A stretch of DNA of 64,000 nucleotides from Apostichopus japonicus. Taxonomy: Eukaryota > Echinodermata > Holothuroidea > Aspidochirotida > Stichopodidae. A model generated the notes under the pieces. The model worked only from the letters and a program-made list of their open reading frames with translations, did no database searches and was not told the origin of the DNA. The stretch spans positions 13,054,769-13,118,768 of the forward strand of contig NC_092572.1 of assembly GCF_037975245.1 (NCBI RefSeq), given 5' to 3'. This document shows positions 1 through 64,000 of this stretch, in pieces. A program made the position numbers and the translations under genes. The first letter of the stretch is position 1; each line of letters opens with the position of its first letter.

Positions 1-510
1 AGACCCATGTCTTGATCCTAGTACTTAGTAGGCCCTATTCCATTTACTTTTGTAGGAATATTCTAACATGATCTATTCTAGCCAATGGTAGAATGTAGTA
101 TCCAGGTGCCTGAGCCCAACTGGTATCTGATAATTTAAGTCTTAAGTAGGTCTTACATATTTGTTAGGCCTCCCAAGGCTTAGTCTGAGTTGGCCTAGCC
201 TTTAAATTAGGCCTATAGTTTAACTATAGCCTACACCTACTTTGCCAAAATAGGCCTATAGCTTAGTACTAATATAATTCAGTAACTGTGCAAGCTTTTT
301 GTCACATACGGCCATTACGCTTGTACAACAAAACAACTGCGTAAATGTAAATGTAGCCGATGTCTGAATCAGGCAAGGCGTAGTATAACATCACATTGAT
401 ATATTAATAAGCAAAATGAAACAGATTGGGGTCAGAAAATCATTTCATCCCATTGTTGTCGTGAACCTAACACTGACTTGTCAAGGGACTTATAACACTA
501 GGATACAAAC

Positions 511-649
511 CTTCGCTGGTATCTACATTTGTCCCTTGTTGGATCGCCTCTGTCATATCTGTGTCTTTTTGATATCTCTCAAATAAATTCTGATTGTTAA
601 TTACGTTCATCCCTGTACCGACTGCGATATCATTTTGTTGATTTTCCAT
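511..649 (-). CDS. First coding exon of an unidentified gene (partial)
   Basis: The ATG is at 649-647 on the minus strand. 46 codons follow, plus one base, before a donor (GAAG|GTTTGT) at 510-509. The peptide starts MENQQNDIAVGTG and is polar, rich in Asn, Gln and Thr, with no signal peptide or membrane segment. Reading through the donor meets a stop at 467, so the exon could also be a short ORF. The rest of the gene would lie left of the window. I do not recognise the family. The short, polar, Met-initiated reading frame with a good donor is the only support. Confidence 0.45.
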
Positions 650-1824
650 GTAAATAGTGTCGCACAGTTGAGTTAATCCTGCGCTTTTTTAGCTTACAGT
701 AGCGCCATGTTTGTTAAAATCACAATGACCCTATTGTGACCTTGACTGAAAGTTCAAATAGAGGGCGGGGTTCCACATATTTGGACGTGTACACAGTTGC
801 ATTGCACTCTTCAGTAGCTGTTCGTTATTATTATGGGAGCTCTAGTATAACGATGAAGTTGTGTGGGAGTATCGGCTAAAATCGGAAATGAATGGTACTT
901 TTTTTTGTGAGGGGTAAGGGGAGTGCAGAATTTGTAGGGCTGAAAGTGGGAAGGAGGAACAAACCCAACGATTTTCTCTACATCTTATAACGGAGTCACC
1001 GGTAATGCACAGTAACCACCAAAATAAAACACATATACAGTTTATCACGTTGAAGGAAAGTACCTGATTCTGCTCTATGCGGAAGTGAAATATTTTACTT
1101 TCACTTGGGTTTCTGTTTCGTTTTGTGTTGATGGCAGTTAACTCTGAACAGTGTTAACGCACAAAGCAATACTAATATTAAGTTTGTGAGAAGAAAAATT
1201 ACTTTGTTATTTTATTTTTAAAAGGTCCCAAATGGCTGCCCTTTCTTTACTTAGTAACTGAAATTGCACTTTATGGGTAACAACAAGTATCAACATTTCA
1301 TTTGTGATAAAATGCAATTGTCCTATTGTTTATCGCTAAGGTACTTGAGGTACGCCGGGAGGGAAGGCACAGAGGATAATTAAATTATTTTCATTCAGTT
1401 TGAGGTACATGTGTAGGTCTCCCCCCCCCCCCCCCATCCACCCGCTCTACCGTAAGTCAAATCACACACCCACTATCTGGGGGTGGGTTGATTGGGAGCT
1501 AAGATCAAACTATCTCCAACATTTTCTTCGGTTAAGTTCAAAGCAGAAAATTTATATATTACTTGGCACTGAAAAACGTTTTGAGTGCTTATATAGGTAT
1601 AACACTACAATTAGAGCAGTGCACACCCGCTTGAAATTGTAGGAAAATAGCCCAAAACTGCCAATACGTATTGGTTTTTTGGGGCCATTTTCTGAGTGAT
1701 GATCACTCATTTTGATGTTTGGATATTGGAGAAGATGAAATAAGCTACTGATGGTCCAAAAATCTGAAGGATTGACGGTGATTTAAAGCATTTTAGAAAA
1801 TTCTTTGGTGAAGCATGAAGATTC
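650..1824. other. Intergenic, no gene seen
   Basis: This is the upstream flank of the minus-strand exon at 511-649. It is AT-rich and holds a C homopolymer near 1421-1434. Only short ORFs without domain-like composition occur. The promoter of the partial gene should lie near 650-850, but no clear TATA box is visible. Confidence 0.5.
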
Positions 1825-2356
1825 CGCAGCGAGCGCTGACAGATGGATCCGGGAGCACTATGCTAAAGTTTTAACTCTTCTAGCTCAAAATCTAAACGGT
1901 TATGAAGACAAACGTTGAATATGATTTGATAGCCCAAGCCATTAGTTATCATATGGGGGGGGGGGGAGGAGGGAGGGGAACTCATAGCGTTCATACCACG
2001 CCACTGGACCTGACATTTTCATGTGCTTCATTTGAAGGTGTATTCCGGGGGGTAACGTGATTTGACACTCAGTTTTTTACCGTATTTAGTGACCTCGCCA
2101 CGACCCGGCACATTGTAGTTCTCGCACCACAATTAATTGTTCCATTGACTTACACACTAAACTCGTCACTTTCAAGACCTGTCAAAGCACAGATAGAAGT
2201 GTTCAACTGATATATCCTCCGTACCCACCACATGATAACTGAGATCTTGGCCTATCATGGCACTTGCAAACTTCCATCATGACCGTTTAGATTTTGAGCT
2301 AGAAGAGGAGCAAGTTTAGCATATTGAACCCCACCCTTCCATCTGCTCGCTCGGAG
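1825..2356. repeat. Inverted repeat, about 80-bp arms around a 370-bp spacer
   Basis: The segment at 1825-1906 recurs in reverse complement at 2274-2356. The best shared block reads CTTCTAGCTCAAAATCTAAA and is followed by CGGT in both arms. Flanking parts such as GCGAGC..AGATGG also match, but with substitutions and small indels. The spacer contains a G run near 1957-1967 and no coding signal. It is probably a decayed non-autonomous transposon or a local inverted duplication. No target duplication was identified. Confidence 0.6.
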
Positions 2357-3628
2357 TAATGTCAACATTTAACCAAGATTTTATAAAATGGTTTATATCA
2401 CATTCGATCGTCCCTATCTTCACACTATCTGTACTTTAAATTATGCTCTTGTATATAAAGGCAGAACAAACAATGATGGTAACTGATAATATGCTTAAAC
2501 AAGCTTTACCTTAGGTACTTTTACCTCTTTTCTCTGACAATGGTTAACCTTTCGAGCGGATGAACACTACTCTAATTGTGGTTGCGGTACCTGTAGAGGG
2601 GGAAGTAAACATCAGCCTACATTCCATTCCACGGAATGCAAGAAAACCCCTCAGTTCAATATATAAATATTAGAAAAGGAAAGTCTAAACTTTCGAAGAA
2701 CATTTCAAGATGATGTCACATAACTGATATAGATATGTTGTTTTCACTGTGGCAATGTATAATCTATTTGATTTCCCCTTCAAGTGTCATACTGCATGTC
2801 AGCAACAGGAAAACCACTTTTAAAAAAAGGAATTTCCGTTTGGTGAACATGTTGAATCAAACTTTCCCTGTATTTATTTTAACGGTTGCAACGGTAATCA
2901 GATTGCAACGGTAATCAGAAATATATACAAAGGACCCTTTCAGATCCCCCCCCCCCACCCCTCTTTTCGACAAGTGAATGTTATTGAGCGATGTCAGTGA
3001 TGTTATCAACTTAATCCGAATCTTAGCATTAACTTATTTACATAAATACACATTTTAAGTACGGTACTTTAAATATCATATGCGAAAAATCGTCTCGAGA
3101 AAGTTTTAAGAATCATCGTTTTTTGTTTCGAAATTTCATATGAAGTTTTACTAGTCTAGGCGAGTGATACAGTAGTATTTGTTATAATATTTCAACATCG
3201 AAACCTGCCGAAGTGGAGTAAAAGAGGTTTGTAGACCTACCTTATTTCCTCGCACTTTATACCCAAGCTATTGGACACGCTAATCAAGTGGTATTAACGT
3301 GGGATCGGTGGGGTAGGCATTCATCCTTTTCAACCCAACACAAGCAAAATGAAATAAGTTATTTGCACAACTTACGTCTGAATTAAATATATAGATATAA
3401 TAGTCGAAATATACCTCACTTATAAGTGAAACATATTATTATTATTATTATTGTTATAGTTATGGGTATTATTATTTATCTCTAAAAGACTATTTGTGAA
3501 AGCCCACAAACACCCTACATTGGAGTGGATTTCAATGACCTTACGTCTCCTCATGGTTTCGCCAATGTACGTAAACAACACAAGATATAGCAAAACTATA
3601 TATTCAATTGATACATAAGTTACTATTA

Positions 3629-4162
3629 TACGGAAGCGTAGAAGAGACATTGCATTGACGAGTTACCAACTTGACAAATCGACAACTTTCTGCAAATTGA
3701 CGAGTTGTCGAGATAACGGATCTCGTCAATGCAACAATTTTCTGCAAATTGACGAGTTGCACACTTACTACCATCTCGACAAAACGACAAAATTCAGAAA
3801 ATTGACGTTTTGACGAGTTAACGGATCTCGTCAATGCATCAATTTTCTGCAAATTGACGAGTTGCACAGTTACTACCATCTCGACAAGATGACAAAATTC
3901 AGAAAATTGATGCATTGACGAGATCCGTTATCTCGTCAAAACGACAATTTTCTGAATTTTGTCATCTTTTCGAGATGGTAGTAAGTGTGCAACTCGTCAA
4001 TTTGCAGAAAATTGTTGCATTGACGAGATCCGTTATCTCGTCAAAACGTCAATTTTCTGAATTTTGTCACGTTACCATCTCGTCAACTCGTCAATTTGCA
4101 GATAATTGTCGTTTTGTCAAGTTGGTAACGCGTCAATGCAATGTCCCTTCTACGCTTCCGTA
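3629..4162. mobile_element. Foldback (MITE-like) element with 6-bp target duplication
   Basis: The element begins TACGGAAGCGTAGAAG and ends with its complement CTTCTACGCTTCCGTA. CTATTA directly flanks it on both sides (3623-3628 and 4163-4168), a perfect 6-bp target duplication. Nearly all of the 534 bp folds back: each arm is built from reused blocks such as TTTTCTGCAAATTGACGAG, CTACCATCTCGAC and AACGGATCTCGTCAATGCA, arranged as mirror images about a centre near 3895. The two long ORFs, one per strand, encode nearly the same peptide because of the symmetry, so they are not genes. A transposase is absent; the superfamily is unassigned. Confidence 0.85.
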
Positions 4163-6414
4163 CTATTAGTATTACTAACATGACAAACCAAACTTTGGTA
4201 TAAGAGCCGTGTATAGAGATATGTCGCTGATTGATATTATAATAGAGCGCCCTCTTCTGGAGTTTACACTGAGCCACATATATTTCATATAACACATACA
4301 TGTATCTATGGCTCTCACGCTTATTTGTGTATGATGTATCTGTGCTCAGACGTTTCATGTTCTTGTTACTATGACAGCAGAGCAATTCGTATGGGCAGGT
4401 AGAGTTGCAAAACGCCAGCTTGCTGAAATTACTAAAAGTTTCCTGAATTCATTTCCTGGAGCTTTCTGTTGACATTCAGAGGAGTAGTGAGTCAGAAGAA
4501 CACCTTCACTGTCATCCTCCTACTTCTAAGAGATGGTCAAATTAATATAAAATAATCATCATGACGAACGGTGGGGATTTGTTTTGGGGTTGGGGGGGGG
4601 GGGGGCGATGCACGATTACATAAAACATGGTTTAGAGTCTGAATTTGAGGTACATGAACAAGTTTGTGAAGAGGACATTTATACAATAGTATTTTCCTGT
4701 AACCTATGGACACCAAGTATAATGCCAGTAAATATAAATCTCTATACCTTAGCCGTGAGGAGTAGTAACACACCATTTCACGTGTAGGACTATATGCACT
4801 AGATATGTATATTCTACAGACGGATGTTCAGACAGATATTCGGGGGAATTCTTTTGCTTTTCTCTGAAGAACTATTTGGGGGGGGGGGGTGGGTATTAAC
4901 TTAGCTCTCACACGTATGGTAAGACATCCCACACACACTCACTCACACACACACACTGTCTGTCTGCCAGTAGGGTGGAGGTGTGTGAATGAGCCCACAC
5001 TGTAAAAACAAAAGGTAAACGTTTTCCCCCCAAAAAAGTGAAGAGTTGCTGCAACCAAATCGGGTTGTTTTCTCATTGCAAGTTTACTGCATGACTTTGA
5101 TCTCAAACCAGTTCAATTAAGCGAGTTTTCTGGTTAAAGTTCCCATAAATCGTTGCTGCAACCGAATATCGTTTTCTCTCTACTTAACTACAGTATATTT
5201 TTTATCAGAATGGTAAATGGTTCACTAATGTTTAAAGTCTTTTTCCTTCCCTGTTTTTAACCATTTTTTTAGGTTTACTTGACCGCAAAGAAATTTAAAA
5301 TTTCTCTCTCAGTTGGTGCACTTGCTACAGCACTTTGTACACATGTAATGACTGATGAAATATTGTTTTACTAGGAAAAATAACTATGGTTTACCATAAA
5401 CAATAACAATAACAAGGAAATGATTACACATCTCTTGCTGAATGGTTAACTTGATAAACAAACACCCATAAATAAAAGTAAACAAATACAAGCAGATGTT
5501 TATATAGTTTATGAAATAATTTAACGCTGATCATATAGCCTTTATTTTGTCTATTCGTTGTTTGAAACCACATTTTCCAGAAATCACTTTTTACAATTGA
5601 AGCTCCATATAGCACTAAAAGGAACTTCAACTAGTGTAAAATTTAAAATGAACCATACAAAGCAACAATAACGCAGAATCCAACAACCGTCAAGATATTA
5701 TACACATTAGTATAATACTAATGGACATAAAAGAAAGTCGTGAAATTTAATGAAATTAAAACATGCTTTCGTCAATTAGAGATCATTTGTTTCTTATTAT
5801 GTGTGTTACAGCTACAATATCATATCCTGTCAATAACCATTAACTTTCAACTGTAGAATACATGTTGTATCCATTCACGCATTGCACACATGCGCCCATA
5901 AATAGAAACACACACATACGCACACTCCCGCCCATACACGCTAACCCCCACGCATATGGTTACCAACCATACACGCACACATATAGATACCGTATATACG
6001 CACACATCAAATCAATACTTTAATAACGTTCATATAAACAGCAGTAAACATCAGGGTGCATGCGAAATCATGTGCACCTTGAAGGTTGGGAAAATGCTGC
6101 ATGAAATTAAAGAATAGCTTTTAGAAAACTTACACTCTTATAACGTTTAGAAATGTCGAACACACACTGTACACTATTCAACACACAGTGCTTTCCTCAA
6201 ACTTTACCCGCTGCACTTGAGTTTGAAATGATGCTGTTGAAAGCTGTTTGAAAACTGTTTAAATGTGCACATTACTATCTGATCAATATGCCACTTTCTA
6301 TGATTGATCATGAATATACAACTGGTATAAGCTCTTTTTTCTTGCATATAAACAAATTGTATCACTGGAATTTTACAAGATAGTAAGCAACCTATACAGT
6401 CATATTTCTAATGC
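4163..6414. other. Intergenic with microsatellites and homopolymers
   Basis: Contents are a G run near 4590-4604 and another near 4877-4886, a CA-rich tract at about 4920-4957, and loose CACA/CGCA-rich sequence around 5880-6010. No ORF here has recognisable protein character and no splice-linked exons were found. Confidence 0.5.
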
Positions 6415-6830
6415 TTACGCATTCTGTGTAAAAGTATATGGGCCTGACGTTTCGATCCTAGCAGGACCCTCTTCAGAGGCTGAATGACAAGTAACAGAAT
6501 CTACAAGGGACAAACTACGATACGATTTGTCAGGCGCTTCAGAGAGCTTGGGGCGAAAGCCCATCGTCTGGTAAAATTTAGACTGCGTGGTTGATTGAAC
6601 TGACAAAAATTGAGATTTTGTGGGCCGGGTCGGAGAGAAACGTGATGACAGCAATGGAAAATATCTTAAGGGAGGCGATGAGTGGTGGTAGGCTTCATAT
6701 GCATTTCTGGTGGTGGGCGATGAAAGGATTCGGAGGCTAGAATTTAAAGGGTTTTGTAGATATTTACGCCGGCCGGCGTCTAACCCCCCCCCCCCCCTAG
6801 GTCGCATAAGGACTACGGACGGCATTTTGA
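6415..6830 (-). mobile_element. Penelope-like element terminal remnant
   Basis: On the minus strand this segment ends with the same terminal block seen at 35040-35090 and 41440-41490: TTACTTGTCATTCAGCCTCT, then the hammerhead core, then GTCAGGCC. The surrounding sequence has a 139-codon open frame, but it reads straight through the ribozyme motif and has no domain, so it is not annotated as a gene. I read this as a terminal repeat or truncated copy. The left boundary is inferred only from loss of similarity. Confidence 0.55.
6442..6480 (-). ncRNA. Hammerhead ribozyme-type motif, copy A
   Basis: Read on the minus strand: helix I 5' strand GCCT, core CTGAAGA, helix II GGTCC-TGCTA-GGATC (one G-U pair), core GAAA, then AC/GT as a two-pair helix III with no loop, cleavage triplet GTC, and helix I 3' strand AGGC. 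All invariant core positions are present. The predicted cut lies between 6446 and 6445. Penelope-like elements are known to carry minimal hammerheads of this type, which probably act as dimers because helix III is so short. Activity is inferred. Confidence 0.7.
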
Positions 6831-8039
6831 CCATGATTTCCGTCTTTTCACATTGTGTCGCCTTGTGTACTATAGTACGTACCGATATGTATACCTGCTC
6901 AAATTTCGTGTCTTAGTTTTCGTGCATAGCGCTATAAAAAGCCATATATCGCATTCGTCGAGTAAGGTATCAGCTGAGTCGTGGTGACATACTGAGGAAG
7001 GGCCCGGTGGATTAGGGGTACATACGGGGGGGGGGGGGAGGGGATACAGCACTGGCTACCTGACCGATGTGAATTTGGGGTTCTGGGTAAATATGGGATA
7101 ACGACCAATTTATTCCCATTTTGATTATATATACTAATGGATACATGGAATTTCAATTGGAAAGGAGGAAGAGGGCCATATCAATTTGTTTCAATGGTAG
7201 AATCGCATTTCCACTGTCCATTTCACAGCTGTCAAAAGTCAAGCCAACCCAATGAATAATGTATATGTTGCCTCATTCTATATCCCGATTGGTTGAATGG
7301 TTAGGGCCTGTGCGTTTGCATATGTATACATGTACGTACGCGATAGTGATACCAAGCGCGCGCACACCTACGTAAACGAACGCACATGCACTGTGGACGG
7401 GTATTCAATGCGAGCGCATGCTACTCCACGTTATAGTATACTGCTACAACTACATGGAGGATTGCGCGTGATCTATGAATAGTCATTTTTGGAGCGTTTT
7501 TATTGCAAGGGTTTTAATCTGACTAGGTCCCTATGTAGGAGTGTCAGAAATGTAAAAGAAACGATATCATTGGTTAGTTTACACTATGATGTATTCAGTC
7601 AGCCATGTACTATGTCAATCCAGACAGTTTTGATTAAACAACGCGTGGTCAAAAGTTCAATCCTATTGCAAATACATGACATGGAAATTCATCCAGGTCC
7701 CTATGTTGAAACTTTCATTTTTATATTGTTTTTTCCCTCTAATCAGTAGTGTACACTTGGGTGCACATGAAAATCCATGTATTGAGTAATATCAGTCATG
7801 TACGACATCACACGAGCGCTCCCCAAAGTTCATGTCTGTGCAGTTTTCCATCGAACGGGATTTGCGTGTTCGGGGGACGCGCACAGTGTTGTATACGTGA
7901 AATGCGATAAAACACATTGATATGGTAATTGTCCATTGTGTCCTACCTGGCACTCGACACTGCTTGATTTGCCTAATATATGTTTCTAGCTGGTTCAATA
8001 CTAATGTACAAGGATAATTGTCCTAAATCTGTATCTGTC
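6831..8039. other. Intergenic, no gene seen
   Basis: A G run sits near 7027-7038. Several short ORFs on both strands lack domain-like sequence and splice continuity. Nothing else is supported. Confidence 0.45.
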
Positions 8040-8490
8040 ATTGACAAAACAAACAATTAGCTATACTTCAAACAATTAGGAACATTATACAAACAATTAG
8101 CTGAATTCATAAGACTAGCTAAGAATATACATAGTTCTAAAGATCACCCATTTCACTCCGAGTTCGGATCTCTCTGTGCAATAGAACCAGCAAGTACAAT
8201 CTACGTAATCCTACTATCTTGCCATCTTTTAGAATTATGCTTTTTAAGAACTCATTTATCTACAGAGCAGCCATTTATATTCAAAATGGGTTCTTAGAAT
8301 CTCTGTTATAATACTTTTAATCCTTAATCTTTAAAACTTCTATTCCTCTATCTTATTTCTTGTTTTTGTTCATGCTTTCATTTTTGTACATGTTTACGTC
8401 TTTTATGTATCACTTTTTTTATGTGTCCTATTTATAAATGTTATCATTTATACTGGAATAAAGAAATTGAAATTGAATTGAAAATTCAAT
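8040..8490 (+). mobile_element. 3' end of a non-LTR retrotransposon (LINE)
   Basis: An open stretch at 8183-8311 reads RTSKYNLRNPTILPSF, then RIMLFKNSFIYRAA, and ends in a stop. This resembles the C-terminus of CR1/L2-type LINE reverse transcriptase proteins, where a basic Lys-Ser-Phe-x-Tyr-Arg segment precedes the end. Upstream the frame is broken by a shift and stops. A 3' tail follows, ending near 8455-8480 in ATAAAGAAATTGAAATTGAA, typical of LINE tails with short repeats. The copy is truncated and dead. The 5' limit is approximate and the clade is not certain. Confidence 0.55.
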
Positions 8491-9089
8491 TAAGCTATAT
8501 AATCCGGAATGACTCTAGCACCTACGCTGTGCTAACATTTGTATGCAAATTTTCTCACCATCTAAGGTACAATGTCAGTTGAGATGCTCTGAGTTCTGTT
8601 GGAAATACGGACATGTCGCGTAAATGACTAGAGGAGAGGTTCAAATGAACAATAGAAACTAACCCCTTCCCCCTTTTCAGTTCCCGCCTTTAGAAATTCA
8701 GAGGTACGTGTACACGTCACCATTTGCAAGTCCGTCGGAAAGGGGAAGTGGAGACCCACTTACAGGCAAAAAAATGCCATGCAGTTGATATCTTTTGCAC
8801 ATGTGCATCGGTCGGTAGGAACCGACGATGTTGGTCGTCAAATGAGTCATATATAATGCAATGTCACATAAGGCTGGACTCGGGCTATAGTAGCGCAATG
8901 ATAGCTTCAATTATGACAGTGGTGATTAAAAGTCAGTTAGTTCTTGGAAGATCTTGGAAGATTTTGATGTATTTAATTTATTTATATTGCCAGAAATCAA
9001 CCCACTCCACCTATTATGTCAAAACCACAGTCAAAACACAAATTATATTTGGCTATATTGCTATATACCATTTTGTGTAAGTGACCTGT
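8491..9089. other. Upstream flank of the IkB gene
   Basis: No coding exon is recognised. The ORFs at 8698-8910 and 8724-9145 overlap on opposite strands and show no protein family character. Confidence 0.4.
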
Positions 9090-9178
9090 TGACGTCATCG
9101 TTTTACATGGGGAAACCCCTGAAAGTTCCCGACATTTCCCCCTAACATAAATATTAATTAGCATAAAAAATAGACCAA
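9090..9178 (+). promoter_or_regulatory. CRE, kappaB-like and CCAAT sites upstream of nuclear IkB
   Basis: A perfect CRE (TGACGTCA) lies at 9090-9097. GGGGAAACCCC at 9109-9119 contains GGGAAACCCC, which fits the kappaB consensus GGGRNNYYCC. Next to it, 9121-9130 is GGGAACTTTC on the minus strand, one base off a kappaB site. 9134-9142 is a third, weaker half-site (ATTTCCCCC). A CCAAT box is at 9174-9178. The cluster is 340-430 bp before the start codon of the IkB-like gene. IkB genes in other animals are NF-kB targets, so feedback control is the natural reading. It is not proven here. Confidence 0.6.
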
Positions 9179-9515
9179 TCAAAATGCAACTTTTCTTATC
9201 TGAAATGAATATTTATTAGAATTTTTCCTTCAGCTTGCATTTGATTGGATGTTCCGATCCCATTTCCAACAATATCACACAACGTACGCCTAAGTGGTTT
9301 ATGTACACACAGCACAAGATCGGAAGTACATACTTACATTACGACGTAACAAATAGTGTACTATCTTTCCACACAGCACGATACACATTACCTAAACTGA
9401 GCGAACCACTGAACGTGATAAAATAAAAAGTTGAAGGAATTTAATCCTTGATTTTCCAACAATATTGGTGTTTGTATATTTTGTTTTCCTTTGGATTTGA
9501 GAAACCTGCACTGAC

Positions 9516-12500
9516 ATGCCATCTATAGAATCTCTGTATCTGACGAACGAGAAAGCAGTGGACAGATGTACTGAAAATTCTCACGAATCAACGAAATCGT
9601 CGATCGACGATATCAGTAAGTAGAATTAACAACAGTAACAGGCTAGGCTTGCTTGTAAGCGGCTATGCTAGCCCAACTTTCCATACTTTTGGAATTAGTA
9701 CAGCAGACCTAAACAAACACGATTAAAGACTATACAGCCTCAGCTTATGGATTGTTAGGTCCAAACCTTAGACTTAACCGTTTAAATTCGATAAGTGAAT
9801 AATAATTGAATGTTTACGGTAATTGTGAATAGCCTAGCCCTATGTCAGTATGTATGATTGGTAGTATGGTACTGAACTCTTCCACACTCATTAGTATTAT
9901 TAAAGCAGCTACACCTGTAAGTGTAACCTAGGTAGGACCTTGGCTAAGTTGCCTATTAAATTTAAGGCTTAACATTATAAGTAGCCTACATGATGATGGG
10001 TATGCCATCCCAAATCAATTGTACAGTAGCACATACTGTATGCAAATATGTAAAGTTACAACAGACAAGGTGATTTTTGAAGCATGATCATGTTGGTTGT
10101 AACTAGGCGTAAAACACTGTTGAAAATGTACATAGCAAGAGTAGAAGACGATCTTGCAACTCTCTCCATTCCACCCAATTCAGTATGGCATACTGTAACT
10201 CCATTTGGTGTAAATGTTCAACAAACAGTTGAACTATCAAAGTATATTTTGCCTTTTTTCTGTGCAATAAATACTGTAAAATTTGCTGGCAATAACTGAG
10301 CCCCATGATGCATGATAAAAATCTTATCCAAGAATTGTATGCCCAGATACATCAGCTACCAGAACCACTTTTATTTACTGAGTTTGGTTTTTATTTGAAA
10401 AAAAAAGAAGAAGAAATATAAAGCAACAAAACTTTTAAAACACACAATATGGAAAAACTGCCCCACTATTTACTTGTTACAATAGACAATCACTGGTGTG
10501 ACAATACATACATTTGTTCTTTACCTTTTTCAAAATTCCACAGGCAGTGCAATTTTGAAGAAAAAAGTGAAGGAGCTAGATGAAAAGATGGAAGCTTTGA
10601 AAGAGGCAGTTGAAGTGAATGAGCTTGAGGGACCTGGAGATTGTGATACAGTGGTGATCGTCAAAATTGAAAACCCAGAAGAAAGTGAGGAACAGGAAGA
10701 GAACGGTTCCCTGTCCAAGAGACGGGAAGATGAAGCAGACGTTCAGGAGAGTGGAGTAGAGAAGGAGGAGGAAGAACCTGAAAAACTTGAGGATATTAAG
10801 AAAAATGGTGAAAACACTTCCAAACAGCCCAATGAGAAGTGGGATAACATTTGGGACAAGATCTGTCCAGACATCGACCAAGCCAAGAACAAGCTATTGA
10901 AGAAAAAAGTTTGTGCCCTTCTAGCTAAATGTGTCCCGAAGGGCGAAGATTTGTGTAAGAAGTTGGAAGGCATGTCACTCGGTGGTGATAAGAATGGGCT
11001 AAAGGCCAAAGGCCCAGGGCAGACCACGTACCACAATGCAGACATGTCCCCACAGTACTCACCGGCCTACTTGCACTCCCCGGGACAAATGACTACACTG
11101 TCGTCACCCCCTCACGAAGGTTCGGTGTTGCCGTCTTTTGCCATTCTCCAGAATGATATGAAAGTTAATTCGGGAGCAACGGATATGTACCAGTGGAACT
11201 TGGGTAACAACTACCACTCTGTATCACCCCCTAACATGTCATACCAAAGTGACCATTCCATATCTGACGTCGAGTGCAACATGAACCATGTCTCACCTCA
11301 GAGCCTAGATGACGGCCCACAAGACATCCCAACCGTCATGGCTCAGGCCATGTATTTGATCGTACCGGGAGACTCTCAGCCCACAGTCTGCAACCAGGAC
11401 CTTGTCAACCAGTGGGATTCCCCATCAGCATCCACATCCTCTCAGCACCAAGCATCTGGGATTGACGGTAGAACAGACTATGATGTCCAGACTTGGCCGG
11501 GTATGGACTCTCCATCCTCTGCCAGTTTCCATGGCAACCCACCGAGTGTCAGCTCCATCTCCGATGTGGACTCTGTCTTTGGTTCTCCCAGTCCGTACAA
11601 TAATCCAGAGATGTCACCAGCGTCCGCCGTCTCTGGTGGTTCGGCAGTTCACTCGCCGGCGCCCACACCTCCTTCGTCTTCCCAGTGGTATCCACCACAG
11701 ACCAGTGCGCCAGTGGCATCGGAGAGGTACATGACCATTACATCTAGCTCGAACATCAACTTTGGTGTTGTCCAAGTCCAGCGACCCTCCAACAGCTGCT
11801 CCAGTCCACCCCATCTGTTACAAGAAGTCAGTCCCGAAGCCCAGATTAGAAACATTGAGAAATATTTGAAAGAAACAGAACCGCAACATCAAGTGCTTCC
11901 TCCGATCGATAGTATCTTCCCCACTGGTCCATCCCACCCACGTAAGGCTCCCAGTACAATGCGGGCGACAAATTGCAACGCAACCCCTTACGCGAGACCC
12001 TCAAATGCCACGTCACCGAGGAGCTACACCGAGATTGGTCAAGTACCAGCTGTCACCCATCAACCGATAACCATCACAGAATCCCCACCGTTGTACTCTC
12101 CACCGAGAGAGGAGAATGCAGTTCAGACGTCCGGTTACGAGCAGTCCATACATCAACGGAACGCATTTAGATTGAGCGCAGACGAACTGTTACAGAGAGA
12201 CTGCTCTGACCCGTACGAAGGAGAGAAGTAAGTAGCTCCTGCGTAGGCAAGTTGTCCTTCATTCAACCATATTCTAATTTTTTTGGTCCCACCACAAATG
12301 ATATGTAAGCAATATTTATTATCGTAATGACCAGGTCACACAGCCCATTTTCAGTTCCTCAAAACTCCAGTCACAACGAGTGTTCCTTCTGTGTTCTCTA
12401 TTTCGCAGCATCTTGCAAAAGTTGATCTTGCATCAGAAGTCCGAACAGGCCATCGCGGTCATCCAGAGGATGGTACAACTCAGACTGGACCTGAATGCCA

Positions 12501-15500
12501 CAAACGATCAGGGACAGTCCTCTCTCCTTCTGGCGGTGATCAACGGCATGGCGATGGTGGTCAGGTACCTTGTAGCCTTCAACGCGGACGTACTCAACGG
12601 GGACAAGAAGGGAACGTACCCGATCCACTACGCCGCTAGCCACGGCTTCACCGAAGTCATCGACGCCATCTGTGCAAGCAATCGTCATGTCGACCTGGAA
12701 TGTCTGGACTTTAATGGTTAGTTTCTTGTGTTGTAAATGGTACCTATCTTGCGTGGAAGAAAGAAAGGGATGGAATCATGGAGAAGAGAGGTATGGATGA
12801 GTGTTCAGTGGGGGGGGGGGGGAGGGGGATGATGGGGAAGGGGGAATTGTGATCAGTCAAGGGTTAAAGGGTTTGGTTCCTTCGTGATAATCTTCATGAA
12901 AATATTTTGAGAAGGTGGGAAAGGGGGGTGAGAGTTCACGGGATAGGGTGTGGGTGGGGGGTTACTTCCAGTGTTGTCTTTTTCATGCTTTGATGCTCCT
13001 TGAGCAATCATCGTTATAATAATGATGGATGACTGATGTTGTTGTTTTTATTCCACAATAGGCAAGACACCTCTGATGTGTGCCGTTGAGACTCACGGAA
13101 CTACTCAGACGATATATCAAGACGGAGAGGAAGTCGGGAAGGTAGTGAACAACTTGAGAATAGCTCAAATACTGCTGGAAAACGGTGCTCAACCCACCAA
13201 GCAGGTAAAAAAAAATAGAAATATTTTCAAAGGTTTCTATCAATTTGAAGTAAGAAAGGGGGGGGGGGAACTGGGAGGAAATCTTTTCTTTTATCAATTT
13301 GAATTTTGAAATAAGAAAGGAATGTTGAATTGTCACATATTTTAACCAACTTTTCATGTGAATCTGTCAAATGTACTACAAAGTAATGATAACAACATTT
13401 TCAGAACAATTTAGCTCTCTCATTGAGCTGTGAGATTGGTCGAGAATATCTGGTTTGCTTTGAATGTGGTTACGGTTGTTAATAATCATAACCACATCTT
13501 GAAAAAAAGCACTATCAATAAGCTGTATACCAGGAGTACATAGCAGAGACGTGATTTAAATCACACTAAATTTGTATCACGTTGTCATGTTCGATGGTGG
13601 ATAGATAATTTAAAACGTTCTCCCAACTTTTTTGGTGGTATCGTGATGTCAAGTACCAATACACAGAGGTCAAATTTATTATTGCTCTCCGAAGAGAAGA
13701 ATGCTCAACTTCTTATGAAGTTGTTGACAAACATGGTCAGTTCCTGAAAGTAAAAACACTCTACAGGGAATAAATTCAGTTTAAAAATTTTGGTAGCAGT
13801 TTCAAAGGCTATGAACTTAGTGTCCCTTACAAAATACTATGCTTTCCTGTGTACATAAAGAGGCTATGCACTTGTATAGCAAATTTGCCCATTTTGCATA
13901 GCATTTATATGTCACTGGACTGTGCTACTGCCAGGGTTTGTTCTAGCTTTGGATTTTGCTAGAGATTCCCTACTTCAACATTTTTTGGTAGGGATTTTAG
14001 AATTTTGGTAGAGAATTGTATTCAACATGTTTTCTTGTAAGATGCCGGAGGTTTCATCAATCAAGTTGTTTATATGTAAATCAAGTGGCATCTTTAAGCA
14101 GGTCAAACTTAAAACTGTCAATTTTCAATTTTCCCAAGATGAACTTGGTTGCACAAACTTGAAATGAACTCCTCCTTTTACGCTTAGGCTTTAGTTTCTT
14201 CTGCATTACTATGCCCAGGTTCACCTCCAGCATTGACAATACTGTTACTAGTACCCTAGTACTAGGCACATTTGTATCTTCTTGTGCAACCCTATCTCCT
14301 TTTCTAACACATGTTATTTCTGTATATTGTATGGATGTTAGGTTATTGTCGCTGGAACTGCAATTGCTTAGTGGAGGCTGTAGTTCTACCAGTAACTGTG
14401 CAGAGTGTTCCCGGTGAATGTGCGCGACCATCCCGCACTGCTTCAAATTGTATGCGGATTGTGAGAGCTGTTTGCGGGATTTGCGCTGCTAATGCAAACC
14501 CTGTCTACCGGTCTTGTTTGGTATTCTTGAAGATCCTTGTTTAAGCCAGAACTATAATTTCCTCTCTATAAATCTGTTACTAGTAATGTTAGGATGCAGT
14601 CAATTCTCTGGTTGAAAAATTTCACAAAATAAGCTTAGCTACATTAATATTAGTGTTTAATACTACTTTGTTGCAAATATGTAGCCCATGTTTCGCAGCT
14701 TTCCCCACAAAGCTTATACTGAAAATGTATAGAGCCATGGGTCGTGTTTGTGCATTATAAAATGTTATAGTACTACTTTCCAAAAATTGTCAAATATATA
14801 TTGCTCCATACAACATGTGTGCTTTTCTGAGTTTTGCATCGCAAAAACAAATACTGTAGCGATACTTTTGGACCTTAAATTAGGAGATAGAAGTCATTTA
14901 CAGCACTTAGCGTACAGGTCGATACTGTTTTTCTGAAGAAAAAAAAACAGGAATTGTATGGTAACCCAAAGTGATGTGAAAACCTGTGGCCTTTACAATA
15001 CTAGTAACTCATTTCCTTTTACTGTTCAATAATTCGTGCCAAACTATGAGTTATTTGTTTCAAAGGTGTTTTAGGGAAAATTGTGGGATGTTCTCCAAAA
15101 TTGTAAAAATTGTCACCTCCCGCCGAGGATCGTTGTCCACAACGAACGATAATTTATTTTTAGCAACGGATTGAATGACTTCAATCGCCAGGATTTTAAA
15201 GTTTTTTGTTTCTTTCATAGAAATATAAAGAGAAAAAACAAATGTTAGGGATTTTACCTATTGAATATGCATTTCCAACAGCTAGTTACAAAATTTGTCA
15301 TGCTCCTTTCTACAGTATATACCTATAAAGTTGTGGTGTGAAACCTTGTTCTTTTGTGTCATACAAAACAGGAACAATTAAACAAACAAGACCTTTGTTA
15401 TTGTGTCCTTTGTTATATAAGTGGGTAGATGGTACCATAGGTTTGTTTGCTAGACAGGACAAACAAGAGAGAGATAGAGGGGGAAAAAAACAGGTATTCT

Positions 15501-18500
15501 GTTTCCAGGACATTGTGTCATTAAGTTGCTAAATTTGTTATCGTCGAGTTCAATTTGATATCATACGATATAGTGTAGGTTTGTATCAGGGCTTCCTGGA
15601 TTACACCTACTGAAAATTAAACATCGAAGTCCAGAGAGACACACAGACTGAGTTTATATGACAGGGATCTTTGTGAACAGCTAATAAAATATCTTGCTTC
15701 TATTGGAAGATATCCTAGTCTAAAGGTCTTTCCTGCTGACTGTCATTGTGTAAATCTGTGTTGTCATAGTGCCAATAGGATCTGAAACCTAACTTATTCT
15801 TTCAATATTATTTGAAGTTAGAATGTTGAAAGTGATGACACACTTTAAAACAATGACATTGTCACGTCATGCTGAGAGGCTGAAACAATTGCAAAACTCG
15901 TCAAAAAAAAAAAAAAAAAAAAAATTGAAGCGCATGTGGCTCAATGTTAAAGTCATATTAAGACTTGGACAAGTCTTTGAAAGCCTTGTGTGCGAAGAAA
16001 CATATCTGTGTTATACATCTCCTAAATGGAATATGACTATTTTTTTTTTCTGTTAAGGGAAGTTGCTTTATGAAATTTGTCTCTGTCGCATAGACAGATA
16101 ATGATGGTATGGTGTGTGTGCACATGTTACTTCATTATATGCTCAATAAGTATAGCTCTGTAAGACAGAACCAACTTGGGATGCCTCAATATGTAGAGTA
16201 GTTTTTGTGCAATGAAACATACTTTTTTTCACTTTTTTATATGAGAAATAAACTGTAAACTATTATAACTGTCAAGCTAGGTCATGTGAATTTATAGCTG
16301 ATTAAGCTCCTTCCCCCCCCCATCCTCTCCCCCATCCCCTTCCCACCTTTATTAACTAGTAGAGAGCTACTGGAAAAAGGCGCTACGTAAAAGTGTTTGA
16401 AGCTAACCATGACGGAAACTTGGTTACATGTGGGATGAATGTAACCCATTGCCATGTACCTTTATGAATGCTTCTAATTTAAAGGGACTATATGCAAAGT
16501 GAAGCCAATAGTAAGCATTGCTTGACGGCACCAAAAGTCAATGAAGACTACCTTGCTAGAGTTAATGTCAACACAGTATCACAAAATTATCAGTATCACA
16601 CAAATTCCAAAACTGTCATAGAAGTGCTGCATTTTTTATCATTTTCTTTATGATGTGTAGATCTGTGTCCATATTAGCATATATATTGAACATACTTTCT
16701 TGTACAAATGATAATAATATGTATCATATATATTCCTAAAATCAGATATCTGTGTTCACAGAAGTACTGAACACTGAGCATTATCATTTTTCGAAATTGT
16801 TGAAAATATTTCCAGATATTGTGAAATGATAAATACGACATTCTTGCCAGCTATTGCAATCAAATAATTACAGTCAACATGTAGATGATTAACCAATTAG
16901 AATGTTGACTGTTTCTGTAATCACAAGGAAGGTTACCTAGTACATTAAAACTCTTCAATTTGCAGAGTTTATAAAAAAAAATAAAAAAACCCCAAACCCC
17001 CGCATTCCCTAATAAGGAAAAGGAAGTAGACTGCACCAGGAAGGTTAAATACTTTAATAAGAGTGAATTGCGAAAGAGGAACTACAGTAGCTGTTTACAA
17101 GTTAAATTCGGTTTTACTGTTTGATCTTGAAAAGGTGAATGAGTCATTTCTGCACGATGTCAAGACACAGCACGACTTGAGATCCTGCATAGACTTTTGG
17201 TAGTGATTACATCCTGTTTGATGATGGTATTGGTCAGTATTCAGACCTGGAGTGTTTAAATTTTTATGCAAATTAGATATGTCAGGTAGTTCTTGTACAT
17301 TATTAAGGGTGGACAAATAGTGTTTCACTAATTTCTTTTGCATACATCATGTATTCTTAATTGTTAGCAATGGGTAGGGTTAAGCCTGATTGCCTGTGAA
17401 TCAGTTTGCAAATATTGCTACAACTTCCTTTTGTAGAACAGCTCTATTGACTTAACCTTTGCAAAGTTATTTCAACAGGTAAAGAATGAAATGAATCATA
17501 ATGTGTTCATAGTCGTGTGTGTGTGTGTGAGTACACCGTATGTCTGTACCAGCAGCAGGTTTTATCATGTTTTCAAATAAAGTCTTAGTTTGAGCGGGCA
17601 GACGTTTATTTGCTAATCTTTTCTTAAAAAAGACAGTGAGGATATATAACACAGGCTCACATTAGACAGGGCTTGAAATTTTCAGCTTGAAATGTGTTCT
17701 GACAGTCTCAAATCTTGATGATTTAAGTACAAATGAGTAATTTAATTTCTGTCCGTAATCAATCATCAAACTTGTGTCACAATTATCTTGCTATTTTAGG
17801 ATGCAAGGAGTGGGAAGACCGCCCTCCACTACGCCATCGCCGATGTGAAGTTAGACATGATCAAGCTCATCCTGGATAGCGACGAGATGGTCAAGGTAGC
17901 TCGCGTCCCGATGTCGGATGGAAACACGCCTCTGCACCTGGCCGTGGCTCTGAAATGCAACCAGTCTGTCAAGTGCGACATCATCAAGTACCTGATACAC
18001 AAGGGCGCTGACATCTCGGCCACCAACGTCGAGAGAGTTAAACCCCTGGATCTGGTAACCGACGGTCACAAAGAGGTATGCCGGCTGCTGTCTTCTTAAT
18101 GTTTAGAGTTTCCCCCTCAGTGGTGAAGCTCGGGAAAGAAATGTTACTTTGCAACCCCCCCCCCCACATGAGTTTTGACCCCTTTTCTCACCCTAGTCCT
18201 TTCGGTGTTGCTATTAATTCAATCAACAAAATAAAAGGTTGAACTAATCATAGATGAAAAAACGTGTGACAGAAATACATAATGTGGAATTTTTTATCCA
18301 GTGTGATTGCCAGGAGTTTTAAAAGGGGGGAAATACCCCCGTCATTTTTTCCTTTTTGTTTGTTCGGGGAGGGGGGGGGGTTCCATGATGTTAGTAGTTG
18401 GTATGTACACGTGTTCATTGGTCGTACCAAGATTTAACGCACATATAGTACATACAGTGCAGAACGCATGGTTGACCATTGCGATCAATACACACTGTGC

Positions 18501-18778
18501 AGTGCCGCACTAACGAAGCCAGTGTTTTCTTTTTTGGTAGATGGACAAATCACATTACTCCTTACAATCGATTGGCCTGAAGCAATTCATTTTAAAGCAA
18601 CGTTAACATATACGTTTTCCATTGTGCACACACATTTGTTATAACCTGTAAGGTAATTTTTGTATTCATTATCTTAAGGATGATTATTTTCTTTCTCGAT
18701 TATTAATCTCCATAATCCCTTGATCTTCGACAGGTTAAGGATTGTCTGGAACAGTACTCCAAGAACAAGAAAAGATAA
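9516..18778 (+). CDS. NFKBIZ: Nuclear IkB protein, IkB-zeta-like, with ankyrin repeats
   Basis: Six coding exons: 9516-9615, 10544-12227, 12409-12716, 13062-13204, 17800-18075 and 18734-18778. All junctions are GT..AG with matching phases, giving 851 aa. An in-frame stop at 9498 precedes the ATG. Residues 34-594 come mostly from one large exon: a Lys/Glu-rich start (AILKKKVKELDEKMEALK), an acidic stretch, then a long Ser/Pro/Gln-rich region like a transactivation domain. About seven ankyrin repeats fill residues 600-840, including GTYPIHYAASHG, SGKTALHYAI and DGNTPLHLAVA. The order and spacing match IkB-zeta best (its SGRTALHLA and NGNTALHVAA segments); BCL3 or IkBNS are alternatives. Nuclear IkBs bind NF-kB p50-type dimers and modulate transcription. 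The absence of an N-terminal DSGxxS degron fits a nuclear, non-degraded IkB. Confidence 0.82.
13205..17799 (+). other. Intron 4 of the IkB-like gene
   Basis: This 4.6-kb intron contains a 22-base A run at about 15902-15923 and a dispersed repeat at about 15925-16110. It also has a short GT microsatellite at 17516-17530. The short ORFs here lack domain features. Confidence 0.6.
15925..16110 (+). repeat. Dispersed repeat, copy 1
   Basis: It shares ordered blocks with 43288-43500: GAAGCRCATGTRGCT, then GTCATATT..AGACTTG, then AGTC..GCCTTGTGTG, then GAAACAT and a later GGGAAGTTG. The two copies diverge by substitutions and indels. The family is unknown, and the boundaries are approximate. The A run just before this copy may be part of it. 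Confidence 0.5.
18076..18098 (+). other. Alternative C-terminus by reading through the last donor
   Basis: If the intron after 18075 is retained, the frame continues for seven codons (VCRLLSS) to a stop at 18096-18098. Splicing instead gives VKDCLEQYSKNKKR. Both start with Val and both look like the end of an ankyrin helix, so either isoform could fold. Confidence 0.45.
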
Positions 18779-18951
18779 ACGTCCATCGTGAAAAACACAG
18801 AAGCGGGGACGGTCGACAGACGCAGCAACAGATAGGTCAAAAGGTCATGTCTGTCAGCATATTCCAACCGATTGGTCAAATTATGCAGAATGGGAACGAA
18901 ACATTTGTAGTAGCAATGGCAGATTGTTAATTTAGAAATTATATCAAGAAA

Positions 18952-18957
18952 AATAAA
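18952..18957 (+). terminator. Poly(A) signal of the IkB-like gene
   Basis: AATAAA lies 174 bp after the stop codon at 18776-18778, the first such signal in the 3' flank. Confidence 0.6.
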
Positions 18958-21900
18958 GTTCTTGAGAATCAACTTGGCAGAGAGAAACACAAGCATTCAA
19001 CATGTTTGTACGATTTTCTTCGCCCTCGTGAAACTATAACACAAAAAGTCTTCAAGTATTCAACAAGCATCTTAAACTTTGTGACCCCTTCCTTCATCGC
19101 TTTTTCTTATCTTCAGAATAAATTGTTTGTCAGGAGAGGAAAGTCATTGGTGTGAGAGCTGTGATAAGTCTAGCCCGCAAGTAGTGGCACATATAAGTGG
19201 TCTGACCATTAGCTCAAAATTGTCTGAGGGCAGTCTAAATGTAAACTCACCTTCATCTGTCCCGTCTTATCTGCAAGTAACCACACGTTAGTTTTGATAA
19301 AAGCTACTGATGTCTTCGGCAGCTTAAGGAATGACTTGAGTCCACAATTTTAACTGCATTAATGAATATGATGCACTTGTAATTGGTTTTCTGGGAAATC
19401 ACTAAAAGTTATATTTTTGGGGGGTGGGGGTGATGGGTGGGGGTTGTTTGCAACATTTAGATGTTAACTTGTATTTCCTCATTATTTGTCACGAAATGAA
19501 GGTTAGGCTTAATTTGTCACTGACCAGTTTTTTATCTATAATGGAGGTGATATTTACCGCAGACAATTCAGTTTTTACCAGTCAGTGAGAGAACAGCTGA
19601 ATGGTGTAGAAAGAAGCCTTTGGTTTTGTTAGTAAAGTATGTACATATGTAAAGTACACTGAAAATTAAGAAGGGAACTTGAGCCCATTGAGCAATGATT
19701 TTGTTTTTTAATGTTCTTTTCTTTTTCAACATGCAATGTATATAATTGCTTCCAAATAAAAAAACACTTGCTTAGTTTAGCCTTGACATAACCTGTGTTG
19801 AAAGACCAGAGATGAAAATATTGACAAATTTAGTTCTCAAAGTTCTGCAATCGAACTTTCTGTTTGGACAACCAAAATCAGCTCTGCAGATTGTCCAGTA
19901 GACAACTTGACATAAAATTCTGCTTGCTTTGTAACCATATACTCTCAATAAAATAATATGGTATAACCTTCCATAACTTAGCAGAGGTACAACATTAATA
20001 ATAAAAATAGTGGTAGGCCTGTGATCCAATCGCTAGTGTTCTCTTCTCCAAAAAATAACATATGTCTCCTACAGTGTAAATATTGGTGATTCTATGTTAT
20101 TTTGCCCCACTTTTTGGGACATCCAAATTTGCTGATTTTAAAACCAAATGGGTAAGACCAGGCTGTCTCAGGGGCAACCAGAAAACATCCTTAGAAATGT
20201 TCCCTGTTAAAGTTGCTATTTTTTGCCTGGAAGGGTTCAGAGAGGGCCCCTAGACTTTGGGGGACCCTTCACCCTAGGAGCAGCTATGCACTTGCCTGAT
20301 ATATCAATCAGACATTAATTTAGCCTTGCCCTTTAAAGATGATAATCATTTCTAGTGGTTCCTTGTATGGAAGTTAATTTAGTCACATTTTTACAATATC
20401 TGTTTCAAAACTAGTTAGTTAGTTTTAAATTTGTCTTTGTCTTATTTTTATTTGATTAAACTATTGAGCTACAGAACTAAGAAAGGCTTGCCAATGGAAC
20501 TGTTTTTGACTGCTGGCATGTTGCCATATAATTCACTTTGTAACAACTTTGAGCATGTATTATGAAATTGAAAATTGCTCAATATTTTATGATCATGCAA
20601 GTATAAAAACAGCCTACAGTTTCACAATATTGTGTTACATTGGAATTGAAACCAAATGGATATTATAAAAGAAGAAATGTTGAAATATCTTGAATGGATG
20701 CCCAGGATTCAGTTGTTACAAAACTGTTAACGGAAATTATCATTGCAAGTAGTGAGGTACGTAGTGAAGTCCAGTATTATATTCGTTTCGGGTTGAGGTT
20801 TTGATGGTGCACAAAGTCATTTACATTTGAGTTTAAATAATTTTTTTTTGACATATTTTTAGAATTTACTTTTATGGCTTATTTGACTGCTATTTTATTG
20901 CTCTTTTTATATAATTCTTTTACCATGATCATCTGGTTATATATTTGAATGTTTATTTACACAGATTCAATTTGGCAGAGTGTAGTAGGTTCACAAGATG
21001 ACAACAAAATGAAAAGGAATTTTCTTTTGATACCTTGTACATAGAGAACTAATTAATAATAAAAGTAATTGTGAACTTGATCATTGGTCTCTTCCATCTC
21101 ATTTTTACCTCAATTTTATTTACCAAATATGAGGGAGATACTCTCTGAAAATGATAAATTGAAATTAGCAACAAATACGATACACAGGATGCAGCAGAAA
21201 GTATTAATTCAGGGGGGGGGGTGGGGATAACAGGGCCAGCCTGGTAAGGTAACATTCTTCATGTGGGAATGTTGGCTGACACTGTCAGTATGTAGTATCA
21301 TCTACCACCACATGAAGCCACAGATTTTGACGCTAAAATGTTTCCAATTCTTTGATTACTTTCAGCAGATACATGATGAGAGCTTGTTACAAATTGAGTA
21401 TGTATCCCACTATATATTCAAATTGTGGTTATGTGCACCTCCCCCCCCTCCCCATCAAATTTGTCTCATATTAAATACTCTGATGGTTGTGTGCAAACGT
21501 GGTTGACATCTGTTGTCCTATTTTGCTGACCAGTATGTGATACCAGATATTTCCCTGAACTACTGTATGTCGGGTTAATGAATTGTAGAGTTCACTTGAT
21601 TTAATGCTTATTTGGCCAGGTCAGTAGGTAGGCTGGGAGAGGGCCTATTCCCCATGCACACCACTGTGCCTCGCCCCCCCCCCCCCCTCATTTGTGTGAC
21701 CATCATGTGTATAACAGAAACTTCACAACTTACAGTCGGACGTAAATATTGTGCCCTCCGTAAATTGTTTGTGTCCCTCCAAGCACCCCAATCCCAACTC
21801 AGAATTCTTAGCTGTGAACCTGCTTAATTACTGAATGTAAAGCCATCTTGTAACTAACTTCAAATATGTTAATCTTCACTTTAAAAGATGTTTTTGTGGC

Positions 21901-22552
21901 CTTCATTTTCAAAATCGATAGTGAATCATCCAAAGCTCAGCAGGTTGGTATAAAGTGAATGGGTAAGCATAACTAATTGTTTTGTTTTAATTTAAATATA
22001 TATCCTCCCATGGGTTAGGAAGGCATCAAAAGCTCATTTGAAATCCCACCCATGGATTTGATAATCTTGGATGCACACCGGTTTAAACCAAGCCTTCCCT
22101 TTTGGATGAGTATTCAGAGAGTTAGGAAGCAGGCATGTAATTGTAACACCTGTTCCTGCTCAAGGGACCGCCACTAAACATCCCCATTAGAGTGACAAGA
22201 GTGTACCTCAGCGACTGACCACCTCAAATACTGAGGGAGGTGAAGGCATCACACTTGTCATCACTGCTGTGCACCTATAGTGAAGGAAATTGCTTCAGAA
22301 CTACTGGAGGAACAACCAATTCACAATTTTGCAAACCAGAAATTCAAAGATGAGTGCTAGAAATGTCAGCATGTTGAGCTTCATGACCTTTTATTTTAGT
22401 ATTTACATATTACGTTTCATATAACTGAGATCCAATTAGGTTTCTTATATAAATCTTATTAAATGTCTCAGAAACAAGCTGGTCAGTTAGAACTTCCAAG
22501 ATGGTATTGTTGGCATCATTCTAGGAATTTCAGCATGCTAAAGTCTTCAGGC
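18958..22552. other. Intergenic region between convergent genes
   Basis: No exon was recognised on either strand. G or C runs occur near 21211-21220 and 21675-21687. The only ORFs are short and lack family features. Further AATAAA motifs, for example near 19757, could serve as alternative 3' ends of the IkB-like gene. Confidence 0.5.
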
Positions 22553-22558
22553 TTTATT
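22553..22558 (-). terminator. Possible poly(A) signal of TEN1
   Basis: AATAAA on the minus strand, about 190 bp past the TEN1 stop codon at 22751-22749. Confidence 0.45.
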
Positions 22559-22748
22559 AGTGATGTTGACAATATTTTAAAATAGTTTATATATTTCAGA
22601 GTTGTTGGACTAACTGATGATATTGATAACCTGCTTCCAAACTTCCAGCCTTTTTTAGAGTGATACAAAAACTAATTTAAGGCTTGTTACTTAAGCTTAT
22701 TCTACAATCACAAAATACAAAAATACTTGTTTTCTCAAATATGGTCAT

Positions 22749-23688
22749 TCAACCTGTGTCTGGTACTGCTTGATTTATATTTCGTTGACTAAAGTACTCC
22801 CTTCTCATCTGAATCCCTTTGTAGTACATGATGATATCAAGTCCATCCATACAACGCCAAGTATGGGCGTGAAGGTTCCCATCTTCCTCTGGCTGCAAGA
22901 CTTCTACAATGGTCTCGTACAATGATCCAAGGCGGGCCTCAAATGGGTAGATTAGCTTAACACATACTTTTACGGAAGAATGCTTAACATTAGGCTGTGT
23001 AACAGGAGATGTCAGAACAACTGTGTGACGATTGATATCTTTCTCTTGTAACCTGTTACAAGAAAAGAGACAAGAGTTGGACATTTAAAGGGTTTACATG
23101 TAGATATCAAAAGTTATGTAAAGGTTCTTACTTGCACTAGAAAAAGGTAATTTTTACAACAAGGCAACTACAGTATACTGTCTATCACCTAGCTTAGCAG
23201 CTTACGCAAATTTTGGTAAAGTGCAATAATATCATATACAGTAGGCTAGACCAGGTAATATAGTAGTACTATACTACTAGTAAGCTAAGCATAGAACAAG
23301 TTACATAAAGCAATAATCTGCAAAATATGGGGTATGAACTATGACCTTGTGATCCAAAAGTGGGTCATGCCCAAAATTTTGGTGAGTGGCAAATTTTTCC
23401 AAGACAGTGGGAATTAGTCAAATTTTGGACATTTATCACTAGTCAGAAAGCAACTGACACACACTGGCCTACAGTATAGGCCATAACTTGCAAGTTTTAG
23501 GCTATATAACTAAAGTACAGTAGCCCTAGCCTAAGCCTACTTTAACTTGGCTGTTGAAATACTGGAGAGCGTTACCTTCCGATTATTCTTATTCTCTTCG
23601 TATGTTTCCTTTCTTGTGAGAAAATATCTTCATGAATATGGCATATCTCTGCTACCGGTGGAATATTTGTGCTTGAAAATGAAGACAT
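22749..23688 (-). CDS. TEN1: CST complex subunit TEN1
   Basis: Two coding exons on the minus strand: 23688-23576 (113 nt) and 23052-22749 (304 nt). They join in phase (AG|G, an Arg codon) to give 138 aa; vertebrate TEN1 is about 120-125 aa. The protein is a single small OB fold that, with CTC1 and STN1, binds single-stranded telomeric DNA and supports C-strand fill-in and replication restart. Conserved positions include the IIGRL block around residues 35-39, then VCVKLIYPFEARLGSLYETI (compare VCTKLVEPFHAQVGSLY in vertebrates), and a C-terminal CMDGLDIIMY segment matching the CVEGMNLPLL region. The gene is head to head with SMG9 and tail to tail with the IkB-like gene. Confidence 0.88.
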
Positions 23689-23918
23689 TCTGATGTGAAA
23701 TGGTTTAAATTCAAAAAGTGCCGCTAATGTGCGGCGTGTAGCATGCAACTATGATTGCTATCATTGTAGTTAGCTTAACGTTATAGTAATAGCCTACAAT
23801 TTTATTCTATACCTACACACGACTGTACATCCTATCACAGCAGGAGGAACCCGGACAGACAATTATTGACATAAATTCCTGTGTAAACTATGCAAGTGTA
23901 TCGTGTTCCATGATCAAA
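23689..23918 (+). promoter_or_regulatory. Shared TEN1/SMG9 promoter region with likely 5' UTR exon
   Basis: SMG9 coding exon 1 has a 3' splice site just before 25727 (CTCTCTAG), so an upstream non-coding exon must exist. A strong donor, AAA|GTAAGT, lies at 23919, and the exon it ends would begin soon after the TEN1 start at 23688. This places divergent promoters within about 200 bp. No TATA box is evident. The exon start is not determined. Confidence 0.4.
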
Positions 23919-24128
23919 GTAAGTCTCCCCTCGCCATCACAAATTATTTTATCTTTACATTTAGACAGATTAAATCCAATGTAGGCTAGCGTTAGTGTTT
24001 ATTGAGTTTAATATCACCCAAGGTCAGCTAGGCCTACCACTAGCACTACTACTTTCATATAACAGTGCGTAGTAGTAGTTTCACGAAATATTGGGATTGT
24101 GGGTTAGCTTATAGGAGGCTCCGGTAGG

Positions 24129-24260
24129 CTATACTATAGTATGTCATTAGTAGTGTTGCGCCAATAACTGTTGCGATATAGGTATCGCCCGATATTTGCA
24201 ATATCGGGGCATATCGTTATTGGTAAAATTTAGCCTCATTGCTGATAACTGCAAACCGAT
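24129..24260. repeat. Short AT-rich hairpin-forming segment, possibly transposon end
   Basis: CCAATAAC at 24160-24167 pairs with GTTATTGG about 50 bp later, with GATATTTGCAATATC between them. The leading GTGTTGCGCCAATAAC resembles ends of hAT-type elements. No matching second terminus or target duplication was found. Confidence 0.3.
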
Positions 24261-25146
24261 ATTGAACTTTTTTTTCACATCAATGCCACTTCTTGTTTAA
24301 TACGATGATTTATCAATTTGTTCCAAAACCCATTTCTTAAAGCCTCAGTTTTGAGTTCTATTAATATGATATGTAAACAGACCAGTCAGGCCATTTACCT
24401 TTATGTACATAGCAGTCTTTGTCACAGGTTAAAGTAAATTTCACCAGTCTGGCTGCACAACATACTTAACATACTTAAGGCTTCAGTATCACCGAATTGA
24501 AATTGTTATCCTTAACGTTAGACCTATCATTATCTTAATTGTGTGGGTATTTGCCAGGCAGACTAAAGAAGTATGCCCAGCAGTTATTCGGAGTGTGAAG
24601 TTTAGAAGGTGTAGAGGAACATAATTTCCACATTTGTTGATGAAGTGCTAAGCACTGGGGTTTCAACACAAATCTTGGCATTCAGATTACACAATGTTCT
24701 ATCCAAAGTATCCAACACAACACTAGAGAGAATATACAGTAAGATCAACCAAATCCACAATCAAAATATTACGTAAATGAGAATCAACCCATGTAACTTT
24801 AAAGGGCAATATGTGTCAATCAACATTTCTCTCAACTTAAGCTCTTAATTGGAATGCACATATAACAGGTTGGGATTTTTTCCTGTACTGTTTACATTTT
24901 ACCTAGACACAGAACATGTGGCTTTTGACATGATATTTCATCCCATAGGAAATGAACACCATGTTGTTCATTTGGCAGTCAGATGAATAAGGTGTAGTAC
25001 CCTTACTAAATTGTACCTGATGATCCTGATTGATTGATCCTTGAATTGATCCTGATGCTGGATAAATATGAGAAATTTGGAATGCATCCTGTTGTTCACT
25101 CAGGATAAAAGTATTGGTGATTGGACTACACCCGAAATACACATGA

Positions 25147-25300
25147 GCTTTATTCACTCAGCGGCAAGATTGTGTGTTATTCACTCAGCGGCAGGATTAA
25201 GCTTTATTCACTTAGTGGCAGGATTGAGTGTTTTTTCCTCAGCTTAGCAGGATTGAGCTTTATTCACTCATCTGCATGATTGAGCGATATTCAGGACGTT
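25147..25300 (+). repeat. Short tandem repeat of about 30 bp
   Basis: About five imperfect units share the motifs TTTATTCACTCAGCGGCA and GGATTGAG. It lies in the 5' intron of SMG9, about 450 bp before the coding exon. Confidence 0.6.
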
Positions 25301-25746
25301 AAAAATGTTTATAAATTATGCGTGTGTCAGTTGTACGTGTTGCTTGGGATGTGTGATTTGTTTGAATGGTGCATGTTGCGCATGTTTTCTTTAAATAGGG
25401 TTTGGAACGGATTTGAAGGCAGTTATTACTTAGAGTTTATAAAGGCAAGACAAGTTCTGCTATCTTGGTATTACTTACAGTTTGTATCTAGACAAGACTC
25501 GTTCTTTTATCTTGGTAAGACTCTGTTGATGTTTGGCAACAAATACACTTCAACGTAGTGACAAATACAACCCCCCGTGACTGGACTCTTAATTTATTTG
25601 TTACAACCAGTGTATAAAGTTCAATTAGTCCTAGGACTGATCATTACGAAATACATGTAACCCTTGCTGGCTGATCGTTTACCTCAAAGTATTGCTTGAC
25701 TTGGAATGTGTTTCATTCCTCTCTAGAGGCAGAGTGACAACCAAGG

Positions 25747-28700
25747 ATGGCAAGCAAGCCCATCGGAGTTGGGTTAGGTGGACCCGGCTCTGGGTCAGAT
25801 AGGGGAGGCGGACGGAGAAGAAGGAAGGCTCCAAGAGGAAGAACAAAGGTGAACTAATTGCTTTTCTTATTCATTAAAAAAATATACATACTGTACATTA
25901 TAATACATGTACATACAAGCAGTATGTTATTACTAAAGTGATATATCTAGCAAAATTAGTTAGTTTTCATAAAGCGACACAAAGCAATACAATTTGGATG
26001 CAGGATTTTCATATACCATTATTGCCCCCACCCCCCTCCATCTCCCATGCCTAAAATATAGCTAGGTTACCTTTCCAAGTGTTCATTTGGTATGTGACAA
26101 CATTGTACTCTAGTCTATCATATTGGTGGCAATTTACTAACAACGAGGTATATTATAGAAGTGATCAAATGCTGTTTTGTGACTATAACAAACTTTGGTA
26201 CAATGGGGTTTGTGGTAAATTCTTCACCTTGTTATTCCATAAAGAAAATTTTTGCAATTATTTCTTTCAAAATGTTTATGATATTCTGACTATCTTGTAT
26301 CATTTACAGCCTACAGAGGGCACATCTCGTGAGCGGGATCCAACAGAAACGTTTGATCGAGGTTCTCCTGCTATTTTAAATAAACCACCCAAAATACTTC
26401 AGAAAAATCAAGCTGTAGAGAAGGTAGGCTTTTTTCTCATAGGCAACAGATAATGGTATTTTTCCTCCTTAAATTGTCTTTTCCTTCTTAAGTTAGATCT
26501 GTTGTTTGTCAAATTTGTAAATGATTGAAGGGGTATCATATGTTGTCACTCATTATTTTGAAATTAATTTTAAATTTTGTTAGCATCTTATCGTATAAAT
26601 TGGGTACACTGTTAGGCAAGCATGCCAAAGGGCTTTGAAAATGAATCACAATAAATGTTGTTTTCAGAAGTTTGAAGAACAGATAATTAGAGAATATGTT
26701 AGGTAAGTGATTGTGTGTTATCATTTAGCCCTACAATCTTCAGAGACTAAAGACATGAACAAAATTGCTACAGTACTAGCATTTTCACATATTTTTAACT
26801 TGGTGAACATTGTAAGCCTCATGGATGAATAGTTGTAAGAAAGTCTAAACATTCTTTATGAATTGTTTGCTGGCATTTGTTGTTGTTGTTGTTTGTACTT
26901 TCTTCTGATACATTGAATCTCTTGCTTACCCTAGCCCAAAGTCCTCCTTGATTCCCCTAACCCAGAGGAATATCGATCCAAGCCTCCTGTGGACACACCT
27001 TTCAAGATCAAAACCAGAGCTACCGATGATACGAAGACAAATGAGATTTCTACGCCGGAGAGCTTGATGTCGCAACGTCCTTCTGCTCCTGGTACCATCA
27101 CCATAGCTAGCAACAAGCTCGGTCCACCTCTCAGGGTGAATGTGAAAGAAGACATAAGAGCCAAGAACGCCACTCCAACTCACTCGCCACGCCCATTAGC
27201 AATCGAAGGTGAGTTTTTAAAAAAAAATACCGGTTGTTTCCTTGCAAATAAGATTCAAAGTTTTTCCAAAAATTTGTTGGTGATGTTGAATGGTCCCGGA
27301 TCCGATCAAATCAATATAATGTAAAGACCACACAAGGAAATGTCTTTTCAGCAAAGTAGTTCCTTGTTTAATTTGGGAATACAAACCAAATTAAATATTG
27401 ATTTATAGTAATGATGCCAATTGAAACATGGATAAATATAAAATACAATGATGCCAATTTACACTACGTTCAGTATAAGTTCTTGTAATATGTGGAAATG
27501 TCAGAAATTTAAGTCTCTGATACTAGCTTTTCATTTATACTAATTATCCTAATCCCTGTTTTTTTGTTTTGTATTATGTCATCCTCTAAGTTAAATAAAG
27601 AGGGGTAATACGATATAACATGATATCATATGATAGATATACCTCAATGCTACAGTCATCTGGGTACCATCCTTTCTTAATGCTGTTTATTTCTGAACAT
27701 TCCTGAAAAAAATGAAATTTTCCATCAATTTTTTCAAACATTTTGTTTTTAACTTCTTTTAATACAGAGATTTTGGTTTTTGAACATTTTTATCCTATCA
27801 TGCTTTCATCAGGGAAAGGTAAACCAAATAGTTGTTTGTTGCCTATGAGGAGCAAAGGGAGTATTTCTAGTTGGTATCAAATAGATCTTCATAGGTTCAT
27901 TTGTGGTCTTGCTTCTTGTCGTAAGAGTTTAAATCCTCATTTCAGGTTGATTGACACGTGAAACTGAGAGTGTTCTGTTGATCCAGGGAGCCATAATAAC
28001 TGCCCTGGTTGATCTAACTGGAGCTTGTTGTCGCTTGCTGCAGCAGTCTTTTCAAATCCACACAAAAATCTTTTAAGCCTCTTTTGATGTTGCAAATTGC
28101 ATGCTGTTCGACCTGTTAAACTGAAAGAGAAAGTTCCTTTATAGAGTAATTTAAGCTACGGTTTGCATTGGCTTCACAAAATACCTTTAATTACCTTATA
28201 CATGCTTGATTGGTAAAAGGAAAAAGAGAGTGCCTGAGATCTTTACTTGGAACTTGCATGATGGAAAAAATTTCCTGTGTTGGACTTGAAGGCTTATATC
28301 TGACTAATTACAAGTTCTAAGCAAAATAATTTCTTATTTTTATTGATATCTTTATTAGCTGGATAGTTATCATTCAAGATCAGGCAGCCTATTCCCTCAA
28401 AGAAGAACATTCCAATGCAAAATGCAGAGCTGTATATGAGATTTCATACCTTCAGGAGGACAAAACTCCTCTATTCCTTGTTCTTCCCCATACACCCCAT
28501 TGTTCTTCCCCTTTAATACTCATACTCCCATCCCCATCATTGATTATTGCCCCCCTCCCATCACTCTCTTTTTGCCCCCTAAAGACATTTTGTGGTAAGC
28601 AATCTTTTTGAATGACGTTTTGGTGCCAATGCTTAGATCACTTTCGAATCTTAATATCTATGTTGCTTCCTGCATGGCTTATGCTCACTGCCACCGTACA

Positions 28701-31700
28701 AAGATTACTCCAGTCACAATGATTTTCACCTAAGGTGCATCCTAGCTTCATGATTGTGTATGTTGCTGGTTCTCTGTCAGCACTCTTATTAGTTCACTAT
28801 TCGTCCAGTATTTGTTTATTCGTCGCTTCAATATTTTTTTCAAAGATATCTGTGAATTACTTGACCATGAATATTTGTATGGTCATTACTCAAGCTCAAG
28901 ACATTAATTGCTATTCTTACAGTACAGAATTGGGACAATTTCCTTACAAAGATGTTTACCTTTTGGAAGTTTCAGTAGGAGGGGATAGTTTGCCCTGTAG
29001 GTCCTTTGACTTGGTGAAATAGTTTAGGAACAACCACTATAGGACATGTGTAGGAATATCCACAAGTCTGGTCAGATTTATCTTGCACCTCTTGTCCTGT
29101 ACCTGTGCCTCTCTATCAATTTGATCCTGTTGAGTGTCTGAAAATAATTCTATTGTGTTAGCACAATGAGTAAGTGCTCACTCGTTTAGAAAACCTAACA
29201 GTAAGTTTAAGTTGCTAATTATTTAGTATATAAGCAACCTGTTACATGTTTCTGACTTTTGCAATTATCAGTCAAGTCATGTTTCGTTCAAATCTGTAAT
29301 ATACTCAGTATCTGCACATGAGGAATATTGACACTAAAGTATGAATGTTGTCACTCTCAGGGATGTTACCAGGATAAGTTGAGTGTTGCCACCAAGTTTT
29401 CAATATCTATGCTGTGTAATTTTGGTCATTGTGTTAAAATGTCTTGAATCTTCCCAACCTGATGGACTCGTGGTAGTTGGCAAGTGCCCCGATCTACCCA
29501 ATCCTAAGAACTCGTAATTACCTTCTTCCACTGCGCCCCCAACGACCCTCTCTGAGGTCTCCACTATCTGTCTTCAGAATATACAATTGTGATATCTCAC
29601 ACTCTTGGTTTTCATGATGTCAGAGTTTAAATGATTTTCTCAGAAAAAGTCAAGAGTACCCAGTCGTTGCCGACCAAACAGCCAATAGCGTAGCTTTATC
29701 ACTTATCTGCTTGTTTCTGTAGTTCCTGTCCATAAGAGGCTGTCTGTTCCCGCAGAGATGACACATTCCATTACGCTCGTAGACGAAAGCGGTTCCTGGT
29801 GTGAAAACGGTATTGAGGTAAATCTGCTACCAATGACGATGTTTTACTGTTGCTACTTTATCGTTCTTGATCAAGTAATAGCTCAACCTTGCTTCATGTT
29901 GGTTTGAGAGAAATATTTATCACAGCATGTGTGTAATTATGGAAAATGGCAGACATTTAGTGAGTTCATTCTTGTACTTGTATCCTAGCATCGTTACATT
30001 TACTCATACTTGTTCTTGTTGATTTTTACCAGTATATATATGCTGCACTCCTGCTACTTTTAATAGTATTGTAGGACTCAGTGCAAAATTACATACTCGA
30101 ACTCATGCTCATAGCCGTGTCCTCTTACTTGTACCAATTACAAAGGAAATTCTACTTGTACTCGTAGAACGCAAATAGCCTAGTACTTTTAACCATACCA
30201 ATTACAAGGGAAAATCTACTTGTACTGGTAGTTTTGCTTATAGTCTTGTACTTTTAACCATACCAATGAAAATGGGAATTCTACTTGTACTCTTAGTTAT
30301 GCTGATAGTCTTGTACTTTTAACCATACCAATTAAAAGGGGAATTCTACTTGTACTCTTACCGTAGTTATGCTTATAGTCTTGTACTTTTAACCATACCA
30401 ATGAAAATGGGAATTCTACTTGTACTCTTAGTTATGCTGATAGTCTTGTACTTTTATCCATACCAATTAAAAGGGGAATTCTACTTGTACTCTTACTGTA
30501 GTTATGCTTATAGTCTTGTACTTTTAACCATACCATTTACAAGGGAAATTCTTCTTGTACTCGTTGTTATGCTTATAGTCTTGTACTTTTAACTGTACCA
30601 TTTACAAGAGAAATTCTTCTTGTACTTGTTGTTATGCTTATAGCCTTGTACTTTTAACCATACCAATTACAAGGGAAATTCTACTTGTACTCTTAGTTAT
30701 GCTTATATAGCCTTGTACTTTTACTTGTACCAATTACAAGGGGAATTCTACTTGTACGTACTTAAACTCATCTTGTTTTCCTTGTTCTACAATTCTCTAG
30801 TACAGTAATGAAATCGTAAATTTCAAAAAATAACAATCAATGTGATGAAGAATTGACTTTGAAAATTGAAAAGCAAGCTTCGTTTGAAGGTTATGGTCAT
30901 TATTCATGGTGCAAGTTTGGTTGATTCAAGTGATTGATTATATATATATTTATTTTACCATTATCTTTCCATTTTATGTGAAATAATATTATTGCCAGAT
31001 GTTAACAAATGCAGTTCGAAAATGTAGCTCTAATAGAATCGAATTGGAATCATTTTTAAATTATGGAACATGTTTTAAATTTTTAAATTAATGATAGAAC
31101 ATGTTAAGAAAAAATGTAACAATTTACAAAACTAAAACATTTCAACTGGTTATGTCCGGTAGATGTTACTGGACCTTACCGACTACTTGGTTGTTGGAGT
31201 TCTTGGCATGCAGGGAAGTGGAAAATCAACCGTGATGTCATTTCTTGCTGGAAATGACATCAGTGACAACAAAAGGTACAGTATAGCAACCGGTTTAAAT
31301 AGAGGACACAAAAAAAAGGAAAAAAAGGAAGAAATGAAGAAACAAAAAGGGATAAAAAAGAGGGAATAAAAAAGGAAAAAAGAAAAAGAAAAAAAACAAA
31401 CTGAAACAAAAAGAAACAAAAAGATAAAAAATGAAAAAAGAGAAAAAAAAAGGGAAAAATTAAAAAAAGAGGAAAAAATGAAGAAAAAAAAAAGAAACAG
31501 AAAGGGAAAAAAAGAAAAAAAAGGGAAGAAAAAAGGAAAAAAGAAAGAAAAAGAAAAAAAACAAAATGAAAAAAGAGAAAAAAAAAGGAAAAAAAAAAGA
31601 AAAAAAAAAGAAAAAAAAGGAAAAAAAGAAAAGAAAAAGACCGAAAAGAAAAGAAGGAAAGAAAAAAAGAAAAAAAAGGGGTGTGGGGGGGGGGGGGGGT

Positions 31701-34700
31701 TCAGGGCTAGAATTTCACAAGTCAAGCCATTTGCTAAAAATATATGTAAGTGATCAAATTAGACAAATTTTATTTGATAATATCTCACCACTGGAAACGG
31801 ACATCAATAACAATAAAAGTTGTGCGTATTTCATTTTATACAATAAAGAAGCTGAAATGTCATATCTTTCCCATTCTGAAAGATTGAAATAGGTGACATC
31901 ATAATGACTAGCAGAATACTCCTTCTTGAAAGTCATTAATTGCCATTTGAAACTTGGAAGAGTCCTGCTAACATTCAGACTTTCATTAATGTTGCAACTT
32001 AACCATGATTTTGACATTCTGGGCACATTTTTTGTTATCTGATATATCAAAGAGCTGCCCGCTTCCCTGTCTCCAGTATTCATGGCTGATGTGAAACTAC
32101 TACAGAAGTTAAGTGCAAGTGTGACTGCCAAGGAGGGTTTCTTTTCTGGCTGTGACATTTACAGGACATTCAAAGTTCCAAGTCCATGTATAACAGGCAT
32201 TCCTTTAGACTAATGTATGTTGCCCATTATATTTTGGTTTTATGTTGGTTTTGAGGAAAAGAAGATCAAAGCCTTTGTTGTTAATCAGCCAGTGTTTGTA
32301 ATATGGAAATATTAATTAGATAACTGGAACATTAAAGTAAAACAAATTGACATTGTAATAAATGGTAAGATTTCAAAGAAGGTCCGTTGTGTGTGTATGT
32401 GTTGACTTTACTCCTTTCTATAGGTTTGTTTAATGAGGTCGTCATGAAGTCATGTTTGATGCATACATTATTTGAAAGACGTTATTCAGTCAACCTTTGT
32501 GGACTTTAGTGTCATACGTTAATTTGGTACGATTAAGTCATGTCCAAATTGTATGTGCATTCGAATACATGAACTAGACAACATGTGTGACTTTGATGTA
32601 ATGTCCAAACATGTCTCATTGTAGTCACGCAAAGTGTATGTGCATTGCAAAGACATAAGTAGACAACACTTGCCACGATGGTGCAATGTCCAAGCATGTC
32701 ACAATTATAGTCATGCTAGGTTAAATGGGGTTTTCGAAGTATCCAGTACAGCTGTATGACTTCATCAACATTGTTGACTTTTCTTTGGATAATTTATGTC
32801 AAAGTCAGACAATTGAATTAAAAATGTATTTCAAATGACATTGTCCCCCCGCCCCCCAATGCCAAGAGAAAGAGAAGTGGAGAGAGAGAGAGGGAGAGAA
32901 AATAGTTGTCCATATGTCGATCTCTTTTGCTAGTATTTTCCGTCTTATATCCAATTGTTATGGACAAATGGACACGCCTTCACTGTCTTGTTCACAGATA
33001 TATTAACTTAACTGGTACTCGTCAGTTTGAGAAGTCCAAAGCCTGTATGTCTGGCATTTAGACGTCTCAAATAACCTTCTTTTCCTCATCGGCAGCTCGT
33101 ACATCTTCAAGCCGGAAACACGTGAGACCATCCTCAAAGCCAGTCACCAGACTCTTGGGGTTGACTTTTTTGTGACCAAAGAGAGGGTCATTCTTCTGGA
33201 CACTCAGCCAATACTCAGCTCGTCGGTCCTTGATGATCTACTGTCGCACGAAAAGAACCTTCAACCAGAGTACACATCTGCTGAGAATTACGCTGAAATG
33301 CAGGTAGGATAAAGATTTAATGGGAGGGAAATGGGAGGAGGTGGACTGATTGCCCCAAGGTGAGGAATCACCAAGGGGGGTGGGGAGGGGTACAAGAGGA
33401 GTATGGTATGTTGTGCTGACATGTAGGTATGTTAAATATTCAATGGGGAGGGCATGGGGAGGAGGTGGACTGAAAGTCCTAAGGTAAGGAATCACCAGGG
33501 GGCCAGGGGGAAGGGGTACAAGAGGAAAAAGAAATGTTGTGCAGACATGTAGGTTGGATAAAGATTTAATGGGGAGGGAAAGGGGAGGAGGTGGACTGAA
33601 AGCCCCAAAGTGAGGAATCACCAGGGGGGGGGGAGGGGTAAGAGAGGAGTATGAAATGTTGTGCTGACATGTAGGTTGGATAAAGATTTAATGGGGAGGG
33701 AAGGGGAGGAGGTGGACAGAAAGCCCCAAGGTGAGGAATCACCAGGGAGGGGGGAGGGGGAGGGTTAAGAGAGGAGTATGGAATGTTGTTCTGACATGCA
33801 GGTAGGTTAATGATTTAATGGGGAGGGCATAGGGAGGAGGTGAACCGAGTGCCCTAAGGTGAGGAATAATGGGGAGGGGTATGAGAGGGGTATGGAATGT
33901 TTTGATAACATGTAGGACTTGGTAATAGGTAATTAGAGTAATTGGTAGAATGAAATGACACAAAGTTTGTTTGGAAGGAAGCAAGGGGGTGTGGGAGAGG
34001 GGGGAGGGGATTGGAGCAGGTACATGGCACCAGTACTTGTCAAGTCGTCAGGAGTGGATTTTGATGGTGATAGCTTTGGTGGGATGGATGACTTGTTGTT
34101 TAAATTGTAATTTCACAAAGTAGTGGTGATGTCCAAGATGTCCTAAAATGTAACCTGCTCTGCTACAAAATGTTTTTTTTTTGATAATCTTAGATACAAT
34201 TTAACAATAAGATTTTATGTAATTATGAAAGAAAAAGTACCTTGACAAGACTCATATCTTTAGCAAATGCAGGTTTGTTATCACAAATCAATCAAGGTGT
34301 TCTTTCATCTTAATAATATTGGTGCTTTCATGTCACAAATCAATCAAGGTGTTCTTTCATCTTAATAAGTTACGGTGTTTTCAACTCTTCTTTGATGACA
34401 GTCTCTCCAGCTGGTGTCCTTCTTGATGACCGTGTGTCATGTGGTGTTGGTCGTCGTTGATTGGTTTCCCGATCTGAGTCTGATGGAGTTCTTGAAGAGG
34501 GCGGAAATGCTGAAACCCCCCACCCCATCTCCACCCCCAAGTCAGTCCCAGGACGTTGAAGCCAGTAAAGATAAAGAAGATTATTCACCCTGTATAGGTG
34601 GGTGTGTACGACTATCGCACGTGAGACTCACAGTGATAGCAATATCAAAACTGGAAAACGTTAAGGTTCCAATTTAAACATTAAAAATGTTCACTTGGTT

Positions 34701-37700
34701 TTAATACATGGTAGTTTTTCTGCAAACTGTCGCTAACTTAACTTTTTTTCCTAATTTTTTAGCCCCTTCTGTCACCCTTCTTCTCCTAGCTCTCTTCCAC
34801 CCTTTTTTTTCCTTCCAAAATTTCCTGTCTTTGTCCTTCTCTAGTTTTACTCCCTACCCTCTTTCCTTAATCCTCTCGTTGTCCCTCTATGGTTAATCTC
34901 CTACCTCTCCTCTTCCCCCTGTTAGTTTCTTTCTTCTCTCCATCCCTTGTCTTCTAATCCTCTTTCTCTTTTGTGTTCACCATGCTCATTAACCTTTCTG
35001 TATTTTGTGCGTGCTTTTGTCCCTTCTGTTACTGTAACTTGTCATTCAGCCTCTGAAGAAGATCCTGTTACGATTGAAACATCAGGCCCCTCTTACAGTA
35101 CTTTTACAAATTCTCTAACACAGGCTCTTTAGTGGATAAGCAGTTTGCTAACAGTTTTGTTTTATTTCAACTTACTTTGTAAGTGAACAATTTTTTGGCA
35201 CCTTGAACCTTTACATTGAATAAGTGATATGTATGCATCGGTAATCTACTGAAAAAGATAAATCCTACCATACCGAGGGATGTTTTATACAGTTTAGGAA
35301 AATAGAATGCAAATGGGATACCCATCGAGAAGTATCGTAATAGAAAAGGCATTCAGATAATACCCCCAATAAAAGGAGAAAAACAAATTAAGTCAGAGCA
35401 AGAGAAAGAAACCATTTGACAAAAGTGATATAATATATCATGGTTAATATATTAAAGTTAGAGGGCCTGACGTTTCCATGGATCTTTCTCAGAGGCTGAG
35501 CAGTTTAGTGAACAGTTTTTCTCGCTTGAAAATATGTCATGGTTTTAAGTCTTTGATAGAGAGCATTGTGGTTAAGGCAGTGGACTTGTGATCTAAAGAT
35601 TACAGGTTTGAGTCCTGGTCAGATCATTAAATTGTGTCCTTAGGCAAGGCACTTTATCTCCATTGCCTCTCTTCACCCAGGTGTATAAATGGGGACCTGT
35701 GAGATAAAACTGTCTGCTGGGCGCTGTTTAGCCGCTGCCATGTGTTTGACAGGTTATCGTTGACAGGGGTTATATTGTTGTAAAGCGCGTAGAAATGCAT
35801 TTGCATATTGTTGTGCTCTATAAATGAATATATTACCATTATATAAACATTTCACTGCAATTCTCCTTTTCTGTCAAAGTATGAAATCTTAAGTTCTGCC
35901 TGTTTAGTCTTTGGTTAATATCATATCTTATGAATCGTTGGTTTGATTTATTATTCCAGCTTTTGTGATCAATAAATCCACTCCATCTGATTTTCACCCA
36001 ACTGTCGTGAATGAAGCGGAAAAGTCCATCGCCTCAGTCTTCAAGAACAGTCAGCTGAAGTTCCAAGGTAGGAATTTTAAACTGGTTAATACAAGCTGGG
36101 TGTGTTTTTTTTTTCCTTCAAATGTATAACTTTTCCCTCCTCCCTAGGAAACATGGACAGAATTGAGTAAGTTTTTGTTACTTGGACATCACAAGATGTG
36201 TTGAAAAATGCTGGGAAAGTCTCTAATTCTTGGATGTGGTTACACACTGTTCCACATATGAGAAATGCAAGAATCATTTTCTTATTTTGGTAATTTTTGT
36301 TGAATATATGATAGAAACATAGAAAATAACATTTGACATAGAATATTAAAGAAAATGGATTATTGTACCTCCCCCATCCTCCTCTTCCCAACCCCCCGCC
36401 TCCCCCATAATGGCAGAAAGTATGACACCAAAATAATTTGTGGATACATAATTAGGTTTTTAACACTGATATTAGAAGTTTTACAATATCTGCCACCAGC
36501 ATATATGTATCCTTTCAGGAAAATCATCTATGGGTATGACTTTCTACCATTGTGCCAACAGTCATGGTTTTTGTACTGATTTGTAAAGTTATATTTAGTC
36601 CTAACCACAAACTCCTATTGCATCATATCACTGACAGAAACATCTTGTTTACTACCCTTACTATTATTATTAATATGATTAATATTATTTTTTCTGCTAA
36701 AAGTATCAGCTGCTCTTATTACATAATATCTCAGCTGCATCATATTACAAGTAAAAAAAAACATTTTGTGTACTACCCTTATTATTATTATTAATATGTT
36801 TTTTTCCCACAATTATCAGCTGCTCTTGTTACCTGTATTGTTGTTATTATTATTATTAAATTACATTTATACAGCACTTATTTTAAAAGTAAGCTCCAGG
36901 TACTTGTACAAAGAAAGGAAACTTCTAAACATATTAAAAGAAAATAACAATGAAATTAAATAGAGAAGGCAATAAAAAGTATAAACGAAAACTATAAACA
37001 ATAAGAGCAAACTAGAAATACTACAAAATCGAAACTTAACAAGACAAACATAAAAGATCAGAAAATAAAACCAACATAGAAACACAACAAGGGGGATGAA
37101 GGTGTGTACTTTCCCTTTCCATTTCAACCCTACAAAAAGCTTCTTTTGGTTGGTATTATCCCCTGGCAACTGCAATGGTTCTCTGTGAAGTAATATGTAT
37201 GTATTATAGAAGCTTAGGTGGAAAGCTTTGCCTCTCTTTATCTGCTTGTCACTCAGACATTGTCCCTTGGACAATGTGAAGGATTACTTTGATCCTCAAA
37301 TTTTGCACTGTTTGACAGAGTTAGGTACTGTTGCTTCTGACTAGCAACTCCCTGCAAAGAGTAAGGATCAGGATCGGTAATAACACATGAGCTCAGACAA
37401 CTAAATTTGTTAATGTGTCTATACTTGACTTGTCTTTTGAATTGATGCCTGCCCTCCCAAATACCTTTACTATTTTAAAGTTTGTTACACAAGTTCTTTT
37501 CTTCAGTTTCTTGTTAAAATCAGTTGCTCAATACAAAGTGTCAATGCAGAGGAGAATGTCACAGAATGATACAGGGGTCATACTATCAAAGTGCAGTCTA
37601 CTATCTATCACCATAGCAACCAGTTGCCCTAGCGACCTGATTAGTCAAATCATTGCAGTTGTGTAATCTTACAATGTGTGCAGTATAAACCAGGCATAGG

Positions 37701-40700
37701 TGTGACTTCTGATGGATGTGAAACTATATAGACCATGTTTGACAAGACACTTTGTTCAGTTCCTGTTCAAAAGAAAGAAATTATTTTGCTTTTTTGATAC
37801 GTTTCATTGTGGAATAGAATAACCACCAATGTAGACTGTTTCAGTCATGAATGTCTTTTCCTTCCAATCTTTGGAAAGAATTCTTTTTCTGCAGATGTTG
37901 CTGTTAGACATAAAGCATTTTTTTTGGTCAATCTTGATGTAATTTGGCATTTTGAAAGAGAAAAAAAATGATAGAAAGAGAAAAGTGACCCTGTCTGTTA
38001 AAAGTAGAAGCCTCGTGCATGATTTTAGTTTTAGGTTTTCTTTCGTCTTGCAAGTTCAATCAATCTTAACAAATCCATTGTTACTGATGTGATTGTTGTT
38101 GGCCACGTGCTTCTTATTTACGTCCCGTCTCTCTCGCTCCTCCGACCGGAAATTCTTGACGCCAAATCTAACGATGGAGACGAAGAACGGAAAGCCCAAG
38201 ACGTAGAGCGAAAATCCCAGAAGTCTAAAAATTACCGGCGCTTTCTGATCTGGGAGATAAACATTCATGAGATATGTCCCTACGATCAAACGACAGGCAA
38301 CGAAGAGGGCCGTCCCGATAACATAGATTGAGAAACATACGGTCCTTCTCATCTTCCCTTCCTTTGGTAAGAAACGCTGCGCTATCAGAAAGGGCGTGGT
38401 CATCTCAGTTCCGCAGATGATGATTGAGATCTCGGTCCCGGAGACCTGGAGGTAGAGGCAGGTCGCGAGTCCGTACCAGGTCACAACATGGTGGAGGAGC
38501 ATGACCTTGCTGGTCTTGGCCCAGTGCCAGATGTAGTACAGTGTGTCGAAGGTGTAGTACCCCAAGCAGGCACAGACTGTTATGTTCTCATGGACGGTAT
38601 TGGGTCCGGCTGCGGAGCAAAAAATATTGAAGTGCGGTCACGACGGTGGTTAATGATGATACAGTTATACACAGTTTAGTTAATGTTTAGTTAAGTAAAG
38701 GTTTACAGGACTTCTGGTATCAAGGCAAGGCCTTCTCACATGACTTGTACAATGTTTTACAATGCCTGGTCAGTCATTGGTGGCCTGACGCACCCACACA
38801 CCCCAAGTGTCAACAATTCAGACAGTTCCTTCTGGGGTCGGACAGTGTGCCACATCGCGTGTCCCCCCAGGGGAATTCACATACAGTACTTTAAGAGTAC
38901 AGGACACAAACCAGCCCACACCTCCACATTTACAAGTTACCTTGCAGGTCCCAATTTATATATACACCTGGGTAAAGAGAGGCAATGGAGAGTAAAATGC
39001 ATTGCCCAAAGATGCAATGCAATGGTCTGGCCAGGGCTTGAATCTGCAATCCTTACATCAGTGCATTACCCAAAGATGCAATATAATGGTCTGGCCAGGG
39101 CTTGAACCTGCAATCCTTAGATTAGTGCATTGCCCAAAGATGCAATGTAATGGTCTGGCCAGGGCTTGAACCTGCAATCCTTACATCAGTACATTACCCA
39201 AAGATGCAATGTAATGGTCTGGCCAGGGCTTGAACCTGCAATCCTTAGAATAGTGCTTTGCCCAAAGATGCAATGGAATGGTCTGGCCAGGGCTTGAACC
39301 TGCAATCCTTAGATTAGTGCATTGCCCAAAGATGAAATGTCATGGTCTGGCCAGGGCTTGAACCTGCAATCCTTACATCAGTGCATTACCCACAGATGCA
39401 ATGTAATGGTCTGGCCAGGGCTTGAACCTGCAATCCTTAGAATTAGGGATGCACCGGATATCCGGTCCGGCCGGACTATCCGGCCGGATAGTGAGAAATT
39501 ATCCGGTTCCGGCCGGATATTTTTCAAAATCTGGCCGGATCTTTTTCAAAATCTGCACTGCATTATTCCTTGAAAAGGTGTTGGTATTAACTTAAATCAA
39601 TGTAAACTATTTCCAAAAATTAATAAAAACATTCAAAGTAAGGAAAACTTAGGTTAACATACATGTTTAATTAATTTTCTCACTGGTCTGACCCACTGTT
39701 TCTAAAGATCAACCAAAATAATACAACTACTGTAATAATATGAAGAGCTCTATATATACAACAAATACAGTTTGCAGTGAAATCATTTCTTGCAGCCTTC
39801 ATCAGTTTAATATTGTGCAGTTAAAATAGACCACTCATATACTTATCAGTCAAAATACTGTTCCATTGAATCTTTACTTTCCCATTATTGTTGGCATTCA
39901 TGTTTTCTCTGAATTTTTATGTGTGAAACAATCTCTTATATGGTCAGAGAGAAACACTTGCATGAAATGAAATGTTCAAAATCCAAACATGTGCATTAGG
40001 ACCTTAAGAATTCAAAACAATGGATCTTTTTGTGGACCACTACAGTCCATTTCCTGTCTAGAAAGCTGACAATTGTTACTCATTGTTTGTGCTCATGGCA
40101 ATATGCATATTGTAATCTTGGCACTTTTATAAATAAATGAAGCAATGAACTAGAAGAGTTTCCACCAAATGGGGTGCCAGTCACAGACAAAACAGTATCT
40201 AATTTTCTCACAGAAAGAGATATCTCTTGTCACCATGAAAGTTCCTAAAAGTTCATGAAAAACCTAAATCATTAAGTGTTCTAATGAACATTCAATTCCA
40301 TTTTAAAGGATAGATAAAAGATAGATAAGAAGTTTCTTCCACTTCTGGAAAGATACAATGCTTTTTTTTTTTTACAGATAATATTGCAGTGTAAAAATTT
40401 GTTACCAAATAATGAATAATAAAAGACAATTCTAAATCCTGATAGTAGTGTTACTACAACAATTAAATAATCTTTTTATTCAGTATAAAGTATGAGATTT
40501 GTGAAATGTAGCTTCCCGTTTTAAAACAAACTTTCCTCCCCTTCAGAAAATCACCTCTAACAACCACAACATTCTCCTCACTTCAGATAGACTCCAACGA
40601 GCCGTCCCTGAAAAACCCATCATCGCCTACAGACGACCACGCAACCTACGAGACCTTCTTGTACGTGCTGCTGTTCCACCTCTAACTTCTAACCCCACAC

Positions 40701-43700
40701 CCATTCAGCATGGTACCTTCAAATGTGATCGTACTTCGAGATGCATCGTCTGCAGCCACCACATTGTTGAATCCAATTCCATCACCAGCCACAGCATGCA
40801 ACTCACACACAAGACTAAGGGTCACATCACTTGCACTACCACCAATGTCATCTATCTGATCTCTTGTAGAGTTTGCGGCATCCAGTATGTTGGCGAAACC
40901 AAAACCACCCTCAAGAAGCGATTCTATGGTCACAGATCCACAGTCAACACCATGAAGACTGAGACCCCAGTTGGAGAACATTTTAACCTTCCCAACCATA
41001 CCATTAACGACATGTCCCTACAGGGGATTGAATCCTTAGGTAGCCGTCCTGACCTAGTACGTATCAGCAGAGAGAGGCTCTGGATGCAACGCCTTCGTAC
41101 CATTCAACCTCATGGGCTGAACATTCAGGAAGGACATGACTAACTTTCCTCTGTTCCCTACTCCTTCTCCCCTTTCTCCCTCCCCCCCTTTCACTCTTCC
41201 TCTCACAGCTCTCTTCCCCTCCATTTTTCTTCACACCTTTCTGTCTTTGTCCCTCTCCAGTTTATTCCTTACCCTGTGCCTTTAATCCTCTCTTTGTCCC
41301 TCCACAGTTTATCTCCTTCCTCTCCTCTTCTCCTGTTGCTTTCTACTTATAATCCCCTTTCATCCATCTCATTGTGTTCACCGTGCTCATTAACCTGTCT
41401 GTATTCTGTGCGTGTTTTTGTCCCCTCTGTTACTGTAACTTGTCATTTAGCCTCTGAAGAAGATCCTGCTAGGATCGAAACGTCAGGCCAACTTACTTTT
41501 ACACATTAAAACAAACTTCATAGGTAGTATGCAGTATTTTTCAGCAAACAAATTTATATACTGTATCAAGCTTGTCAATTTTATTGTAGTTATTTTATTA
41601 AAGAATGTAGATTACACCACTTCAAGTCATATTTAATCTCATAAATGGGGTCTTAATTTCACCTTCTTTATAATATGCGTATACCTCACCTAAGATTTGC
41701 TCCTTGTTTCATACTTCTACTTCTTATTTATGATTTTCTTTTGTGTTATGAAAAAATCCGGTTCTGGCCGGATTTTATCCGGCCGGATTTCATGTACTAT
41801 CCGGCAAAATCCGGTTCCGGCCGGATCCAAAAATTTGGATCCGGTGCATCCCTACTTAGAATAGTGCATTACCCAAAGATGCGATGTAATGGTCTGGCCA
41901 GGGCTTGAACCTACAATCCTTACATCAGTGCATTACCCAAAGATGCAATGTAATGGTCTGGCCAGGGCTTGAACCTGCAATCCTTAGAATAGTGCATTGC
42001 CCAAAGATGCAATGTAATGGTCTGGCCAGGGCTTGAACCTGCCATCCTTAGAATAGTGCATTGCCAAAAGATGCAATGGAATGGTCTGGCCAGGACTTGA
42101 ACCTGCAATCCTTACATCACAAGTCAATTACCTTAGCCAATTACCACGAGGACGTAGACCACACTCAACTGCAGCTCATAACTTAAGGCGCTGAGGTACT
42201 AAGAACATAATATTTAGTTGTATCTTTGCAGTCATTCATTGTCTTTTAAGATGCCTTTTAGGATAAAGAAAAATATCCTCCCTGCCACCATTCCCATGAA
42301 AGTTCTCACAAACTGATAGAATTGTAGACTTCTCAACTTCTTAATTTGGAACTGATAGAAGGAATTAATCATGCTCAAAGCACATTGATCAGTATCGACA
42401 CCAAACGATGGCTTGTTGAAAAAGTTGAAAAGTTTGTCTAAAAGTTGATATCGTCAAACCTCCCTGGAGGAACTGAACATTCAGATCATTCCATGGAGAC
42501 AACTAGAAATCTAATAAATGTCTCTGTGAATTAGGAAAATCTTTTGAAATTTTAAAGAAGATGTTCAAATGGCTATTAAAGCATTAGCCCTAAATGGCCA
42601 TTGTTAGACTCTCTTGCATATTCTGGGGCAGCACTGTTGAAAAAACAGGAAAAAAATACAAATGACCCCACTTACATCATATCTGTTCGTTGTAATCTCA
42701 CAATAAGTTAGTCATTGGCTCATTTACTGACTTTCTACAGTCTTTGAACAAAGTTATCAGATAACCATCGACCAACGGCCATTGAGGTTGTGTACTGTGG
42801 TGTGGCATGGTTTACAACAAACAATGAACTTGATAATAATGTGGTCTTTGCGAAGACTAATACAGAGTACTCTTGAAGTCGTCGGTGTTTAAACGCCCAG
42901 TGAAGTGTCAACATGTTGTCTAAATAATCAGTTCGGCGACCGTTTCGTGTCATTAATGCTAGAAACAATAGCTACTTTACCTGTTAGCAGTAAACAGTCT
43001 TGTCAAGATAACAAGTCCAAGGTATTAAAATATTAATAATTTACTCATCTGGTTTATGTATAATCTCCCGGCCAGTTTACTGTTCTTTATATACATTAAA
43101 AAAAAAATGAAGAAATCATGTTTTCTATGAGAGGTTTCTATAGTTTAGATTCAGAGTTGCCAAACCCCCATCTTCATTACAAAAAATAAACATTGCAATT
43201 AATAAAGAAGATCATATAATACAGAAGATAAATATTGTAATAAAAAAGAGAACTCATTTAGTATATAAAGGAAAAGTATTAAAAGAATGAAGCACATGTA
43301 GCTTGATGATGTCATATTTAGACTTGATCAAGTCCTCAGCCTTGTGTGAAAATGAAACATTAAAATCTGTGATATCTCTCAGATAAAATAAGTTTGTTCT
43401 AAAACTGTTTCGGGAAGTTGTTCTTAACATTGTTATCTCTATGATGGTTGGGTTTGTGTGTACTGTCAGTACAGTACGCTCACTGTTGTTCCATTATGGG
43501 ATATATATATATATATCCTACTTCCCATCTGGGAAACTGTCATTTTGTAAAGAAGGCTAAAACAAAATTGAACCTCAGTCCAAAAAATATCAAGATTGAT
43601 CTTTTCTACTTACATCTGTCTGTGAAGAATGAAGGGTTGTAGTAGCGGATGAAAATAAAGCTCATGATTACGAGGGCGGAGGAATTTATTGCCACGTTGA

Positions 43701-46700
43701 TTCGATAGGCGGAGACATGATCGCAAACAAGACACAGGGCATTGTATATGACCAGAGAGATGAGGAAAGAAACTACTGTGATAGCTGAGAATTCAGTTGC
43801 TGATAAGGATGTCAGATCCTGTTAGGGAGGGAAAGAGAAAGAAAGAATCGTAAATAATTATATCAAACCTGTACCAGTTCTAGATTAGTTAAATCTGTGC
43901 TACATTTATGGTTACCATATTGATTCACAAGGTTAAAAGGAGGGACACTGCATCCTGGGAGAGATAAAACATCCAGCCTCCACCGGGATTCAAACCTGTA
44001 TATATATATATATTACAGACATACAGTACTCACATACAGTATGTAACTGTTCTACATACAGTAGCAGTAGGAAGTGCCTGAGGAAACAGGTGGTAAATTG
44101 TGGTACATTCAGATAAAGAAGGGCTTCACTGAGTTTTATAACCAATCAATGCTTTGGTGAGCTCAAGTTATGTCCATTGTTACATATTGTAGTAGGCCTA
44201 CCTACAGTACCATATATACCCTGCCATAGTAATAACTATTGTCCGCTTTGGTATTAATACCTCCATGGTTGTACAGTATATACTGCACATCTCACTGTAT
44301 ACATACAGTATGTACTATAAATAGACAATAATACCAGACTGTAATTTACTGCTGTGTACAGATGTGCACCAAATTGAACAGATTTTAACATATATACAGT
44401 GAATAGCACAATTTACAGCGAAGGATCATAGAGTGACAGTATAGGCACTAGGGGTATCAAACCAATTTAAGGCAATATAATGTCTATAACACTATTAAGA
44501 GAGACCTTATTTAAGTCATAATGAAAGACTGAGAATGATATGATTCGTTTTTTAGGTCTTTACATTACAGGTCACAACTTAAATTGGTATCGTATGTGTG
44601 GTGTGGTATGGTGTGGTGTGGTATGGTGTGGTATGGTATAGTACTTTGAGTCAAAACTTTCACAGGTCTTAGAATATCAGACCTCAGGGTCACACTCCCA
44701 CCTTTACAAAATCCTGGAATCGCACAGCAGTGTGTAAGTGGAACATTAAGAATATATCCTGTACGTTAAATGAATGCACTATATATTTTGCATACTGGAT
44801 ACTGGTGAAATATTTATGTTAGTTTGTTAATTGTGATATAACATACATGTCCAAAGATTAAATTCCTCTCGAGAGACACGTCCTGTAGTTTTGAACTTTG
44901 CTGAGTCTGTTTTAACAAAGTACCATACTTATGTTTATCCATAATTGCTCAGAGCAAACTTATTTACTTCTGCTTTGCAGTTATTGGGAACAGGTTAAAA
45001 TATGACATTGAACTTTTTGTTTCAAGTTTATATTTTGTTCTTTTTGAAAGTATTTTTAAAATTACTCTAGAGAGACCCAAATGTTTCTAATTTCACCATA
45101 AACTTTACCATGATCAAATTTGCAGCTATTTATGATGATCATTTTTATGATATCAGTTTAATATTACAGTAAAGTTCTTTATATCTTTTGAAATTATATT
45201 AAATCTTTCCTTTTTAAAAGCATTATAAAACTTATCTAGAACTAACTTCTTTCCCCAATACCCCCCCCCCCCCTCGAAGTATATAATTTGATATTATCTA
45301 CAACTTTACAGTCATAAGCTTCAGTAAGTTATCTTATTTTTCTAATTACATATGAAGAAGAGAATTTCTTTTAATTAAATGATACTCAGGCAATCATTCT
45401 CACCATTGTGGCTTTGTAGTCTTGTTTCACTCGTTATATCCCAACCTTTATATCCTCCCATCAACGGCCTGTCCGCTACTGCAACTAGAAATGACACTTG
45501 CATATAAACATACCATACACGCACATTGTCAAGAAAAAGGACTCTCCTATTGACCCAGTCGCTTGAGACCCAGTTGTTTGCAAGACTCTACTACTATTAA
45601 CAAGACTCTCTATGGTTTGCACGACTCTATTGTTAGCTTAACAATCAAACAAGTGATGCCCTATCTGTGCTCTGTGAGTCAAATCGCCTCTACACACATG
45701 ACAATGTTCAGGATTCTCAATATAACAATCAGTTATTCACTGATCAGGTGCTTGTCGTTAACACCAGTGTCACCCCACATACCGTAAACAGTAGCATTTA
45801 GGTTCAAGATAATGAAAGTAAATAGACTTATCATGTGGATATATTGGGTTGTACTTGGGTCACCTTGAGGTAGAGGATGACATTAATACTACAGGTGGCA
45901 ATCTGACCTCTTCTGTCAAAACCCTGATCTTATCCGTGGAGATAATTGCTTGATAATTGTCTGATAATACTCAAGTATATCTCTGACCGGGTTACCATGT
46001 TTTGTGGTGTGATATATTTGATGTGAGTCTCAGCCAATTATGATACAGAATTCTGTTTCCAATATAAATAGATCAAGCTGGTTGGGCATGCATAAATAAA
46101 GAGAGGGTGCAGTGTCTGAATGTGATGGATATGTTGTTGTTCTTGTATGATTCTGGGAGCAGATCTTTGCATCAACTATTGCCCGCATGTTGGGAACATG
46201 TTCTTTAAGATTGAATAATATGCACGTCTTGGAGCAGTCGTAGTATGAAAACTTTCTACTCGAATGGTATAGAACTTAAGATTATTCTGGTGAATAAAGT
46301 TTTTCATGGCTTTGATAACCAGGCCACCAAAAATTTGAGTCATTTACTGGCTAAATTCCAGTCGGTAGATTTTGCAGTTTGCCAGGTAGAGATAGAGAAA
46401 GAAAAGGAGCATTTCTTTGTTAGTAGACTTAAAGAAGATAAACACTTCAGTATCGTGGCAACAATGTTAGTAAAAAAAAAATAATATGCTCTCTGTACAT
46501 ACGTAAGCCCACCCCCCCCCCCCCCTCCCAACCATCCCATTACTGATTATTAACAACAAATTTTATTGGGCTGCTCATGCCATCAACATGTAACTAGGCT
46601 TCAGTAACTGATGTATATATGATGCAGAAAATACCGGAGGGAATTTTTATGTTTATATTTTTATCAGCCAATAGAAGTTTTAAGAACTTGGAATTTTTTA

Positions 46701-49700
46701 TTGAATCAAGTAACTATAAAAATTGTGAAATTGTAGGTCCGATAACTTGCCTACATGTAGTGAACTAGGTTTTTCCTCCACTGTTTTCAACTATATTATG
46801 TCAGGAACTTGAATCGATATTTCCTCAGCTGGGTTGCAGTCAGTTTGGATAGTTTATATGTTTTCAAAACAGTTTCTTTTTCCGAGAGGGATGTGATTGT
46901 AATTGATATCATTTGCTTGAGTTGGTTGTGATATCAAAAAACTGTCAGTTTGGTTTAAATATAAAATAATGTCATAGACAGATTTGAGGATTTTTGTGGT
47001 ACAGTTTTTGTTTCCGTAGACTGTCTTTCCTCTCTGATCCTTTTTGGTTGCCTGACATCATAAACCTTTGCAATAATCGTGATGGTGTGTGTGTGTATGT
47101 GTGTATTTATACAGTATGTGCGTGTATGTATGTGTGTGATGTTTTGATCTTCACTTTCTGTGCTCAATCTGACACAACGAAGGCTAAAACACGCTCGATA
47201 AAGTTAACAATGATTTAATGACGTCCTCATGCTTCGCTTGACAACCACAGAGTGGTGTCATACAAGTAAACAAGCTTCCATAACATTACATGTGGGACGC
47301 CTTGCTTGCAAGAATACAATATATGTGACAGCCATTATAGTAATGCTCTCAACAAACAATGGTATTAGCTAGACAACATGATAATATGCCCAGGACTATA
47401 TGGCAACAGTTTACCATGGTTTACAATAATATATGACAAGTGTATTCCCTGATTAATATGACATTGTGACGGTTGAAAGATGACAATATATGTCCCAGAC
47501 ACAGAACAATGCTATTGATGTAGTAATGGTATATATCTGAGCTTCAGAATATATAGTGATATATATATGCCCTACAAGATATACAGCCTAGTAGACAATA
47601 TTGCTATATGCCATGATTGATATATATGGCAGTTTCCACTTGAGAGGTTGTCAAAGCTGTCCTAAAACAATGTATGGCTTTATATGCCCTGCCGTAACAG
47701 TAAGGACAATATCCGTCTGCAATGATATTGTAATTATTATGATGTGGACAATATTGCAATATGCCCTATACATCATTTTAATATGCCCTGGACAGTATGG
47801 CAATTTCACTGGACGATACAGCAATATGCCCTATACAGCACTTAAAATGCCCTGGAGAGTATGACAATTTTCACTCAACGATATGGCAATAATGCCATAT
47901 TGACAACATACCCTGTTACCGAACAATATGACACTTTCCTCTGAATCATATAAATGGCTATATTAAACGTGACCAACATGCCATCTTCAAAATAGCTGCA
48001 ACATGCTGTGGAAGATACATATATACAATCTGCATTGGGCACATTTTGTAAGCTGGGGACAATATTGTAGTGTGCCTGGACAATGTGATAAATTATGTCT
48101 TTAAGTACTGGACAATATGTTCATATGTTGTTACGTAGTGTGGGGTAATAAGTTCAAGACAGTGTCATTCGTTGCTTTTCTTCCTTTATTTTTCAGACTC
48201 CACAAAAAGCCACTGCTTCCTTTCACAATTAACTAACATCAATTCTCCATTACAACCTCTGCTTCCTTGCAACACTATCCTCGCTATCTTCCAACACTCC
48301 CTTATGCTTCTCTCCTTTTCTCGTCTCCTCCTAATACCTTGGCTCCTCACCTCACAAAAGCCACATTCCAACTGCTGTAAACCCCTCTCCTCATCTCTAG
48401 CTCTATCCTTTAATCCTATTAGCAAGTCTTTACATGTCTAAGTAATCCCAGCTTTGGAATCCCCTTAAGCTATCCCTAGGACATAAGCAGCTTTCCTCTC
48501 CTTACTTGTAGACTTCACAACATATGTCATCAGCTCTTTCTGATATACCTGATTTCATTTTCTCTTAGTACTACATTTCATGACTGCTATATGGAACATC
48601 AACCTGCTAGCAACTAGGCCACAGAGCAGTTATTTCATGGGGTGATGACTAAGTTTATATTTTCATTTCACTTCACTACATTTTTTGTCTCATTTTTATC
48701 AGGATGTTCCTCCTTAGCGAGGGCCAACATTATGCCCAGCCTCTCATCAGCAACTCTGCCTCTCGACGTCAACCTCTTCTTGATACCACATTTCCATGAC
48801 AACGAAACTGATATTACTGCTATATACAATAATGGTGAGTACAATCTCGATTTATGTCACAAGTTTGATGTATAATGAGCGTTCAGTATTGAATTTGACT
48901 AGTATGAATTTAGCAAAACTGGGAGGGGGGAGGAGAGGGGTTGGGAATGGGAAGGAGCAACTGGGAAGGGGCAGTAGGATGCGGGAAGGTAAATGGTGAG
49001 ATGTGAATGGGAGGGCTATTTTCCTTCATGATACCATCAGTTAGTGCACAATTGTAAGATTGCTTCCCAGTGTTTTATCATAGCATGGGGGGGGGAGTTG
49101 AAAGGATAGAAAGTTGCCCTTGAGGTATTGTGTCAAATATGCCTTTAAAGTAATATATTGACTTTGAGAGGAGAGCTTTAAAATAGTAATATGGTAATAT
49201 TTTTTTGCTTTTAGTGTGAAGGCAAAACGTTTCCGCTTTTCGAAACTACTTTGCGTAATCACTCTGTTTCCCTGTCACAAAGATCAATGCGAATTCCACA
49301 ACCTTTTTAATGTTTTGTCATTCTTTCCACGATTCTTTGATTGTTTTCTGCCACTTGCAGGTCAGTCCATTTTGTACAGCCTTCTGCCTAATAAGGTCAA
49401 AGGTCACCCACGGACGGAAACCCTGGTCAGGTGTTTCAGAAACCAGATCTTTGGAGCGGCGCGTTATCCACTGACTCACACATCTTTGACCGAGAAAAAC
49501 TGGTATGTACGGATACCTATCCTGATGACGTATCTGAAAGTCATTCATGCATCAAGTCAATATTCCTCTAGGGTACAGTTGCTCTCTGTTAACTATTCCC
49601 CCCCCCCCCCCATTCCCACCCCCAGTTTTGTGCATTGTTATTAATGCTCCATTCTAACATGCCACACGTACAGCTGCTATTAACTGTACCTCACATTTGT

Positions 49701-50973
49701 ACATCCTATTATTCTCTTCCTCTGGGTGAAAGTGTCATGTTATCCAATTGCAAACGAAAAGAACATGTTGGCTCCGTGATCGTGGTACTGTTTATCATAG
49801 TCACATCCTTCTTCCCAATGACAATACCGTATCCTTGGGTATAGATTCCCCTTAGGTAAAGGTAACTCGTGGAAGAGGCCAAAGGTCATTTCTGATCAGC
49901 AGACTTTGACAGATTGAACTTTATACAGGAAGGCATTATAATGCCTGAAGAAATAATGCATCCTGCGATCATGTGGTGTCAACTCATACTTTAGAAATGT
50001 TAGCATGCCTGACAGCTGCCCCCCACCCCTCTCAGAGACAAGATTCAGATAAGAGGGGATCCTGGAGTTACAAATATTCTGTAATGATTAATGTTCCATC
50101 TATGGTGGCACACTCTGTGTACTGTGCATCCCTGCTGCATCTGGACCAGGGAGTCCTCCGGGGACCCAGTGCGCAATAGCTTGAATCTTTTACTTTTTGA
50201 GGCTTATCTAACAGTCATTGCATTGAAATTATTTGTGTATTTGTTTGTGTGCACTTGTTTGGTATTCTGAGGACTTGAACAAAGGAATCCCAAGTCCTCA
50301 GATGTCATTTCAAAAGAATCACTGCATCCTCAGAATAATTATATTGTTAAGGGGTATATTTATGGTTTGAGTAGGTGGATTTGAACAATGGCAAAAACAA
50401 TGGGATTCTGTCTGATTGTAAATGTGTGTGGGCAGAATTAGGGGGGGGGGGGCTCTCTTTGAAGTCAGGGGTACTGCCTGGTGATTCAACTGCACAAAGT
50501 CATTTAAATTTGATCCAACCATTACAAATATCGGTGATTTGGTTTCTTCTCATTTCAAAGTACTTCCCTGTGCATAAATAAGTCAGGGCTGTCATTCAGT
50601 CCAGTGTATCAGTCCAAGAAAAATGATTAATCTTAGGCAAGTGGAAGGCCAGACTGTTTGGACTTTTATGAATGTGATCTATCACCCTGACCCCATGCTC
50701 TGTATTGATCCTGTGTTGGTATCAGCAATTAATCTAGGGGGTAGGTCTATGGGGTCCTTCCCTTTGTTGTGCTTCAGAACCAGGAGTTAATACTGCATGA
50801 TTTCACTGCAGTTTTGTAAAGTTAGAATATTAAGTACAGCTGTTTCAACGTTTGGTTTGTATCTCTGAATTGTTTCATCTTTTCGTTCTTACAGGTTTCA
50901 TTATGCAGCCAGAACCTGGGAGACAATGAGAAAGTCGGGCCTGATGTCGGATTTCAATCGTTTGCTGACCTGA
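25747..50973 (+). CDS. SMG9: SMG9, nonsense-mediated mRNA decay factor
   Basis: Eleven coding exons: 25747-25848, 26310-26423, 26935-27208, 29723-29817, 31163-31275, 33096-33303, 34402-34597, 35960-36067, 48703-48834, 49361-49502 and 50895-50973. All junctions are GT..AG in consistent phase, giving 520 aa, the length of human SMG9. An in-frame stop at 25735 precedes the ATG. SMG9 pairs with SMG8 in the SMG1 kinase complex and restrains UPF1 phosphorylation. Residues 1-165 are basic and Pro-rich. The G-like domain starts near 196 with a full P-loop GMQGSGKS (210-217) after DYLVVGVL. Also conserved are VILLDTQPIL, VVVDWFPDLSL, VNLFLIPHF, SLTEKNWFHYAARTW and the C-terminal FNRLLT. Intron 8 (12.6 kb) contains TLCD5 on the other strand. 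Confidence 0.97.
27209..29722 (+). other. SMG9 intron 3, nothing notable
   Basis: The 2.5-kb intron has no supported feature. The ORF at 28735-29022 has no domain or splice partner. Confidence 0.5.
30104..30765 (+). repeat. Minisatellite, about 66-bp unit, SMG9 intron 4
   Basis: About ten units contain CTTGTACTTTTAACCATACC, then AATTACAAGGGAAATTCTAC and a variable TTGTACTCTTAGTTATGCT. Unit length varies by a few bases, with insertions such as CCG or CTG in the ACTCTTA segment. The unbroken 80-codon ORF at 30350-30592 is a by-product of the repeat. Confidence 0.85.
31306..31700 (+). repeat. Polypurine A/G tract, about 390 bp, SMG9 intron 5
   Basis: Starting 31 bp after the donor of exon 5, the plus strand is almost only A and G (for example AAAAAAGGGAAGAAAAAAGG) and ends in a long G run at about 31685-31699. 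Long mirror-like polypurine tracts can form triplex DNA. The Lys-rich plus-strand and Phe-rich minus-strand ORFs here are composition artefacts. Confidence 0.85.
32530..32720 (+). repeat. Degenerate tandem duplication, about 85-95 bp
   Basis: The blocks CATGTCCAAATTGTATGTGC and AGTCACGCAAAGTGTATGTG are repeats of one another. So are TGTAATGTCCAAACATGTC and TGCAATGTCCAAGCATGTC. Two to three diverged units lie in SMG9 intron 5. Confidence 0.5.
33293..33912 (+). repeat. Minisatellite seeded at the SMG9 exon 6 splice donor
   Basis: Units start at ATGCAG/ATGTAG positions 33298, 33421, 33547, 33669, 33796 and 33910, spacings 114-127 bp. The body is G-rich (GGGGAGGAGGTGGACTGAAA, then GAGGAATCACCAGGGGG). 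The first unit begins inside the coding exon: CTGAAATGCAG|GTAGGATAA at the true donor corresponds to CTGACATGCAGGTAGGTTAA in the fifth unit and to CTGACATGTAGGTTGGATAA in the fourth. The array thus carries five extra donor-like sites. Confidence 0.8.
34281..34367 (+). repeat. Two-copy tandem duplication, 52-bp period
   Basis: TCACAAATCAATCAAGGTGT followed by TCTTTCATCTTAATAA occurs at 34281 and again at 34333, without a mismatch over 35 bp. The second copy ends just before the acceptor of SMG9 exon 7 at 34401, so the branch-point region is duplicated. Confidence 0.75.
34745..35100 (+). mobile_element. Penelope-like element 3' fragment, copy B
   Basis: The segment parallels 41145-41490 block by block: a long C/T-rich stretch with TTTCTGTC..TTTGTCC, then TTGTGTTCACCATGCTCATT, TCTGTATTTTGTGCGTG, TTACTGTAACTTGTCATTCA and the hammerhead-type motif. 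No protein-coding part remains. It lies in SMG9 intron 7, in the gene's orientation. Confidence 0.7.
35049..35087 (+). ncRNA. Hammerhead-type motif, copy B (decayed)
   Basis: Helix I strands GCCT and AGGC and the cores CTGAAGA and GAAA remain. Helix II is disrupted (GATCC against CGATT), and the triplet is ATC instead of GTC, which breaks the AC/GT helix III. Probably inactive. Confidence 0.55.
35465..35496 (-). ncRNA. Hammerhead-type motif, copy C (truncated)
   Basis: Read on the minus strand: GCCT, then CTGAGAA in place of CTGAAGA, a shortened middle (AGATCCATG), then GAAACGTCAGGC. One side of helix II is lost, so it cannot fold as a normal hammerhead. It faces copy B, 378 bp away. Confidence 0.5.
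35548..35835 (+). mobile_element. tRNA-derived SINE, copy 1
   Basis: The head GTGGTTAAGGCAGTGGACTT resembles a pol III A box, and GGTTTGAGTCC is a B box 30-40 bp later. A middle domain (TGCCTCTCTTCACCCAGGTG, then TATAAATGGGGACCTG) is shared with the copy in TLCD5. The tail reads TAAAGCGCGTAGAAATGC..GTGCTCTATAAATGAATATA. It lies in SMG9 intron 7. Confidence 0.8.
36068..38055 (+). other. SMG9 intron 8, part left of TLCD5
   Basis: A roughly 120-bp tandem duplication occupies about 36620-36835 (repeated TACTACCCTTAYTATTATTA and ATCAGCTGCTCTTRTTAC). No exon was recognised. The 3' UTR of TLCD5 should extend into the right end, but I saw no AATAAA on the minus strand within about 300 bp of its stop. 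Confidence 0.5.
38056..45406 (-). CDS. TLCD5: TLC domain-containing protein 5 (TMEM136), nested in SMG9 intron 8
   Basis: Coding exons on the minus strand: 45406-45404 (ATG only, inferred), 43818-43614 and 38609-38056. The last two join in phase (T|CC, Ser) and code for 252 aa. With the start codon the protein is 253 aa, close to vertebrate TLCD5. TLC proteins are multi-pass membrane proteins tied to sphingolipid and membrane-lipid handling. Hydrophobic spans include residues 12-32 (ITVVSFLISLVIYNALCLV) and 43-61. Family matches are LGYYTFDTLYYIWHW, MLLHHVVTWYGL, the SGTEISIIICGTEMTTP block (vertebrate SGTEVNAVLFGSEITNP) and the C-terminal NNGFVKID (vertebrate HNGHLKIH). The start rests on GCCACAATG|GTGAGA, a good initiation context ending in a donor, 40 bp after a TATA box. 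The downstream intron holds a SINE array, a hAT element and a Penelope-like ORF. Confidence 0.86.
40505..41143 (+). pseudogene. Penelope-like element ORF, C-terminal part with GIY-YIG endonuclease
   Basis: An uninterrupted frame of 212 codons ends at 41143. Homology begins near 40540. It contains IIAYRRPRNLRDLLVRA, the linker typical of Penelope-like proteins, then a cysteine/histidine cluster (CDRTSRCIVCSHH), then the nuclease: NVIYLISCRVCGIQYVGET with the YLI and YVG strands, a KKRFYGHRS segment supplying the usual Arg, and ERLWMQRLRTI with a candidate catalytic Glu. The GIY-YIG enzyme nicks target DNA for retrotransposition. The reverse transcriptase part is missing, so the copy is 5'-truncated although this domain has no stops. 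It lies inside the hAT-like element. Confidence 0.8.
41450..41488 (+). ncRNA. Hammerhead ribozyme-type motif, copy D (intact)
   Basis: Helix I GCCT/AGGC, core CTGAAGA (41454-41460), helix II GATCC-TGCTA-GGATC with five perfect pairs, core GAAA, helix III AC/GT without a loop, cleavage triplet GTC ending at 41484. It stands about 310 bp after the Penelope-like ORF stop, where such elements carry hammerheads. It is the best-preserved of four copies in the window. With so short a helix III, cleavage would likely need two motifs pairing. Confidence 0.78.
43288..43500 (+). repeat. Dispersed repeat, copy 2
   Basis: This is the partner of 15925-16110, with ordered matches through ATGAAGCACATGTAGCT, GTCATATTTAGACTTG, GCCTTGTGTG, GAAACAT and GGGAAGTTG. 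It lies in TLCD5 intron 2, ending about 110 bp before the exon edge at 43614. Confidence 0.5.
44576..44642 (+). repeat. Microsatellite, (GGTGT/GGTAT)n
   Basis: Consecutive five-base units GGTAT and GGTGT alternate from about 44588 to 44640, within TLCD5 intron 1. Confidence 0.7.
45446..45453 (-). promoter_or_regulatory. TATA box for TLCD5
   Basis: The minus strand reads GGATATAAAGG here, 40 bp before the proposed start codon at 45406. Transcription would begin near 45420, giving a very short 5' UTR. A TATA box inside an SMG9 intron supports an independent promoter. Confidence 0.5.
45454..47379 (+). other. SMG9 intron 8, part right of TLCD5
   Basis: No exon recognised. A C run lies near 46511-46525 and a GT microsatellite near 47084-47106. 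The ORF at 46245-46484 has no family features. Confidence 0.5.
47380..48130 (+). repeat. Degenerate short tandem repeat array
   Basis: The motifs GACAATATGGCAAT, ATATGCCCTATACA and ATATGCCCTGGACA recur at irregular spacing of roughly 25-45 bp, with strong divergence. It lies in SMG9 intron 8. Confidence 0.55.
49503..50894 (+). other. SMG9 intron 10, nothing notable
   Basis: A C run is at about 49600-49612 and a G run near 50442-50451. No nested gene was found. Confidence 0.5.
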
Positions 50974-51468
50974 GACGGCGTCCAAGAAGAACTCGACGTT
51001 GTTCAAAGTTTATGACTCGAAGCCATTTCGACAGGGAATTGGCCAGAAGAGTTTTCCAACAAGAACAGAGGAGGGTGAAGAAGCGTTTCCATGAAAATGT
51101 TTGGATGGTTTGAGAAGCTTTGGAGATTGATGGGTTTGCTTAATATTAAGCTCACAGATTGTGTGATCTCACTGTTGGCTTTTCAATGGAATATGTTCAA
51201 TTCTTGGTGTTTTGAAGCCCAACCCAAACCAGTGAAAGGATCGATCTACTTCTGGAAGATTCAATTCATAAGTAGTTCTAATAATTAGCTTAATGAGTTC
51301 TGTCTGACTTTAAGCAGGTAAACTTTGTAAATCTTGTCCAAAGTTATCGTCAAACTGAACCACTTTCGTCAGACGTTCGTTGTCTGTGCCAATGTGTTTC
51401 TGTCGTAAGGGCCGGCATGCCTATACTCTGCCAAATATTTGATGAATTCATTAATTTATAAAACAAGA

Positions 51469-51474
51469 AATAAA
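51469..51474 (+). terminator. SMG9 poly(A) signal
   Basis: AATAAA 496 bp past the SMG9 stop codon. Cleavage would fall near 51485-51500. Confidence 0.65.
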
Positions 51475-51508
51475 GAATACAGAACAAGTCAAATTTTAGT
51501 TCGTATAT

Positions 51509-51514
51509 TTTATT
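51509..51514 (-). terminator. CFAP126 poly(A) signal
   Basis: AATAAA on the minus strand, 229 bp past the CFAP126 stop. Cleavage would fall near 51485-51500, the same place as for SMG9 on the other strand. Confidence 0.6.
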
Positions 51515-51742
51515 TACAAATGTTCACGGTAGCTCTGTTCTCTACGGGATATATCCTAACGATATTGTTGCACACTACTGGTTAGCCATTCAACCGTCTC
51601 TCCTGTTGTGGCTTATGTGGTTATACAAAATTATCAAAACTCATGGCTAATCCCCAAATTTTCTCTTTCTCCCGAAATCCCTCCGTCTTTACTTTAAAAC
51701 AATCCACAATACAGATATAAGTTTTTGGCTATGATTGCTTTT

Positions 51743-54700
51743 CTATGCGACCATCGGTTCTTGTCCAGGCCTGTCTTCAGGTGTCGATGATTCTGCTAGT
51801 TTCGTGGGTGAATGAGGAGACGGATTGTTAGGACGAATCTCGTCGTTCGGTATTTCTGTCGGTGGTGGAGTCTTCATGTTAGCTTTACTTGAAGATACCT
51901 GAGGAAGTAACAGTTAATGGAAAAGAGAAGAAAGAAAAACACATATTATTGAGATATCATTGAGATATCAAGCAAAGGGAGACATTAGTTCCAGAAAAGG
52001 ATAGAATTTGAATTGAGGATGTTATTTACTGTTTTATGTTACTGTATACTGCAATAGTGGTCTCCATGCTGATTACATAATTAATCAATTCATATTATTT
52101 GATCTGAATAATACTGTTGACCAAAAAAAATATTCATCACCGAAGGACCTTTATCGGGAAAGTTTGGCTTCATTGTTCGAATTGTTGATTATTGAGTGAA
52201 AGTCTCATTTTTTTTAACAAGACAAACATTTTTGACAGCTTTAATGTTTTGAAAGAACTTTTAAAAGATTCAGAAAGTTTTCAGTTGACCTCTTTAATGT
52301 TCTCAATAAAAATAAAATAAATTCACAACATAAAATGGAAAGTGGACTTCTGTTATTTTTTAAATTTTCAATATATTACATTAAATATGCTTACTACAGT
52401 ATAGACTCGTTCATGGTGGAGAGGACTTTACATAGTGCAGTCATATTCATCTTTGCTACAGTTTTCTATATTTAATTTATTTTTAGCTCCTATGTGACTG
52501 AATAAGTGTTGATAAAACTGTCACATTATTCCTTCATTCACTGACTTCAACTAATGATTCCCTATCATATGTTTGGTTAATAATAGCACCAAATATATAT
52601 AGCACCAATTTTCCTTCTAAACACCCTCAGTCGTACCAAAACTTGTTCAAAGGGGAGGGAGGGACTATTGATAGAAAAAATGGCATCCAGAATGTTTTTT
52701 TTCCCTGTCTTAAATAGTCAGACAGTAAGAGTTCTAACAGTAACGACTTGAACGACCAACTCGTAAATTGGTCATCTGTTTTAGAATTTTAAGTAAGACA
52801 AGCTAGTCTCTGCAGATGATCAATCAGGACAAAAGATGATCCCTGTTTCAAATTCATGACAAAGACAGAGAAACATGACACAACTGTATCGGACGTACGG
52901 CAAACTGAAAGACTTCACACCTTTGGTTCTAGTTTCAGGTCTTTCTTTGGTGATTTGGCGTGTTCCATGTACTGTTCGTGAACGATCCTCTGTGTCTTGA
53001 TCCCCCCGACGGCTGGATCGCTTCTGGCCATGTAAGTTGTGATATTTCCAGGGATCTTCCTGGGCATGTCCCAGGTCCCAACAAACTCTCCCCAGGGTGA
53101 CCTCGCTGATTTGGGCACCCCCTCCATTAGATGGCCTCTGTCATTTGCGATGATCTGTGTGAAACCTTCGTACGAGTCTGGTCTCTGTATGAATAAGAAC
53201 CATTTTTTGAAATGCTAGTTTTCATTTTTTATTACAAACTTAGAAATAACACACACATTTACATGTAGCTTATATGTGAATATAACCTAATTTCATTGTT
53301 TTTGGTGATAATGTAATAATATCAGGATATGCAACTATGTTCATGAAATTTATTTTAGACCATATTTGAATTTTTCAGTCTTTGAAGGGGGAATTTTTTC
53401 CCTACAGATTTCTTTGTGCGGTCTCTCAGACAACCATGCAGAGCATTCTGGTTGACCGAAGCACAAATTTGGTTGTCGGAAAAGATAAATAGCAAAATAA
53501 CATGGACCAATTATGCACACCGTAGCAGAGATGTGTAGGCTTGATGAGTAGAACACTAGCTTATGGGGTTCTACCAATTTAACATTTTGTCTCTCTGAAG
53601 GTATTTATTGACAAGTTTACTAGACTATACATCTTTTAATGTCACTGGTTGTGTTATTTTTGTATTGTGGTCTGTAGTGTAGGGGGAAGTAGAATGTTTT
53701 CTGAAAAAATAATTAGATAACTTGTCATCCAGCAATAAGGACTTTTCAAGTACAAATTTTGCAAAATAATCTGTCAACAGTCTATGTTATTTAAAACCAA
53801 GTAATTTCTTTCTACATAACAGGTGTTATGCATTTCCAATAACTTGTTAAGTATTTACCACTTGAAATGTTGAGAATAAACCCAAACTTGTGGAACATTT
53901 TGAACCATGTTGACTCAATACATATTTATGGTGCTGCTTGGATAATCACAACATTACTCAATACGAATTAGGCAATACCTACAATATCAAATTGATTTAT
54001 TCATTGATTAGCAAGCAAATTCTAACGAATCACTGGAGAATGTTAGTTAATATACAGTTAATTAACATACATGTGCTAAATAAAAGTAGAAATATCTTCT
54101 CACCTCTTTATAGGATTTTGGAAGTTGCCAATGTTGTAATCTTCTGCTATCGAAAGCTTTTTCATACTGAGAAGGGGAATAATATGTAAAGAATAAACTT
54201 GAAGCAAAATGAAAAGAAACAAAAACAAAACACAACAAATTGAGGAGACTTTGGTTACATTTCCAGAACTTGGAGGTTACACTAACAAAATTGTAATTTA
54301 CAATGAGTGTTTTCACTGAGATAAGGTAAGTTAGTATGTTAACTACATAGAGGAAGGAAACTAAGGAACAAGAGCCACCGATTTTTCTGATATCCAGAAA
54401 GTACTGGCCTACAAGGTCACGATCACTAATATTAATGGCCAATTTAGCCTTAGGAAATGCTAAATTTCATCTAACTTTAGTTAGGCTACAGTAATGTTAG
54501 TTACTGTTGTGAACAGTTTAATGGGACAAACTAAAACGAATGACAGCGAATGACCGAATGACAATTGACTTTGTACAGGGTTAATTATCATTTGCGAATG
54601 ACAGCGAATGACAGCGAATGACAGAGAATGACAACGAAGGACAACGAATGACAACGAAGGACAGTGTTGAGAAGAGATAGAATGATTAACGGAGTGGAGT

Positions 54701-55267
54701 AAATGCGGTTATTGGTATTCTGCGCAAAAATGATTTGAGGAAAATCGCATGTTACGTGGTTGCAGGGTTTTGGTGTAATTTACGGATAGAAACCACAGGG
54801 AAAGTTTTTGTGTGAGAATGCGCTTGAGTGCTGTGCTTTTTACCTCTGTAGATTTATATAGAAAGATAACTGAAGCCGTTTCAAGATTTATAGTATTGTT
54901 AGTTTCTAACAATTAATATCGGAAAAATGACGTTAAATTTACTTTTTAAAATCAGACTTACAATTTCGCTTACTATAAGGTGCGTTTGTATCTTGTCCGT
55001 ACTTTACTAGATATAGATACCCACGAAGTCTGAATGTGATATCCGATTGAAGCAAATGTCTGTGCTGTCATTACTGTCATTCGTTTTAGTCAACGCAATT
55101 TTTTAGTGTGTACAACATATTGTCATTCGTTATGTGTAACGCAATTGTCATTCGTTTTAGTAACACCCCAGTTTAATTCATATAATGAACAATACATTTT
55201 CATGACGCTAAGACAGTAAGGGTAAGAGAAAAGTACCGACCTGATTTGCGCTAAAATGAGATGCCAT
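51743..55267 (-). CDS. CFAP126: Flattop (CFAP126), cilia and basal body protein
   Basis: Four coding exons on the minus strand: 55267-55241, 54166-54104, 53184-52921 and 51898-51743. Every exon length is a multiple of three, so all introns are phase 0. The protein is 169 aa; mammalian Flattop is about 177 aa. Conserved blocks: the N-terminus MASHFSANQ joined to YEKAFDSRRLQHW (mammalian SANQYEKAF), then EGFTQIIANDRGHL, then PWGEFVGTWDMPRKIP. The C-terminal third (residue 118 on) is Pro/Ser-rich and unconserved, as in other species. Flattop is a microtubule-associated component of motile-cilia axonemes and basal bodies, linked to planar cell polarity. Intron 1 contains a 646-bp MITE. The gene is head to head with EIF3F and tail to tail with SMG9. 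Confidence 0.94.
51899..52920 (-). other. CFAP126 intron 3
   Basis: AT-rich, with no repeat or nested gene seen. Confidence 0.5.
53185..54103 (-). other. CFAP126 intron 2
   Basis: AT-rich, no supported feature. The ORFs at 53350-53577 and 53938-54189 lack family features; the second overlaps the real exon on the other strand. Confidence 0.5.
54523..55168. mobile_element. MITE-like element with 9-bp target duplication
   Basis: The left end GGGACAAACTAAAACGAATG and the complement of the right end, GGGTGTTACTAAAACGAATG, are imperfect terminal inverted repeats that both continue with ACA. CAGTTTAAT flanks both sides exactly (54514-54522 and 55169-55177). Further GAATGACA units sit inside: about ten copies of an 11-bp GCGAATGACA-type repeat at 54590-54664, and inverted TGTCATTCGTT copies at 55075-55160. 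There is no transposase. A 9-bp duplication with G-rich ends would suit Mutator-like or Merlin-like families, but the family is not established. Confidence 0.85.
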
Positions 55268-55930
55268 TTCTCTGAGGTTTCGCGGATATTGTGTTGAACC
55301 GAAGAATTTTGCAATGAATATACCAGCAGTTGGCAATCACACTGTTTCGTTGCCAATGTTGATTAAGTTATACGTGTCGCCAGCACTACTGTATAACTCG
55401 GGCTAGGTTTATCGTACATGAAAGGGCTGTCCAGAAGCAGCCGTCAACTATAGTATTTCGCAATAACAGACATAAACACTTAACCAGTAACCATGGATAC
55501 TCCTGACCTTTGGTCTCTGTAGAAGTAGAGCCAGGACCGGCAAAATGCATCGGCTGCTTATCCTACTTAGCAAGTAGACAAAAATATCAAAATGTATGTT
55601 CAATATTTAATTCAAATTTATTTACGGTAGTCTTTCTATAAAATTTACTAAAATGCTAGAAAATAAAAAAATATTCATACAGAACGATTAGTAGGAAAGC
55701 TAAATACTATCAGGATTCTACGGTAGTTTGTAACGACTCTCAAGATACATTTTCAAGAGGTTTCAGGAACACAGAAGAGACAATTTAGTGATATCCTAGA
55801 TAAGCTATTATGTTAAAAGTATACGTGGTAATAAAGAGTGCTAGGGGTAAAAAAAAACGACCGATTAAGACATCAGGGTGCATTTTCGTAAATTGTAACG
55901 CCTCTTTGCATCCTTACTCTACATTACAAA
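55268..55930. promoter_or_regulatory. Bidirectional promoter region CFAP126/EIF3F
   Basis: The two start codons point away from each other, 663 bp apart, with no other gene between. EIF3F begins in a C/T-rich context (TCTTTGCATCCTTACTCTAC, then ATTACAAAATGGCGG), suggestive of the pyrimidine-rich starts of translation genes. No TATA box is evident near either start. Confidence 0.5.
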
Positions 55931-58900
55931 ATGGCGGCTTCTAATCCACTCAAGTGTCATGTGCACCCAGTTGTTTTATTCAGTATTGTTGATTCCTTTG
56001 AAAGAAGAAGCGATGAAAATTGTCGAGTAATTGGGACACTTTTAGGTTCGTATTGGAATGGAGGTGGATTGGCTTAACTGAGCTAAGTGTTGTTCTTTCA
56101 CTTAATGTAATCGCAAAAGCAGAACACACTAGCATCCTAACGGACTCATTGTATGAGCTTTCTCACGCTAACGTTAGGCTAGGCCAACATATGGTGTACT
56201 GAGCAGTTGTGTACGTTACAGTGTGTCACAGTAGGCTACATTGTACCAATGCCTGTGAGAGTATGACGTTCGCTAATTGTCGGGTATTTTATCGGTGAGG
56301 CAATAGCTAGTAGGCTAGGGATATTTTTTAAGTTGAGGTCAGCTATATATTTTTACTCTAAATTATAACAAAATTAACTTAGCCTATAACTTAGTTAACT
56401 TTAAACTAAGATTCCAAAACTGTAAAAGAAAGTTCATCAATGACTTTACTTTACATTGCCAATTAACTATTATGCATGTTTGATTGATAGTCCATTATCA
56501 TGTGTGATTCTTTTTGTCCACAGGCACAAACATTCATGGTTCAATTGAAGTCACAAATTGTTTTTGTGTTCCACACAATGAATCTGAAGATGAGGTAAAT
56601 ATTGTCCATAGATACTGTATGTGAATTTGAATGATTGATCCAGAAGAAGCAATCTAATAATAATCATTTGCCTGTTACGAAAGAAAACTAAGCCTAGTAT
56701 CTAAGAGAAATTGTATTCCATTTGTTAGATATCGAAGATATTGTTAGATTATTTTTCTGGTTGAGACCATAAAAGGTTGTTGTTGAAGGCGTGCAAGTTT
56801 CCTTTCTATCATTTACCATTGATAGTTGGAACTAATGATAATGAAAATTGAAACTCATGCTAGCTGCATCATTAAAAATCTCTTTACTCTCTCATACATA
56901 TCAGGCCTAGAATTTCACAATTATAGCCACTTGCTAAAATTGCAAACTTGTGCTTAAAAAAATATACTGCTTAAAATCAAGTTCTCACTGGCAGTTTCCT
57001 GAAGTATAGCACAAATTAGTTACTGTACTGGCAGCTTAGAGCAGCACAATAGTATTTGTTTATTATAATTAGAAGTAATACAGGGCTTATTTAGGTATGG
57101 TAATCATGCCGATTCTTTGTTCACAACTTACCACACGTTTATATATTCTTGATATCTACTGGCAGCAAAATGCCAGTGCCCTATCTAATAGCTGACAGTA
57201 AATTCCACTACTATTTAACCTGTAAATAACCCCCAATCTGAGGCCAGCGTACAGTATGTCTAATCTCTCTGTCTCTCCTCTGTTCAGGTTGCTGTTGATA
57301 TGGAATTTGCAAAGAACATGTACGACCTTCACAGAAAAGTGAACCCCGTAGAAATGATTGTTGGCTGGTAAGTAGATCATTTTCAATCTTCCAGATGGTA
57401 GTTAGGTCTTATAGATAATTTCAGTGAACATATTACATAATACATACTGTATGTACCTGATTTCCAAACGGTACTTTAAATACAGCGCCAGTTTTATTTT
57501 TAAATTAAGCTTTAGTTTTATCTACATAATCCACATCAAGAGATGCAACAAATACTTGTCTTAGTTAAAGTGTATTGCAGAGTAGCTGTACACATGAAAG
57601 TATTGATTTTAATATTCATGATACAAATTATCTGTTGACATTTCTGACATAAAGTTATCTCTTGCTTAATTTTGTCCTTCTCAAAGGATGAATCAGTTGT
57701 TTGCCAAACTATGGAAACTGTATTCCTTTGTATGTTTCTCATTCAGGTGTAAAGGTTATCAAATTTATTAATTATCATTTTCTTTGAAGGTATGCTACCG
57801 GTCCGGACATCACAGATCATTCAGTGTTAATACACGACTACTACTCCAAGGAGTGTTTCAACCCCGTACATATCACAGTAGATACCACCGTTGAGAATCT
57901 TCGAATGAGCATGACGGTTTGGGTCAGGTGAGTCTTTAAGTTGAGTAAACTGTACATAACTTTGCCTCCAAAATTGATTTTCAATAGCGTCTGCTGACAA
58001 TTTCAAAGTGAAAACATCTAGGTACTTAGCAGAGATTTAATATGCAACACATGACTTGGTGATGTCACTAATCATCCTTTGCGAGATGGACACCAGTCTA
58101 TTGCAGAGTACCGATGTAGATGTAACTCGGTAGATACTGTACGTCATCCCATTGAAAGTATTTGAAATGCGCATGCCCCCATTATCTAGTCAAAATTGTA
58201 CAAAGTTTGAATTTGAAATAACTTATTGCAAAGATGGAAACAAAGAAAAAAGCAAGCCTCAATTGGAAAGTTTGATGCAATTCTTGTTTTTCTTTTCTCT
58301 TTCCTTTTCATGCAGGCAAAATATGGGTGTTCCCGAGAAGTCGCAAGGAACGGTCTTTGTCCCAATTCCACTTAAAATTACTTGCCATGAGCCCGAAAGA
58401 GTGGCGTGTAAGTTATATATTCAGGGAATAGTTTATCCTGTATCGCACTGCAAATGCTATGCAAAATGGTCAAACTGCTATACAAGTACAGAGATGTAGA
58501 GCAGCTTTTACTTTACACAGGAATACATAGTTTCTTATAAGAGACAAAATTTAGAGCCTTGAAAACTTCCTCATGAAATCTGAACAACTTTTTTTAAGTT
58601 ATTTTATGTTAAGTTACTATTAGTTAAGTAAATTCCCATAGTATTTATTAGTGCATTTATAACATCTGAGGCCTTATATTATTAAAAAAAAAAAAATTCA
58701 CGCTACAATCAGATGATTATCGATTGAAAAAGGAGAACATAAACAGGACCATGAGATGTAAGCCTTGCACCGTAACAATCCATGGTGAACAGTTTCTGCT
58801 TTAAACATGATAAAACAACTAGGAAAAGATCTTCACTCCACCAATGTTAAACTATACTAAACAGGTGGTCAAGTGGTTAAGGCAGTGGACTTGTGATCTA

Positions 58901-61772
58901 AGGATTACAGGTTCCAGCCCTGGCCAGATCATTGCGTTGCGTCCCTCGGGGGACACGTGGTTGTTGTGACCCAGGAGGGATTGATTGAATTGTGCACTCT
59001 TTGGGTGTGTAGGTGTGACACGTTACCAAAGACCAGGTTTAAGTTGTAAAGTCGTGTGAGAGGGCCTTGGCCTTGAACAAGACTGTAAACCTAAAATAAA
59101 AAATATAAAAAATAATAATAATAATAACAGGTCATTAGTATTTCTGTCACTTATGCTACGAATTTGCAGAATTATGTATAATTACCGTCCTTGGTGTTTT
59201 GAAATTAATTTCTAGACATTGAGCTTAGATGAGACATTATTGTATTGTGTACCATTTTTTTCCGTAGGGTTGGCAGCAAAATGTTTTGTGGTGAACTTGT
59301 GGTTTTTCTGAAGCTAATGTCCCTTTCTTGCGGATTTGAGGGCTTAACTAATCAGCTTTCATAGATTAGAATATCTCATAGTTTGCAAACTTTCGTCAGC
59401 TTCTCGTAACTGACTTGCCAGAGTTTTGCAACTGTTAGCTTACAGTAACATTAAACTGTGTCTGTCTGTCTGTCTGCCTGTAATAATTATACTATGTACA
59501 AGTGCTTGCTTTTGATTGTGATTTTTTCTCCAAACGAAGAATCTGACAAAACTGGTTCTTGATTGTCACAAGTGCAACTGACATTCTCATTGTCTGTTTT
59601 GTTTCGTGGATAAGTAAATCAGTTGTCATTTAAATAAGTTTTGCTAATTTACATATGTTTATACGTAATCAAAATGCGACCCTGTGAATGAAGAGATGCC
59701 TACATTTACCCTCAAAGCCTTCCTCTATGAGTAGATCAGCAGTTTGTTTACAGTTTTTTTTCTCTCTCTGGAAAGATGCCTTTCATTAATAATATCATTG
59801 TTATTTAAATAGGAACCTTCGGGGTTCGAAAGGTCGATATAGTTCAAGTAAATTCAAGTGAATTAGTAAATGTAGAGACTGGGAAAACATTACATATCAG
59901 GTTAAGTTATTCATTTCTTCTTGATGCGATTGTGTTGATTCTTCTCTCGTTTCAGTGGATACCTTAATCAGGGGTAAATCTTCTGGAGAAAGAAACATTG
60001 CACTCATTGATGATCTCTCCTACGTCAGCAAAGCGGCCAACAAGCTTCAAGATCTCTTGGACGTGGTCTTAAACTATGTTGATGAAGTCATCGTAAGTAT
60101 TCAGTATCAAGTTTTGATGTCCCATGACAGTACAAATCCACATTTACACAGATTCTTTCCGGTTACTAAAAGCATTTGGGTTGTGGAGGAGGGGGAGGGC
60201 TGGTAAGGGGAAATGGCATCCTTTTTGCTGTTGACACAGTTTTTTGTTTGTTTGGGGGGGGGGGGAGAGAAGGTGGGTGGGGGGGGGAAATGTCAATCGC
60301 TGTACTCTGTGGCACGTTTGTCAGCAGTTACCCAAGTGGAATCGAGTTAATTGTTCATGACATACAGGTTGTTTGGTATACTAATGGCTACTATATGTTC
60401 CTAATTTTCCACAATTTGTCAACATTTGACCTCATGCAGGTGACAAACTGATATAAACAGCTTGAATAGGGAGAAGGATCATCTATACAAGCAGCAGTGA
60501 ATTAAAGATTCCTGAAGTTATAACATCAAAATAGATAATATTAATATATAATATTAATCCTCCAATGTTGCTAACAAGTTTTTTTTTTCCTTTTTTTTCA
60601 CCCAGGCTGGCAGAATCTCAGCTGACAACCAAGTTGGACGTTATTTGATGGACCTGGTTGCCAAGGTACCTAAACTACAACCTGAAGACCTGGACCAGAT
60701 GCTCAATAACAGCATGAAGGTACGGTATGACTGGACCCCTTATATGTACAACTGTGTACTAGTACATGTAATAACAGCATGAAGGAACGGTATGACATGA
60801 CCCCTCATATGTAAACTGTACTAGTACATGTAATAACAGCATGAAGGTACGGTATGACAGGACCCCTCATATGTACAACTGTGTACTAGTACATGTAATA
60901 ACAGCATGAAGGTACGGTATGACAGGACCCCTCATATGTACAACTGTGTACTATTACATGTAATAACAGCATGAAGGTACGGTACGCCAGCACCCCTCAT
61001 ATGTACAACTGTGTACTAGTACATGTAATAACAGCATGAAGGTACGGTATGACAGGACCCCTCATATGTACAACTGTGTACTAGTACATGTAATAACAGC
61101 ATGAAGGTACGGTATGACAGGACCCCTCATATGTACAACTGTGTACTATTACATGTAATAACAGCATGAAGGTACGGTACGCCAGCACCCCTCATATGTA
61201 CAACTGTGTACTAGTACATGTAATACACAAATACTACAGTGCATTCCTACCATCCCCAAGCAATTGTACTCCTTTACAGGGATGAATGTGATCACATGAG
61301 TATCCCTAGAAAATATCACATGTGTTACATCACAATCCCATGATAAGCCTGATACCACATGCCAACCCATAGAAGCAGCCCCAAAAGCCTTAATCTGCCA
61401 ACAATTACAACTGGTTTACTGAATGCCAGGAGAGATAACCCCTATATTATTCCAAGGGGATTTAAACTACCACAATGGTTCCACACCGTCCACACAGAAG
61501 TCCCATTGATCCACAACTCTACAGTAACAGCGTATAACAGCATGAATGTATAAATGCTGTGTGAGTTCAATGTCTCCTTTATTGCTGTTTCAGCTGACAT
61601 CTATGATCTATCCCAGAATGCTATGTTACTGTCGAGTTCATACTTCCTTCTCTTCTTCGTTTCTCTTCAGGATCTCTTGATGGTTACATATCTCTCACAG
61701 TTAGTATCTACTCAGCTGAGCCTCAATGAAAACCTCACATCGATGGTCTCTAAAGGAATTGACAAGTTTTGA
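55931..61772 (+). CDS. EIF3F: Eukaryotic translation initiation factor 3 subunit F
   Basis: Eight coding exons: 55931-56045, 56524-56594, 57288-57367, 57790-57927, 58316-58407, 59956-60092, 60606-60719 and 61671-61772. All GT..AG and in phase, giving 282 aa, about the length of the conserved part of human eIF3f, without its Pro/Ala-rich N-terminal extension. It is an MPN-domain subunit of eIF3, which recruits the 43S complex to mRNA. Matches include [78 protein letters not shown] and [10 protein letters not shown]. The His-x-His and Asp ligands of active JAMM proteases are not conserved, as expected for a non-catalytic MPN subunit. Intron 7 begins with a minisatellite that copies the exon 7 end. 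Confidence 0.97.
58408..59955 (+). other. EIF3F intron 5
   Basis: It holds the SINE copy at 58862-59130 and otherwise no recognised feature. Confidence 0.5.
58862..59130 (+). mobile_element. tRNA-derived SINE, copy 3
   Basis: The head GTGGTCAAGTGGTTAAGGCA (A box) is followed by GGTTCCAGCCC (B box). The body CCTCGGGGGACACGTGG, then CTCTTTGGGTGTGTAGGTG matches the 3' domain of copy 2. A tail of AATAAAAAATATAAAAAATA and (AAT)n runs to about 59130. Same sense as EIF3F. Confidence 0.8.
60706..61224 (+). repeat. 65-bp minisatellite containing the EIF3F exon 7 end and donor
   Basis: Eight units, with the AGCATGAAG motif at 60711, 60776, 60838, 60903, 60968, 61033, 61098 and 61163. Spacing is 65 bp, except one of 62. 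The first unit begins in coding sequence: AATAACAGCATGAAG|GTACGG is the end of exon 7 and its donor. Most later units repeat AATAACAGCATGAAGGTACGG apart from single changes. Units 3-5 and 6-8 form a three-unit, 195-bp higher-order repeat: variants GACAGGACCC, GACAGGACCC with CTATTACATG, and CGCCAGCACC recur in the same order. Confidence 0.92.
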
Positions 61773-64000
61773 TGTCTTCGCTTCTGCTAGAGATCTTTCT
61801 TCAGACCAAAAAAGGTTTAAAAAAATATGTGAATTGGTAGGGATAGAGATCAAACCCTGCTGCCTTTTGGAGAGGTTGATGTGTTTGGTATTTAGAAGAT
61901 GGTATTTGTGTAATGTTACAATACTTTCAGTTTAGTAAGTATGTTCATGTATACTTGCATCTGACTAAGTATGTATACTTATGTATACTTATGTACTACT
62001 AAGTATGAATGCTATGATATTGCTAAGTATATTTGCAAACTTCTTTTGCACATAAGCAAAATGAAAGAAATGGTAAGATACATAAAAAACCTCACTTGAA
62101 AGAAAAATCATCTCATTATATAGCCAAAGATGACGACATCACAAAATTTCATGTAGATATTTTGATATGGATGAACAGTTATTTATGTTTGAGAAATAAA
62201 ATTTTAAAGAGGCTAAAAAAGCTTACAAAACAAATGCAATCATTTTAAGTAGCAAACACATCTGGCTCTCTCAAGTAAAGTTAGGCTCTTCTAGAAAATT
62301 GGGTCTGGCTGGAGAGAAGTGTCAGACATAGATAAGGGTGGTAGCAAGATTCTTGCTGAAAATCATGTCATTTTTGAAGTCTGGTTAATACTCCCCCAAG
62401 TATTTTAAGTTATAAGAGTATTCTCTACCCTACTGTGATTATGTACAACTGTGAAAACATACAAAATGACATTTTCAGCAAATTACTCCTAAGTCTGTTA
62501 TATGCTGAGATGACACAAAGCAAAAATATGTATTGAAATGACTGATGCTCAATTGAAAAGAAAATCAAAATCATTTAATGGTACCTCACCAACGTAGATA
62601 AACTGAAAATGTCCTGACCTTATGAAGAGAAAATTGACTGCTTATCACAACTTTGGAATTACTTCTGATCTGAACCAATAGTTGGTTTAGGATTTGAAGA
62701 TGCTTTATAACAGTTTTATCGTGAGATAGTCATTCCCATCTATCCACACTCCTCCTCCTTAACAAAATTATTTCAGACAAATAGTTACCTCTTTTTATGT
62801 TGGCGACCTTTAAAATGGCCCCCATCAGTACTGGTTGTATAAATTTCTATAACAGTTTGAGGAATTGCTCTCTGTGTTTTATAGCTTAATCAATAGGAGT
62901 GGCTGGACTGTATAGTCTAAGACACATGCAAATGATGTCAGCTCCTCAAAAGCAATACACAAATCAGGGGGTCTGATTCTTTTTAAATGCTCTTGGTTTG
63001 AATGAATGTGGATAGGGTACAAAAAAAAACAGCCAGGTATATTTTCTCTATACCTTGGATAATCTGCTTAATGTCCGCTGTGTGTGTGGGACTTGTTATA
63101 AATATGAAATATATCTCATTATTGCTTCTTATGTATATTACATGCATATAAGTGGGATGGAATGAAGTAACATTGAATTAAGATTGTTAACATCTACATT
63201 AGCTGATATGTTCATATTTATAATGTTAGGTTCTGGTAATAAAATAATAAAAGAGGGCAAAGTATGTTAACCTTGTTTGTGATTTTTTTTTGTATTACCC
63301 TTTTTTCAGTCAGCTATGTACTGATGTAAGCATTATTAATGAAAACTCTGTGTGGTACTTGCTTACCAATGCTTGCCCTATCCCCTCAGTGTATTAAGTG
63401 TTACCCGTAACATTAAAAAAAAGTGTTTGTCTTGCATAGAAATGTGAGCCTCTTTGGGCTCCGAGATGCTTGGGCTGTCTAGGCCTCTTGTTAACATTGG
63501 GGATAATGGATGGTACAAGAGTTTATCAATGGATAGTGACATAAAATCAAGCTCCTGGCTGGAATGCCCTGAACAAGTGAAATGAATCAGGGGCAGATCC
63601 AGTATATAATAAATGAAAGGGGTGGCCCTGGGGTAATTAAAGCTGGCCCCCTCATATAAGAGAGGGGGGTGTTTGGGATTGTCATCTCCCCCCCCCCCCA
63701 AAAAAACTGAATTGTGCTAGTACCTTGTTTTGAATTTTGTGTGATGTTGAAAGGCGAAGGAGGGAGAAAGTGTTCCCACAGACATTTTTGGAGACAAAGT
63801 GGTGACGGCTTGACTTACTTGCCCCTGACCCCCCCCCTCGCTTGTCAGGGTTGGAAACAGCAGCTGTCAAGAAGAACAAAACTGCATATTGGTAGCAAAA
63901 GAAAAGATAAACTTTAATATTAATACTGACTATAAAATAGATGTATTCTCCATTAAACAAACAGTCTTTGCATTCTCATTTATTAGTCGTTTTATGGTTT
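61773..64000 (+). other. EIF3F 3' UTR and downstream flank
   Basis: The first AATAAA after the stop is at 62195-62200 (GAGAAATAAAATTTT), and others lie near 63238-63248. Beyond that are a C run at about 63689-63698 and no recognised exon. The ORFs at 63378-63960 lack family features. Confidence 0.5.

Follow-up and report, generated by a model that had tools for sequence, protein, structure and literature searches.

The last intron of the EIF3F gene raises an unusual question: which splice donor serves the gene when the end of an exon, donor included, has been repeated many times over in the intron that follows? An earlier note had described a minisatellite that repeats the end of EIF3F exon 7 together with its donor, and this description is borne out. 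In the window, the whole 64-kb stretch of DNA analysed, Tandem Repeats Finder reports an array at 60705-61225 with a period of 65, 8.1 copies, 94% matches and a score of 937; when the surrounding 2.5 kb was shuffled 40 times with dinucleotides preserved, the best score was 47. The gene model comprises eight exons joined by GT-AG introns in a single frame. Over residues 10-273, its 282-aa product aligns with PDB chains of eIF3f (E values down to 1e-98), and it carries the Pfam domains JAB and MitMem_reg. The coding sequence has no further intron after intron 7 (60720-61670, 951 nt); the other introns measure 388-1548 nt as read from exon positions.

Table 1. Features of the EIF3F exon 7 to exon 8 region, in positions of the window (a slash marks the splice site)
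Feature	Position	Strand	Description
EIF3F exon 7	60606..60719	+	114 nt, 38 aa; spliced 8-exon model, eIF3f PDB match 1e-98
Unit 1	60705..60769	+	65 nt: last 15 nt of exon 7, true donor AAG/GTACGG, 50 nt of intron
Unit 2	60770..60831	+	62 nt; donor destroyed, AAG/GAACGG; most diverged unit
In-frame TGA by readthrough from exon 7	60780..60782	+	inside unit 2, ahead of any intact spare donor
Units 3-5	60832..61026	+	3 x 65 nt; intact donors 60847, 60912, 60977
Units 6-8	61027..61221	+	3 x 65 nt; intact donors 61042, 61107, 61172
MITE fragment	61221..61533	+	313 nt, internal part of ~705-bp terminal-inverted-repeat MITE; 95% to genomic copy
Partial ninth unit	61534..61550	+	ATAACAGCATGAATGTA, 17 nt, 94% to first 17 nt of unit 8
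EIF3F exon 8, last coding exon	61671..61772	+	33 codons + stop; acceptor TTTCTCTTCAG/GAT

Resolved unit by unit, the minisatellite occupies 60705-61221 and consists of eight units of 65, 62 and then six times 65 nt, which start at 60705, 60770, 60832, 60897, 60962, 61027, 61092 and 61157. Unit 1 opens with 15 exonic nucleotides (AATAACAGCATGAAG, 60705-60719) followed by GTACGG. Because the residues at the exon 7/8 junction align with a PDB eIF3f chain, unit 1 is the original exon end, and the proposal that the first donor is the true one stands. The exon end is indeed repeated from unit to unit, but the earlier picture of eight 65-bp units with a donor in each has to be revised: unit 2 is three nucleotides shorter and its GT has become GA, which leaves seven donors. 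This unit differs from the others in 7-10 alignment columns.

The seven intact donors, the true one and spares in six of the seven downstream units, are exceptionally uniform. All six spares carry exactly the 9-mer of the true donor, and the seven agree over 23 bases spanning the junction, lie 65-127 nt apart and face one common acceptor. On a simple weight matrix, whose weights approximate human values, each of the seven scores 4.1 and pairs with U1 at -6.8 kcal/mol; the next-best GT of intron 7, the ACG/GTATGA found five nucleotides past the donor in most units, scores 2.05 (-4.4 kcal/mol). Across the other GT sites of the intron the U1 duplex reaches at best -5.5 kcal/mol, and the array 9-mer tops every one of them; the other six EIF3F donors score between -0.2 and 8.3. 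The U1 RNA genes of the genome start with ATACTTACCTG, the usual sequence. Given an identical 9-mer and the best scores of the intron, the spare donors are competitors by sequence and are set apart mainly by position. As a separate observation, one U1 snRNA gene cluster (G000:C20:29019462-29087219) holds 42 scored genes on one strand, many of them about 856 bp apart.

Any use of a later donor is predicted to have the same consequence. Splicing from units 3-8 would insert 127, 192, 257, 322, 387 or 452 nt and would extend exon 7 from the 114 nt obtained through the first donor to 241-566 nt. The expectation that each unit adds 65 nt and always shifts the frame fails, since unit 2 contributes 62 nt and the inserts ending in units 4 (192 nt) and 7 (387 nt), these two only, keep the frame. 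The premature stop foreseen in the same note is nevertheless confirmed: the TGA in unit 2 precedes every intact spare donor, so it is reached whichever of them is used and the frame is irrelevant. The predicted readthrough product would retain 249 normal residues, add 20 new ones and lose the 33 residues of exon 8.

The mammalian rule for nonsense-mediated decay (NMD) requires the stop to precede a junction by over 50 nt. Intron 7 being the last intron, the exon 8 junction is the one downstream of the TGA, at distances of 64, 129, 194, 259, 324 and 389 nt for units 3-8. All six exceed 50 nt, by a rule that is mammalian and may not be that of echinoderms. Had unit 2 kept its donor, use of it would put 2 nt between stop and junction.

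A minisatellite with a unit of about 12 bp marks a donor of the human gene IFI6 (6-16, G1P3). This splice-donor minisatellite was reportedly described by Turri, Cuin and Porter in 1995 (NAR 23:1854). Two downstream units are reported to act as donors there and to give rise to three mRNA species (PMC4526556, citing that study; see also PMC2572611). As in IFI6, the EIF3F array stands at an exon end and places units that match the donor behind the first donor; it overlaps the junction, its unit 1 holds the regular donor, and six of the seven downstream donors are kept. By this analogy the EIF3F array is the same kind of object as the IFI6 minisatellite, which is its direct precedent. The two differ in unit size (65 bp in EIF3F), gene and phylum. 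Moreover, donor use and different isoforms are reported for IFI6, whereas the later donors of EIF3F, if used, would lead to a stop. Among other exon-end minisatellites, no case closer than IFI6 was found in the literature searched.

Were the EIF3F array to behave as IFI6 does, where downstream units can be donors (PMC4526556), several donors would be used and the gene would produce a ladder of transcripts destined mostly for NMD. Output would then fall roughly with copy number, as unregulated noise or load. Seven identical donors that outscore the rest of intron 7, followed in units 3-8 by a junction 64-389 nt beyond the TGA and hence past the 50-nt limit, speak for such an array. We still regard this outcome as unlikely, because selection against heavy mis-splicing is to be expected. 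In humans, eIF3f belongs to the core octamer of eIF3, and knocking it down destabilises the complex (PMC5159561), so heavy loss of EIF3F transcripts to NMD should be costly. In addition, the eight genome matches to the EIF3F protein are all exons of one locus, and a protein search of the whole 671.6-Mb genome found no retrocopy showing the spliced junction. With a single locus found, productive splicing has to be maintained. Some caution comes from mammals, in which competition between donors can be settled in favour of the intron-proximal site, as a function of SRSF1 and hnRNP A1 (PMC5585400); this makes substantial use of the later EIF3F donors plausible.

A regulatory role for the array is possible. 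The earlier suggestion that it sets productive against NMD-targeted splicing has to be lowered to that level by three results: ordinary folding, a nonsignificant test on the exonic part, and the loss of one spare donor. Relative to shuffles, the whole array folds with a z of about +0.6, and single units and a two-unit piece give z values from -0.3 to +1.1. The idea of a special RNA hairpin by which donors are masked or uncovered was discarded, predicted folding being no better than that of shuffles. The unit alignment contains 10 substitution columns out of 65 and one 3-nt gap. None of these falls in the 15-nt exon part, and the distribution of variable columns among units gives no significant indication of selection on that part (p about 0.07-0.12). 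Comparison of the units likewise showed no sign of selection for keeping spare donors, one of the seven having already been lost.

More specific is the idea of a regulated switch between productive and NMD-bound splicing, operating through eIF3f autoregulation or as a copy-number rheostat. The geometry permits it, and the lone destroyed spare, that of unit 2, is also the lone one that would escape the 50-nt rule, as expected if NMD-competent isoforms were selected. However, this coincidence has a prior chance of 1 in 7, and units at the edge of an array are usually the most decayed. The z values against shuffles reveal no special RNA structure, and the two blocks of the last amplification are still identical; an event that recent makes copy number look unconstrained. 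We consider a regulated switch highly improbable. In the rheostat version, extra donors would divert a length-dependent share of transcripts to NMD, array length would vary between individuals, and eIF3f output would vary heritably; we give this version very little credence. If it were true, translation capacity would vary heritably with array length.

The array itself carries a record of how it grew. Units 3-5 and units 6-8 agree at 195/195 positions, forming an exact three-unit higher-order repeat, and any two units within one block are separated by 1-4 differences. It follows that the three-unit block was recently duplicated or homogenised, and the recent unequal exchange claimed for this locus agrees with that identity. 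The exact 195-nt duplication suggests that copy number, too, has changed recently. In the genome searched (671,581,487 bases in 35 contigs), the array was found at the EIF3F locus only. A dispersed repeat or transposon was rejected as the source of the unit, because a 33-nt intron probe has no other copy at up to 3 mismatches genome-wide. A 23-nt probe spanning exon end and donor finds only five scattered sites elsewhere in the genome, each with 3 mismatches. Abundant genome matches to the region stem from the adjoining MITE fragment and not from the array.

This fragment bounds the array on the right and offers a relative date. It aligns with 384-695 of a 703-bp genomic copy (95% identity), so that ~380 bp are missing on the left and the final ~8 bp on the right. 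The MITE-like family to which it belongs is about 705 bp long, with terminal inverted repeats ATATTGTAACRCT...AGYGTTACAATAT, and its members are 90-95% identical to the fragment in the window. Among the matches listed there are at least about 40 relatives, and in some copies (L005 and L008 among L002-L008) the left half is variable or replaced. A partial ninth unit sits beyond the fragment, 313 nt from unit 8; read across the fragment, ...TACATGTAATA joined to ACAGCATGAA... gives back the unit sequence. The position of this ninth unit indicates that the array is probably older than the MITE insertion. An insertion with both ends intact was ruled out, as both ends are trimmed; the left break has TAATA microhomology. 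We infer that an early array would already have been present when the MITE inserted in AT-rich TAATA at a unit boundary. The left part of the element would then have been lost via TAATA microhomology and the right end would have shed a few bases, with the latest three-unit amplification following this trimming. Alternatively, the 17-nt match at 61534-61550 could reflect a direct repeat that was already in place and from which the array started.

We think it probable that the array is a tandem duplication of an exon junction in which the first donor is mostly used, and that it is near-neutral and yields minor unproductive RNA. A 65-bp segment that by chance spanned the exon 7/intron 7 junction would have been duplicated in tandem, privately at this locus, and would have grown by unequal exchange, the three-unit block being duplicated last. 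The first donor most likely serves most transcripts, since its use leaves exon 7 with 114 nt and no other donor would yield complete eIF3f. Exon definition would favour it too, given the lengths of the other EIF3F introns. Later donors, if used, would add 127-452 nt and an early stop, producing a minor amount of unproductive RNA. Since every unit has the same exon end at the same place, copies could be gained or lost without change to the protein, and the array would persist as near-neutral baggage.

The evidence for this near-neutral duplication includes confinement to one locus, the exact 195-nt repeat, ordinary folding, the lack of clear constraint and the lost donor. It also includes the single EIF3F locus and a minisatellite-rich window, in which other arrays with 64-65-bp units begin at 30132, 38998, 41855 and 47745. 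We count against it that the spare donors have the true 9-mer and outscore the other GTs of the intron. A regulatory story is the less likely of the two accounts.

Other repetitive systems resemble the EIF3F array in part. UBC and VCX3A contain tandem units with AG/GT whose copy number evolves by unequal exchange (PMC10809524); their units, unlike those of EIF3F, are coding, and in UBC are multiples of three. The EIF3F unit of 65 nt is not a multiple of three, units 2-8 are intronic, and 3' splice site features are lacking, with no pyrimidine tract before the AG (ACATGTAATAACAGCATGAAG). This last absence bears on the proposal that each AG/GT is dual-specific and that pieces of the array are spliced out in unit multiples, as in human polyubiquitin UBC. 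An AAG/GT is present in each intact unit, and the human genome is enriched for introns that are multiples of the surrounding repeat (PMC10809524). Yet the missing tract, together with the fact that removing whole units from an intron would show up in the mature mRNA only where a later donor had been used, leads us to rate this proposal as extremely improbable.

The ABCA7 intron 18 VNTR is likewise an intronic minisatellite, reported to alter splicing and expression with its length (PMC6660495). Its unit, however, is not described as containing a splice donor, and in human cohorts its length correlates with skipping of the following exon. Where introns are gained from duplicated AGGT segments (PMC4974935, PMC3443670), a tandem duplication over AG/GT is involved, as in EIF3F, but the EIF3F duplicates lengthen an existing intron and create no new one.

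The EIF3F array constitutes a natural test of donor choice. With the same 9-mer, the same 23 junction bases and one acceptor, donor use should hinge mainly on position, that is, on exon versus intron length and on transcription order, and the preference can be measured by junction counts outside the usual model animals. The array also shows how, in a core gene, a repeat can spread over a coding boundary and leave the protein unharmed, which is possible because one complete exon end is kept at each exchange.

The neighbouring minisatellites of the window merit a final observation. The 64-bp arrays at 38998-39439 and 41855-42116 have one unit in common, and over 38-50 nt the unit of the former shows 86-92% identity, on the minus strand, with a tRNA-like SINE-type sequence at 58841-59140, in EIF3F intron 5. 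Both minisatellites thus seem to have grown by amplification of a SINE piece. The arrays at 30132-30757 and 47745-47900 have 65-bp units whose sequences look unrelated.
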